Shown here: piece by piece, positions 1-42,071 of the stretch | How the letters are laid out: every line of letters starts with the position of its first letter | Numbering within the stretch: the stretch's first letter is position 1 | Virus record (IMG/VR): IMGVR_UViG_3300009788_000170 | Coordinates: 1 to 42,071 of that record | Source of the DNA: a virus | Strand: one strand, 5' to 3' | Length of the DNA stretch: 42,071 nucleotides | Program-made: the position numbers and the translations under genes | The notes under the pieces: model-generated | What the model was told of the DNA's origin: nothing | Seen by the model: the letters and a program-made list of their open reading frames with translations, nothing else | Database searches by the model: none

Positions 1-13
1 GAGTTAGGTTAAA

Positions 14-439
14 ATGAAAAAAGTTAAACGGTGGCGCTATTACTGTGATCATTGCGGTAAATCAGGTGGGTCGAAATGGCACACGGAAAAGCATGAAAAA
101 GTTTGCACTAAAAATCCAGACCGAGTATGCGGGTTTTGTGATCATGTTGGGAATTTAACAAACACAAGAAAATTGGTTAAAATGGCCAAAAAAGGTGCAG
201 ATGAATTGCATGAATTAAATATCAATTGGAAAAATATCAATAGTAATCATTTTGAAAGAAAACACCTTGAGATATTATCACAAATATCAGATTCAGCCGA
301 TTGTTGCCCTGCATGTATTCTTGCAGCATTACGGCAATGTGGTGACAATTCAAATTATATAAATTTTGATTACAAAAAAGCAAAGGAAGAATTCTGGGAG
401 AATCACCCAAGAGAATCAGCGTATTATGGTCCATTTTAA
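14..439 (+). CDS. Hypothetical cysteine/histidine-rich phage protein
   Basis: A 141-residue protein that I do not recognise. The N-terminal 45 residues hold a zinc-finger-like arrangement: CDHC at about 11-14, two histidines at about 23 and 27, then CGFCDH at about 39-44. A further CCPAC motif lies near residue 98-102. This suggests a small metal-binding protein, possibly acting on nucleic acid or as a protein adaptor. An AGG box lies just upstream of the ATG. Its stop overlaps the start of the next small gene by one base, so the two are probably translationally coupled. Function unknown. Confidence 0.75.
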   Translation: MKKVKRWRYYCDHCGKSGGSKWHTEKHEKVCTKNPDRVCGFCDHVGNLTNTRKLVKMAKKGADELHELNINWKNINSNHFERKHLEILSQISDSADCCPACILAALRQCGDNSNYINFDYKKAKEEFWENHPRESAYYGPF

Positions 440-519
440 TGACAACATTTGAAAGACTATTATTTTACGCTGTAATCGGTTTTCTAATTGGTTATTTTTT
501 AGCAACGAGATTTAAATAA
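439..519 (+). CDS. Very small membrane protein (26 aa)
   Basis: A 26-codon frame begins on the last base of the preceding stop codon (TAATG). The product is almost wholly one hydrophobic helix (about residues 5-22, rich in F, L, I, Y and G) followed by a basic tail ATRFK, the pattern of a single-pass inner-membrane miniprotein. The tight overlap and the clean transmembrane profile support a real gene, but its length makes this uncertain. Function unknown. Confidence 0.45.
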   Translation: MTTFERLLFYAVIGFLIGYFLATRFK

Positions 520-537
520 AATTTGGATAGTTAGAGA

Positions 538-870
538 ATGAAATATCCCAAGCCAGGCGATAAACCAAAAGGCAAAATAAAAAGTAAATCACAAAGAAAA
601 AGATCACTCAGGATAGAAGACGAAAATAATTGCACTCATTGCAACGAGACAACAGGGACCGAGAGAATGTGCCATTCTGAAGCGACAGAGATAAAAATGA
701 TGTCGGGCGGTGGAATAATTGGGTCAACGATTAATGATAAACTCACAGCGAGATTGTGTTTTGACTGCGATCAATTACTAAGCACAAAACCATTGAAATC
801 AGATTTAAAAGCTAATCTATTACATGAAAATGTGTGGTGGAGAGCCATTGCAAAAACATGGTTAATTTAA
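538..870 (+). CDS. Hypothetical zinc-binding protein, HNH-like or DUF1364-like
   Basis: A 110-residue protein with a very basic first 25 residues (K/R-rich). CTHC is at about 32-35, MCHSE at about 44-48, and CFDCD at about 73-77. The order CxxC, then CH, then CxxC is reminiscent of degenerate HNH or DUF1364-type phage nucleases, but I cannot identify a full catalytic motif, so this is only a resemblance. The basic N-terminus fits nucleic-acid binding. The following gene starts 10 bases downstream. Confidence 0.7.
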   Translation: MKYPKPGDKPKGKIKSKSQRKRSLRIEDENNCTHCNETTGTERMCHSEATEIKMMSGGGIIGSTINDKLTARLCFDCDQLLSTKPLKSDLKANLLHENVWWRAIAKTWLI

Positions 871-880
871 AAGGAACATA

Positions 881-1093
881 ATGATAATACAAGCGCACGG
901 CGGTCACAAAAAAGCTCTACCAGGTGAAATGTTAATCGGTTATTTTTCCGATGCACATTTCCACGAATTTATAGTGTGGGAGACAAAACGACTTGGCCCT
1001 GTTCAAAAACAAGGATCTCAAAAAAGGAAATATCCGGTATTTATTCAGCGGAATGAAGCAATTGATAAAGGCTGGACCATAGGAAGTTTTTAA
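881..1093 (+). CDS. Hypothetical protein
   Basis: A 70-residue protein, not recognised. It starts after an AAGGA box six bases from the ATG. The sequence is mixed polar and aromatic without a membrane segment, with several histidines in the first 30 residues (HGGHKK and HFHE). No domain could be assigned. Confidence 0.65.
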   Translation: MIIQAHGGHKKALPGEMLIGYFSDAHFHEFIVWETKRLGPVQKQGSQKRKYPVFIQRNEAIDKGWTIGSF

Positions 1094-1107
1094 ATAATTA
1101 ATTAAAG

Positions 1108-1629
1108 ATGAAAGCAAACAAAATAATCACATTATGTATCTGGGTGTTCTTATTTGGAATGATTTCTCATTATTTAATCATCCGTAACGAAAGAAAAATA
1201 TCCATCAAATTAATACGGTCACAGGAATCAGACATAAATGAAAAGGACGACGCAATATCCGGATTAAAAAAAGAGGTTCACAGATTACAGCGTATTGTTG
1301 ATGAAACTAGCAAGGTGACAGTGATTGCAACGGCTTATAATAAAGTTCCGGAGCAGACAAACGAAGACTTTGAAAATACAGCCTGCATGGTTAACCCAAA
1401 TGTGGGGTCGATCGCTGTTAGCCAAGACTTATTCTATCAATATAATTGGTCATGTGGCAAGAGGGTTTTTATTAAAGGTCTTGGTATTTTTACGATTAAA
1501 GATGTCATGCACTATAGGAAAAGAAAACAAATTGATATAGTCATGAGCACAAAAAAGAAAGCAGATGATTTTGGGAGGATGCTTAATTTAAGCGCTGTAT
1601 TATTAACAAATTACGAAGATATTCTATGA
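1108..1629 (+). CDS. Membrane-anchored 3D-domain protein (peptidoglycan-related)
   Basis: A 173-residue protein with an N-terminal membrane anchor (about residues 6-25), a charged helix likely to form a coiled coil (about 35-68) and a C-terminal 3D domain (about 71-158), the double-psi beta-barrel named for three conserved aspartates. Diagnostic features are the opening TVIATAY, the segment GSIAVSQDL, the GKRVFIKGLG turn, and KDVM followed by the QIDIVMST strand with its conserved Asp near residue 143. The family includes MltA-type lytic transglycosylases and spore or phage cell-wall proteins. The anchor places the domain in the periplasm or outside, so a role in wall cleavage during lysis or entry is plausible. 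No classical endolysin is seen in the window, which makes this the only visible wall-active candidate. Confidence 0.8.
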   Translation: MKANKIITLCIWVFLFGMISHYLIIRNERKISIKLIRSQESDINEKDDAISGLKKEVHRLQRIVDETSKVTVIATAYNKVPEQTNEDFENTACMVNPNVGSIAVSQDLFYQYNWSCGKRVFIKGLGIFTIKDVMHYRKRKQIDIVMSTKKKADDFGRMLNLSAVLLTNYEDIL

Positions 1630-1656
1630 GATTAATAAAAAAAATAGGTGCAGAAA

Positions 1657-1896
1657 ATGTCTATGAAAACATTCGATGAATGGTGGGAAGAAAACAAGCC
1701 AACGGATAAGATTTTTGGCTTTGATGAAATAGAACTTTGCACAATTAGGAATATAGCATTAAAATCAAGAATCGATTCTATTCAGCCGTATATCAACGCC
1801 ATGAATGAATTCTGTGACAGAGTCGATTGTGGCGAGGTCCGGAGTAAAAAGACATATTTAAAATTTTGCAAATTATTGGAAAGGGAACCTAAATGA
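1657..1896 (+). CDS. Hypothetical protein
   Basis: A product of 79 residues, not recognised. A GTG at 1648 is in frame, but the AGGTG box at 1646-1650 sits correctly for the ATG at 1657 (a second ATG follows at 1663), so the ATG is preferred. The N-terminus is acidic and tryptophan-rich (FDEWWEENKP). The gene overlaps the next by four bases (ATGA), showing coupling. Confidence 0.65.
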   Translation: MSMKTFDEWWEENKPTDKIFGFDEIELCTIRNIALKSRIDSIQPYINAMNEFCDRVDCGEVRSKKTYLKFCKLLEREPK

Positions 1897-2099
1897 ATTG
1901 CATAAAATGCGGGGGTCATAATGAGACAACAAGTGGATATTGCTCCAGATGTAGTAATATCAATTATTTTGCCGGTGATAGTTCTAAATCCATTGATATT
2001 GGGCTTAATTGGAAAGACCCAAACGACGGACTCGTAGAATCCATCGAGCAAATTCAGAAAATTCTTGAAAGTCTAATCAAAAATGGAAAAAACGTGTGA
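1893..2099 (+). CDS. Small zinc-ribbon protein
   Basis: A 68-residue protein. CIKCGG at residues 3-8 and CSRC at about 17-20 form a short zinc-ribbon knuckle pair, followed by an acidic helical tail (about 44-65). Function is unknown. The start overlaps the preceding stop by four bases and the 3' end overlaps the next small frame. Confidence 0.65.
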   Translation: MNCIKCGGHNETTSGYCSRCSNINYFAGDSSKSIDIGLNWKDPNDGLVESIEQIQKILESLIKNGKNV

Positions 2100-2196
2100 C
2101 AACTGCGAGCATTTTATCCGCGTTAAGAATTATGGCCGTGGTGGTTTTGCCGTGTCATGTTTAGACTGTAAAAAATTCAGTAAGTGGGAACCGTAG
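2083..2196 (+). CDS. Very small zinc-knuckle protein (37 aa)
   Basis: A 37-residue frame with CDNC at residues 5-8 and CLDC at 26-29, separated by a basic and glycine segment (KNYGRGG). The paired CxxC motifs argue for a real metal-binding miniprotein. It overlaps the preceding gene by 17 bases. Function unknown. Confidence 0.5.
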   Translation: MEKTCDNCEHFIRVKNYGRGGFAVSCLDCKKFSKWEP

Positions 2197-2232
2197 GAAG
2201 AAACAAATCATTTAAATTCACAAGGTAATAAA

Positions 2233-2598
2233 ATGGACCATGTACAAATAAGCTTAGAAGAATATCACAAATTAAAAGGTGATCGAGACGATTTTTTGGA
2301 TTATCTCAATTGCCGAATTGAAAGGCAAGAAATAGAAATTGAAGGGTTGAAGTCTGCTATTTGTATTTTTGAAGTTAGAAAAAATTATGGCGATAATAGA
2401 TATTCTGAACATATTTGCAAGAATGAAACCCATTTATCGGAAGCTATTAAAAAGTATATCGTTGATGATGAAGAGTTGACGTGCAAAAACAATGAACTGG
2501 TAACGAAATATGCAAAGCTTAGATATGACTATGATATTGCCGCAGATACTTTTTTTGGGAAACTGGCAGGCTTAAAGATTATTAAACAAGACGCGTAG
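2233..2598 (+). CDS. Hypothetical helical protein
   Basis: A 121-residue protein dominated by charged helical sequence. Residues about 8-48 have a coiled-coil look (leucine and isoleucine spacing with E, K and R). It contains no recognisable catalytic motif. It is preceded by an AAGG box and followed by about 130 bases without a convincing gene before the HNH gene. Confidence 0.65.
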   Translation: MDHVQISLEEYHKLKGDRDDFLDYLNCRIERQEIEIEGLKSAICIFEVRKNYGDNRYSEHICKNETHLSEAIKKYIVDDEELTCKNNELVTKYAKLRYDYDIAADTFFGKLAGLKIIKQDA

Positions 2599-2727
2599 CC
2601 GCATAAAAGGCTTATCTAATTATGGTTGTGTGGATAAAGAAACACTCGATAAGTCGACTTATGATAGTTGCATCATGACTAAACCGTCGTTGAGCCTAGG
2701 ATGAGCCTGCGGTTAATTATTTTAATT
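2599..2727 (+). other. Untranslated stretch with fold-back potential upstream of HNH gene
   Basis: No gene is supported here. Complementary pieces are close together: GGCTTATC near 2609 can pair with GATAAGTC near 2649 (one G-T pair), ATGAT at about 2661 pairs with ATCAT around a six-base loop, and AACCG near 2684 pairs with CGGTT near 2711. This suggests a structured RNA leader for the downstream nuclease gene. A group I intron fragment was considered but no S element was found downstream. Confidence 0.35.
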
Positions 2728-3075
2728 ATGACAAAAAAACAACTTAGACAAAAAATATTCGAAAAATATGGGGGATGCTGTGCTTATTGTGGGTGTGAAA
2801 TCACAATAAGAAACTTCCAAATTGACCATATTTGGCCGCAGCATTTAGAACATTGGGAACCTGATCTTGATAAAAATAGAATTGAAAATCTTAATCCAGC
2901 ATGCCGAAAATGTAATAATTTTAAACATGGATGGAAGCTTGAAGAATTCAGAAAAGAAGTGCAAAAACAAGTTTCAAGGATCAGGAAAAATTCACAATTT
3001 GATAGATGCTTAAGGTACAATCAAATTAAAATAACAGAATCGCCTATTGTTTTTTATTTTGAGAAATTCAATTAA
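2728..3075 (+). CDS. HNH endonuclease
   Basis: A 115-residue HNH nuclease using the ATG at 2728 (MTKKQLRQKIFEKYGG is the usual start of this family); an in-frame ATG at 2701 would add nine hydrophobic residues. Motifs: zinc pair CAYC at 18-21, catalytic DHIWP at 33-37, an asparagine in the ENLNPACRKCN segment at 53-63 that also gives the second CxxC, and KHG at the end of the motif. These proteins nick or cleave DNA with a single metal ion. The gene is far from the terminase, so it is probably a free-standing endonuclease rather than a packaging partner. Confidence 0.88.
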   Translation: MTKKQLRQKIFEKYGGCCAYCGCEITIRNFQIDHIWPQHLEHWEPDLDKNRIENLNPACRKCNNFKHGWKLEEFRKEVQKQVSRIRKNSQFDRCLRYNQIKITESPIVFYFEKFN

Positions 3076-3083
3076 TCTTAAAT

Positions 3084-3191
3084 ATGAATAATATTCATAC
3101 ATCTACTACAAACCATTCCATAAAAACGTGGGATAATCTTGGCCGACCTTTGCCCACTGGTAAGAATAAACGAAACATTGACGAATATTAA
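3084..3191 (+). CDS. Possible small protein (35 aa)
   Basis: A 35-residue frame starting nine bases after the HNH stop. The second half (WDNLGRPLPTGKNKR) is polar with a proline turn and looks protein-like. There is no clear Shine-Dalgarno box. Its 3' end lies inside a long inverted repeat. Function unknown and existence uncertain. Confidence 0.35.
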   Translation: MNNIHTSTTNHSIKTWDNLGRPLPTGKNKRNIDEY

Positions 3192-3212
3192 ATTTTTCTT
3201 ACCATCGGTCGG
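3143..3212. repeat. Long interrupted inverted repeat
   Basis: CCGACC (3143-3148) pairs with GGTCGG (3207-3212), and GGTAAGAA (3159-3166) pairs with TTCTTACC (3196-3203). The 14 pairs are split by a 10-base bulge on the left and a 3-base bulge on the right. No T-run follows, so it is not a standard intrinsic terminator. It could be an RNA-processing or protein-binding hairpin between the HNH gene and the 3357 gene. Confidence 0.5.
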
Positions 3213-3356
3213 AAATGAAAATCTAAAAAGATATGAAAATAATTCATATGGTTGCTTGTAAATAGTGCATTTCTTTCATTTTACACAAATAAAAACCATG
3301 TGTTAGTATCTTGAAACAATGAAAAACCTTTCCAAACACTTATCACAAGGGCTTGT

Positions 3357-3644
3357 ATGGTTTATGATATTTCATCAACAACAGTTGTTTCCCTCGCAAA
3401 AAATCAGAATTTAATTCAATCAATTTTATCAAAAAATCCAACGTGGGTCGAAAGCGATGTCAGAAAAGCGATCGATCAGGCTTGGACGAAGGTCAAATCA
3501 TTCGCAAAAAAAAATCCAATTGAGAAAGAATCCTATATTGATTATGGTTCAGTATGCGATAAATGTGGTGGGCCTGTGAAAAGATCAGGGACGTGCTGGA
3601 TTTGCTATGCGGGTTGCGGTGAGTCTTTAGGAGGTTGCAGTTAG
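3357..3644 (+). CDS. Hypothetical protein with C-terminal zinc ribbon
   Basis: A 95-residue protein. The first 60 residues are helical and polar. The last 30 hold a compact zinc ribbon: CDKCGG at about 68-73, CWIC at about 80-83 and CGE near 87, ending in GGCS. This layout resembles the cysteine-rich C-terminal tail of class II ribonucleotide reductases, but no catalytic reductase domain is present, so no enzyme role is claimed. The AAGGG box seven bases upstream supports this ATG. The preceding 160 bases contain no other supported gene. Confidence 0.7.
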   Translation: MVYDISSTTVVSLAKNQNLIQSILSKNPTWVESDVRKAIDQAWTKVKSFAKKNPIEKESYIDYGSVCDKCGGPVKRSGTCWICYAGCGESLGGCS

Positions 3645-3684
3645 TTAATAATATCAATAACTCAAGATAGTTTATTTTACTCTA

Positions 3685-3712
3685 TTGACTTTTTATTTAT
3701 TGTTATTATATT
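3685..3712 (+). promoter_or_regulatory. Sigma70-type promoter for the tRNA pair
   Basis: TTGACT (3685-3690), a 16-base AT-rich spacer, and TATATT (3707-3712). The element sits about 20 bases ahead of the first tRNA and in a gap after the preceding gene, which fits a promoter for both tRNA genes and possibly the replication genes behind them. Confidence 0.6.
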
Positions 3713-3734
3713 ATATAAGAAAATGTACTATAAC

Positions 3735-3811
3735 ACTCCTGTAGCTCAGTTGGTTAGAGCCTCGTCCCGATAAGGCGTGTGTCCCTGGTTCGAGTCCAGG
3801 CAGGAGTACCA
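3735..3811 (+). tRNA. tRNA-Ile (anticodon GAT), encoded CCA
   Basis: The cloverleaf can be drawn completely: acceptor ACTCCTG pairs with CAGGAGT, D stem GCTC with GAGC, T stem CCTGG with CCAGG around the loop TTCGAGT, a five-base variable loop, discriminator A and encoded CCA. The anticodon loop is CCGATAA, giving anticodon GAT. Two oddities: position 33 is C rather than the near-universal U, and the outermost anticodon-stem pair (27-43) is a T-T mismatch with a G-T pair inside. It may be weakened or non-canonical. Confidence 0.85.
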
Positions 3812-3816
3812 AATAT

Positions 3817-3892
3817 GGCCCTATAGTTCAGTTGAGAGAACAGGTGATTGTCAATCACTAGGTTGTCGGTTCGAACCCGGCTAGGGTCGCCA
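3817..3892 (+). tRNA. tRNA-Asp (anticodon GTC), encoded CCA
   Basis: A full cloverleaf: acceptor GGCCCTA with TAGGGTC (one G-T pair), D stem GTTC/GAAC, anticodon stem GGTGA/TCACT around the loop TTGTCAA (anticodon GTC, normal U33), T stem GTCGG/CCGGC around TTCGAAC, discriminator G and encoded CCA. It lies five bases after the first tRNA and is probably in the same transcript. Confidence 0.93.
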
Positions 3893-3925
3893 AAACAAGA
3901 ATAAAATAAAATTATCGGGGGAAAA

Positions 3926-4117
3926 ATGATTGAAAAATTCAAACAAAAACTCAAGGGAAACGGGCAAACTCTAAAATGGTTTTATGATAACCGGATAAAG
4001 GGAATCATAAAACCAGGCCATCCAATAACATATAGTGGATTCACGGCAAGGTTAAACGGATATGCGCCTGTTGGTGACGATCTTATGATTGATATAAAAA
4101 AATACATGGATGAATAA
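3926..4117 (+). CDS. Small HTH-like protein
   Basis: A 63-residue basic protein. The segment GFTARLNGYAPVGDDLMIDI (about 38-57) has the spacing of the recognition helix and following helix of Cro/XRE-like regulators (small residue, L-N-G turn, P, then an acidic helix). It is likely DNA-binding, but the fold is inferred. A strong GGGGG box precedes the ATG. The stop overlaps the start of the replication gene by one base, suggesting a role in regulating replication or in the same operon. Confidence 0.6.
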   Translation: MIEKFKQKLKGNGQTLKWFYDNRIKGIIKPGHPITYSGFTARLNGYAPVGDDLMIDIKKYMDE

Positions 4118-4962
4118 TGAAGGAAGCATATTATTTCTCTCATGATGCCAACGCTAGGGGTGATCAAAAAATATTGTCAATGATGACTAAATATGCCTGG
4201 CATGGCTATGGTTTATATTGGGCATTAATAGAAATTATGAGAGAGCAGGACGGTTATAAATTAGCATTTGATAAATACACTTATGCAGCTCTTGCAATGC
4301 AATTGCATCAAGATGAAAAGCAAATGCATGATTTTGTATCTGACTGCATAAACGAGTATAAACTTTTTAAGTGTAATGATAATTTTATTTATTCCAATTC
4401 TTTGTTAAGAAGGATGCAAAAAAAAGATAAAATATCAGAAAAAAGAAGCAATGCAGCAAGTGTAAGATGGAACAAAAACAAAGACTTAGATGCAAATGCA
4501 TTACAAAAGCAATCCATTTCCAATGCAATAAAAGTAAAAGAAAAGAAAGTAAAGGAAATAGAAAGTAAAAAGAAAATATATTCCGAAGACTCTAACGAGT
4601 TTCGTGTGTCACTTTTTCTTTTCAATAATATTCTAAACAATAACCCTGATTTCAAAAAACCAAATCTTCAAAATTGGGCAACGGACACCGATTTACTTTT
4701 AAGAGTTGATAAAAGAAATCTTGAAGAAGTAAAAAAACTAATCGTATGGGTTCAAAAAGATGACTTTGAAAAGTCAAAAGTTTTATCCATTTCAAAACTC
4801 AGAAAAAGATACGATCAATTGAAAATGGAAATGGATCAATCAAAAGTTAAAAAATCAAACATTAATCAATATAGAAAAGAGAAGACACTGACCGAATTAG
4901 CAGCGGAAATGAAAGGTAAAAGTTTTGACATTGAATTAACAGATTATCAGGAAGTAAAATGA
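4117..4962 (+). CDS. Replication initiation protein, Lin1244/Lin1753 (DUF4373) type
   Basis: A 281-residue protein. The N-terminus matches the Lin1244/Lin1753-like domain: YYFSHDANARGDQKI at about 5-19, then a helix-turn-helix with YGLYWALIEIMRE. The RSNAASVRWN segment near residue 110 is typical of the linker in these proteins. A lysine-rich linker follows (about 120-155), then a C-terminal helical domain. The family initiates phage replication and is commonly followed by a helicase loader, as here. The adenine-rich linker stretch at about 4530-4590 could also serve as an easily melted region, but no iterons were recognised. Confidence 0.8.
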   Translation: MKEAYYFSHDANARGDQKILSMMTKYAWHGYGLYWALIEIMREQDGYKLAFDKYTYAALAMQLHQDEKQMHDFVSDCINEYKLFKCNDNFIYSNSLLRRMQKKDKISEKRSNAASVRWNKNKDLDANALQKQSISNAIKVKEKKVKEIESKKKIYSEDSNEFRVSLFLFNNILNNNPDFKKPNLQNWATDTDLLLRVDKRNLEEVKKLIVWVQKDDFEKSKVLSISKLRKRYDQLKMEMDQSKVKKSNINQYRKEKTLTELAAEMKGKSFDIELTDYQEVK

Positions 4963-5543
4963 AAGAGGAAACTGTTTTAATGATACTTGAATCGTTAATG
5001 GCTGAAACTTCAAGGCGATTTACTGACAATGAGAGAACCTTAAAAATAAGAAACTGGACAATTAAGCTAAAAGACATCACTGAAGAGCAAGGTATGAAGG
5101 GGTTAGAAAAAGCATTGGATTTACCATTAGATTTCATGCCGTCAATTGGAACATTTAAAGAATATTGCTTAACCGACACCGGGCAATCATCGATAGAAGA
5201 ACAAGGGATTGAGGCGTGGTATTTGGCTTACAATAATCTCAACCATACAGTTTCCCCAATATTTAAAAATTCAGCAATTGCAGAAACGATACGGAAAATG
5301 GGTGGGTGGGTTAAATTCTCAACTATGCTGACAAAAGATGAGCCATTTATCAAAATAGAATTCATCGAGTTATATACAGTCCTGAAGAGAAGAAGTCAAG
5401 AATACTACCCGTGTTTGTCTGGAACATATAAAACTAATAAATTCATTGGGTATAAAAAAGAAGACGATCTCGCTCAAGTTTTGATAGAAATTGAGAAACA
5501 TAAAAAAACTCAATCCACAATGTTGGAGATGTTGAATAAATGA
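4959..5543 (+). CDS. Putative helicase loader, DUF6475-like
   Basis: A 194-residue protein whose start overlaps the initiator by four bases. It has the N-terminal helices, the PSIGTFKEYC signature near residue 62-71 and the conserved GGW segment near 115 followed by FIKIEFIELY, as in DUF6475/lambda-P-like proteins that sit downstream of phage replication initiators. The inferred role is to recruit host replicative helicase to the origin. No Walker motif is present, so it is not an AAA+ DnaC-type loader. Confidence 0.65.
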   Translation: MKEETVLMILESLMAETSRRFTDNERTLKIRNWTIKLKDITEEQGMKGLEKALDLPLDFMPSIGTFKEYCLTDTGQSSIEEQGIEAWYLAYNNLNHTVSPIFKNSAIAETIRKMGGWVKFSTMLTKDEPFIKIEFIELYTVLKRRSQEYYPCLSGTYKTNKFIGYKKEDDLAQVLIEIEKHKKTQSTMLEMLNK

Positions 5544-5722
5544 TATTATACGATTACTTCGAAAACGATACTCTTGATCATGTCCAAACAATTGGACATG
5601 TAAATCACGAAGAATTCAAAAGAGCTTGTTTTAAAGCTCATCGATCAGTTCCGGCCAGAATTCAACATGAATTGGATAAGAATAAAAAACAGATCACAGT
5701 AGGATATTATAAACTCTATTAA
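5540..5722 (+). CDS. Hypothetical protein
   Basis: A 60-residue protein overlapping the previous gene by four bases. It is rich in histidine and acidic residues, with a basic C-terminus ending KLY. The final codons form part of the repeated AAACTCTATTAA motif. Not recognised. Confidence 0.65.
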   Translation: MILYDYFENDTLDHVQTIGHVNHEEFKRACFKAHRSVPARIQHELDKNKKQITVGYYKLY

Positions 5723-5731
5723 TAGGTTAAA

Positions 5732-5941
5732 ATGGCTGGAAGAGATTATATAATATGTAAAAAGTGTAGCGCAAAAATAATATATGATGGTGACAACAAC
5801 GGTAGGGATAGACTAGAGACAATGTGGGGAGATCCTGGTTCAGACATGTGGACAGTTGGTTTATTATGTCCTGATTGTATAAAAATATTAGAAAATCCTT
5901 GTCCAATTTGTAAATATGATCCTTATAAAAAGGATAAATAA
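5732..5941 (+). CDS. Small zinc-ribbon protein
   Basis: A 69-residue protein with CKKC at 9-12, CPDC near 46-49 and CPIC near 57-60, a probable two-knuckle zinc-ribbon fold. The centre (GDPGSDMWTVG) is flexible. Function unknown. It is preceded by the first copy of the repeated 12-bp motif. A ten-codon frame (5942-5974) follows that also ends in KLY inside the second copy; it is too short to call. Confidence 0.65.
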   Translation: MAGRDYIICKKCSAKIIYDGDNNGRDRLETMWGDPGSDMWTVGLLCPDCIKILENPCPICKYDPYKKDK

Positions 5942-5981
5942 ATGAAACCGAATCGAATTTATAAACTCTATTAAAGGAAAA

Positions 5982-6314
5982 ATGAAATACATAGCAAGCC
6001 AATACGTAAAATCAGAAACTCCAAACTGTTCGATCATAAAACCAAAATGGTTACCGAATTGGTTGTTTAAAAAATTGAAATTAAAACCGGAATGGGTAAG
6101 AGAATCATTTACATTCGAAGTTGCTTCAGATGACGAAAAAGAAGCTATCAAAATAAGCGAAAAAATATTAAGATCATGGGAAAAAATAACAGAATGTAGC
6201 ATGCGACCGCAAATATGGGGACGGCAAGTTGAGCGATATATTTTCGTAACACCATACATGAAAGCAAATAATATTGAACCATCCGGGGAAAATATTTTAC
6301 TCTATAGTGAATGA
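5982..6314 (+). CDS. Hypothetical protein
   Basis: A 110-residue mixed alpha/beta protein, not recognised. It contains tryptophan-rich stretches (KWLPNWLFKKLKLKPEW) that could contact membrane or nucleic acid. It is preceded by AAGG and the second 12-bp motif copy. Confidence 0.65.
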   Translation: MKYIASQYVKSETPNCSIIKPKWLPNWLFKKLKLKPEWVRESFTFEVASDDEKEAIKISEKILRSWEKITECSMRPQIWGRQVERYIFVTPYMKANNIEPSGENILLYSE

Positions 6315-6342
6315 AAAAATAAAACTCTATTAAAAAAGAAAA

Positions 6343-6513
6343 ATGGCCAGAAATCATTGGTGTGGTTTTAATGAAATTCCAAAATGTTGTCGTGGGTGCG
6401 GAGAATTAGATTCTCACTCAGTGGATGAATATTCACCGAATGGATATTATTGCTGTAAAAATCTATTTCTTCCAACCAAAAAACAAACCTGCAAAAGGAA
6501 GCAAAAATCTTAA
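6343..6513 (+). CDS. Small cysteine-rich zinc-binding protein (56 aa)
   Basis: A 56-residue frame between two copies of the 12-bp motif. It contains CCRGCG at about 15-20 and a CC pair near 37-38, plus C7 and C50, consistent with a zinc ribbon. The position nine bases after the third motif copy supports the start. Function unknown. Confidence 0.55.
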   Translation: MARNHWCGFNEIPKCCRGCGELDSHSVDEYSPNGYYCCKNLFLPTKKQTCKRKQKS

Positions 6514-6535
6514 AAACTCTATTAAGAAAGGAATT

Positions 6536-7081
6536 ATGAGTGAGAATAAAAAATGGAATTGTAAAGAATGTGATAGTTGTTGTCAAATCATTACTTGTTG
6601 GTATCCGAACGAGTTTCTTAACGGGTGTAAATATGGTGCTAAATGGGTTCCAGAAAAACCCGTCGAGAAAGTCTCTTCACCAAAAAAATACAAATTGGTG
6701 ATTCCTGGTCAGATATCAACTAAGGACACCAAATTAATGCAAAAAGCATTAACGTTGATGAATATTAAAGAAGTCAAAGAAGGTCAGCATTTTACGAATT
6801 ATGGACTTTGTTTTTCGGAATGCAATATTCCCAGGAATTGGCTAGTCGAAATCAAAGACGAACCGATGACAGTTGAAGAAATCATAGATAAAATAGAATG
6901 CGAATCACAATGTGAGAAAGGGTGGCATGATTCCGATGTGCAAAAATCTGTTATTATTAGTGCCAAAAACGAAGCCCTGAAATACAAACCGTTGGTTGAT
7001 GCTGTTGCTAAATATATCAATAATGATGATATTCAATTCCATGAGAGTGGAATACAGGAAGAACTTGAAAAACTAAACTAA
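6536..7081 (+). CDS. Hypothetical cysteine-rich protein
   Basis: The chosen start is the ATG at 6536, preceded by AAAGGA and the fourth copy of the 12-bp motif, giving 181 residues. An in-frame ATG at 6425 would run through the upstream small gene and is rejected. The N-terminus is cysteine-dense (CKECDSCCQIITC at about 8-20, then C near 30), with two further cysteines in the middle and a CESQC motif near 122-126. The rest is mixed. Possibly a metal-binding protein; not recognised. Confidence 0.7.
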   Translation: MSENKKWNCKECDSCCQIITCWYPNEFLNGCKYGAKWVPEKPVEKVSSPKKYKLVIPGQISTKDTKLMQKALTLMNIKEVKEGQHFTNYGLCFSECNIPRNWLVEIKDEPMTVEEIIDKIECESQCEKGWHDSDVQKSVIISAKNEALKYKPLVDAVAKYINNDDIQFHESGIQEELEKLN

Positions 7082-7090
7082 AGGAATAAA

Positions 7091-7429
7091 ATGCTAAGTT
7101 CAAAAGAAATTAAAAGGAAGGAACGAAACAAGAAAAAAGGCGTTGTCCTTTACTTTCCAGCAATCACAGAGAAAAAACCAAACAGAAAAAAGGATAAAAC
7201 TCTTAGACGTGTTGCGATAGACAACACAACGACTCACAGAATATCGCCAACGATCCGGCCAGATCTTTGGAAATATTTTTACACGAGAATTATCAAGAGC
7301 AAAACAAGGCGACTTGATGGATCATGGGCAAAACAATACAAGTACATTCCGAAAAAGAAATTTAAACAAATAATCAAAAACTCTGAATATTTAATCAAAA
7401 ATGGCCATTACAAGAAACGTAAAGCATAA
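7091..7429 (+). CDS. Hypothetical strongly basic protein
   Basis: A 112-residue lysine- and arginine-rich protein, basic over its whole length, with a central segment TTTHRISPTIRPDLWKYFYTR. No catalytic motif is visible. Nucleic-acid or ribosome binding is plausible from charge alone. AAGG precedes the ATG. Confidence 0.65.
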   Translation: MLSSKEIKRKERNKKKGVVLYFPAITEKKPNRKKDKTLRRVAIDNTTTHRISPTIRPDLWKYFYTRIIKSKTRRLDGSWAKQYKYIPKKKFKQIIKNSEYLIKNGHYKKRKA

Positions 7430-7640
7430 AGTAAACAGCCGGGGTATTCCTATTTTACATTCAATTTTCCCCGGTGATTTTTTAAGCCGTTTCCCCGGTT
7501 ATAATTCGTTCATTTACCTCAGATACCAATTACCAATTACGATGATCAATCAGTTTAAAAAACATAATGGAGTAAAAACCACAAACATCTATCGAAAGTG
7601 TTTTATGAGGTTAAAAACGTTTAATAACTTGAGGTTTTAA
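7401..7640 (+). CDS. Doubtful small basic protein
   Basis: A 79-codon frame overlapping the end of the previous gene by 29 bases with no Shine-Dalgarno box. It ends one base before the next ATG. The product is basic with no domain. The region between 7430 and 7640 also holds an inverted pair CCGGGG/CCCCGG (about 7440 and 7470) and a further CCCCGG copy, so it may instead be non-coding. Confidence 0.3.
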   Translation: MAITRNVKHKVNSRGIPILHSIFPGDFLSRFPGYNSFIYLRYQLPITMINQFKKHNGVKTTNIYRKCFMRLKTFNNLRF

Positions 7641-7641
7641 T

Positions 7642-7791
7642 ATGAAATTTCTAAACATAAAAAAAGATTTAACCGGCGGACAATATCTGATCATCATTTT
7701 TATAATTAGTGTTATATTTGGATTCGGCCATCATTTAGGGTGGTCGTTTTGTGAAAGTTTTTTATTCATGCTGGGTCTTCCGGTAGGTTAA
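7642..7791 (+). CDS. Small membrane protein (49 aa)
   Basis: A 49-residue protein with a basic start, a strong hydrophobic helix at about residues 15-31 and a second apolar stretch at about 36-47. It has a GAGG box at 7631-7634. The pattern is that of a small inner-membrane protein and could suit a holin or superinfection-exclusion role, but nothing in the neighbourhood confirms either. Confidence 0.55.
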   Translation: MKFLNIKKDLTGGQYLIIIFIISVIFGFGHHLGWSFCESFLFMLGLPVG

Positions 7792-7794
7792 AAT

Positions 7795-8031
7795 ATGAAA
7801 TGGATAAACGTAAACGATAAACTTCCAGACAGAAACACGAGATACGCCAGTAAGTACGGTGTCTCGGTATTGGGATTCGATATAAGTGATCACAGGCCCG
7901 AGCCATTCGAAGTAATTTTTAATTATGGTAAAAAATGGTTTGAAGAATTATGCCACGGGCCGGCAGGCGAGGAATGCTGGTTAAGTGCGAGTGTTAGCCA
8001 TTGGATGGAATTGCCTAAAGGGGTAAAATGA
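7795..8031 (+). CDS. DUF551-domain protein
   Basis: A 78-residue protein matching the DUF551 pattern: WINVNDKLPD at residues 3-12, a central VSVLGFD strand and the closing SHWMELP at about 67-74. DUF551 proteins are common small phage accessory proteins of unknown function. The stop overlaps the next start by four bases. Confidence 0.8.
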   Translation: MKWINVNDKLPDRNTRYASKYGVSVLGFDISDHRPEPFEVIFNYGKKWFEELCHGPAGEECWLSASVSHWMELPKGVK

Positions 8032-8210
8032 ATGATCCAGTATGGCTTACTCTTAAAAACATGATATCCGGATCAATTCTACAAACATACGTTCAAGACA
8101 TTGGCGATTACTGGTTGTCAGTTTTTAATAATCCGGAAACCAAAACACTTGACACTTTTTCTAAGAACGAATGGGAAATCAAAATATTAATGAATGGGGT
8201 TAGAATATGA
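8028..8210 (+). CDS. Hypothetical protein
   Basis: A 60-residue soluble protein, mostly beta by composition, not recognised. It is flanked by four-base overlaps on both sides, which supports it as part of a coupled run of genes. Confidence 0.6.
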   Translation: MNDPVWLTLKNMISGSILQTYVQDIGDYWLSVFNNPETKTLDTFSKNEWEIKILMNGVRI

Positions 8211-8389
8211 GTGATGATAAGATTGACATGTATACAGCAATTGCTAATATTGTTAATGACATGGAAAACCATTTAAGATTAGTATTTATACGCGCAAAAC
8301 TTTGCAGGGCATACTATTTAGGACTTGAGAAAGAAGGTTTTTCTGAATCTCAGGCGCTTGAACTCTGCAAAGAATTTAAAATGGGATAA
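8207..8389 (+). CDS. Hypothetical helical protein
   Basis: A 60-residue, mostly helical protein. The C-terminal half (YLGLEKEGFSESQALELCKEF) looks like an amphipathic helix-turn-helix unit seen in small phage proteins. No function can be given. It starts in a four-base overlap. Confidence 0.6.
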   Translation: MSDDKIDMYTAIANIVNDMENHLRLVFIRAKLCRAYYLGLEKEGFSESQALELCKEFKMG

Positions 8390-8396
8390 AATAAAA

Positions 8397-8756
8397 ATGA
8401 CAAAATGCGAATGCGAGCCATTTCAAAAATGTCTTTGTGAAAAATCAGAAACAGAAATTGAAAAAGATATCATAGAATATCTTGAATCAATCACTCACTG
8501 TATGGCCTACAAAACATCCACGAAAGGTAGGAAAATAGGAAAACAGAGAGTAAAGGCGACAAAGAAAGAAAAGCCTGGGAAATCTGATATTGTTTGTTGT
8601 TACGATGGACTATACATCGCAATTGAAGTAAAATCAAAAGATGGGACACAGCAAAAAAACCAAGAAGATTTTGAGAAAGAAGTGACTGCGGCCGGCGGTG
8701 AATATTGGTTAGTTAGATCACTTGAAGAAGTAATTATAAAATTAGAGGGCAAATGA
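8397..8756 (+). CDS. VRR-NUC nuclease (PD-(D/E)XK fold)
   Basis: The start is taken at ATG 8397, just after the preceding stop, giving 119 residues. An in-frame upstream start at 8325 would overlap the previous gene widely. The C-terminal 60 residues are a VRR-NUC core: GKSDIV with Asp64, the IEVKSKDG strand with Glu77 and Lys79, and the QEDFEKEVTAAGGEYWLVRS helix-strand unit. The family cleaves branched or single-stranded DNA structures in replication and recombination. The N-terminus adds a Cys-rich stretch (CECEPFQKCLC), possibly metal-binding. Likely role: processing of recombination intermediates or phage DNA ends. Confidence 0.85.
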   Translation: MTKCECEPFQKCLCEKSETEIEKDIIEYLESITHCMAYKTSTKGRKIGKQRVKATKKEKPGKSDIVCCYDGLYIAIEVKSKDGTQQKNQEDFEKEVTAAGGEYWLVRSLEEVIIKLEGK

Positions 8757-8965
8757 AACTGAATCCAAAGCAAATAATTAAAATAGACAAAATAGAAACA
8801 GAAGCTTGGAAATATTTAGGGAACATGATCGATCAATTACACAAAGTTGGATTTATTGTAGGGGGAGATTATAAAAAAATAGAACGTAAATTTAATGGAT
8901 GGTTGCAGTCGTATGGCATGAAACGACAACCGCTTGACAAGCTTGGTAAAACTGGTAAAAAATAA
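8753..8965 (+). CDS. Hypothetical basic protein
   Basis: A 70-residue lysine-rich helical protein starting in a four-base overlap with the nuclease gene. The tight coupling suggests a functional partner, possibly a DNA-binding accessory, but no domain was recognised. Confidence 0.6.
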   Translation: MKLNPKQIIKIDKIETEAWKYLGNMIDQLHKVGFIVGGDYKKIERKFNGWLQSYGMKRQPLDKLGKTGKK

Positions 8966-9058
8966 ATAGAGATACGATGTCGATAGAAGATGCTTAGAAA
9001 GCAATGGATATTTTGAGGCAATTGAGAATTTTATTAATGTTCCGCAAGGAGGTTGAAA

Positions 9059-9295
9059 ATGGTATTCGGATTAATTGGCAATGTAATTGGAAAAGTTGTT
9101 GATGAGGTTGACGAATTTGCGAGCAATCCGGTTGGATATGTAGTCGACGCCGCAGCAAAACCAATACGTGACGGACTTGAAGTTCTTCAAGGATTAACAG
9201 AGGGCGAGTTAAGGGTTAAAGCAATAGCACGTTTCGGCGCTGACGCCGTAGTCGGCATGGGGTCCGCCGAATTAATTGATTTATTAATGAGTTGA
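9059..9295 (+). CDS. Hypothetical protein with consensus ribosome-binding site
   Basis: The ATG at 9059 is chosen over an in-frame TTG at 9053 because a perfect AAGGAGG (9046-9052) stands six bases upstream. The 78-residue product has an amphipathic, glycine- and valine-rich N-terminus (VFGLIGNVIGKVVDEV) and a small-residue-rich body (AAAKP, GADAVVGMGSAELIDLLMS). It could associate with membrane or assemble, but I do not recognise it. The strong site suggests high expression. Confidence 0.7.
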   Translation: MVFGLIGNVIGKVVDEVDEFASNPVGYVVDAAAKPIRDGLEVLQGLTEGELRVKAIARFGADAVVGMGSAELIDLLMS

Positions 9296-9299
9296 TAAA

Positions 9300-9473
9300 A
9301 TGCCTGATCAATATACATCAATTGATAATTCAGCTAGTGTAAATCTCAATGATAATGATTATGCGAATTATCTGAAATACAAAAAGCAACTAATTGATGA
9401 TGGCGAAACATTCGAAGAAATTGAAAAAATATTAACCGGTTATATTTGGGATGAAATAGAAAATTATGATTAA
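9300..9473 (+). CDS. Small acidic protein (57 aa)
   Basis: A 57-residue acidic frame starting four bases after the previous stop. It is rich in D, N, E and Y with a short helix (ETFEEIEKIL). It overlaps the next frame by eight bases. Not recognised. Confidence 0.55.
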   Translation: MPDQYTSIDNSASVNLNDNDYANYLKYKKQLIDDGETFEEIEKILTGYIWDEIENYD

Positions 9474-9612
9474 AAAAGAAAATGATTATATTACGTATCC
9501 AGGAATCAGGGTAAGTGAATATACTATTAAATGCGCGGCCATCCCTAAATGGATTATAAAAATTTTAGAGACCACGTTCAACAAAAGAATTAACGGAAAA
9601 GGGAAAAGATGA
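9466..9612 (+). CDS. Small basic protein (48 aa)
   Basis: A 48-residue frame beginning within the end of the acidic gene and overlapping the next by four bases. It has a basic C-terminus (NKRINGKGKR). Not recognised. The chained overlaps are the main support. Confidence 0.45.
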   Translation: MIKKENDYITYPGIRVSEYTIKCAAIPKWIIKILETTFNKRINGKGKR

Positions 9613-9779
9613 TTAAAAAAATAATTATTGAAATCGACGGGAATGAAATCGAATTATCAAAAGAGCAAGCGATAAAATTAAGGAATGATTTGAACGAAAT
9701 AACGAATCATTCAACGATCCAGTTTGTTCCTTATGAACCCTATGTGCAACCAAACTATCCATTGTATCCTCAGTTTTAG
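9609..9779 (+). CDS. Small protein (56 aa) with proline/tyrosine tail
   Basis: A 56-residue frame. The first 30 residues read as a beta hairpin plus helix (KKIIIEIDGNEIELSKEQAIKLRNDLNEI), and the tail is rich in P and Y (about 40-55). This N-terminal pattern is frequent in small phage proteins of unknown role. It starts in a four-base overlap. Confidence 0.6.
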   Translation: MIKKIIIEIDGNEIELSKEQAIKLRNDLNEITNHSTIQFVPYEPYVQPNYPLYPQF

Positions 9780-9834
9780 ACGACAGACATTACAGATGGC
9801 GGTAATTAATAATCGAGATTTCATAAGGGGATAA

Positions 9835-10050
9835 ATGGAACATGAAGAAAAAGAAGCGATTCACGAGACATTAGATAAAATTCTAAAACACATGGCTAAT
9901 TGTGAATTCAAAATGATGTACACTCAGATTGAATATCTTGTGCAACTTGTGGAAAATGATTCGCAAACTGAATGCGAAACAAGGCAGGTTATTGCAGAAT
10001 ATTTTGAAACAATTAATACTATCCGCTCCAATCTAGAAAAAACTAAATAA
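9835..10050 (+). CDS. Hypothetical acidic helical protein
   Basis: A 71-residue protein that is helical throughout and net acidic (HEEKEAIHETLDKIL, EYLVQLVEND). An AAGGGG box stands seven bases before the ATG. Not recognised. A near-consensus promoter follows the gene, so it probably ends a transcription unit. Confidence 0.65.
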   Translation: MEHEEKEAIHETLDKILKHMANCEFKMMYTQIEYLVQLVENDSQTECETRQVIAEYFETINTIRSNLEKTK

Positions 10051-10104
10051 AAACAATCTAATAAAACTTTCTATGAATTATTTTGCTTATTTGAGATAAA
10101 AAAC

Positions 10105-10133
10105 TTGACACATTTGATCAACAAGAATAGAAT
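10105..10133 (+). promoter_or_regulatory. Near-consensus sigma70 promoter
   Basis: A perfect -35 TTGACA (10105-10110), exactly 17 bases of spacer, and -10 TAGAAT (10128-10133). Transcription would begin near 10140, about 55 bases before the ATG at 10195. The region is free of overlapping genes if the downstream gene starts at 10195. Confidence 0.75.
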
Positions 10134-10194
10134 CATAATTAAGAGATCAGCAATAAAGCTTAGGTCTCGAAACACGGAACTCTCGGAGAAAGTG

Positions 10195-10446
10195 ATGAAA
10201 AATTTAAATGAAATTAAAGCAAGCGACTGGGAAAGAACTGGAAAGCATCAAGTATTTGATAACTCAGAAGGAACATTTTGCTCATTTTACAACGAGTCTG
10301 AAGAGAAAAATCTCCACGTTTGGCATCAATTAGATGGGAGAGTAAGGTTATTAGACGAAAATATGTGTTTCGAGTATGGTGATAAGGATTCAGATGAAAA
10401 CGATCAAGAAATTGATAATATTCATGAACTGTTATCGGTTCTTTAA
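10195..10446 (+). CDS. Hypothetical protein behind a strong promoter
   Basis: The frame is open from a TTG at 10105, but that TTG is the start of the -35 box, so the ATG at 10195 with its GGAG box (10185-10188) is preferred, giving 83 residues. The product is polar with an acidic C-terminus (YGDKDSDENDQEIDNIHELL). Not recognised. Its own strong promoter suggests early expression. Confidence 0.65.
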   Translation: MKNLNEIKASDWERTGKHQVFDNSEGTFCSFYNESEEKNLHVWHQLDGRVRLLDENMCFEYGDKDSDENDQEIDNIHELLSVL

Positions 10447-10453
10447 AAAACCA

Positions 10454-10468
10454 GGCGCTCTAAGCGCC
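10454..10468 (+). promoter_or_regulatory. Leader stem-loop
   Basis: GGCGCT and AGCGCC pair around a three-base CTA loop, directly before the AGGAG box of the gene at 10485. There is no T-run, so it is more likely a leader or mRNA-stability hairpin than a terminator. Confidence 0.55.
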
Positions 10469-10484
10469 ACACCAGGAGAAAAAA

Positions 10485-10772
10485 ATGACTGAAAAATTTG
10501 TAAAAGGCAAAACAAAGTTTGTATGGGGACCGGTAGTCAAAGTTCATGAAGTCGGAGAATATCAGATAATTGAATACAGAGAGGCGATATTCGAGGATGG
10601 TTGCAGTACCGGAAAACACGAACCCGAAAAGACAACTTTCTATGTCCACGGACAAAGTGTTTCTTATGAATCGCTGGACATGGCGTTAATTGGCGCTGTT
10701 TGCCTTAAGTATGATGGGCGCAATACAAGAGCGCCTGAATATATCTTTAACATGTTGAAGATTAATCAATAA
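10485..10772 (+). CDS. Hypothetical protein
   Basis: A 95-residue, beta-rich soluble protein. It is preceded by a compact hairpin and a strong AGGAG box, hinting at good expression. The central part (EYREAIFEDGCSTGKHEPEKTTFYVHG) suggests antiparallel strands. Not recognised. Confidence 0.65.
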   Translation: MTEKFVKGKTKFVWGPVVKVHEVGEYQIIEYREAIFEDGCSTGKHEPEKTTFYVHGQSVSYESLDMALIGAVCLKYDGRNTRAPEYIFNMLKINQ

Positions 10773-10915
10773 AACGGCTAGCTGGTAAGCGCCTGAATTT
10801 TGAATTTGAGATAGTGAAAACTAATTTATCATTTCAGAATTGACACCCATCGAGCTTGTATTAGAAACGAAATGCCGCGCCGTTAAAAAAATAATAACAT
10901 CAAACGGATGACATA
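10773..10915 (+). ncRNA. Intergenic stretch with nested inverted repeats, possible structured RNA
   Basis: No gene fits these 143 bases. Nested complementary pieces are present: AACGGC (about 10773) with GCCGTT (about 10876), CTGAA (about 10794) with TTCAG (about 10832), and GATA (about 10811) with TATC (about 10827). A TTGACA at 10840-10845 with TAGAAA 16 bases on could also be a weak promoter for the 10916 gene. Whether this is an RNA or an operator region is undecided. Confidence 0.35.
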
Positions 10916-11377
10916 ATGGAAATAACAGACGAAATATTGATCGTTGCCGTTAGAAAAGCAGTAGAGATTGGACTATTGCCAAGTCGCAATGTCCCGACAG
11001 AAGAATATCTAAAGAATTGGGATCTGATAAAACAAATTTTACAAGCTGCTTTTGATAAAGCACAACAACATCAATCACTAAAGGAAAAAATGACTGAAGA
11101 TGAATACTATAAAAAGAAATTAGAAATAGAAGATTTGAAAAAGGAATTAGCTCGCGAATATGCAGAATCAAACAACCCTTATGAAATAGGTGATGTTATT
11201 CGTGATCATATAGGGTGTATTAGAATCGAAATAATAAACACATATACCACGATGTATGATTTGCCGAGTTGCAGTTATAGCGGTCTATGCCTAAAGAAAA
11301 ACGGGGAACCTTATAAATCTGGTGAAATAAGAGAATCATACCAACAAAATGTGATTGAAAAAATCAATCCTAAGTGA
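10916..11377 (+). CDS. Hypothetical protein
   Basis: A 153-residue protein. The first 95 residues are helical with a coiled-coil look from about 50 to 85 (LKEKMTEDEYYKKKLEIEDLKKEL). The C-terminal 60 are beta-like (NPYEIGDVIRDHIGCIRIEII), possibly a small binding domain. Not recognised. Confidence 0.65.
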   Translation: MEITDEILIVAVRKAVEIGLLPSRNVPTEEYLKNWDLIKQILQAAFDKAQQHQSLKEKMTEDEYYKKKLEIEDLKKELAREYAESNNPYEIGDVIRDHIGCIRIEIINTYTTMYDLPSCSYSGLCLKKNGEPYKSGEIRESYQQNVIEKINPK

Positions 11378-11452
11378 GTTAATTATAGATTAAAATATTG
11401 CTATTTTTGATCACATATGATAGATTTAAATATAAAAAAGGGAAAGGATAAA

Positions 11453-11764
11453 ATGCTAAAAACAAAATGCCAACATTGTAAAGAAATAATAGAATGTTTA
11501 GAGGATGAGTGTTGCCCTATATGCGGTCTAAGAATAAATATTGAAGACGTCCCAAAAGAGCGATGTCCCGAATGTAAAAGGGAATTAACATGGATTGACG
11601 AATATTATTGCATAGAAGGCAGACAGTCAACATTTGACACATTCGAAGCGCATAACCTTCTTATTATTAGGCACTATTGTACATGTGGCCGTCAAGTAGC
11701 GGTACAAATGGATACTAACTATGGCTCTGAGGTTTTTATTAATTCAGAAAATATTGATTATTAA
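11453..11764 (+). CDS. Multi-knuckle zinc-ribbon protein
   Basis: The ATG at 11453 (AAGG box upstream) is preferred to 11417, giving 103 residues. Four cysteine pairs are visible: CQHC at 6-9, CCPICG near 20-25, CPEC near 38-41 and CTCG near 77-80, an arrangement resembling two zinc ribbons. Function unknown; protein or nucleic-acid binding is likely. Confidence 0.65.
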   Translation: MLKTKCQHCKEIIECLEDECCPICGLRINIEDVPKERCPECKRELTWIDEYYCIEGRQSTFDTFEAHNLLIIRHYCTCGRQVAVQMDTNYGSEVFINSENIDY

Positions 11765-11805
11765 TCACTTGTTATTTCGTTTTAAAATATAAAAGGGAGA
11801 AAATT

Positions 11806-12027
11806 ATGGAAGGTTTAGAAGATTATGAAATCGGGGGAATTGCTGTATTTAGATATATTGAACCAAGATTTCAAAAAGTTTCTGATGAAAATATTATCAG
11901 ATTATACAGCAAATGGAGTAATGAAAATTACGCTGCTTCATGGGCATCTGTTGATAATAAAATGACTGAAGAGTTCTGTAAATGGGCATATTCAGCACCT
12001 GTAGATCAAATAAAAGAAAAGGATTAA
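11806..12027 (+). CDS. Hypothetical protein
   Basis: A 73-residue acidic protein with several aromatic residues, preceded by AGGGAG. It ends two bases before the HTH gene and may be its operon partner. Not recognised. Confidence 0.6.
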   Translation: MEGLEDYEIGGIAVFRYIEPRFQKVSDENIIRLYSKWSNENYAASWASVDNKMTEEFCKWAYSAPVDQIKEKD

Positions 12028-12029
12028 TT

Positions 12030-12239
12030 ATGGATGGTGACGAGTTAAGAAAATTCAGAAAAAAACACTTCCCTGGAAAGATGTCCCAAGAAATGATGGC
12101 GCTTAAATTCGGCGTTAAATATCACACGCTCAGAAGATACGAGGGTGTTAATTGTAATCCGATTCCGGAAGGATTGCAGCGATCGATTGAATTCTTTGAG
12201 GAAGTTCAGAGGTTGGAAATTCTTGTTAAGGGGAAATGA
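12030..12239 (+). CDS. XRE/Cro-like helix-turn-helix regulator
   Basis: The chosen start at 12030 gives 69 residues, the usual size of a bare HTH domain; an earlier in-frame start at 11982 would overlap the previous gene. Residues about 17-40 (SQEMMALKFGVKYHTLRRYEG) read as the Q-x-x-x-A...G-V...T-x-x-R/W-E-G helix-turn-helix of Cro/C1 proteins. It is a probable transcriptional regulator of the surrounding early genes. The 18-bp palindrome at 12711 is a candidate binding site. Confidence 0.78.
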   Translation: MDGDELRKFRKKHFPGKMSQEMMALKFGVKYHTLRRYEGVNCNPIPEGLQRSIEFFEEVQRLEILVKGK

Positions 12240-12240
12240 A

Positions 12241-12516
12241 ATGATCAAATGTAAAATCAATTGGCAGGAAAAGGATTTAACAAAATACAGTAATTATCTT
12301 TATTTCGAATTTTTACCGGACAAAGGTGATTTTCTTGACGTTCCCATCGGTAAAGATTTCATCCAAGGCAATTATCAATTTAAAACATTGAAATTTAATA
12401 AAAATGACTATTGTGAAAATATTTTATGGGTAGAAATATTTGATCAAAGCGCCGATCTTTCGTTGTCATACACAGAAGAATACCAAGAATATATCGACGC
12501 CAATCAGGACAAATAA
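12241..12516 (+). CDS. Hypothetical protein
   Basis: The start at ATG 12241 follows an AAGGGGAAATGA context and directly abuts the HTH gene, giving 91 residues. It is a beta-rich soluble protein with many aromatics (YLYFEFLPDKGDF). Not recognised. Confidence 0.6.
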   Translation: MIKCKINWQEKDLTKYSNYLYFEFLPDKGDFLDVPIGKDFIQGNYQFKTLKFNKNDYCENILWVEIFDQSADLSLSYTEEYQEYIDANQDK

Positions 12517-12549
12517 TGCAAATCATCATATCTAAAGCGAAAACAAAAA

Positions 12550-12711
12550 ATGAAAACAATGGCAGAGTACAAAAGAGATGAGCGGGAACGAAAAAGAAAA
12601 TCTGGTAAAAAACGGGTAGGGTTTTGGATCGATCCGGTTAATGAAGCCAGGATAAAAAGCTACGTTTATCAACTTGAGGAAGATGTCAGAATAATAAAAA
12701 GTAACCATTGA
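12550..12711 (+). CDS. Likely ribbon-helix-helix DNA-binding protein (53 aa)
   Basis: A 53-residue protein: a basic N-terminal arm (EYKRDERERKRKSGKKR), then a short beta strand VGFWIDP and a helix pair (VNEARIKSYVYQLEEDVR). This is the pattern of small phage ribbon-helix-helix regulators, where the strand reads the major groove as a dimer. An alternative start is three codons in. The 18-bp palindrome begins at the last base of its stop codon, which suggests autoregulation or control of the Ibr operon. Confidence 0.6.
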   Translation: MKTMAEYKRDERERKRKSGKKRVGFWIDPVNEARIKSYVYQLEEDVRIIKSNH

Positions 12712-12728
12712 TATTGACCGGTCAATAT
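12711..12728. promoter_or_regulatory. 18-bp perfect palindrome, candidate operator
   Basis: ATATTGACC is followed directly by its reverse complement GGTCAATAT. It contains a -35-like TTGACC and is followed at once by an AT-rich TATAAA (12729-12734). It lies between two putative DNA-binding protein genes and the operon carrying the methyltransferase-like and Ibr-like genes, so it is a good candidate operator for that operon. Confidence 0.65.
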
Positions 12729-12769
12729 TATAAAGTTAAGACAGATTAAACAATTAACAAGGGGATAAA

Positions 12770-12934
12770 ATGGAACTAACAGTTGCCCAATACAAAACAT
12801 TAAAATCGTTAGAACGTGCTTTGGACGAATGCACCAAAGCAAATCTTGAAATAAAAATAATTAATGGTGAAATAAAATATGAAGAAGCAGAAAAAAAATT
12901 ACCATTCAGCACTTACGCAACCGCTGAAAATTGA
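12770..12934 (+). CDS. Small protein (54 aa), first gene of the Ibr-type operon
   Basis: A 54-residue, mostly helical protein starting after a strong AAGGGG box. It overlaps the methyltransferase-like gene by 56 bases. Helices at about 6-25 and 30-45 are charged. Not recognised; it may simply couple translation to the downstream gene. Confidence 0.5.
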   Translation: MELTVAQYKTLKSLERALDECTKANLEIKIINGEIKYEEAEKKLPFSTYATAEN

Positions 12935-13475
12935 AAAAGAATTATCATATTATGGCAACAATGGAAATTTTGTAATCAAGAGAGATATCTGCAAAGGATT
13001 ACCGGAAGAATTCAGGCTTTGCGATGTAATTTATTCGGAGCCATCTTGGCTGATGGGTTATGAAAAATTTCTAAGTAGGGCTAGCACGGAAGGAAGTGAT
13101 TATAAAAAATATATTGAATCAATTTCAGGCATTATAAAGAAAACAAATAAACCGATTTGGATAGTAACAGGCCGACATGCTTTGAAACATTTCCCTATCC
13201 CCCATCATTCTCAAGAAATAAAACTATTCCACCATGATGCCTTCTTGCTAGGGTGGAATGATAGATCATTAGATTGGACAGATTTTGGTTCAATCAAAAC
13301 AACTGATAACCTATTGGAAATTTTATCTGATACTTATGACAGGGTTGGTGATTTTTGTTGCGGGTACGGGAACACGGCCAGAGCGTTTTTAAATAAAGGG
13401 AAAGAATTTGTGATGTCAGATATCAACGGAAAATGTGTTTATTATATAGCAAAGGAGTTGATGGGATATGCATGA
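12879..13475 (+). CDS. Methyltransferase-like protein with atypical motif IV
   Basis: A 198-residue protein with the motif order of beta-class amino-methyltransferases: motif IV region CDVIYSEPSW at 48-57 comes before the SAM-binding motif I DFCCGYGNTARAF at 158-170, which is followed by an acidic strand end VMSD (Asp181). A normal motif IV is D/N/S-PP-Y/W/F; here SEPSW replaces it, so catalytic ability is uncertain. The protein is short, and between motifs IV and I there is room only for a small target-recognition part. It overlaps the next gene by eight bases. Inferred role: DNA or nucleotide modification together with the Ibr-like proteins, or a SAM-binding regulatory subunit. Confidence 0.65.
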   Translation: MKKQKKNYHSALTQPLKIEKELSYYGNNGNFVIKRDICKGLPEEFRLCDVIYSEPSWLMGYEKFLSRASTEGSDYKKYIESISGIIKKTNKPIWIVTGRHALKHFPIPHHSQEIKLFHHDAFLLGWNDRSLDWTDFGSIKTTDNLLEILSDTYDRVGDFCCGYGNTARAFLNKGKEFVMSDINGKCVYYIAKELMGYA

Positions 13476-14208
13476 TATCCAGTTTATAAAAGACACTTCG
13501 CAAGCAGAAATAGATAAACTTGATGGGGATGTTTTGGTTTTGTACCGTGAAGGATACAAATTACCAAAAATAGAAAGTGCTGAATACATGGAATTTGAAA
13601 CATTCAGAAGTAAATACATTGATATTCATGCAAAAGTAATTGTTTTAATTGGATTGATAAGAATGATTACACCGTCAAATAGATGTGACACTGTACACGA
13701 ATACCTAACAACATTAACTCCTAATATCAGAAAAATAAGTATTGATATTGAACCTTTTCTTGGAGAGCCTTGGCGGTTAATGTGGCATTATCTCTATACA
13801 AAAAATAATCATTTTAATGTCCCTCATAGCTATGCCTTAGAAACAGAATGGCAAAAATGGTTTTACCGGGATATTAATGATTCCAGAATATCCGGTAATA
13901 ATATTAAAATGTTTATACAGAATACTTATTCTGACTTGGACCAATTTAATTCAGAATTTGGTTTTTATGATTGTGCTTCAGAAGAATGGTATTCCGAGGC
14001 AAAAGACCATGTTTTCGCAAAATACAATACCCCGAAGCAATTAATTAACAATCTTCTTAAAGAGTGCAATAAAAAGTTTGATATAAAATTCAGCTTTGAA
14101 TCATACAGGGAAAGTAAAAAGTTTGAATTACCAGATCTAAAAGTATACCGATTTGTTACTGAGGAAGCTAAAAGAAGAATGTCAATTTATAACTCTGTGA
14201 TATCATGA
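13468..14208 (+). CDS. Unrecognised 246-residue protein in the Ibr-type operon
   Basis: A 246-residue soluble protein with no signal or membrane segment. The first 120 residues alternate strands and helices (DVLVLYREGYKLP, HAKVIVLIGLIRM, NIRKISIDIEPF), which could be a Rossmann-like fold. A tryptophan- and tyrosine-rich middle follows (GEPWRLMWHYLY at about 95-106, EWQKWFYRDI near 127-136). The C-terminal half is charged and helical. No known catalytic signature is seen. It overlaps both neighbours (8 and 4 bases), so it is made together with the methyltransferase-like and IbrA-like proteins and is the best candidate for a new component. Confidence 0.7.
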   Translation: MHDIQFIKDTSQAEIDKLDGDVLVLYREGYKLPKIESAEYMEFETFRSKYIDIHAKVIVLIGLIRMITPSNRCDTVHEYLTTLTPNIRKISIDIEPFLGEPWRLMWHYLYTKNNHFNVPHSYALETEWQKWFYRDINDSRISGNNIKMFIQNTYSDLDQFNSEFGFYDCASEEWYSEAKDHVFAKYNTPKQLINNLLKECNKKFDIKFSFESYRESKKFELPDLKVYRFVTEEAKRRMSIYNSVIS

Positions 14209-15281
14209 AAATATACAATCCAGAAATAAATGTTCTTGATGCTACCAGAGAAAGAATAAGCTATTTATTTGACGAATTTGAAACAATCAACGTTTCTATT
14301 TCATCCGGTAAAGATAGCACTGTTCTTTATTATTTATGCCTCCAGGAAGCAAAAAAACGGAATAGAAAAATAATAGCTTTCTTTCAGGATCAAGAAGCCG
14401 AGTATGCTGCATCAATTGAGATCATGAAAATACAAATGGACCACCCAAATGTTATTCCGGCGTGGTACCAAGTTCCTATTTATCTAACTAACTCAACAAG
14501 CTATACAGATTATTTTTTATATGCATGGGGCAAGGGGGATAAATGGATGAGGGAAAAGGACCCGGTTGCAGTTAAAGAAATTGACGAAGATTACCCACCT
14601 AGATTCTATGAGTTTTTTAAATGGTATGAGCAAAAGAATCCAGATGCTGCTTACTTAGTAGGTCTTAGAGCAGATGAAGGAGTAATTAGATTCAGAGCTG
14701 TTACTAAATATGTTGGATGGAACGGTATTAGATGGTCAACAGAAACAGATAATATTAAAAAATTCTACCCTATTTATGATTGGGGATTCGCTGACATTTG
14801 GAAGTTTATTTATGATTATAATATTCCATATAACAAGATTTATGATTTGATGTTCATGGACAATTATAGTTTTTATAATAAAATGCGAGTGTCGAACCTG
14901 ATTCATGAAAAATCATACAAATGTTTGATTGATCTTCCAAAGTATGAACCAGAGACTTACAATAAACTTTCAAAAAGAATCGGGGGTATTCCAACAGCTC
15001 AAAGATACGCAAGTGAAAAACTTGTTTTTAACAACAAGAAATTACCGAGACATTATAAGACATGGAAAGATTTTAGAGATTTTCTTTTGTTGAATATTCC
15101 GGTTGAAGAACACCGGGAAAAGTTTATTGCCAGGTTTGAGAAACAAGAAAACTCAGAAAGAATTTATCAAGCACAAGTAGGGCAGCTTTTAATTAATGAT
15201 TTTGAAAACAGCCGTGCTTTCAATACGAAAAAAACCCAGTACGATAAAAAGGTAAAAGAAAAATGGATGAACATACTGTAG
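14205..15281 (+). CDS. IbrA-like PP-loop (PAPS-reductase family) enzyme, copy 1
   Basis: A 358-residue ATP-pyrophosphatase-fold protein. The PP-loop SSGKDST lies at 33-39 (the second position is S instead of the usual G), the family acidic motif QDQEAEY at 61-67, GLRADEG at 153-159, and YPIYDWGFADIW at 188-199 followed by NKIYDLM. PAPS-reductase-family enzymes bind a nucleotide and activate sulfur or nucleic-acid substrates; the IbrA branch, paired with a ParB-fold IbrB, is known from E. coli prophages as an activator of prophage genes. The clear QPYGDDQ-type DUF3440 segment of copy 2 is not evident here. The gene overlaps the ParB-fold gene by 19 bases. Confidence 0.85.
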   Translation: MKIYNPEINVLDATRERISYLFDEFETINVSISSGKDSTVLYYLCLQEAKKRNRKIIAFFQDQEAEYAASIEIMKIQMDHPNVIPAWYQVPIYLTNSTSYTDYFLYAWGKGDKWMREKDPVAVKEIDEDYPPRFYEFFKWYEQKNPDAAYLVGLRADEGVIRFRAVTKYVGWNGIRWSTETDNIKKFYPIYDWGFADIWKFIYDYNIPYNKIYDLMFMDNYSFYNKMRVSNLIHEKSYKCLIDLPKYEPETYNKLSKRIGGIPTAQRYASEKLVFNNKKLPRHYKTWKDFRDFLLLNIPVEEHREKFIARFEKQENSERIYQAQVGQLLINDFENSRAFNTKKTQYDKKVKEKWMNIL

Positions 15282-15790
15282 AACAAAAAGCAACTGAAGT
15301 TATTGTGGTGCCATTGGAAAAGATGTTTTCGAATGATTATAATCCAAATCGGATGCCAGATACAGAAATGGATCTATTAAAACAATGCATTGTAAAGTAT
15401 GGTTTTTTATTCCCAATACTTGTTACTTGGGTAGAAGAAAAACAAATGTATCGTATTATTGATGGATTCCATAGATATGAAACACTTAAACGAATTGGAG
15501 CAAAAGAGGCTTCAATTATCGATATGAAACTGCCATATCATGACGCGGTTCAATTGACTGTATTAATGAACCGGATTAAAGGATTGCATCAAGTGGAAAT
15601 GATGAGCGATTTAGTTTTGAAGCTTGAGAATTTAGGGCTTGAAGACACTGAAATATGTGATAACCTAGGCATGGAAAGTGAGGAGTACATGAGACTCAAG
15701 CAACAATTGGGAATAGCCCATGCCTTTAAAAACCACGAATACAACTCGTCATGGGCTATTGACAAGGAAACATACGGATTGAAAAAATGA
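15263..15790 (+). CDS. IbrB-like ParB N-terminal-domain protein, copy 1
   Basis: A 175-residue protein. The ParB N-terminal (sulfiredoxin-like) fold is shown by YNPNRMPDTEMDLLKQCI (26-43), the strand YGFLFPILV, and the nucleotide-binding signature IIDGFHR at 65-71. A helical C-terminal part (about 105-160) resembles the HTH that follows in IbrB and ParB proteins (DLVLKLENLGLEDTEICDNLGM). The IbrB arginine-rich box seen in copy 2 is replaced by MNRIKGLHQ, so this copy is diverged. It probably binds nucleotide and DNA and partners IbrA copy 1, whose gene it overlaps. Confidence 0.85.
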   Translation: MDEHTVEQKATEVIVVPLEKMFSNDYNPNRMPDTEMDLLKQCIVKYGFLFPILVTWVEEKQMYRIIDGFHRYETLKRIGAKEASIIDMKLPYHDAVQLTVLMNRIKGLHQVEMMSDLVLKLENLGLEDTEICDNLGMESEEYMRLKQQLGIAHAFKNHEYNSSWAIDKETYGLKK

Positions 15791-16308
15791 ACTTTAAAAA
15801 CGAACCGGTTTCAAATGTGCAATGGGTTCATTCATCAACTATTGCAAAGAACTCATACAACCCAAATCATGTCGCAAAACCCGAACTTGAATTATTAAGA
15901 AGGTCAATTGAAATCAATGGTTTTACACAGCCGATAGTTTGCTGGAATGATTCAGGTCGACTTGAAATAGTTGATGGATTCCATAGGTCATTGGTAGGCC
16001 AAAATACAGAATCTATCAGGAATAGACTCAATGGATTTTTACCAGTAGTCATACTGAATAAAGAAAACACCGGCAAGAATGACAGAATAGCCGCCACGAT
16101 AAGGCACAACAGGGCAAGAGGTAAACACAATATGTCAGCAATGTCTGATATCATTATCGAACTTAAAAGACGCAATTGGAGAACTTCAAGAATCTGCAAA
16201 GAGCTTGGAACTGACGAAGATGAGGTTTTAAGATTGATGCAGATTAATGGATTAATTGAAATGTTTTCTGATAATGATTACTCTGAAGCGTGGGAATATG
16301 AAATATAA
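15787..16308 (+). CDS. IbrB-like ParB N-terminal-domain protein, copy 2
   Basis: A 173-residue protein, paralogous to the preceding one. YNPNHVAKPELELLRRSI at 24-41, strand NGFTQPIVCW, IVDGFHR at 61-67, and the typical IbrB box TIRHNRARGKH at 104-114, followed by helices with a probable HTH (MSDIIIELKRRNWRTSRICKELG). It starts in a four-base overlap with copy 1, giving a tandem pair. It is probably the cognate partner of the DUF3440-containing IbrA copy 2 downstream. Confidence 0.88.
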   Translation: MNFKNEPVSNVQWVHSSTIAKNSYNPNHVAKPELELLRRSIEINGFTQPIVCWNDSGRLEIVDGFHRSLVGQNTESIRNRLNGFLPVVILNKENTGKNDRIAATIRHNRARGKHNMSAMSDIIIELKRRNWRTSRICKELGTDEDEVLRLMQINGLIEMFSDNDYSEAWEYEI

Positions 16309-16699
16309 ACCATATTGGATACGAGAAGATTATTTAAACGGGATGTTTAATACGACAACAAAAAATGATGAGTTATCTATCAAAAAAGTTGAACGACTTT
16401 TTAAAAGCGAAAAACGCACAATAAAGGCGATGTATTCAGTAATACAAAAATGGCATCACTCAACAGGACATAACCTTACCAACAGGTCGATAAATAGAAT
16501 TGCTTGGCTTGGACAAGCGGCTTGCTGCTATTCGTTAAAAGTCCCGGACTATATTACTAAAAAAGCTTGGTGGAATCTCCCGAAAGAAATACGAAACAGA
16601 GCGGATAAAAACGCCAAAGATTTAATAGAATCTTATGAAAACAAAACTAAAAATCAATGTATTGGAAGCCGCAAAGCAGAGAATCAACTTTGTTTTTAA
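16298..16699 (+). CDS. Unrecognised 133-residue protein between IbrB-like and IbrA-like genes
   Basis: The start at ATG 16298 overlaps the IbrB-like stop by 11 bases. The 133-residue product is basic and helical: a first part YKPYWIREDYLNGMFN, a middle RTIKAMYSVIQKWHHSTG, and a cysteine- and tryptophan-rich C-terminal part (IAWLGQAACCYSLKVPDYI, KKAWWNLPKEIRNRAD). No domain is recognised. Its end overlaps the second IbrA-like gene by 65 bases, an unusually long overlap that implies fixed co-expression. It may be an adaptor of the Ibr complex. Confidence 0.7.
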   Translation: MKYKPYWIREDYLNGMFNTTTKNDELSIKKVERLFKSEKRTIKAMYSVIQKWHHSTGHNLTNRSINRIAWLGQAACCYSLKVPDYITKKAWWNLPKEIRNRADKNAKDLIESYENKTKNQCIGSRKAENQLCF

Positions 16700-17771
16700 T
16701 ACATTTGAAAAGATTTATCTTTGTTTTTCAGGTGGCAAGGATTCGACTGTTATGTTTCATTTAGCTGCAGCCGAAGCAATCAAAAAAAAAGTCAAGATTG
16801 ATGTTTTGTTTATTGATTTAGAAGCTCAATATAAGGCCACGATTGATCATGTAAAAGCAATGTTTGGATTATACAAAGATCATATCAATATCCATTGGGT
16901 TTGCATTCCATTAACTCTGAGAAATTCGCTGTCAGTATTTCACCCTAGTTGGATATGCTGGGAACATGGAAGAGAGTGGGTGCGGGAAAAACCAAATAAT
17001 GACAGTTTCGTGTTTTGCTATCCATCAATGGAGTTTGAAGAGTTTACTTATTGTTTCGGTAAGTGGTTTGCAAAAGATAAATTAACCGCTTGCCTGGTTG
17101 GAATCAGAACAGACGAAAGTTTAAATCGTGAAATGGCGTTGCAGTCAATTAAAGAAAGTTACAATCAATGGACAACAAAAATTCATAAGAATGTTTTTAA
17201 CTGTTATCCTATTTATGACTGGAAAGTTTCTGATTTATGGGTTTATACGCGGAAAGAAAACAAGATGCACAATAAAATTTATGATCTGATGCAGCAAGCG
17301 GGTGTCCCGTTAAAAGATCAAAGGATATGCCAGCCATATGGGGATGACCAGAAAAAAGGGTTGTGGCTTTATCATCTACTTGAGCCTGAGACATGGGACA
17401 AAGTTTTAAATCGGGTGTCAGGAGTAGGTGGTCACGAACATACCAAAGAAAGCAAAATAAACAAACCGGATAAATTGTCATGGAAAAAATATTGTGAGCT
17501 TTTAATTAATTCAATGCCAGCAACTACAAAAAATCACTATATCGAACGAATCACAAAATATTGTAAATCATGGGAGAATCGAGGGTATGGAGATGGGATA
17601 TGTAATATTGTTCCGGATAACATCGAGCGCAGAAACATAGCACCATCATGGAAAGCTATTTCAAAAGCGATATTGAAAAATGATTATTGGTTTAGATCTA
17701 TTAACATGACTCAACCGTTTAGCAAAACATACGGGGAGTATTTAAAAATAAGAGATGGAATCATAAACTGA
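16635..17771 (+). CDS. IbrA-like PP-loop enzyme with DUF3440 region, copy 2
   Basis: A 378-residue protein. The canonical PP-loop SGGKDS lies at 32-37, DLEAQY at 61-66, GIRTDES at 156-162, YPIYDWKVSDLW at 191-202, then NKIYDLM and the DUF3440-type segment QRICQPYGDDQKKGLW at 229-244 with the following EPETWDKVLNRVSG. This is a full-length IbrA-type phosphoadenosine-phosphosulfate-reductase-like protein. It is closer to the described family than copy 1 and has the intact PP-loop. Family members act with ParB-fold IbrB; the chemistry they perform is not settled. It is the last gene of the operon; the terminase genes follow after about 90 bases. Confidence 0.9.
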   Translation: MKTKLKINVLEAAKQRINFVFNTFEKIYLCFSGGKDSTVMFHLAAAEAIKKKVKIDVLFIDLEAQYKATIDHVKAMFGLYKDHINIHWVCIPLTLRNSLSVFHPSWICWEHGREWVREKPNNDSFVFCYPSMEFEEFTYCFGKWFAKDKLTACLVGIRTDESLNREMALQSIKESYNQWTTKIHKNVFNCYPIYDWKVSDLWVYTRKENKMHNKIYDLMQQAGVPLKDQRICQPYGDDQKKGLWLYHLLEPETWDKVLNRVSGVGGHEHTKESKINKPDKLSWKKYCELLINSMPATTKNHYIERITKYCKSWENRGYGDGICNIVPDNIERRNIAPSWKAISKAILKNDYWFRSINMTQPFSKTYGEYLKIRDGIIN

Positions 17772-17864
17772 AATAACTTGCAAAAAACGCAAAAAAAGAG
17801 GATATTTAGATAACACTTCAAAGAGGTATCAATAAAAGGGCAAACCCACACATGAAATTCCAAA

Positions 17865-18467
17865 TTGGCAAAAAAGAAACAAAACAAGCCTAAAAATGGC
17901 AGAAAAAAGGGCATTACACCCAAAAATGCAAAGTTTATTGACGAATATATCAAAACAAGTGATTTAAGCAAGTCATGGATCGCCGCCGGGTATAGTGAAA
18001 ACAACCCTTCGAGCTGTGCTGCAAAATGTTTGAAAAAACCCCAAATAAAACGAGAGTACAAGAGAAGGCTTAAAGAGATAGGACGGAAAGTAAACTTTGA
18101 TGCGATCGATGTCATAAACGAACTTGGTAAAATAGCCTTTTCAAATTCAGATGATTATATTGACTGGCATGAAATAAAGATAGACAAGGTGACTCCCACC
18201 GGTGAGGTTAAAAAAGAGATAGTTTCAAGGGCATACCTTAAAGCAGGTTCCGAGGTAACAAGAGAAATGAGAGCGGCGATCTCAGGAATTAAAGAAACAA
18301 TAAACGGAGTCGAGGTAAAGTTTCACAGCAAGACACAGGCGCTTGAAAGTCTCAAAAAGTATTTTGGTATTGATGATCCGAGAGAGATTGAGAAGGCTAA
18401 GAGGATAAAAGACGGAGGCGGCGCAACAGATATCAATATTACGATTACGAGAGATTCAGATGTGTAA
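17865..18467 (+). CDS. terS: Terminase small subunit
   Basis: A 200-residue protein that starts at TTG 17865: an in-frame stop lies just upstream and no in-frame ATG is suitable. Very basic N-terminus, then the Terminase_2-type helix-turn-helix (TPKNAKFIDEYIKTSDLSKSWIAAGYS at about 18-44) with the CLKKPQIKREYKRRL helix, and a C-terminal part containing SKTQALESLKKYFGI. It binds the packaging start site and feeds DNA to the large subunit. It overlaps the large-subunit gene by eight bases. The 94 bases upstream hold TTGCAA and a weak GATATT that might be a late promoter. Confidence 0.88.
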   Translation: MAKKKQNKPKNGRKKGITPKNAKFIDEYIKTSDLSKSWIAAGYSENNPSSCAAKCLKKPQIKREYKRRLKEIGRKVNFDAIDVINELGKIAFSNSDDYIDWHEIKIDKVTPTGEVKKEIVSRAYLKAGSEVTREMRAAISGIKETINGVEVKFHSKTQALESLKKYFGIDDPREIEKAKRIKDGGGATDINITITRDSDV

Positions 18468-19833
18468 CCCCCTAAAAATAATCGTACCATACAAATTCAA
18501 AGCAAGATCATATCAACAAAACATATTCAAGCAAGTAGGCAGTGATATCCATAAATTAAAAAGGGGCGTAGCTGTTTGGCACAGAAGGAGCGGGAAGGAT
18601 AAGACATTTCTTAATTTTGACATTCGTGAGATGCACTACAGAATAGGCGCTTATTATTACATATTCCCAACCTTAACCCAGGGACGTAAAATTATATGGG
18701 ATGGGATAGACCGCGATGGATTCAAATTTATGGATCATTTCCCGAGAGAGATGGTTCAATCCAAAAATAAGTCTGACATGCAGGTCAAGCTTAAAAACGG
18801 ATCAATTTTTCAAATAGTAGGAACTGATCATCTAGACAGTATAATTGGAACAAACCCTGTAGGAGTAATATTTTCGGAATATTCGTTACAGAACCCAATT
18901 GCTTGGGATTTTATAAGACCAATTCTTTCAGAGAACGGTGGGTGGGCTTTATTTAACTATACATTTCGTGGCAAGAACCATGGATGGGACTTATACGAAA
19001 TGGCCCGACAGAATGACAAATGGTATTGTGAATTACTCACTGTAACCGATACCAAACGTGAAGACGGAACACCGGTAATTTCATCAGAGGCAATAGACGA
19101 AGAACGCCAAGCCGGGATGGATGAGGATTTAATAAACCAGGAATATTATTGTGATCCATCCGCAACCGATAAAGGTGCTTTTTATTCAGATCAATTAAAA
19201 TGGATTGATGAAAACAACCGGGTCCGTGAAGTAAATTACGAGCCTGATTTGCTGGTAATGACATTTTGGGACATAGGACGAACCGATTACAATTCAATAT
19301 GGTTCACACAGAAGGCAGGCGAAGAAATAAGGATAATAGATTTCTACCAGAATCACAATAAAGGAATTGATCATTATATCGATTTTATACTTGGTGAAAA
19401 AAACACCGATGGCCGAAGAGTTGGTGGGTTGCCCTATAAAAAATATAAGCATTGGGCACCACATGACATCAAAGTTACAGAGTATACTAGCAACCAATCA
19501 AGGATAGAATACGCTAGGTTAAACGGTGTTGATTTTAATGTCGTTCCGGATATATCAATTCAGGATGGAATTGACGCAGGGAGAAGGGTTTTGAAATATT
19601 GCTATTTTGATAATAAAATTGGGAAAAGGACATCTGACAACGGGGAACACGGGGTTAACTTCGGGCTTAACGCCTTGCGATCTTATAGAAAACTATTCGA
19701 TGAAAAAAGAAAAACCTATAAAGATATTCCGCACCACGATTGGGCAAGCCATCCAGCAGATGCTTTCAGGTATCTTTCAATTGGGATAGCTGTATCATAT
19801 GGTGTACCAGGGGTTAGAATTCAAGCATTTTAA
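18460..19833 (+). CDS. terL: Terminase large subunit
   Basis: A 457-residue packaging ATPase-nuclease. The Walker A-like HRRSGKD is at 41-47, Walker B-like VGVIFSEYS at 134-142 followed by the coupling-region strand WALFNYTFRG. The RNase H-like nuclease domain begins with the catalytic strand VMTFWDIGRTD (Asp271), and the acidic C-terminal motif HPADAFRY is present near 430. Length and order agree with a complete Terminase_6-type protein. It acts at the portal to pump and cut concatemeric DNA. Confidence 0.93.
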   Translation: MCNPLKIIVPYKFKARSYQQNIFKQVGSDIHKLKRGVAVWHRRSGKDKTFLNFDIREMHYRIGAYYYIFPTLTQGRKIIWDGIDRDGFKFMDHFPREMVQSKNKSDMQVKLKNGSIFQIVGTDHLDSIIGTNPVGVIFSEYSLQNPIAWDFIRPILSENGGWALFNYTFRGKNHGWDLYEMARQNDKWYCELLTVTDTKREDGTPVISSEAIDEERQAGMDEDLINQEYYCDPSATDKGAFYSDQLKWIDENNRVREVNYEPDLLVMTFWDIGRTDYNSIWFTQKAGEEIRIIDFYQNHNKGIDHYIDFILGEKNTDGRRVGGLPYKKYKHWAPHDIKVTEYTSNQSRIEYARLNGVDFNVVPDISIQDGIDAGRRVLKYCYFDNKIGKRTSDNGEHGVNFGLNALRSYRKLFDEKRKTYKDIPHHDWASHPADAFRYLSIGIAVSYGVPGVRIQAF

Positions 19834-19836
19834 AAC

Positions 19837-20034
19837 ATGGAATCATATTTAACAATAGAAATTTCTGACACAATCGAAGAACTTAATTGCGATGGATGCG
19901 GAAAGATAATCCGAAAAGGAGACAAAATGTTGACAAATATAGATTCATGCTGTGGTGGTGGTTGCGTAAGAAGTATTTGTATTGATTGCTTAGAATACGC
20001 TTATAAACAACTGGCAGAGCACAAAGTATTTTAA
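19837..20034 (+). CDS. Small zinc-ribbon protein
   Basis: A 65-residue protein starting three bases after the terminase stop. CDGCG at about 19-23 and CIDC near 48-51 make a zinc ribbon, with an extra SCCGGGCV turn between them. Function unknown. Confidence 0.6.
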   Translation: MESYLTIEISDTIEELNCDGCGKIIRKGDKMLTNIDSCCGGGCVRSICIDCLEYAYKQLAEHKVF

Positions 20035-20038
20035 TATT

Positions 20039-20227
20039 ATGGATTACAAAATAATAAAAGAAGAATCAATCGAAGAATTAGAAAAAACAGTCAATAATTT
20101 TTTAAAAATTGGTTATAATGCGGTCGGTGCCGTGGTTCCACATGTGGTTCATTTTTGGAAGAATGGAGAAGTATTGACCGAATGTACCTACATGCAAACA
20201 TTAATTAGAAAAAAGGGGATGTCATGA
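20039..20227 (+). CDS. DUF1737-like small protein
   Basis: A 62-residue protein with the DUF1737 layout: a strand, then SIEELEKTVNNFLKIGYNAVGAVV (about 9-32), a His-containing strand and a C-terminal YMQTLIRKK motif corresponding to the family's YYQAM end. These are short phage and bacterial proteins of unknown function. Its last codons overlap the next gene by four bases. Confidence 0.65.
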   Translation: MDYKIIKEESIEELEKTVNNFLKIGYNAVGAVVPHVVHFWKNGEVLTECTYMQTLIRKKGMS

Positions 20228-20415
20228 AATTAAATATCAATAATAGGATATTACTTGTCATTGTAAAAATGTTTTTTTCAGTCTGCCTTGGACTTTTAGC
20301 ATTAAGCTTAATGCACCACTATTTAGGATTAAAAGACATTGAAAATCTATATATTATTTTGATTGGCCTTTCTTGTTTTTTTCTGATTGGGATTAACAAT
20401 TGGGGCGAAAAATGA
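20224..20415 (+). CDS. Small two-helix membrane protein
   Basis: A 63-residue protein with two predicted transmembrane helices (about 9-29 and 40-57) joined by a short polar turn containing KDIENL. It is followed by a second membrane protein in a four-base overlap. The pair could form a holin/antiholin set, but no lysis enzyme is next to it. Confidence 0.6.
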   Translation: MKLNINNRILLVIVKMFFSVCLGLLALSLMHHYLGLKDIENLYIILIGLSCFFLIGINNWGEK

Positions 20416-20639
20416 AACAATTAATAAACTATTTCAAAGAACTTATACCAGCATGGTTATTCGAAAAATATAAAATTAAACAATTGATTGGATTTTTCAT
20501 ATTGGGTGGACTTATTACGCTGGTTGTCACAATGATGATTATTTGGAGTTTTCACTCTGTGCTTGTAGCTAATGTATCAGTTTTATGTATTATAATAGGG
20601 CTGTTGAATTTTGGCTTGTTTTTAATTAAAAATGATTGA
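20412..20639 (+). CDS. Small two-helix membrane protein
   Basis: The ATG at 20412 is preferred to 20400 because it makes a standard four-base overlap. The 75-residue product has a polar N-terminus of about 24 residues and two long hydrophobic helices (about 25-46 and 50-71), ending with KND. Possible holin-like or membrane-modifying protein. Not identified by family. Confidence 0.6.
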   Translation: MKQLINYFKELIPAWLFEKYKIKQLIGFFILGGLITLVVTMMIIWSFHSVLVANVSVLCIIIGLLNFGLFLIKND

Positions 20640-20751
20640 TTATGAGGCATTCAATAGACCCTTAACAAATTATCCAGATCAAGTTGATAAAAAAATTGAT
20701 GAAAAAAAACGGGAGGGGGATAATCATGAAAAGAAAAGTCAACATATTTGA
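20632..20751 (+). CDS. Small protein (39 aa)
   Basis: A 39-residue frame starting in an eight-base overlap with the membrane protein. The first 22 residues (IDYEAFNRPLTNYPDQVDKK) look like an authentic folded or linear-motif peptide. It runs 26 bases into the next gene and contains that gene's GGAGGGGG box. Uncertain. Confidence 0.4.
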   Translation: MIDYEAFNRPLTNYPDQVDKKIDEKKREGDNHEKKSQHI

Positions 20752-21148
20752 AATGACAAACGCTGACGGCAGATTAATTTATAAAATCGGGGAGGGAACA
20801 TTCCATGAATTCGTCCATAAATTTATAATGGTTGGTGATCTTGCCAAGTCCGAACCGACGGCAATAATCGAAATGGACGACGGGATTGTTAAGAATATTC
20901 CAATTAGCCTTATTCAGTTTCAAAAACAAGAAAGAACCTTTGCTGAGAATCATATTGAATTATTGGTCGATAGGTGCAAAAAGTTAAGATATACATTGGC
21001 AATTGCGTCAAGTATATTTTATCACGGGAAATTTATAGTCGAGACCCCAAACGAGAAACTTCTGAAAGACCAGTTAATAGAATTGGGGATGTTTGCAAAC
21101 ACGGAAGATGAATTAATGGACATTCTTGAAAAATATGGGGATAAATGA
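20726..21148 (+). CDS. Hypothetical protein
   Basis: The chosen start is ATG 20726 behind a strong GGAGGGGG box (in-frame 20684 is rejected), giving 140 residues. The first 70 residues are beta-rich (DGRLIYKIGEGTFHEFVHKF, SEPTAIIEMDDGIVKNIPISLI), reminiscent of a small barrel; the rest is helical. Not recognised. Confidence 0.65.
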   Translation: MKRKVNIFEMTNADGRLIYKIGEGTFHEFVHKFIMVGDLAKSEPTAIIEMDDGIVKNIPISLIQFQKQERTFAENHIELLVDRCKKLRYTLAIASSIFYHGKFIVETPNEKLLKDQLIELGMFANTEDELMDILEKYGDK

Positions 21149-21333
21149 AAAAACTTGATATTGGTCTTATAATATTTCATCAACCGACGCATGGAAGCTT
21201 AATACTGGAGGTGACAGAAGATATTAGACCTTCCGAAGGAGAAGAATATTACACGGTTGAATTAGAATTCGACGCACTTGAAAAGTGGGTTAAGGAATGT
21301 AGAGAAGAAATTGATAATAAAAGGGATAAATGA
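21145..21333 (+). CDS. Hypothetical acidic protein
   Basis: A 62-residue acidic protein with a hydrophobic strand (LDIGLIIFH) at the start and a C-terminal charged helix. It overlaps both neighbours by four bases. Not recognised. Confidence 0.6.
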   Translation: MKKLDIGLIIFHQPTHGSLILEVTEDIRPSEGEEYYTVELEFDALEKWVKECREEIDNKRDK

Positions 21334-21635
21334 AACTAAAAATACTATCATACGAATTCGATCTAATTTTTGAAAAAGGATTCGCCGACAATAAAAGCGG
21401 GAACAATATTCGAGGATTGTTAGGGCATATTGATTACAGCAACCACCAAATAAAAATAGATTCTGGACATCCGGAAGAACAGGGAATATTATTACACGAA
21501 ATACTTCACGGCGTGGCGAACTACTTTTCAGTCGATTTAAGCGAAAAAGATGTTGAAAGATTAAGCGAGGGCCTTTATTGTGTTCTAAAACAGAACGGAA
21601 TGTTAAACGATTTTCCAAAGGGGGAAAATGAATGA
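21330..21635 (+). CDS. Zincin-like protein with HEXXH motif
   Basis: A 101-residue protein. The strand HIDYSNHQIKID is followed by ILLHEILHGV with HEILH at 56-60, then helix ERLSEGLYCVL whose Glu can supply the third zinc ligand. This is the minimal core of small phage and ImmA-like zincins. It may act as a protease on a host or phage protein, for example a repressor, or have lost activity. It overlaps the neighbouring genes by 4 and 8 bases. Confidence 0.7.
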   Translation: MKLKILSYEFDLIFEKGFADNKSGNNIRGLLGHIDYSNHQIKIDSGHPEEQGILLHEILHGVANYFSVDLSEKDVERLSEGLYCVLKQNGMLNDFPKGENE

Positions 21636-21933
21636 TATTGAATGGAGTATAGAATTAAAAGAGAATCATGGGGATTTAACACAAGTTGACGGAAAATTAT
21701 TTCTTGTGATTAATGCAAGAAAAGACGGATTGCACAGAGAAGTTGTATCCTGTGCTGATAAAGTAATAAATTTTGATGACATAATCAATGAACATATACT
21801 TCCGTCTGTTTATTCTTTGTGGAAAGATTTTATTGGAAGAGAAGAATCTGACAAAGAATATTTAGAAAAGATAGCTATTTCAGATTTTCTTAAAGAGGAC
21901 TTGTTCGATCTTTATAACAAAATGTCAACCTGA
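21628..21933 (+). CDS. Hypothetical protein
   Basis: A 101-residue soluble acidic protein with a beta hairpin start and a helical second half (DIINEHILPSVYSLWKDFIG). It overlaps the zincin-like gene by eight bases and may be its partner. Not recognised. Confidence 0.6.
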   Translation: MNDIEWSIELKENHGDLTQVDGKLFLVINARKDGLHREVVSCADKVINFDDIINEHILPSVYSLWKDFIGREESDKEYLEKIAISDFLKEDLFDLYNKMST

Positions 21934-21947
21934 GCCAAAGGAAAAAG

Positions 21948-22205
21948 ATGGCAAAGAAAAAAAGTGAGAAAGTTGAATCTGAAGAAATCAAAGACAAAGA
22001 ATCAAAAGATGTTATTGATGAGTTCTTTAATTCGACCGATACGGCGTCTGAGTTTTTTGAAGAAGAAAAACCATCAGAGACAAAAGATCGATTAGTCGTT
22101 GAAAATCCGAAACAAGCAACGATCAAAAGAAATCGGGAAATAACAGCGATCAGAAAGAAACAAAGACTGCAAAGAACACGAGTTAATTGTGGTGTTTTGG
22201 ATTAG
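21948..22205 (+). CDS. Hypothetical highly charged protein
   Basis: An 85-residue protein. The first 55 residues are lysine/glutamate/serine-rich and likely disordered; the last 30 are basic (KRNREITAIRKKQRLQRTR). An AAAGGAAAAAG box precedes it. It lies just before the portal gene and could be a minor virion or DNA-associated protein. Confidence 0.6.
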   Translation: MAKKKSEKVESEEIKDKESKDVIDEFFNSTDTASEFFEEEKPSETKDRLVVENPKQATIKRNREITAIRKKQRLQRTRVNCGVLD

Positions 22206-22240
22206 AAAAATACTATAATATCAGTACATTACAAATCAAT

Positions 22241-22290
22241 TTGACAAACGACATAGTTTATTGAGATAGTGGTGCTAATTAGAACCACTA
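22241..22290 (+). promoter_or_regulatory. Portal gene leader: -35-like box and stem-loop
   Basis: A TTGACA at 22241-22246 has only a weak -10 (AGATAG, 17 bases on). It is followed by a hairpin TAGTGGT (22267-22273) with ACCACTA (22284-22290) around a ten-base loop, ending just ahead of the AAGG box of the portal gene. A late promoter or a translational control hairpin is plausible. Confidence 0.45.
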
Positions 22291-22299
22291 AGGTAAATT

Positions 22300-23763
22300 A
22301 TGTCAGTTCAAGATTCAAGTCCGCAATATTCATATCTACAACCTATCTGGCACAAAATCAGGATAGCAGCGCGAGGCCAGGAGGCAGTCAAGTCTGAAGT
22401 AAATCAAACAACGTATCTACCATGCCCGGCTGGGTATGATCCATCATGGTATAATGGAGCACTGCAAAGAGCTTATTGGTTAGATGCGACAGGGTGTGCC
22501 GAGAGATTGTCTCAAGGTTCTATTTTTCGAAAATCCCCAACAATAACGCCTGACCCCACAGAACAACAAAAAGAATTCCTAGATTCAGTCGATAAAAATG
22601 GAAATGATCTTAATACTTTTGCTACAAACGTTGTCAATGATGTAACTAAAACATCTTACGGTGGAATCCTTATTGATTATGATGATACTCATGGGCAAAT
22701 TCTCACACAGGAGCAAGCTGAAGAACTCGGAATAAAAGCGCGTCTCATTTTCTACCCCGCTGAGTCGATTTTCAATCCTGAAAAAAATAGTATTAGGCTT
22801 TGGGAAGTATATCATGAGCAAATAGACGAATTTACAGCGGAAGCAAAAAAACAGATTAAGGTTCTAGACTTTGTATTTGATACAGACAGCAATAAAAAAG
22901 TCTATCGCCAAAGAATATTCCGAGAAATTGAAAGTGATAAAAAAAAGAAAGAGTGGTTACAATTTGGAGCTGATATTTTTCCAGCGTGGCCAGGTGGCGA
23001 AAAATTAGATTTCATCCCGTTTCAGTTTATCGGTGCAAAGAATAATGATTCGGATCCAGATACACCAATTCTTGAAGGACTGGTAAATGCTAATTTCCAA
23101 CATTATGGATTATATTCTGATTTTAGAGAAGCATTGCATTGGATAAGGCCGATCACATATAGAACGGGTGAGGTTGACGACGCAAAAGCACCACAAACGC
23201 TTAATTCAAATGTAATGTTGACATCAAGGTCCCCGGAAACAAAATTCGGAATTTTAGAATTTAGGGGTTCAGGACTTGAATGGGACGTCAAGGCACTTGA
23301 AATATTAGAAGCACAAATGGCTGCGATGGGTGCCGAAATGCTGAAAAGCAAGAAAAAGGCTTCTGAATCAGCTGATAAAGCAAGAATCGACAAATCCGGG
23401 GAGGCGTCAATTTTAGCAACAATGGCGAATAACATTTCTTCAGCGATCACTATTTCAATTAATATCATGCTGAAATGGAATGGCGAGGAAGGGGAAGAAC
23501 TAACGTATCAACTCAACACGGATTACGATGCTACTTTGTTTGATGCTCAATTGATGACATCAATAAATAAATCTGTCGAATCAGGAACAATGTCACAACG
23601 TTCAGCAATTCACAATTATAAAAAAGGGGAACTGTTACCGGATGGTATCAGTGTTGAAGACGAGACGTTACAAATTGAGGCAGAAGCTTCAGGATTAGGA
23701 GGAACGGAGGAGTTGCACGAAACGATCAGAAACATAGTAGGTTCAATGAGTGAGGAAACTTGA
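22300..23763 (+). CDS. Portal protein, DUF4055 family
   Basis: A 487-residue protein. The DUF4055 pattern is clear: an N-terminal part with YLPCPAGYDPSWYNGALQRAYW, TSYGGILIDYDD near 120, the strand IPFQFIGAKN, then LEGLVNANFQHYGLYSDFREALHWIRPITYRTG near 260-290. This family forms the dodecameric portal at the capsid vertex, the docking site for terminase and the head-tail connector. Gene order (terminase, portal, scaffold, coat) agrees. Confidence 0.9.
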   Translation: MSVQDSSPQYSYLQPIWHKIRIAARGQEAVKSEVNQTTYLPCPAGYDPSWYNGALQRAYWLDATGCAERLSQGSIFRKSPTITPDPTEQQKEFLDSVDKNGNDLNTFATNVVNDVTKTSYGGILIDYDDTHGQILTQEQAEELGIKARLIFYPAESIFNPEKNSIRLWEVYHEQIDEFTAEAKKQIKVLDFVFDTDSNKKVYRQRIFREIESDKKKKEWLQFGADIFPAWPGGEKLDFIPFQFIGAKNNDSDPDTPILEGLVNANFQHYGLYSDFREALHWIRPITYRTGEVDDAKAPQTLNSNVMLTSRSPETKFGILEFRGSGLEWDVKALEILEAQMAAMGAEMLKSKKKASESADKARIDKSGEASILATMANNISSAITISINIMLKWNGEEGEELTYQLNTDYDATLFDAQLMTSINKSVESGTMSQRSAIHNYKKGELLPDGISVEDETLQIEAEASGLGGTEELHETIRNIVGSMSEET

Positions 23764-23807
23764 CATTTCTGTTATCAGTTTGCAATAGTTAGATAGCACG
23801 AATTTTA

Positions 23808-23843
23808 AATTAGTAACACACCTGGATTGGAATGTTACTAATT
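23808..23843 (+). promoter_or_regulatory. Stem-loop in the scaffold gene leader
   Basis: AATTAGTAACA (23808-23818) pairs perfectly with TGTTACTAATT (23833-23843), 11 bp around a 14-base loop. There is no T-run after it. It lies in the 130-base gap between portal and scaffold and may regulate the balance of scaffold and coat synthesis. Confidence 0.6.
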
Positions 23844-23883
23844 CACTGGTGAGACTGGATTGTCTTATCAAAATCCTGGATTG
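23822..23883 (+). repeat. Three CTGGATTG repeats before the scaffold gene
   Basis: Exact CTGGATTG copies lie at 23822-23829 (inside the hairpin loop), 23855-23862 and 23876-23883 (touching the GGAG box of the scaffold gene). Their role is unknown; a binding site for a regulatory protein is possible. Confidence 0.6.
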
Positions 23884-23892
23884 GAGATTTTA

Positions 23893-24732
23893 ATGACTTA
23901 CGAATACAAAAAAAACGAAGAGGGAGAACGACAACATGATGAAAGTGGTAATTTTATCGTAATTGACAGCAAGACAAAAGAAGAACGGGTTACAGATCTT
24001 TTGGTTTTGTTGAATGATAAAATCCCTACAAAAAATTCAGAAGCAGAGGCGAATCGAAAAGAAAACTCGAAGTTAAAGGCGAGTCTCAAAGAAATAAATG
24101 AAAAATATTCTGTGATAGGCGACCCTGAGGAAGCTCTAAAACTGATCAACATTGCAAAATCTGTCAGTGCGAAAGATTTAGTAGACGGGGCAAAAGCGGA
24201 ACAGGCAAAACTCGATTTACTTGCTGACAGTAAACAGCAAATTGAGACACTTCATAAAGAATATGGTTCCAAATTGCAAATTATCGCTGATGAAAACACA
24301 AGTTTGAAAGAGGATGAATTCAAAAATTTCAAACTTGGGGAATTAACGAATGCAAAAGCGCTCAAAGGGACGATATACGAAAATCACTTAAAAGGTGCTT
24401 TAAATGAATTTGGCCCAAACATCAAACGCGATGAAGAAGGCAAAGCGGTGGTAGTAGATTGGACCGGGAATATAATCAGAACAACCGACCCGGAAAATAT
24501 GGGTCAACCTGCGCAGATCGGTGAAGGGCTAAAAAAACTGATTGAATCACATCCGAATAAAGGAAATATTTTAATGGCAGGCACGGGTGGTGACGATAAT
24601 TCGAATCCATTGCTTAAATCGGACGGCGGTGCCGTGAACGTGACGCGCGCACAAGTCAAGGCACCGGCTGATTATAAAAGAATAACCGAACAAGCAGCAA
24701 AAGAAGGTGTAAAAGTCAACATTGTAGACTGA
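23893..24732 (+). CDS. Scaffold protein (putative)
   Basis: The ATG at 23893 with GGAG six bases upstream is preferred to the TTG at 23860. The 279-residue product is highly charged, K/E-rich and mostly helical, with a probable coiled coil at about 50-90 (SEAEANRKENSKLKASLKEINEKY) and a more ordered C-terminal part. Position between portal and coat, composition and length fit an internal scaffolding protein that guides capsid assembly and then leaves. The sequence itself has no diagnostic motif. Confidence 0.7.
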   Translation: MTYEYKKNEEGERQHDESGNFIVIDSKTKEERVTDLLVLLNDKIPTKNSEAEANRKENSKLKASLKEINEKYSVIGDPEEALKLINIAKSVSAKDLVDGAKAEQAKLDLLADSKQQIETLHKEYGSKLQIIADENTSLKEDEFKNFKLGELTNAKALKGTIYENHLKGALNEFGPNIKRDEEGKAVVVDWTGNIIRTTDPENMGQPAQIGEGLKKLIESHPNKGNILMAGTGGDDNSNPLLKSDGGAVNVTRAQVKAPADYKRITEQAAKEGVKVNIVD

Positions 24733-24744
24733 CAGTATAGGACC

Positions 24745-24794
24745 GTGCAACCTCATATTGTCTATTTTTTTAATTGCACAATTTTATGAGGTTG
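24745..24794 (+). promoter_or_regulatory. Major capsid gene leader with alternative RNA helices
   Basis: CAACCTCAT (24748-24756) pairs perfectly with ATGAGGTTG (24786-24794), which contains the GAGG Shine-Dalgarno box of the coat gene. A competing helix, GTGCAA (24745-24750) with TTGCAC (24774-24779), shares bases 24748-24750 and would free the ribosome site. A run of seven T lies between. The layout is that of a translational switch. Confidence 0.55.
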
Positions 24795-24798
24795 TATT

Positions 24799-25986
24799 AT
24801 GGCCAATACTCTTGGTGCTTATAATCCGATTTTCTACGCTCAAGAAGTGTTGCGGATTATGATGGAAATGTACGGAATGATTAATCGTGTCAACCGTACT
24901 TTTGAAGATGAAAGAAAATCTTTTGATAGAGGTGAATATATCTCGATCAAACGCCCTTCCGCAATGACTACGCAAGCAGGCGCGAACGGAACCATTGCAG
25001 ATCTTACCACAGAAACCGTTCAAATTCAATTATCAAACTGGCGTGAAGTAAAATTTGCGGTCAATGATAAAGAATACGCTTTTTCTAAAGATGAACTGAT
25101 TCGCGACCACATCGCACCAGCCGCCTACGCTCTAGGCAATTATGTCAATACTCAGTTGACATTACTCGCAAAAGACATCCCTTGGTTTTCTCCGTGGACT
25201 GGCACAATCGTTTCTTCTGATGTGACAGCCGGAATGAAAGTGTTGAAAGACACCGGCGCAGGTGTCGCTGGTGATTCTGAAAATATTCATATGGGTATTG
25301 ATACCACCGTTTCCGCAGCATTGCAGGGGTTGAGCGATTTTAACGCGGCGAATATCGCTGGAAATACCAATACGGCACTTGTCAATGGAAAAAATCCAGG
25401 ACGTTTCGGCGTTGGTGATTTCTTCGATGATCAAACTTTTGCAAGTTTCACATCAGGCACGATTGTTTCCGGGGCAAGTGATCTTGCCGGCGCATTGTCT
25501 GCCAACGTGGCGCTTGGAGCTACAAGTTTTCCAATGGACAGTTTGGCAGCATCAGAGACAGTTGTAAAAGGTGATTCGTTTGTCGTTGCTGGTTCTTCTC
25601 AGCGTTATGCGATTACGGCACCTGTCACGTTAAGTTCAAATGCGATGACGGTTGTTGTTACTCCTCCCGCTGCGATTGCTTACACAAGTGGTGACGTTGT
25701 GACATTTGAAACAAAGGCGACGGCTTATGCGGATGCATACGAGCCTAATCTTCTTTTCCACCGTGACGCTTTTGCACTAGTTACGGCCCCTCTACCCGAT
25801 GCTTCTCTCGGAAATCTTGGTGTTGATGTTTTCACGGCGACCGATCCAGTTTCCGGGCTTAGTGTTCGTGCAAGACGTGCATATGTTGATGCAAGCTCCA
25901 AAGTGGCAGTGACTGTTGACGTTCTGTTTGGAGGTAAGACATTGAATCCAAACTACGCGGTTGTGATGCGTAGAAACACTCCTTAA
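24799..25986 (+). CDS. Major capsid protein, P22 coat-like
   Basis: A 395-residue protein. The N-terminus, with a helix then FDRGEYISIKRPSAM, TTETVQIQLSNWREVKFAVNDKEYAF and the helix DHIAPAAYALGNYVNTQL, matches the coat protein family of P22 gp5, which has an HK97-like fold plus an inserted I-domain. The Ala-, Ser- and Thr-rich segment around 230-310 corresponds to the inserted domain. The length is typical. Its leader can fold into alternative helices that may control its high-level synthesis. Confidence 0.9.
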   Translation: MANTLGAYNPIFYAQEVLRIMMEMYGMINRVNRTFEDERKSFDRGEYISIKRPSAMTTQAGANGTIADLTTETVQIQLSNWREVKFAVNDKEYAFSKDELIRDHIAPAAYALGNYVNTQLTLLAKDIPWFSPWTGTIVSSDVTAGMKVLKDTGAGVAGDSENIHMGIDTTVSAALQGLSDFNAANIAGNTNTALVNGKNPGRFGVGDFFDDQTFASFTSGTIVSGASDLAGALSANVALGATSFPMDSLAASETVVKGDSFVVAGSSQRYAITAPVTLSSNAMTVVVTPPAAIAYTSGDVVTFETKATAYADAYEPNLLFHRDAFALVTAPLPDASLGNLGVDVFTATDPVSGLSVRARRAYVDASSKVAVTVDVLFGGKTLNPNYAVVMRRNTP

Positions 25987-26005
25987 TCTTTATTTTCCAT
26001 AATCC

Positions 26006-26027
26006 GATGGCTCATTCGTGGGCCGTC
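26006..26027 (+). promoter_or_regulatory. Stem-loop upstream of the 47-aa gene
   Basis: GATGGC (26006-26011) pairs with GCCGTC (26022-26027), with one U-G pair, around a ten-base loop, shortly before the GAGG box of the next gene. It could also act as a weak transcript stabiliser for the coat mRNA. Confidence 0.5.
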
Positions 26028-26044
26028 AGAGAAAAGAGGTAATC

Positions 26045-26188
26045 ATGAAAACATTTGAAACAGTTCGAATTTACAAGAACGGAAAACCGGTTCAAGTAAA
26101 TGTGAAAGATAAAGAAAAGTACCTTGAAAATAAGAAGGGGTTTAAGGGGTTTTCGGAAAAAGAAGAAAAAGTTGGTTTGAAAAAATAA
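26045..26188 (+). CDS. Small basic protein (47 aa) after the coat gene
   Basis: A 47-residue lysine-rich protein with a clear start behind GAGG and an N-terminal beta hairpin (FETVRIYKNGKPVQVNV). Small proteins of this type often follow coat genes in siphophages. The function is not known. Confidence 0.65.
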   Translation: MKTFETVRIYKNGKPVQVNVKDKEKYLENKKGFKGFSEKEEKVGLKK

Positions 26189-26214
26189 GTGGAAAAAGTT
26201 CAGGTAAATTAGCA

Positions 26215-26230
26215 GGGCCATTAGTGGCCC
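26215..26230 (+). promoter_or_regulatory. Stem-loop before the repeat-containing head protein gene
   Basis: GGGCCA and TGGCCC form a perfect 6-bp stem with a TTAG tetraloop. It is followed 18 bases later by the ATG at 26249 with an AGAGG box in between. No T-run, so it is probably a leader element. Confidence 0.6.
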
Positions 26231-26248
26231 CTAAAACTACAGAGGAAA

Positions 26249-27691
26249 ATGGCTATTCAACAAAAAGATACTTACGGTCATGAAATTGCGACATATGACA
26301 ACGTCATAAATAAATGGGGGTCCGCTCCCGATATTGACACCGCTGATACTACCGCCGGAGCGCAAATCATCTGGCCGGTAAAAGCAGCAACACAACTATA
26401 TTTGTTCATTGATTCACCAATTGCGTTAACAGTTGTTTCAACGGATACTGAGGATACACCGGCGGTGGGAACACTGACTTTAGGTGCTCAGATGACGGAT
26501 ACCGAAACAGTGACAATTGGCACTAAAGTATACTCATTTCAGACAACTCTAACGGACGTCGACGGCAATGTTTTAATTGGCATCGATGCTTCAGCTTCCA
26601 TTAATAACTTAATTGCCGCGGTCAATCTTGCGACGGGTGCGGGGACTACTTACGCGGCGTCGATGACTGAGAATGATGCTGGTGTTTTTGCTATTGTCGG
26701 GGCCGGTGACACAATGACTCTATACGTCACGACTGCAACCGCAATTGCGACTACAGACGTTGCAATTGGGATACTTACGATAAGTGGCGGGCTACCCGCC
26801 GATACTCAAACAGTTACAATGGCATCTAAAGTTTATACTTTCCAGACAAGTTTAACTAATGTTGATGGCAACGTACAAATAGGGGTTGATGAATCCGCTA
26901 CTATTGATAATCTGATCGCTGCAATTAATTTAGGAGAAGGGGCTGGCACAGCTTATGCGGCTGCGATGACTGCGAACGCCGCGCCCACATCAGCTTTTGA
27001 GGGTGCTGGGGATACAATGGTACTCCATGCTGATACTAATATAGCGACTACTGACACAGCGGATAATACCGCATGGGGCGCGGCAAATGCAGTTGAGAAC
27101 ACTACTTGGGGAGCTGCGGCAGCGGTTTTGGGAACTGGAGCGCACTCAGCTAGATTTTATTATCATGATTTCAACGGGTACGCATGCGAGGTCGATTTGC
27201 CATTACGCGGCGTTGACACGGTTCCGATTAGTTCTGAAAACTCATACGGTGTTTTTAGAATAGAACTTTTAACGTCAGGAACCGACAACGCAAATGCAGG
27301 CCAATTGAAAGTGATGAATTCAACAAATATTTATGCAACTGTTGAAATTGGTGAAGGTCAAACGCAAATCGCAGTACAAAGAGTTCCGAATGACCATACC
27401 GGAAAAATAACATCGCACCATGTCGATTATGGAAGGGCTTTGCCATCGACTAATACTGCAACCACGCGTTTTAAAGTCAGAAAAGTTGATGGAACAGAGC
27501 TAACCAAACATGATCCTTTTATTTCTAACGTAAAACCTCAGGACGATCATGAATACCCAAATGGTGGCATTATTGTTGGTGCTGGTGAATGGGTGTTTTG
27601 GGAGGCCATATTAGTATCCGCAAACGATACGTCAATCCATGCCGGGTTTGATTTGGAATTGACTCGAATACCTGATTTTGAACAGGGATAA
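26249..27691 (+). CDS. Head decoration or fibre-like protein with duplicated domain
   Basis: A 480-residue virion protein. An N-terminal beta part (1-70) is followed by two tandem repeats of about 100 residues: copy 1 around 75-171 with TVTIGTKVYSFQT, DGNVLIGIDASASINNLIAAVNL and GAGTTYAA; copy 2 around 175-271 with TVTMASKVYTFQT, DGNVQIGVDESATIDNLIAAINL and GAGTAYAA. This domain is frequent in phage structural proteins. The C-terminal 200 residues are an independent beta domain. Position after the coat suggests a decoration or capsid-fibre protein; exact role inferred. Confidence 0.75.
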   Translation: MAIQQKDTYGHEIATYDNVINKWGSAPDIDTADTTAGAQIIWPVKAATQLYLFIDSPIALTVVSTDTEDTPAVGTLTLGAQMTDTETVTIGTKVYSFQTTLTDVDGNVLIGIDASASINNLIAAVNLATGAGTTYAASMTENDAGVFAIVGAGDTMTLYVTTATAIATTDVAIGILTISGGLPADTQTVTMASKVYTFQTSLTNVDGNVQIGVDESATIDNLIAAINLGEGAGTAYAAAMTANAAPTSAFEGAGDTMVLHADTNIATTDTADNTAWGAANAVENTTWGAAAAVLGTGAHSARFYYHDFNGYACEVDLPLRGVDTVPISSENSYGVFRIELLTSGTDNANAGQLKVMNSTNIYATVEIGEGQTQIAVQRVPNDHTGKITSHHVDYGRALPSTNTATTRFKVRKVDGTELTKHDPFISNVKPQDDHEYPNGGIIVGAGEWVFWEAILVSANDTSIHAGFDLELTRIPDFEQG

Positions 27692-27693
27692 TT

Positions 27694-27742
27694 CTTGATA
27701 TAATTATCAAGCGATATGCGGGTATAATGGGATGACTCCCAT
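27694..27742 (+). promoter_or_regulatory. Two adjacent stem-loops in the leader of the 27759 gene
   Basis: CTTGATATAATTATCAAG (27694-27711) is a perfect 7-bp stem with a TAAT loop, and ATGGGA (27727-27732) pairs with TCCCAT (27737-27742) around TGAC. They precede the AAGG box of the start at 27759 and would bury the alternative ATG at 27732. Confidence 0.5.
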
Positions 27743-27758
27743 TTCAAAAAAGGTCGGT

Positions 27759-28289
27759 ATGTTGGACGGACTAGCAGGGCAATACGTTGTAGGGTCGATT
27801 CAGGAAAATTTGTTTATTGGTGGCAATTCATTCTCGTACGTGGACTATTTAAGTTTTGCAGATTCAGAGGTTAAGACATTTGTTTTTGATGGGACGGCCT
27901 GCACGTGTGAACAGATTGTATTTAACACTATTCTTTTTTCTGCCACAGCCGGCCCTGTCCTGATTGATTTTTATGCTGGAACAACAGCGGATAGTGACGG
28001 AACGCTACTAGGAGTATCAAATAGACGGGCAACTAGTCCAATTGTAAATGAGGGAGTACTACGGCTAAACCCATCAAATATAACACTTGGAACTCGTTTT
28101 AGCGGTGATATGGTCCCAGCAAATGCAGCACAAGGAATTGGGAGTTCAAATCAAGGCGCACAAAGTAGTCAAGGTCTGCCATTTGAAATTGATTTCAGTA
28201 TAAAATATGCGTTTACTATCACAAATACGAACGGCGCGGGTGTTTACGTCAAAATAGATGCAACATGGTTTGAGGTTCCGCTGGTTTAA
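27759..28289 (+). CDS. Structural protein, probably head-associated
   Basis: The ATG at 27759 with its AAGG box is preferred over 27732, which lies in a hairpin loop without a clear box, giving 176 residues. The protein is beta-rich and low in charge, with glycine and serine loops (FYAGTTADSDGTLLGV, IGSSNQGAQSSQG) and a final strand near VYVKIDATWFEVPLV, the look of a surface decoration or connector protein. No named family recognised. Confidence 0.7.
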   Translation: MLDGLAGQYVVGSIQENLFIGGNSFSYVDYLSFADSEVKTFVFDGTACTCEQIVFNTILFSATAGPVLIDFYAGTTADSDGTLLGVSNRRATSPIVNEGVLRLNPSNITLGTRFSGDMVPANAAQGIGSSNQGAQSSQGLPFEIDFSIKYAFTITNTNGAGVYVKIDATWFEVPLV

Positions 28290-28290
28290 T

Positions 28291-28713
28291 ATGCAACCAT
28301 TACAAGAAATTATTTATAAATTGCTCAAACTGGACCGGAAAGCGAAAAAATTAGGCAAGGATATCCACGGAAACGAGCGATGGTTTGGTGAAGGGTATCA
28401 TGGTTTAGTTGATGTGGATAGTTTCGAACCGATCAAATTATATCAAGAATGGAAACCGATAATCACGGGCAATGAGGTTCGGATTGACTCAAGACATAAA
28501 CATTATGATATCAGGAAAATAAAGGTTTCTTCTGTTGATTATATTACAAGAATAATGTTCTCGACAGATAAACAATCGGACATTTCCGAAATATTAGTTG
28601 ATGAAAAAGGTATTTATCTCATTGACTCGGAACCGATTGAAATAGGTGTCCGAACTTATGCTAAAACTATAGGTGGAGATGCTGAAATATATCTAGGAAT
28701 TGTAGGGATATAA
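28291..28713 (+). CDS. Hypothetical structural-module protein
   Basis: The ATG at 28291 lies just after the previous stop and is preferred to 28258, giving 140 residues. The N-terminal helices are basic (LLKLDRKAKKLGKD) and the rest is beta-rich (HYDIRKIKVSSVDYITRIMFS). Its place between head genes suggests a small virion or assembly protein. Confidence 0.65.
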   Translation: MQPLQEIIYKLLKLDRKAKKLGKDIHGNERWFGEGYHGLVDVDSFEPIKLYQEWKPIITGNEVRIDSRHKHYDIRKIKVSSVDYITRIMFSTDKQSDISEILVDEKGIYLIDSEPIEIGVRTYAKTIGGDAEIYLGIVGI

Positions 28714-28715
28714 AT

Positions 28716-29147
28716 ATGCTAAATGCTGAAACAATAAAGGGTGCTTTTGATCTGACATATATGATTACTATCGGGACGCCAATCGTCGCGCTGGCGATTT
28801 TCTGGTATAAAATATCAAACTCACAAAAAGAGTTGGTTGTGATGGTTGCCAAGGTTTTGAATCGGCAACTTAAAAATAGTGAAAAAACTGATTTGTTTTA
28901 TCAGCAAATTGAGAATGATGTTAAAGCATTCAAAGAGGATAACGCGAGACAGCACGGCCTTTGCTCGACTCACAACAGGTCAATCGCGACAATAGTATCG
29001 AATCAGAAAGCACAAGAGATTACTCAGAATTACATGAAGGATCTCTTTGACGATATCAAACAATTACAAATTGCGACAAACGAAGCAATAGCGAACAACA
29101 CCGGAGTATTAACGAGGCTTCTTTTTATGATAGAGGAGCGGAAATGA
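28716..29147 (+). CDS. Membrane-anchored coiled-coil protein
   Basis: A 143-residue protein with one hydrophobic segment at about 13-31 followed by a long soluble helical part likely to form a coiled coil (about 45-80 and 105-140). Cys and His occur near 82-85. A holin-like (XhlA-type) or structural role is possible. It starts just after the previous stop and overlaps the next by four bases. Confidence 0.65.
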   Translation: MLNAETIKGAFDLTYMITIGTPIVALAIFWYKISNSQKELVVMVAKVLNRQLKNSEKTDLFYQQIENDVKAFKEDNARQHGLCSTHNRSIATIVSNQKAQEITQNYMKDLFDDIKQLQIATNEAIANNTGVLTRLLFMIEERK

Positions 29148-29326
29148 TCATAAAATGGTTGATCGAACATAAAGAATCCGGCCTTTGCATATCAAAAGAC
29201 AGAGGGCTTGAAAAAGCGGTTGATTATCATGAATTAATTAATTTTGATGACAAACGAGATGCTCAAAGATTTATCAATACATTAAAATTCAACAAAACTT
29301 ATTTTGTATCGGAACATAAATATTAA
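29144..29326 (+). CDS. Hypothetical protein
   Basis: A 60-residue protein with mixed polar sequence. It overlaps the coiled-coil gene by four bases and shares one base with the minor head gene (TAATG). Not recognised. Confidence 0.6.
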   Translation: MIIKWLIEHKESGLCISKDRGLEKAVDYHELINFDDKRDAQRFINTLKFNKTYFVSEHKY

Positions 29327-30444
29327 TGGCTGACGAGTATCAAAAAATAGTAAATGCGACTTACGACCACGCAACTGATCTTGAGTTATTGAGTAATACT
29401 CAAACGCGCAAACTATTAGTTGATATCCGGAAACTTCAAAAAGATTTAAAAGAGCAATTGCGAAGAATTGACCCAACATCACCAACAAGACCACGAACGA
29501 AACAAAAACGATTAGAACAGTATCTTAAAATATCAGATAATTTGATCAATACTGTTTATTTGAAACTTGGAAAAACACAAGACGGCTACCTGGAAAATCT
29601 TGTCAAAATGGAAGATCAGGCGACGAAGAATATCGTAAATAATTCTCTTGGGGATCCGGTTTTGACTGTAAATATTGACAGCAATCAATTAAATATTCTG
29701 TCACGTCAAACACTGGCTGAAGGACTACCGGCTGATAGTTGGTTTAAAAACAAATTACCGAATGACTTTAAATCAACAATGGTTCGCCAATTACAAACAG
29801 GAATCGCACAAAATGAAACGATTCAGCAACTAACGTCACGGATAAATAAAAGAACGGATATCGAAAGACGTCACGTTGAAACATTGGTTCGAACCACGAC
29901 AAATGCAGTTGCAAATAAAACCCGTGATCAGGTTTATATAAACAATGATGATGTGATTGAAGGCGAAGAGCATCTTTCAACGCTTGATTTAAAAACTAGC
30001 GACATTTGCAGAGCACGCGACGGACTGGCTTGGACTATCCCGGATCATAAGCCGATTGGTGGGCACGGTGTTAGGTGGCGTCCATTCCCTTTGCACTTCA
30101 ATGAGCGTTCAACCTGGGCACCTATTTTTCGAAATATTGACGACATAACAGGTGTTGATACTTCTGGTTGGAGTGAAGGCACACGAGCGGCAATGGATGG
30201 CCCAAATAAAGCAACGGATAATTATTCTCAATGGTTTTCTAAGCGAAATAAGAGCAGACAATTAGAAGTTTTGGGACCAGGGAAACTTAAACTTTACAAA
30301 GCTAATAATCTTTCAATGAAAGACATAGTCCATGCCGATGGATCATCATTAACAATAGAACAATTGACAGAAAAAGTTAACAAAAAAGGATTCAAACCAA
30401 AACCCGAAGTTGTCGAAATTCCGGGCAAGGATGAGGCAGCATGA
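29326..30444 (+). CDS. Minor head protein, Mu gpF / SPP1 gp7 family
   Basis: A 372-residue protein. Residues 1-210 are helical. The core at about 219-264 carries the family signature STLDLKTSDICRARDGLAW, then GGHGVRWRPFPLHFNERSTW, the conserved Thr-Asp, Cys and His/Pro positions of phage head morphogenesis proteins. These are minor capsid proteins near the portal that support DNA ejection or assembly. The family usually lies straight after the portal; here it sits after the decoration genes. Confidence 0.88.
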   Translation: MADEYQKIVNATYDHATDLELLSNTQTRKLLVDIRKLQKDLKEQLRRIDPTSPTRPRTKQKRLEQYLKISDNLINTVYLKLGKTQDGYLENLVKMEDQATKNIVNNSLGDPVLTVNIDSNQLNILSRQTLAEGLPADSWFKNKLPNDFKSTMVRQLQTGIAQNETIQQLTSRINKRTDIERRHVETLVRTTTNAVANKTRDQVYINNDDVIEGEEHLSTLDLKTSDICRARDGLAWTIPDHKPIGGHGVRWRPFPLHFNERSTWAPIFRNIDDITGVDTSGWSEGTRAAMDGPNKATDNYSQWFSKRNKSRQLEVLGPGKLKLYKANNLSMKDIVHADGSSLTIEQLTEKVNKKGFKPKPEVVEIPGKDEAA

Positions 30445-30617
30445 AAGAAAAAACGACGCGGTTGAGCATAAGAATAAACAAAAGGATTCTAAGCGCTTTT
30501 GGAATTATGGTTGGTGGAATTAGTTGGGGTGCTATTTACTTTTTCATTGCATTCAGTAACCCGGAGTTAACCAGCACACAAGTTTTAATAATCATGATCG
30601 ATTTCTTTTTTGAATAA
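30441..30617 (+). CDS. Small membrane protein (58 aa)
   Basis: A 58-residue protein starting in a four-base overlap. It has a basic N-terminus (KEKTTRLSIRINKR), one strong transmembrane helix at about 20-39 and a second apolar end (QVLIIMIDFFFE). Not recognised. Confidence 0.6.
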   Translation: MKEKTTRLSIRINKRILSAFGIMVGGISWGAIYFFIAFSNPELTSTQVLIIMIDFFFE

Positions 30618-30625
30618 AGGGGATT

Positions 30626-30895
30626 ATGTTTATAGATATCACTTACAAAAACGCTATGAACTCATTTGTATATGACAAGAAAAATGACAATCTCATTAAT
30701 AATTGTATTTGGGCAGACGATAAAACTGGGGAATACTGCTTAATAAAGTTTGACAGTGAAAACAGAATTATAATGGATGAAAATGGAATTCACGAAAAAG
30801 AAATAAGAAAAGGTGACATAGCAGTATTAAGCCTTAACTGCTTAAGCCATCATGATTTATTGAAAAGGTTAAGACCATCATTACCAATACCATAA
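30626..30895 (+). CDS. Hypothetical protein
   Basis: An 89-residue soluble protein, acidic in the middle, behind a clear AAAGGGG box. Tandem His-His near residue 75 is the only notable feature. Not recognised. Confidence 0.6.
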   Translation: MFIDITYKNAMNSFVYDKKNDNLINNCIWADDKTGEYCLIKFDSENRIIMDENGIHEKEIRKGDIAVLSLNCLSHHDLLKRLRPSLPIP

Positions 30896-30924
30896 ATATT
30901 TTTTTCGAATAAGGGTAAAGATAA

Positions 30925-31185
30925 ATGCTAGGACACAATATAATCAAAGCTCAAACAGTAGCGAAAAGAATATTTAGAAAATATCATGGCCACGAAGTTG
31001 ATCTAAATATGGACCATTATCAAAATAGTCAAAAAAGAGTTGATCAAATACGAGGCACATATAAAAAGACAAAAGTACCTTGTTCATGGTTTTGTTGTGG
31101 AAATCCACGTAAATGGACCGGGAAACAAACATTACAGGAAACAAAATCAGATATGTCATTTGCAGAACAATTAATGGAGATTTGA
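30925..31185 (+). CDS. Hypothetical protein with CC-turn motif
   Basis: An 86-residue basic protein. The second half holds PCSWFCCGNPRKWTGKQTLQE (about 53-73), a motif that recurs in small phage proteins next to head-tail connector genes and may chelate metal. Its end overlaps the ribosome site of the adaptor gene. Confidence 0.6.
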   Translation: MLGHNIIKAQTVAKRIFRKYHGHEVDLNMDHYQNSQKRVDQIRGTYKKTKVPCSWFCCGNPRKWTGKQTLQETKSDMSFAEQLMEI

Positions 31186-31186
31186 C

Positions 31187-31729
31187 ATGGCTTTCACAGT
31201 AGGGACAAATAGTTTCGTTAGTCTAGACGATGCAAACGCATATTTTGTTGATCGTGGGAATACAACTTGGGCAAATGCAAGTGATCCAAATAAACAGTCT
31301 GCATTAATTAGAGCAACGGATTATCTTGTTCAAAAATATACTGAGCGATGGAAAGGTGAGCTTGTAAGTTTCACACAAGCGTTGCCATGGCCGAGGGTGG
31401 GTGTTTATACTGCAGATGGAAAACAGATTTCAAGTGGAAGCATCCCGGAAGCAATCGAAAACGCAACTTCTGAAATGGGGTTGAGAGCTTTGAGCAATAG
31501 CGATCTTTATGCCGACGAACAAGCCGGTAGGGAAAGTCTGAAAAGAAATAAAGTTGATGTTCTGGAAAAAGAATATTTTCAAGGTGGCACGACACAAAAT
31601 AAATATACGATTGTCGAAGAGATGCTAAAAGATTACACAATCAGTTTCGGAAATGCCGTTCCCCTTACTCGTCACCCATACGGATATAATCAAGGCGGGT
31701 ATTGGGGATGCTATACTCTGAGGCATTAA
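31187..31729 (+). CDS. Head-tail adaptor, DnaT-like type
   Basis: A 180-residue protein. The N-terminus TNSFVSLDDANAYFVDRGN and WANASDPNKQSALIRATDYLVQKY match the 'DnaT-like ssDNA-binding' domain family used by phages as the connector (gp6-like) under the portal. WPR near 68 and the C-terminal helices fit the family. The name is historical; in this position it is a neck protein. Confidence 0.82.
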   Translation: MAFTVGTNSFVSLDDANAYFVDRGNTTWANASDPNKQSALIRATDYLVQKYTERWKGELVSFTQALPWPRVGVYTADGKQISSGSIPEAIENATSEMGLRALSNSDLYADEQAGRESLKRNKVDVLEKEYFQGGTTQNKYTIVEEMLKDYTISFGNAVPLTRHPYGYNQGGYWGCYTLRH

Positions 31730-32095
31730 ATGTCACAAGAATCAAGAAATTTAGAAGTTTATAACGATTTGGTTTCAACCGAACAATCGATCATTGGAAA
31801 TTTCACGCATAAAAGCGGCGGAACATTTAACCCGGTGACTGAAGTTCACACGAACCAGATAACTACAGTTTCATCTTGCGTGGTTGTATTTGTGAAGGCT
31901 TCAAAAAATGAAGCGACCCCGGACGATTTTCAACTTGAACGTGGTGACAGAGTTTTAATTTGTGCAGCATTGGGACAAGTTCCGGCACACGGTGACTTCC
32001 TGACATTAAACGCTGATGATTGGGAAATATTAACTTCAATCGAGTCAAGTGCCGGTGATAATTCATTATTTCGTTGTTTTGTTAAGAAAGGATAA
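31730..32095 (+). CDS. Head closure / stopper-like protein
   Basis: A 121-residue beta-rich protein (ITTVSSCVVVFVKAS, ERGDRVLICAALGQVP, DDWEILTSIE). Size and position between the adaptor and the tail-completion protein fit the stopper that closes the neck. The sequence has no unmistakable motif. It abuts both neighbours. Confidence 0.65.
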   Translation: MSQESRNLEVYNDLVSTEQSIIGNFTHKSGGTFNPVTEVHTNQITTVSSCVVVFVKASKNEATPDDFQLERGDRVLICAALGQVPAHGDFLTLNADDWEILTSIESSAGDNSLFRCFVKKG

Positions 32096-32578
32096 ATGGC
32101 TAACTTAAAAGGAAATCAAATTCCCAAAGGCAGGAGAGTTGAACCGGTCGAAGTTTGGGGTGCAAAGAAGCGGGTTAGCCGAAGCGGTGAAAAGTTCGCG
32201 TCTGCTTTGAATGAACTCGGTAAAAACATGGAAGGGAATTTCAAATTATTCACAAAGCAACAAGCTTTAAAAATATTCGCTGGAATAATAAAAGAGCATC
32301 CTGTCAAAACAGGTTATGCTCGATTCAATTGGTTTTTTGGGATTACACCAACTAAAGAAATTAAACCTAAAATCGAAAACGCCGGTGATAATTCATACCC
32401 AGTCCCAAGTGTTGGTGAAGCGTCAAAAAGTACAAGCGCTTCTTACATTTATTTTCTCAATAATAATTTGCCATATATTGAGGCGCTTGAGGCAGGATCG
32501 TCAAATCAGCAACCAACAGGTTTTATCGCAAATACAATTTTTAGAATTGCAAAAGACATGCAGAGGTCTAAAAAGTGA
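32096..32578 (+). CDS. Tail completion (neck) protein, HK97 gp10-like
   Basis: A 160-residue protein. It has a basic N-terminus, then the segment HPVKTGYARFNWFFGITP near 73-90, characteristic of gp10-like proteins, and the YIYFLNNNLPYIEALEAGSSNQQPTGFI region near 121-148 with the invariant E-x-G-S-S-x-Q-x-P. It joins the tail to the closed head. Confidence 0.85.
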   Translation: MANLKGNQIPKGRRVEPVEVWGAKKRVSRSGEKFASALNELGKNMEGNFKLFTKQQALKIFAGIIKEHPVKTGYARFNWFFGITPTKEIKPKIENAGDNSYPVPSVGEASKSTSASYIYFLNNNLPYIEALEAGSSNQQPTGFIANTIFRIAKDMQRSKK

Positions 32579-32979
32579 CAACGATATTAGAAGCGACAAC
32601 GATCATTACAACACAGTTCAATAGTAATTACAGTACAACGACCGTGCGTTGGCCAAATGTTGCTTTTGAAGAACCCGAAGACGGAACACCCTGGGTGTCA
32701 TTTAATATTTCAATAGCAGATGCAATAATTCAAACAATATCAGTAAAACACAACGATCAATTGGGGATGGTGTTAATCAATGTATTCACAAAAGCCAGGA
32801 CTGGTATGATCGCAAATAATACATTGGTTCAAGAGGTACGAGCAATTTTTAATCGACTTACGATTACCGGCATTCATTTTGAAGCACCGGAAATCCGTCA
32901 AGTCACAACGAATTCAGACGATATATGGTTCAACCAATTGGTCAGGATTCCTTTTGTGTACAACGAAGCACTTAGTTAA
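32575..32979 (+). CDS. Tail terminator protein (DUF4128)
   Basis: A 134-residue alpha/beta protein starting in a four-base overlap. The early helix with ITTQFN, the TVRWPNVAFEEPEDGTPWVSFNI segment at about 24-46, the strand GMVLINVFTKARTG and the final WFNQLVRIPFVY match the DUF4128/gpU-like tail terminator that stops tail-tube growth and binds the head connector. Confidence 0.82.
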   Translation: MTTILEATTIITTQFNSNYSTTTVRWPNVAFEEPEDGTPWVSFNISIADAIIQTISVKHNDQLGMVLINVFTKARTGMIANNTLVQEVRAIFNRLTITGIHFEAPEIRQVTTNSDDIWFNQLVRIPFVYNEALS

Positions 32980-32990
32980 GAGGTAAAATT

Positions 32991-33938
32991 ATGACTATTG
33001 CGAGAGGTGAAAACAGTTGGTTTAGATATATCGTGGAAGCAACGTGGGGAACTCCACCAACAACCGGTACAATGCAACCGGTTGCGATTGTTTCTGAAGC
33101 GTTGAAATTCGTCAAAACTAAAAACCCGTCAAACTCGATTAATGATCACGGCAATATTGTGACATTGATTAATTCTCCAAATTCCGTGTCAGGTAACTCA
33201 GTACACGAATTGAGATATGGAGAATTTGACACGATTTTTGAAAGTGCGATGGGTGCTGCTTGGGCTACAGATGTTTTAACGAATGGGCAAACGGAATCCA
33301 GTTTATCATTTGAACGTGGGCTTTTTGATATCGAGGTTTTTCATTTGTTTCAGGGCGTTCGTGCATCCGGATTCAGTCTGTCTGTTCCAAGCGACGCGCG
33401 TAAAGTCGATTTAACATTTAACTACATCGGCAAGGACGAACTTATTCCTGTTCCAAGCGGCACGGATGGCGATTGGGTCGGTGATAACGTCGGTGTCACA
33501 TTAGGTACAAATCCAGCGGCGGCAAAATCACCGATGTATTTGGAATGTGGTGAGCTGAAAATCGATGATACAACGGTAAGCGTAATTACTGGCTTAAATC
33601 TTGATGTCAATCGTCAATTAGCACCGGTTAATACGGTTGATTGTGACGACCCAATTGAATTAAGTCGAACAGGGTTGATTACTGTTACTGGAAACCTGAA
33701 CGGTGTGATTGAAGATAATGACATGTATAACCGGTATATCAACGACACTGTGTTTACTCTAGATCTGCAATTCACAGATGGTACCAGTACCTATCTTTTT
33801 GTCATGGATCATGTTGAATTAACTGATTCAGAACAGCCGATCGCAGGGCCAGGTGATGTTGTTAACAATTCACCGTTTCAGGCGTTTTATGATTCCACTT
33901 TGACGGGATCTTTGCAAATCACGAGATCGGCAACATAA
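32991..33938 (+). CDS. Major tail (tube) protein
   Basis: A 315-residue beta-rich protein, the right size for a siphovirus tail-tube subunit. Features: N-terminal ATWGTPPTTGTMQPVAIVSEALKF, SGNSVHELRYGEFDTIFESAMG near 73-94, and a C-terminal part with LFVMDHVELTDSEQP and the FQAFYDSTLTGSLQITRS closing strand. Position just before the G/GT chaperones and tape measure is diagnostic. Confidence 0.87.
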   Translation: MTIARGENSWFRYIVEATWGTPPTTGTMQPVAIVSEALKFVKTKNPSNSINDHGNIVTLINSPNSVSGNSVHELRYGEFDTIFESAMGAAWATDVLTNGQTESSLSFERGLFDIEVFHLFQGVRASGFSLSVPSDARKVDLTFNYIGKDELIPVPSGTDGDWVGDNVGVTLGTNPAAAKSPMYLECGELKIDDTTVSVITGLNLDVNRQLAPVNTVDCDDPIELSRTGLITVTGNLNGVIEDNDMYNRYINDTVFTLDLQFTDGTSTYLFVMDHVELTDSEQPIAGPGDVVNNSPFQAFYDSTLTGSLQITRSAT

Positions 33939-33962
33939 TTTTTAATTTAAATAGGGGATAAC

Positions 33963-34385
33963 ATGGAAAACGAAGAAAAAGAATTTATTGAGGAAGTTGA
34001 ATATTTCGACATTGCTGAAGAATTTCGGATTACTGATGAAATGGAAGCCGGAAAAGAATATCCACTGACAAAAGACGCGAGTATTACGATCCGTTCATTC
34101 CAGTCAAAAACATATTTGAAAGGTGTTTCAAAACTGAAGGAAGATAACCCGGAAAAAACAGACACGGAACTCTTGATCATGAGTATTGCTAAATATGGGA
34201 TTGTCGATAACCAGAATGTAGTAATCAATGGAAAAATTGTTGAAAATACTTATGAATCCAGAATGGAGGCGTTAGAATTTCAGTCCGATGAGGATTCGAA
34301 AGGGCCGTTTGTTATGTTTGTTTTGACAAGGGCGCAAATAAAAAACTTCGACGGCGCGGGAAGTTCACTGATGCAGAACGCTTAA
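33963..34385 (+). CDS. Tail assembly chaperone G-type protein
   Basis: A 140-residue acidic protein behind an AGGGG box. It sits between tail tube and tape measure, where siphophages encode the chaperones that load the tape measure. Its own frame ends at 34385; a slippery sequence at 34340-34346 lets part of the ribosomes shift to the -1 frame and produce a longer GT fusion. Function is inferred from position and frameshift architecture rather than from a sequence motif. Confidence 0.85.
   Translation: MENEEKEFIEEVEYFDIAEEFRITDEMEAGKEYPLTKDASITIRSFQSKTYLKGVSKLKEDNPEKTDTELLIMSIAKYGIVDNQNVVINGKIVENTYESRMEALEFQSDEDSKGPFVMFVLTRAQIKNFDGAGSSLMQNA
34340..34346 (+). other. Programmed -1 frameshift site, A AAA AAC
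   Basis: In the G frame the codons read ATA AAA AAC, giving the slippery heptamer A AAA AAC. After a one-base backward slip the next codon is CTT (34346) and the T frame stays open to 34789. The stop of the zero frame lies 37 bases downstream. This is the classic siphophage G/GT arrangement. Confidence 0.85.
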
Positions 34386-34789
34386 ACGATTTCGCCGCGC
34401 GTTACATGTCTGAAAGAAAAGAACTGTCTGATTATTTTAAGGATTGTGAACAGTACAAGCAAGTAATCAGACAGAAATTGCGAGTTAAATTTTTTCAGGA
34501 TCATAACCAGAAACACGTAAATGCATTAAACAAATATTTAGCAAAAATCAAGAAAGTCAGACCGTCACTAGTTGAAATACCGTATCGATGGTATGAAGCG
34601 TTTCAAGGTTGGGAATATCTAGCTAAGTTCGGTCGACCTTCTTCAATGGGGTTGCAGCCACAGGGTTTTGAGACAATTTATAAATATGTGTCTCTATTGA
34701 GCATCGAAAAAAAGTATCATCTAATATTAATTGATCAAATCATAACGATTGATATTGAGTTTGTTAAAATCCATTCCAAAAAAGATTAA
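34346..34789 (+). CDS. T part of the tail assembly chaperone GT fusion
   Basis: This frame is open from the slip site: it begins LRRRGKFTDAERLNDFAARYM and runs for 147 residues, so GT would have about 275 residues (128 from G plus 147). The region upstream of the internal ATG at 34406 reads as good protein, which supports expression by frameshifting rather than from that ATG, which lacks a ribosome site. The T part is basic and helical. The fusion helps recruit tail-tube subunits to the tape measure. The stop overlaps the tape measure start by one base. Confidence 0.85.
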   Translation, partial: LRRRGKFTDAERLNDFAARYMSERKELSDYFKDCEQYKQVIRQKLRVKFFQDHNQKHVNALNKYLAKIKKVRPSLVEIPYRWYEAFQGWEYLAKFGRPSSMGLQPQGFETIYKYVSLLSIEKKYHLILIDQIITIDIEFVKIHSKKD

Positions 34790-37700
34790 TGGCTACTGAG
34801 ACATTTGAAATTAAAGTAGATAGTTCGGGGGCCGTTAACAATCTCAAAAAGGTGGAAACCGGTCTTGACAAGACTGGTAAATCTGCAAAAGGTGTCGGAA
34901 AAGAAGTCAAAGGCGCTGAATCCTCTATAAAATCACTCGCGAAATCATTAGTTGGTGCAGCTGGCCTAGCCGCTGCCGTTGCTGTAACTACTAAAGCCGT
35001 TTTTGCATCTGTGGACGCATGGCGCGTATATGAAAAAGCGCTCGTTGGCGTTGCAAAGACAACCAATCTAAGCGGCAAAGAACTCCAGCAATTTTCAAAA
35101 GATATCACCCAACTTTCAAGAGATTTAAAAGGTGCGGCGACCGCTGAAGAATTACTTGGTATTGCACAAGCTGCGGGCCAATTAGGTGTCAATGGTGCTG
35201 AAAATATAAAATTATTTACAGCGACAATTGCAAAACTAGGGCAAGCCTCAGACCTTTCAGGTGATTTAGCGGCGACCACTCTTGCAAGAATTTTGACGGT
35301 AACTGGGGAAGGTGTCGGAAAGATTGATATTTTCGCTTCTCAGATTGTAGCACTAGGAAACAATTTTGCGGCGACAGAATCAGAAATCGCAAGAATGGCG
35401 AACGAGGTTGCCAGAGCAACCGCACAATTTGACGTTAGCGCAGGGGAAGCGGCGGCGTTAGGAACGGCAATGAAAGCGATGGGCGTCCAAGCTGAATTAG
35501 GTTCTTCAGTGATGGGTAAGTCGTTTAGAGTAATCGACAAAGCTGTCCGCCAAGGTGGTGAAACATTAAAGGATTTGGTAGAATTAACCGGAGTTACGGG
35601 GGATGTACTTAAAAAAACATTCGAAGAAGATGCAGTTGCAGCTTTTACTCTGTTTGCGGAAGGTCTAGGAAGAGTAGCGGGAGCTAATGGTGATGTCACG
35701 GCGGAGCTTGAAAAATTTGGGTTAAAAGGGGAAGAGGTCTTAAAAGTATTACCAGTGCTTGCTAAAAATTCTGAATTATTGGCACTCACTCTTAAAAAAA
35801 TAAAAGAAGAGGCGGAGAATGGAGGTGAAGCGCTTGAAAAAGAATTTGGCGCGGCTATTGATACTCTTGATTCAAGAATAAAATTATTAGATATTACTTT
35901 CAAGAACTTAAAGACAAGTATAGGTCAATCAAGTTCTGGTATTACTAATAGTATTGTGACAATGGCAACGGCGTCAATCAAAGGATTGGATGATTTACTT
36001 AAGAAATGGGATGAAATCAAATTAAATCTAGCAGATCGCGAAGAATTAATTGCGGCTGGTAAAGAAATAGGATTTGAATTTTCAACGTTGAGTAAGATCA
36101 TTGGCATTGGTACTGATGAATTACAAAGAATACGTGAAGCTGTTGAATTATTCGAAAAAGCAAAAGAACAGAGAAGTAAGGCATCGGCGCAACCGACACT
36201 TCTTGAACTTGCTACAAAAGTAGCTGAGGCAGAAGTAAAAATAACAACGGATCGAGTTAAAAACGCGAAAGAGATCGCGGAAATATCTAACAATGTTATC
36301 AGAGATTGGACAGACTTTATGAAATTTCAGTCTTCTGAAGTGAATAAACAAGCAGCAATACAAACTGCTTTAATTGCATCAAGAAAATCAGCACTTGATA
36401 AAGAACTTCAACGATTGGCTGACAATAGAGCGCAAGAAAAAGCGTTATTTGGCAGAGAAATAAGTAGAGGACAAACAACCGGTGTTTTTAAAGATCAACG
36501 ATCTTTAGATAATGCAACGCAGGCAATGAATCTTCTAGTCCGTGAATTATCAGAAGGTAGAGGCGGTATTTCAGACGCCCAGATTGAAAAACTGGAATCG
36601 GCTATAAAAGAAGGTCAAGCGGGCGGGGGAAGTGCGGCTGATGCAGTATCCGAGGTTACAGAAATATTCACTTTGGCATTTGTTCCCGTTATCGGGCAAA
36701 TAGCCACGCTAATAAAAACAATTGCAGCGTTACCAGAAACAATCAAAAGTTTCGTCAATGGTGTATTAGACGCTTTTGCATCTTGGGACGATACCGTTGA
36801 AAAATTCTTTGATGAATTACCGCAACGCATCGAAGCGGCTTTTTTGGGTGTTGCCGACGCCATAGCCAGGATATTCAGCGCAGAAACCGCCAAGTTGATC
36901 TTTGCAGCAATGGAAAGCGCAGTTACCGGTTTTGTTGATGCAATTGCCGTTCTCTTTGGTGGTTCAGTTGATCGCCGTCAAACAGTAGGAGAAACGGCAC
37001 AACTAGAGGCCCTTATTGTTTCAATCAATAAGCAGTCACAATCAATCGAGCGGGCCGGGTGGGGTAATAGTGATTGGCAATCCGAATTAACTAAATTAAC
37101 AGCGGAAAAATCAGCGTTGGACAGACAGGCCGTTGATTTCTGGGAAAGTTTTATTGATATTTCTCAATCTGAATTTGACGCAATAAAACAACTTAATACT
37201 ACTCAAGAGGAAGCATTATCAACATTAAAAAATATCGTAAATACACTTGAAGATACAATTAATACTCTGTTGGGATCGACATTCAATCCTGACCAAACAT
37301 TTGCAACCGCGCAAGCCACTTATGAAAAATTATTAGAACAAGCAAGCGCCGCTGGTTTATCACCATCAGAAAGGGAAGACGCGGTTGCCGGATTAACTAG
37401 TTTTATCACAGGATTTTTAGAAAAAGCGCAAGCTCAATTCGGGTCAAGCGCAGCTTATCAAAATCTTTTTGCACAAGTCTTAGAAGATTTAGCGAATATT
37501 CAAGGGTTTGTTTCTGGTGACGTGGCCACAACTGCGAGCGATTTGGTCGATACAACCGCACTGTTAGAAGAACTAGCGAGAGTCGTTGGTGATGCAATTG
37601 CCGAAAGCGTCAACGAAGCGGGCGAAACTATTTTTGAAAATATTTTAGCAATCTTAACAGATATCTGGAATTTTTTCGATGGTATATGGAGAGCTTTCAT

Positions 37701-38172
37701 TAAATTGTTTGAAACATTTGTGGGTGTTATACAAACTGTTTTTGACGGTATTTCGGGTTTTTTAGCATCAATAGAAACATTTTTGAAAAACATTGGCGAT
37801 GCACTCGAAGCATTAGTGTCAGCAATTGAGGGATTAGGTGGGGGTGATATAAGTTTGTTTGCAGACGGCGGTATCGTAAATAAACCGACAATTGCTATGG
37901 TTGGTGAAGCAGGGCCGGAGGCATTCATCCCGTTAAAAAATGGGTCTGTTCCGGTGTCATTTTCTGGTGGTGGCGGTGGTGGGGATAACGAGGCAACAAA
38001 TCAATTATTACGACAACAAAACAGTTTATTAATGACTCTAATAAACACAACTGAGAACGGATTGCAAATTGATGGTCAATCGTTTAATAACAGATCTGCA
38101 AGAGTTGCTGACGGTGTTTTTCTGGAAAGGTTCAACCGCGGTGTTGATTTAGAAGCGGGGTTAGTATTATGA
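34789..38172 (+). CDS. Tail tape measure protein
   Basis: A 1127-residue protein. After a basic N-terminal part comes a TP901-type tape measure core (about 100-290): EELLGIAQAAGQLGV, LAATTLARILTVTGEG, ATESEIARMANEVARAT, DVSAGEAAALGTAMKAMGVQAELGSSVMGKSF. The middle is helical with hydrophobic stretches at about 625-650 and 695-730 that may enter the membrane. The C-terminal region has a glycine-rich segment and FADGGIVNKPTIAMVGEAGPEAFIPL, the usual end motif. No lytic domain was recognised. It sets tail length and aids DNA entry. Confidence 0.92.
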   Translation: MATETFEIKVDSSGAVNNLKKVETGLDKTGKSAKGVGKEVKGAESSIKSLAKSLVGAAGLAAAVAVTTKAVFASVDAWRVYEKALVGVAKTTNLSGKELQQFSKDITQLSRDLKGAATAEELLGIAQAAGQLGVNGAENIKLFTATIAKLGQASDLSGDLAATTLARILTVTGEGVGKIDIFASQIVALGNNFAATESEIARMANEVARATAQFDVSAGEAAALGTAMKAMGVQAELGSSVMGKSFRVIDKAVRQGGETLKDLVELTGVTGDVLKKTFEEDAVAAFTLFAEGLGRVAGANGDVTAELEKFGLKGEEVLKVLPVLAKNSELLALTLKKIKEEAENGGEALEKEFGAAIDTLDSRIKLLDITFKNLKTSIGQSSSGITNSIVTMATASIKGLDDLLKKWDEIKLNLADREELIAAGKEIGFEFSTLSKIIGIGTDELQRIREAVELFEKAKEQRSKASAQPTLLELATKVAEAEVKITTDRVKNAKEIAEISNNVIRDWTDFMKFQSSEVNKQAAIQTALIASRKSALDKELQRLADNRAQEKALFGREISRGQTTGVFKDQRSLDNATQAMNLLVRELSEGRGGISDAQIEKLESAIKEGQAGGGSAADAVSEVTEIFTLAFVPVIGQIATLIKTIAALPETIKSFVNGVLDAFASWDDTVEKFFDELPQRIEAAFLGVADAIARIFSAETAKLIFAAMESAVTGFVDAIAVLFGGSVDRRQTVGETAQLEALIVSINKQSQSIERAGWGNSDWQSELTKLTAEKSALDRQAVDFWESFIDISQSEFDAIKQLNTTQEEALSTLKNIVNTLEDTINTLLGSTFNPDQTFATAQATYEKLLEQASAAGLSPSEREDAVAGLTSFITGFLEKAQAQFGSSAAYQNLFAQVLEDLANIQGFVSGDVATTASDLVDTTALLEELARVVGDAIAESVNEAGETIFENILAILTDIWNFFDGIWRAFIKLFETFVGVIQTVFDGISGFLASIETFLKNIGDALEALVSAIEGLGGGDISLFADGGIVNKPTIAMVGEAGPEAFIPLKNGSVPVSFSGGGGGGDNEATNQLLRQQNSLLMTLINTTENGLQIDGQSFNNRSARVADGVFLERFNRGVDLEAGLVL

Positions 38173-41060
38173 CCATACTTTTAAAGGCAACATTCGATTC
38201 AATTGATTATTATCTGACTGAACAAGGTGGCGGTGTTTATGCAACTACGGAAGCATCGGAACAATATTGGGTTCCAAAAATATCATCGATCGGTAAAATT
38301 CAATGGAGGCTTTCGAAGATAAATGGTGGCCGGGTTAAAATAAATCTTGGATCATTTATTTTGTTTCCAGACGCAACAATATTTCCGGCACCTAGAATTA
38401 TGGATGTAATTTGCTGGAAACAGTTAGATTCCGGAAATATGTTTTTGTTTGCAGGAACGGCTGTCCTAGGAGACTTCAAACCGCTTGGGCTGAATTATCG
38501 AATGTACGAAAAGGAGCTTGACGTCGACTTATTAGACGATGCTCCCGACTTAGGTAGTACTACCGACCGCGTTTATCCCCTCGCGATTGGTGCGGTTAAT
38601 CTCGTCAAGCCGCTTCAAGTTGGTGGCACTACCGATTATCAGTATTGGAAAGCTGGGATCACGGAAACAGTTCCAGGCTCCGGAATTTATAATATTTATG
38701 ACAACAACAGTGTAAAAATTCTAACGATTGATGATCAAGCCACTGAATTTCAATCAATTACAAAAGAGGTATGGTTAAACGGTACATCAATTGAAAGTAG
38801 TTTTTCTGATGGCGATACGGCAACTGTGTTAGGAACGGGTACGCCAACTGATTATATCGGAACTTATATAGTAACCAGTACAAGGACAAACGGAATTAAA
38901 ATAAGATTACGTACAAGCCAAGGATATGGCGATTATACAAGCGGAAATACAGTTGGGGGTGTTTCAGTTACAAGTGTTGATTTGATTCCAGGTAAACCGG
39001 TTGCTGATATTTTGTTTTCAGGCACCGGTGCTGATTCAACATTGATTGATTTTTTCGATTTCGCAAAAGACAGGATTAACACAGCATTGTCAACCAGTTA
39101 TACGCTAACAACTACAAACGCTTCAGCCGTTACTATTTCCGGATACGAAACTCAGCAAAAAAACATATTTGATTTTTTGAGCGAACTATCAGCCGCTTGT
39201 AATCATCTATATTATATTGACGATGAAAACGACGTGATTCATTTAGTTGACATGCAAAAGAATAATGGAACATTGGCACCGGATGAATTCAGTTTCTTTT
39301 CTAATCAGCCACGTTATCAAAATCCAATTAAAAATGTTGTTCACAAATGGGTCTCAAAAGTAATCGAACTCGATGACCAAGGATATCCAAAATTAATTAC
39401 AGCACAGGAAGAGCAATCAATAATATTGGACAGTCCGGTCGGTAAAGCCGATGTGCCGATAAAAGTTTATGATCGAGTAAAAGCAAATATTGAAACGTTA
39501 TTGGACGCATGTGGTGTAAGTTATCAGGCTCCAATATCAAATATTGATTTACCATTTCAGACGGGGATTGCGCCAGGTTTGAGTATCACATATCCAGATA
39601 GTAGATTCCCGACGACACAAAGCACGACAATGAGGGCAAGGACAATCGAATTCGATCCGGATGTTGAAAGAATAAAAGTTGAGGGCCATGTTTCTATATC
39701 AGGTTTACTAACAGTTCCGGGAACACCGGCGGTAGGACAATACAGTCAGAATATTGAAAATGATGCGTTGAATGATATCGCAACGCAACAACGAGAAAGC
39801 TTTGTAACAGTTGCGACAAATGAATTTGATGGGCAATATGGAAGTTTTTTTGAAGGCTTTGAAGCAATTGAAGACACGGGCGGAACTGTTTTGATGAAAG
39901 AAGGTGTTTATTATTGGGATTTGCCGAGTGAAAAAATTGAACCGAAAGCATTTTCCTATAATTTTATCGGTGTCGGAAAAGGACTCGTCACCCTTAAAAT
40001 AAAATACGATGGAACCATAAAGGCATTTGATGACTCATCGCCTAGTATTTGCACTGGTTTGAAATTTGAAAATATCGATATAGAATGGGAGACAACAAGC
40101 TCAAATGAGCAATTTATAATTTTTATGGATGGTGATGGGTCTACTCCTAATCTGGGTAAGGTTGAAATTCGTGATTGCACTATGGGTTTCACAGATGGCA
40201 CAACAAAAACTGTGGCTGAAATTGCGGAATATGATTTAAGAATCGATGGTTGTGTTTTTGACGCGAGTGATACCTGTATAGATAGTCGTGATGATGTGTC
40301 GATACCGGCAACAACAGTGAAAACTATAACTAATACAATATTTAAAAATAACGAAGTATTTTTATTGGCAATTACAGGTAAATCAGTGTCTGTTCTTTCT
40401 TGTTCATTTTTAAATTATACAGGGGAAGCTTTAAACGTCGTTCAACCGTCTTCCGGCGCTGGTGTTCTAGGGTGGAAGACATATATAAATAACAACACAT
40501 TCGAGAGGTCTGGCAGTTTTGGTGGTGACATGGTGGATATAAGGGTGTTTTCGCCAGTACTGGAAATAATAGACAATAAATTTAAATATGACATAACTAT
40601 TTCAACAGATAATGATTTAACATGTATTGACGTGTCAATTCCGGCTGATTCAACAACAGGTGGATCAATAAATATAAAAGGTAATGTAATTGATGTTGAT
40701 TATACTATTAATTTGAGCAACACAATATCAGGTGTTAGAGGAATAGAAATTACTAATGTTACATCCGGGACAGGTTTTGTTATACCTACAGAAGCCAGCG
40801 GAAACAAAGTAAAAATGGTGTTTTCATCAACATCATCAGTTAGTGGAACTGGATATGGGGTAAGGGCGATTGGAAGCGACAGATTACAGGTTTTGAACAA
40901 TTCTCTTGATATTTCAGGCGCAAATTTGTCAACAGCACGATACGGAATTTACTTGCAAAATGATTATAATATTGCGACAGGAAACAGAATCATAAATTTT
41001 ACAACCGCTATTCGATCAGTGGGCGGTAATGATGTAATCACACCCAATATACTAGCATGA
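38169..41060 (+). CDS. Tail hub-like protein fused to a C-terminal beta-helix
   Basis: A 963-residue protein in two clear parts. Residues about 1-525 look like a distal-tail/hub protein (MTILLKATFDSIDYYLTEQ; later IFDFLSELSAACNHLYYIDDENDVIHLVDMQ near 330-360, as in central tail-hub proteins). From about 560 to the end come short strand-turn units with repeated N, D, G and I/V (IRDCTMGF, IDGCVFDAS, ITNTIFKNNE, INNNTFERSG, IIDNKFKYD, IKGNVIDVD, LNNSLDISG, TGNRIIN), the pattern of a right-handed parallel beta-helix like pectate lyases. A receptor-binding or polysaccharide-degrading role is inferred; no catalytic residues could be assigned. It overlaps the neighbours by four bases. Confidence 0.82.
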   Translation: MTILLKATFDSIDYYLTEQGGGVYATTEASEQYWVPKISSIGKIQWRLSKINGGRVKINLGSFILFPDATIFPAPRIMDVICWKQLDSGNMFLFAGTAVLGDFKPLGLNYRMYEKELDVDLLDDAPDLGSTTDRVYPLAIGAVNLVKPLQVGGTTDYQYWKAGITETVPGSGIYNIYDNNSVKILTIDDQATEFQSITKEVWLNGTSIESSFSDGDTATVLGTGTPTDYIGTYIVTSTRTNGIKIRLRTSQGYGDYTSGNTVGGVSVTSVDLIPGKPVADILFSGTGADSTLIDFFDFAKDRINTALSTSYTLTTTNASAVTISGYETQQKNIFDFLSELSAACNHLYYIDDENDVIHLVDMQKNNGTLAPDEFSFFSNQPRYQNPIKNVVHKWVSKVIELDDQGYPKLITAQEEQSIILDSPVGKADVPIKVYDRVKANIETLLDACGVSYQAPISNIDLPFQTGIAPGLSITYPDSRFPTTQSTTMRARTIEFDPDVERIKVEGHVSISGLLTVPGTPAVGQYSQNIENDALNDIATQQRESFVTVATNEFDGQYGSFFEGFEAIEDTGGTVLMKEGVYYWDLPSEKIEPKAFSYNFIGVGKGLVTLKIKYDGTIKAFDDSSPSICTGLKFENIDIEWETTSSNEQFIIFMDGDGSTPNLGKVEIRDCTMGFTDGTTKTVAEIAEYDLRIDGCVFDASDTCIDSRDDVSIPATTVKTITNTIFKNNEVFLLAITGKSVSVLSCSFLNYTGEALNVVQPSSGAGVLGWKTYINNNTFERSGSFGGDMVDIRVFSPVLEIIDNKFKYDITISTDNDLTCIDVSIPADSTTGGSINIKGNVIDVDYTINLSNTISGVRGIEITNVTSGTGFVIPTEASGNKVKMVFSSTSSVSGTGYGVRAIGSDRLQVLNNSLDISGANLSTARYGIYLQNDYNIATGNRIINFTTAIRSVGGNDVITPNILA

Positions 41061-41797
41061 GAGCATTATACGACACAATTAGCAGCATAACGATGACGAA
41101 CGAAGACGGGAGTTTTCCGATTGCCAATTCACAAACAGAATTCCAAGGGCAGTTATCAAAAGCGACTGGAACGACGTCAACGCTTGATATTTCAGTGGAT
41201 GATTTTGGAAATGCTGTATTTATCGGCAATACAAATGCTACACAGGCGACGATTAGAGTTTATGATTATCTTAATGCTTTGCAGGAAACAGAAACAGTAT
41301 ATTTTGATTATCAGGACACTCTTACATACAATATAACAGGAGAATCAAGACAGGGTTTCATTGAAATGTTTCATACTTTCACGAATCAGGATGAAAATTA
41401 CCGACTTGAAATTGATCTCGTAACAGATGCGGCCGCACTTGAGTTCGGAATTGTCAGAGCTGGGTTTGCAGGTCACTGGTCAAGTCCGGATTACGGTTGG
41501 TCTAATTCTAGTCAAGATACTTCGATTATAAACCGAACAAACAACGGCGCCCGGTATGTTAAAAACCGTCAAAAAATAAGAACATTCAGTGGAAACTTTA
41601 TGTCATTAGATCATGCCGAATTCATGAAATGGCAAGACCTTTTTATAAAAAACGCTAATAAAAATTTAGCTTTGGACTTCTGGGACAATGCAAATACGAG
41701 ACAAATTGTTTTTGGATCAATCAATCAAACACCAAATAAAACGTTCAATAATCCAGGGGTGGCAGCAATAACAATCAATATCGAGGAATCATTATGA
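41057..41797 (+). CDS. Tail protein
   Basis: A 246-residue beta-rich protein beginning in a four-base overlap. The second half, with LEFGIVRAGFAGHWSSPDYGWSNS, GARYVKNRQKIRTFSGNFMSLDHAEFMKWQDLF and NLALDFWDNANTRQIVFG, resembles phage distal-tail or tail-tip proteins (G-x-x-R-A-G, W-x-x-P, DFW). Probably part of the tail tip or baseplate; the exact role is inferred from position. Confidence 0.7.
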   Translation: MRALYDTISSITMTNEDGSFPIANSQTEFQGQLSKATGTTSTLDISVDDFGNAVFIGNTNATQATIRVYDYLNALQETETVYFDYQDTLTYNITGESRQGFIEMFHTFTNQDENYRLEIDLVTDAAALEFGIVRAGFAGHWSSPDYGWSNSSQDTSIINRTNNGARYVKNRQKIRTFSGNFMSLDHAEFMKWQDLFIKNANKNLALDFWDNANTRQIVFGSINQTPNKTFNNPGVAAITINIEESL

Positions 41798-42071
41798 CAA
41801 CATTTTCTGATATTTTTGTTGATAATAAAACACCACTGCAATCTACTATAATCCGGGCAAATGATACATCTCGAACGGGTCAATTAAACCAGATATCAGC
41901 ACAATTAGATACTACTTCAGCGTCAAATTATACATTTGTGCAATCAGGGACGCCAAGTGCAACACAATCAGGTGAAACATGGTTAGATACTGACGATGGG
42001 AAAGTATATAATTCTACAGGATCAGGCACCGGTAATTGGGTATTCGCGTATCAAGTTGTTTTAGTTGATAC
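41794..42071 (+). CDS. Tail or fibre protein, N-terminal part (cut by window end)
   Basis: The gene starts in a four-base overlap and runs off the window; about 92 codons are visible. The sequence is low in charge with many T, S, Q and G residues and contains the segment ATQSGETWLDTDDGKVYNSTGSG, a motif typical of phage tail fibres and host-interacting tail proteins where a small adhesion module repeats. Further repeats may lie downstream. Probably a tail fibre or tail-tip component. Confidence 0.65.
   Translation, partial: MTTFSDIFVDNKTPLQSTIIRANDTSRTGQLNQISAQLDTTSASNYTFVQSGTPSATQSGETWLDTDDGKVYNSTGSGTGNWVFAYQVVLVD

Follow-up and report, generated by a model that had tools for sequence, protein, structure and literature searches.

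What is the role of two PAPS reductase-like genes that stand together with two ParB-fold genes in one phage operon? A phage gene that carries the label PAPS reductase is routinely assigned to sulfur metabolism. The operon in question lies at positions 12711-17771 of IMG/VR record IMGVR_UViG_3300009788_000170, of which we analysed positions 1 to 42,071 (the whole 42,071-nt stretch, hereafter "the window"). An ORF check of the sequence located the palindrome and the eight overlapping genes that an earlier note on this DNA had described, all on the + strand, with each ORF overlapping the next:

12711..12728, no strand: ATATTGACCGGTCAATAT, a perfect palindrome of 18 bp and candidate operator that precedes the operon
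12770..12934, + strand: putative 54-aa ORF, with a relative only in a near-identical twin contig
12879..13475, + strand: MT, 198 aa, permuted amino-methyltransferase-like; degenerate motif IV (EPSW), motif I region DFCCGYG intact
13468..14208, + strand: U246, 246 aa, companion of PPL1; alpha/beta, its model resembling Swi2/Snf2 SF2 helicase lobes
14205..15281, + strand: PPL1, 358 aa, predicted IbrA-like PP-loop ATP pyrophosphatase; PF01507 and DUF3440, SGKDS motif, no conserved Cys
15263..15790, + strand: ParB1, 175 aa, IbrB-like ParB/sulfiredoxin-fold protein; DGFHRYE motif
15787..16308, + strand: ParB2, 173 aa, IbrB/YbdM-type ParB-fold protein; DGFHR and RHNRARGxH motifs
16298..16699 (ATG start), + strand: U133, 133 aa, helical companion of ParB2/PPL2; conserved core WLGQAACC
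16635..17771, + strand: PPL2, 378 aa, predicted IbrA/YbdN-type PP-loop ATP pyrophosphatase; PF01507 and DUF3440, SGGKDS motif, no conserved Cys

The cassette genes are real, because they are co-conserved in other genomes. The exception is the 54-aa ORF, the coding status of which is uncertain because no relative was found outside the twin contig (IMGVR_UViG_3300028610_000686). The palindrome is unique in the window, even when 3 mismatches are allowed; it is suggestive by its position only, since about 0.16 such palindromes are expected by chance anywhere in 42 kb (42071 x 4^-9). A sigma-70-like pair (12708-12736) overlapping the palindrome is not above chance, and promoter and terminator scans yielded nothing useful.

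The eight genes make up two IbrA/IbrB-type modules stacked in one phage operon. Both PP-loop proteins score over the Pfam cut-offs for PF01507 (PPL1, 4e-11; PPL2, 1e-14) and DUF3440 (6e-8 and 6e-21, respectively). ParB1 is above the cut-off of the Pfam ParB domain (28.9 bits), and ParB2 just below it (22.6 bits, cut-off 26.3). Judged by sequence, module 2 (ParB2, U133, PPL2) is a pair of the YbdN/YbdM (IbrA/IbrB) type known from Escherichia coli, plus U133: PPL2 (P0008) matches YbdN with 319 bits and ParB2 (P0006) matches YbdM with 192 bits, the RHNRARGxH motif is common to the latter two, and the gene pairing is the same. Module 1 (MT, U246, PPL1, ParB1) is a distant branch of IbrA/IbrB, scoring 112 and 88 bits against YbdN/YbdM, the 88 bits being those of ParB1 against YbdM. 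The two copies have diverged from each other (34% identity between PPL1 and PPL2; 69 bits between ParB1 and ParB2). The operon differs from E. coli ybdNM, beside which U133 is absent, in carrying two modules and in the distant module 1 with its U246 and MT. A complete double module with another gene order is present in one other phage locus (L051), and a partial one in L055.

We compared the viral IbrA loci for which flanks were available, 47 with PPL1 relatives and 44 with PPL2 relatives. A ParB-fold neighbour was found in 91/91 of them (47/47 and 44/44). Together with the Pfam domains and the YbdN/YbdM matches, this constant neighbour bears out the earlier note's claim of two diverged IbrA/IbrB-type pairs, and the module membership proposed there proved exact, MT and U246 going with copy 1 and U133 with copy 2. 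Its two unknown proteins are not found mainly apart from Ibr genes, since 53 of 53 distinct copies of U133 and 27 of 28 of U246 adjoin an IbrA-type gene.

In E. coli, IbrAB is reported to switch on eib genes of prophages (Sandt et al. 2002, cited in PMC10434257 and in PMC6008420), and our literature search found no other reported phenotype of IbrAB. The phage pairs might thus be a transcription activator or anti-repressor, in which the PP-loop protein would sense a nucleotide and the ParB-fold protein would bind promoters, tuning genes of the phage or of a co-resident prophage. The homology of PPL2 and ParB2 to YbdN and YbdM, the strict pairing with ParB-fold genes and the palindrome heading the operon agree with such a role, which we nevertheless regard as unlikely. 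The intact PP-loop catalytic motif and the many further invariant residues of the PPL1 and PPL2 families fit an enzyme pathway better, and the companions described below (SNF2, Csf, methyltransferases, ectoine-synthase cupin) are typical of DNA processing or chemistry. Moreover, activation could itself result from DNA modification.

The alignments of PPL1 (15 rows), PPL2 (21 rows) and the CysH of type IV-B CRISPR-Cas systems (8 rows) contain no conserved cysteine, and their PP motif is intact. Neither the conserved C-terminal catalytic cysteine of PAPS reductase (CysH) nor the Fe-S cluster cysteines of DndC-type enzymes, which DndC needs (C280; PMC11662687), are found in the PPL1 or PPL2 family. 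This speaks against phosphorothioation of the DndC type as well as against PAPS reduction, weakens the phosphorothioate link drawn in the earlier note, and led us to reject both as the main reading. Automatic annotation and the PF01507 matches would suit the role that phage papers usually give to such genes, namely an auxiliary metabolic PAPS reductase by which sulfate assimilation is raised, here next to an accidental ParB neighbour. Such a role is scarcely credible given the missing catalytic cysteine, the ParB-fold partner at every flanked locus and NCBIfam scores far under the cysH cut-offs. That the PP-loop enzymes act like DndC and introduce phosphorothioates, or some other sulfur modification, is highly improbable: the PP-loop superfamily is the same, weak profile matches exist (DndC, 1.3e-7; BrxP, 2.4e-6) and DndB is also a member of the ParB superfamily (PMC11662687), yet the required cysteines are missing and none of the eight cassette proteins matches a DndA, DndD or DndE profile.

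Dnd/Ssp and type 4 BREX systems (DndC/BrxP, DndB, DndH/PglZ) do resemble the cassette in combining a PAPS-reductase-fold enzyme, a ParB/sulfiredoxin-fold protein, an active or inactive Swi2/Snf2 domain and a methyltransferase (PMC12839542, PMC11662687). The cassette differs from them in having no conserved cysteines, cysteine desulfurase, DndD or PglZ, in being phage-borne, and in that U246 is a stand-alone protein. Type IV-B CysH shares with PPL1 and PPL2 the Cys-free PP-loop enzyme, and it was this combination of missing cysteines and an intact PP motif that led to the proposal of an AMPylation-type modification of RNP-bound nucleic acid by CysH (PMC8175902). CysH is a separate, shorter protein, whereas PPL1 and PPL2 belong to a longer, DUF3440-bearing group.

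The nearest solved structures of ParB1 by sequence are the free serine kinase SerK (8e-5) and SbnI (4e-4), kinases of the ParB/sulfiredoxin superfamily. ParB1 differs from them in being shorter, in its location in a phage operon and in its constant PP-loop partner, and any serine kinase activity is putative. Both ParB1 and ParB2 read DGFHR and not GERR at the ParB box, and no ParA gene is found in the cassette; on these grounds a plasmid partition system was rejected.

ParB2 and PPL2 are found with or without U133, their phage-borne, helical companion. Cultured phages with PPL2, ParB2 and U133 include Microcystis phage Mwe-JY13, Pseudoalteromonas phage XCL1123 and Mycobacterium phage Gaia. Its predicted structure (pLDDT 90.8) has no fold match in the PDB. 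In locus L061 it is fused to ParB2. The start of the PPL2 gene overlaps U133 by 65 nt, and an overlap of about 1-110 nt is seen in most relatives. A diverged U133 hidden between ParB2 and PPL2 was rejected for the U133-less loci, in which the two genes abut. Ectoine-synthase-like cupins occur beside or fused to ParB2-type genes in three loci.

For U246, the companion of module 1, no significant relative was found by sequence in Pfam, PHROG or the PDB, a tblastn search of the phage collection returned nothing, and no Walker motifs were seen in its alignment. Its predicted alpha/beta structure (pLDDT 89) matches Swi2/Snf2 proteins by Foldseek (E-value = 6.5e-4 in the PDB and 1.2e-4 in BFVD; TM 0.36-0.52). 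U246 may thus fold like an inactive Swi2/Snf2 domain, a link drawn from this structure comparison only, since hhalign against SNF2 (P 0.011) was not better than the controls (0.025 and 0.037). In MT, motif IV reads EPSW in place of the canonical (D/N/S)PP(Y/W/F), so the predicted protein has lost the DPPW catalytic motif. MT relatives with E-x-S/A/P-W/F adjoin PPL1 in L006, L007, L042, L044, L045, L051, L155, L171 and L172, and a second MT, with canonical DPPW, is alongside in L044, L045 and L155; the canonical motif was seen only in such a second gene. The gene is methyltransferase-like, as had been proposed, but the altered motif weakens the case for an active methyltransferase and led us to reject an active DNA methyltransferase.

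The neighbours of PPL1 and PPL2 relatives differ markedly. SNF2 helicases flank 29 of the 47 PPL1 loci against 1 of the 44 PPL2 loci (p = 2e-10), and Csf proteins (type IV-B effectors) 11 against none (p = 5e-4). The corresponding counts are 23 against 0 for U246 (p = 9e-9) and 10 against 0 for MT (p = 0.001), and U133 shows the reverse (2 against 15; p = 3e-4). PADLOC identified type IV Cas7, Cas5, Cas8 or Cas11 proteins around ParB-(MT)-U246-PPL1 and CysH, module 1 relatives sitting within phage type IV-B operons at about ten distinct loci. SNF2 and Csf with CysH never occur together at one PPL1 locus, an exclusivity that partly follows the PPL1 tree, with independent pairs too few to reach significance. 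Four or more changes of the Csf link fall on starred branches of this tree, one of them within the window phage's own clade. These operon contexts suggest an ATP-driven machine acting on nucleic acids rather than sulfur metabolism.

The occurrence of the module 1 family in SNF2-helicase or type IV-B operons was not mentioned in the earlier note, and our literature search found no earlier description of an IbrA link to either. Csf2 (scanned with a three-row alignment, a nine-row one being too diverse) and SNF2 were not detected in the window phage or its twin contig, which have no type IV Cas7; the linkage therefore describes the family elsewhere and not necessarily here. IbrA/IbrB is present in only 3 of 27 Csf2-anchored viral contigs and is thus an add-on to type IV-B rather than a core part. 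The three plasmid type IV-B loci examined all lack IbrA/IbrB and U246.

These partners also bear on a further possibility, counter-defence or inter-element warfare without any nucleic-acid mark. Adenylation by IbrA and a kinase activity of IbrB, with the cupin in some loci, would yield a small, nucleotide-like metabolite, which would either inhibit host immunity or serve as a signal. The resemblance of ParB1 to free-serine kinases, the cupins in three loci and the phage-borne nature of the companions (U246 in 0/346 and U133 in 1/346 genomes of one phylum) are compatible with this, but SNF2 and Csf point to a nucleic-acid substrate, and we hold such a metabolite to be quite improbable.

To our knowledge, none of the cassette proteins has been characterised biochemically. 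From the observed gene sets, co-conservation, motif losses and SNF2/Csf linkage we infer a chemistry, a target and a benefit, in a scheme that we hold to be the likeliest and whose chances we consider evenly balanced: each module would be a Cys-free ATP pyrophosphatase with a ParB/sulfiredoxin-fold partner, and the two would mark nucleic acid with an ATP-activated group other than sulfur, exchangeable modules directing them to the target. IbrA would activate a substrate by adenylation; IbrB would bind DNA and probably phosphorylate or transfer the activated group; together they would put the mark on in an ATP-dependent manner. The targeting unit that delivers module 1 would be exchangeable: some phages would use an SNF2 helicase and others a type IV-B Csf complex that has its own CysH, and the phage studied here would probably use U246, Snf2-like but inactive, together with the methyltransferase-fold protein MT, which is catalytically altered. 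Module 2 would be a YbdN/YbdM-type pair with U133 as helical adaptor. The likely benefit would be that phage or host DNA is protected or re-programmed.

The sulfur-metabolism label is unlikely to be right for the IbrA family, because the cysteines are missing and the ParB partner is constant. For U133 and U246, both of them phage-borne families, the structure models are confident and the partners defined. The recurrent link of one IbrA branch to SNF2 or type IV-B effectors offers a testable entry to the chemistry of IbrA/IbrB and, equally, to the purpose of array-less type IV-B systems with CysH. In a bolder extension, which we rate as rather doubtful, phages would encode a programmable machine for nucleic-acid modification, with IbrA/IbrB and U246 (and CysH) as its catalytic arm. 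This arm would be RNA-guided by the type IV-B Csf ribonucleoprotein in some phages and carried along DNA by an SNF2 motor in others, and the window phage would have two such arms, targeted by proteins only (U246/MT for one, U133 for the other). Were this true, it would account for the function of array-less type IV-B systems.

The 42,071 bases, an entire IMG/VR viral record, encode tailed-phage terminase, portal, capsid and tape-measure proteins and a DnaD-like helicase loader. The operon described in the earlier note, with two IbrA/IbrB-type pairs, a methyltransferase-like gene (MT) and two unknown genes (U246 and U133, for proteins of 246 and 133 aa), was found exactly as noted, between the early region and the terminase genes. 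MT and U246 accompany the IbrA-like PP-loop protein PPL1 and the IbrB-like ParB1 (module 1); U133 accompanies PPL2 and ParB2 (module 2). A 58 kb contig (IMGVR_UViG_3300028610_000686) carries the same cassette with 100% protein identity, and profiles detected neither the type IV CRISPR gene Csf2 nor SNF2 in either phage. The PPL2 and U133 genes overlap by 65 nt (16635-16699), and most relatives overlap too (about 1-110 nt).

Both PPL1 and PPL2 contain a PAPS-reductase PP-loop domain and DUF3440; ParB1 scores above the ParB_N cut-off and ParB2 slightly under it. PPL2 and ParB2 are clear relatives of E. coli YbdN (319 bits) and YbdM (192 bits), and PPL1 and ParB1 distant ones (112 and 88 bits). 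SG(G)KDS and dozens of further residues are invariant in alignments of 15 PPL1 and 21 PPL2 relatives, which contain no invariant cysteine. The solved structures nearest to ParB1 are SerK and SbnI. At one related viral locus (L009, 5693-8062; L-numbers denote such loci, with coordinates within each), the PPL1 gene is split by an apparent intein that follows immediately on the PP-loop motif (SSGKDS).

Searches of viral contigs with the individual cassette proteins yielded two largely separate sets of loci, matching the two modules. The co-occurrence with IbrA/IbrB put forward for both unknown proteins was borne out. U133 occurs only next to PPL2-type IbrA and ParB2; either gene order is seen, and at a single locus (L061) it is fused to ParB2. 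All 53 distinct copies adjoin IbrA, and three of them have no ParB within 4 kb: two at contig ends and the one in L051, whose ParB2 is more distant. U246 occurs only with PPL1-type IbrA (27/28, the sole exception being a contig end). The 114-kb phage L051 has all seven conserved parts in a different gene order, and L055 reads U246-PPL1-ParB1-PPL2. U133 is optional: among the 44 PPL2 loci that were sampled independently and have flanks, 15 possess it, and in most of the rest ParB2 and PPL2 are directly adjacent. Cultured phages with U133 infect Pseudomonas, Microcystis, Pseudoalteromonas and Mycobacterium. In whole-genome searches across 346 genomes of a Saprospiraceae MAG's phylum, U246 was found in none and U133 in one; both companions therefore appear phage-borne. 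An acetyltransferase-like gene, GNAT-like by eye, lies directly upstream of U246 in L008 (5846-6235) and L009 (4487-4909). Another family of about 125 aa (GSRGI..Y.LE.G..YEV..SW...RYFC) replaces U133 directly upstream of PPL2, in PPL2-ParB2 order:

L118 1280-1645, U133-replacing gene
L120 4621-5049, U133-replacing gene
L140 1132-1611, U133-replacing gene
L146 4228-4605, U133-replacing gene

With PPL1 and PPL2 as separate anchors, the best 80 viral loci each were deduplicated and required to have flanks of 2.5 kb or more on either side, leaving 47 and 44, the PPL2 set serving as control for background phage neighbours. Every locus has a ParB (47/47 and 44/44). A SNF2 helicase lies within 4.5 kb in 29/47 PPL1 versus 1/44 PPL2 loci, and Csf genes (11/47), U246 (23/47) and MT (10/47) are each found in 0/44 PPL2 loci; these loci were picked by similarity, not randomly, are mostly metagenomic fragments, and the p-values ignore relatedness. 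PADLOC profiles confirmed Cas7/Csf2, Cas5/Csf3, Cas11 or Cas8/Csf1 proteins around module 1. CRISPR and module genes overlap each other, as in the run CysH-ParB-MT-MT-U246-PPL1 of L172 (CysH being the shorter PP-loop protein of type IV-B) and among ParB1, CysH and Csf3 of L048. Csf and SNF2 never share a locus (Fisher 2e-6), but the loci are related, and a phylogeny-corrected pair test had too few pairs to reach significance. The Csf label requires at least four changes along well-supported branches of the PPL1 tree, one of them within the window's clade. The reverse count is modest (module in 3/27 Csf2-anchored viral contigs), and the module was absent from the three plasmid type IV-B loci inspected.

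In two type IV CRISPR operons on phage contigs, a single fused protein is hit by both the Cas11 and the Cas7 profile; these operons also contain IbrA/IbrB, U246, an MT and CysH. In the cultured Flavobacterium phages FPSV-F7 and FCL-2, a SNF2-family helicase, deposited as a hypothetical protein, lies directly upstream of IbrB-IbrA.

L048 3465-9700, fused Cas11/Cas7 operon (IMGVR_UViG_3300031227_000023)
L058 3-6421, fused Cas11/Cas7 operon (IMGVR_UViG_3300025030_001984)
L067 3203-4426, Flavobacterium phage SNF2-family helicase
L068 3240-4451, Flavobacterium phage SNF2-family helicase

The description of MT as methyltransferase-like stands as regards its likeness to permuted amino-methyltransferases, but its catalytic tetrapeptide is EPSW, whereas active-looking relatives from the same neighbourhoods have DPPW. 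In L051 a degenerate MT accompanies a canonical N4/N6 DNA methyltransferase (7807-8778; PF01555, 1e-31) located between PPL1 and ParB1; active and degenerate MTs also stand side by side in L044, L045 and L155. Profile and sequence searches placed U133 and U246 in no recognised family. The predicted U133 structure is all-helical (pLDDT 90.8) and its fold has no PDB match. The alpha/beta model of U246 (pLDDT 89.3) has Swi2/Snf2 and other SF2 helicases as top matches in two structure libraries. That U246 may be an inactive Snf2-like protein is a lead, because SNF2 could not be told apart from controls by comparing profiles; PglZ and DndH contain inactive Snf2-like domains (PMC12839542), a precedent for such a protein in a modification locus.

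IbrA/IbrB pairs of phages are already known and frequently noted. In a glacial virome study (PMC4490671), IbrA/B and a CRISPR-Cas system are listed for the same contig, without analysis. The open papers searched, part of the literature, describe neither U133, U246 and the two-module operon nor IbrA/IbrB within SNF2 or type IV-B operons.

N-type PP-loop enzymes without a catalytic cysteine adenylate their substrate and release pyrophosphate. Enzymes that use CTP or ATP, and kinases, are found within the ParB/sulfiredoxin fold. IbrA would activate a substrate, and IbrB would bind and complete the transfer. For type IV-B CysH, adenylation with pyrophosphate release has been argued, and the proposed object of modification is the nucleic acid to which the Csf complex binds (PMC8175902). 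The target of IbrA/IbrB may be DNA or RNA, to judge from the partners that replace one another: a DNA motor, a type IV effector complex, and proteins resembling DNA methyltransferases. Some module 2 relatives have an additional ectoine-synthase-like cupin (PF06339), which is encoded between the IbrA and ParB genes or, in one case (Mycobacterium phage Gaia), is fused to ParB:

L065 3030-3422, ectoine-synthase-like cupin
L059 4828-5205, ectoine-synthase-like cupin
L066 2607-3506, ectoine-synthase-like cupin

The known phenotype of E. coli IbrAB is a change in transcription. For the phage, candidate benefits would be evasion of restriction, altered transcription, or attack on rivals.
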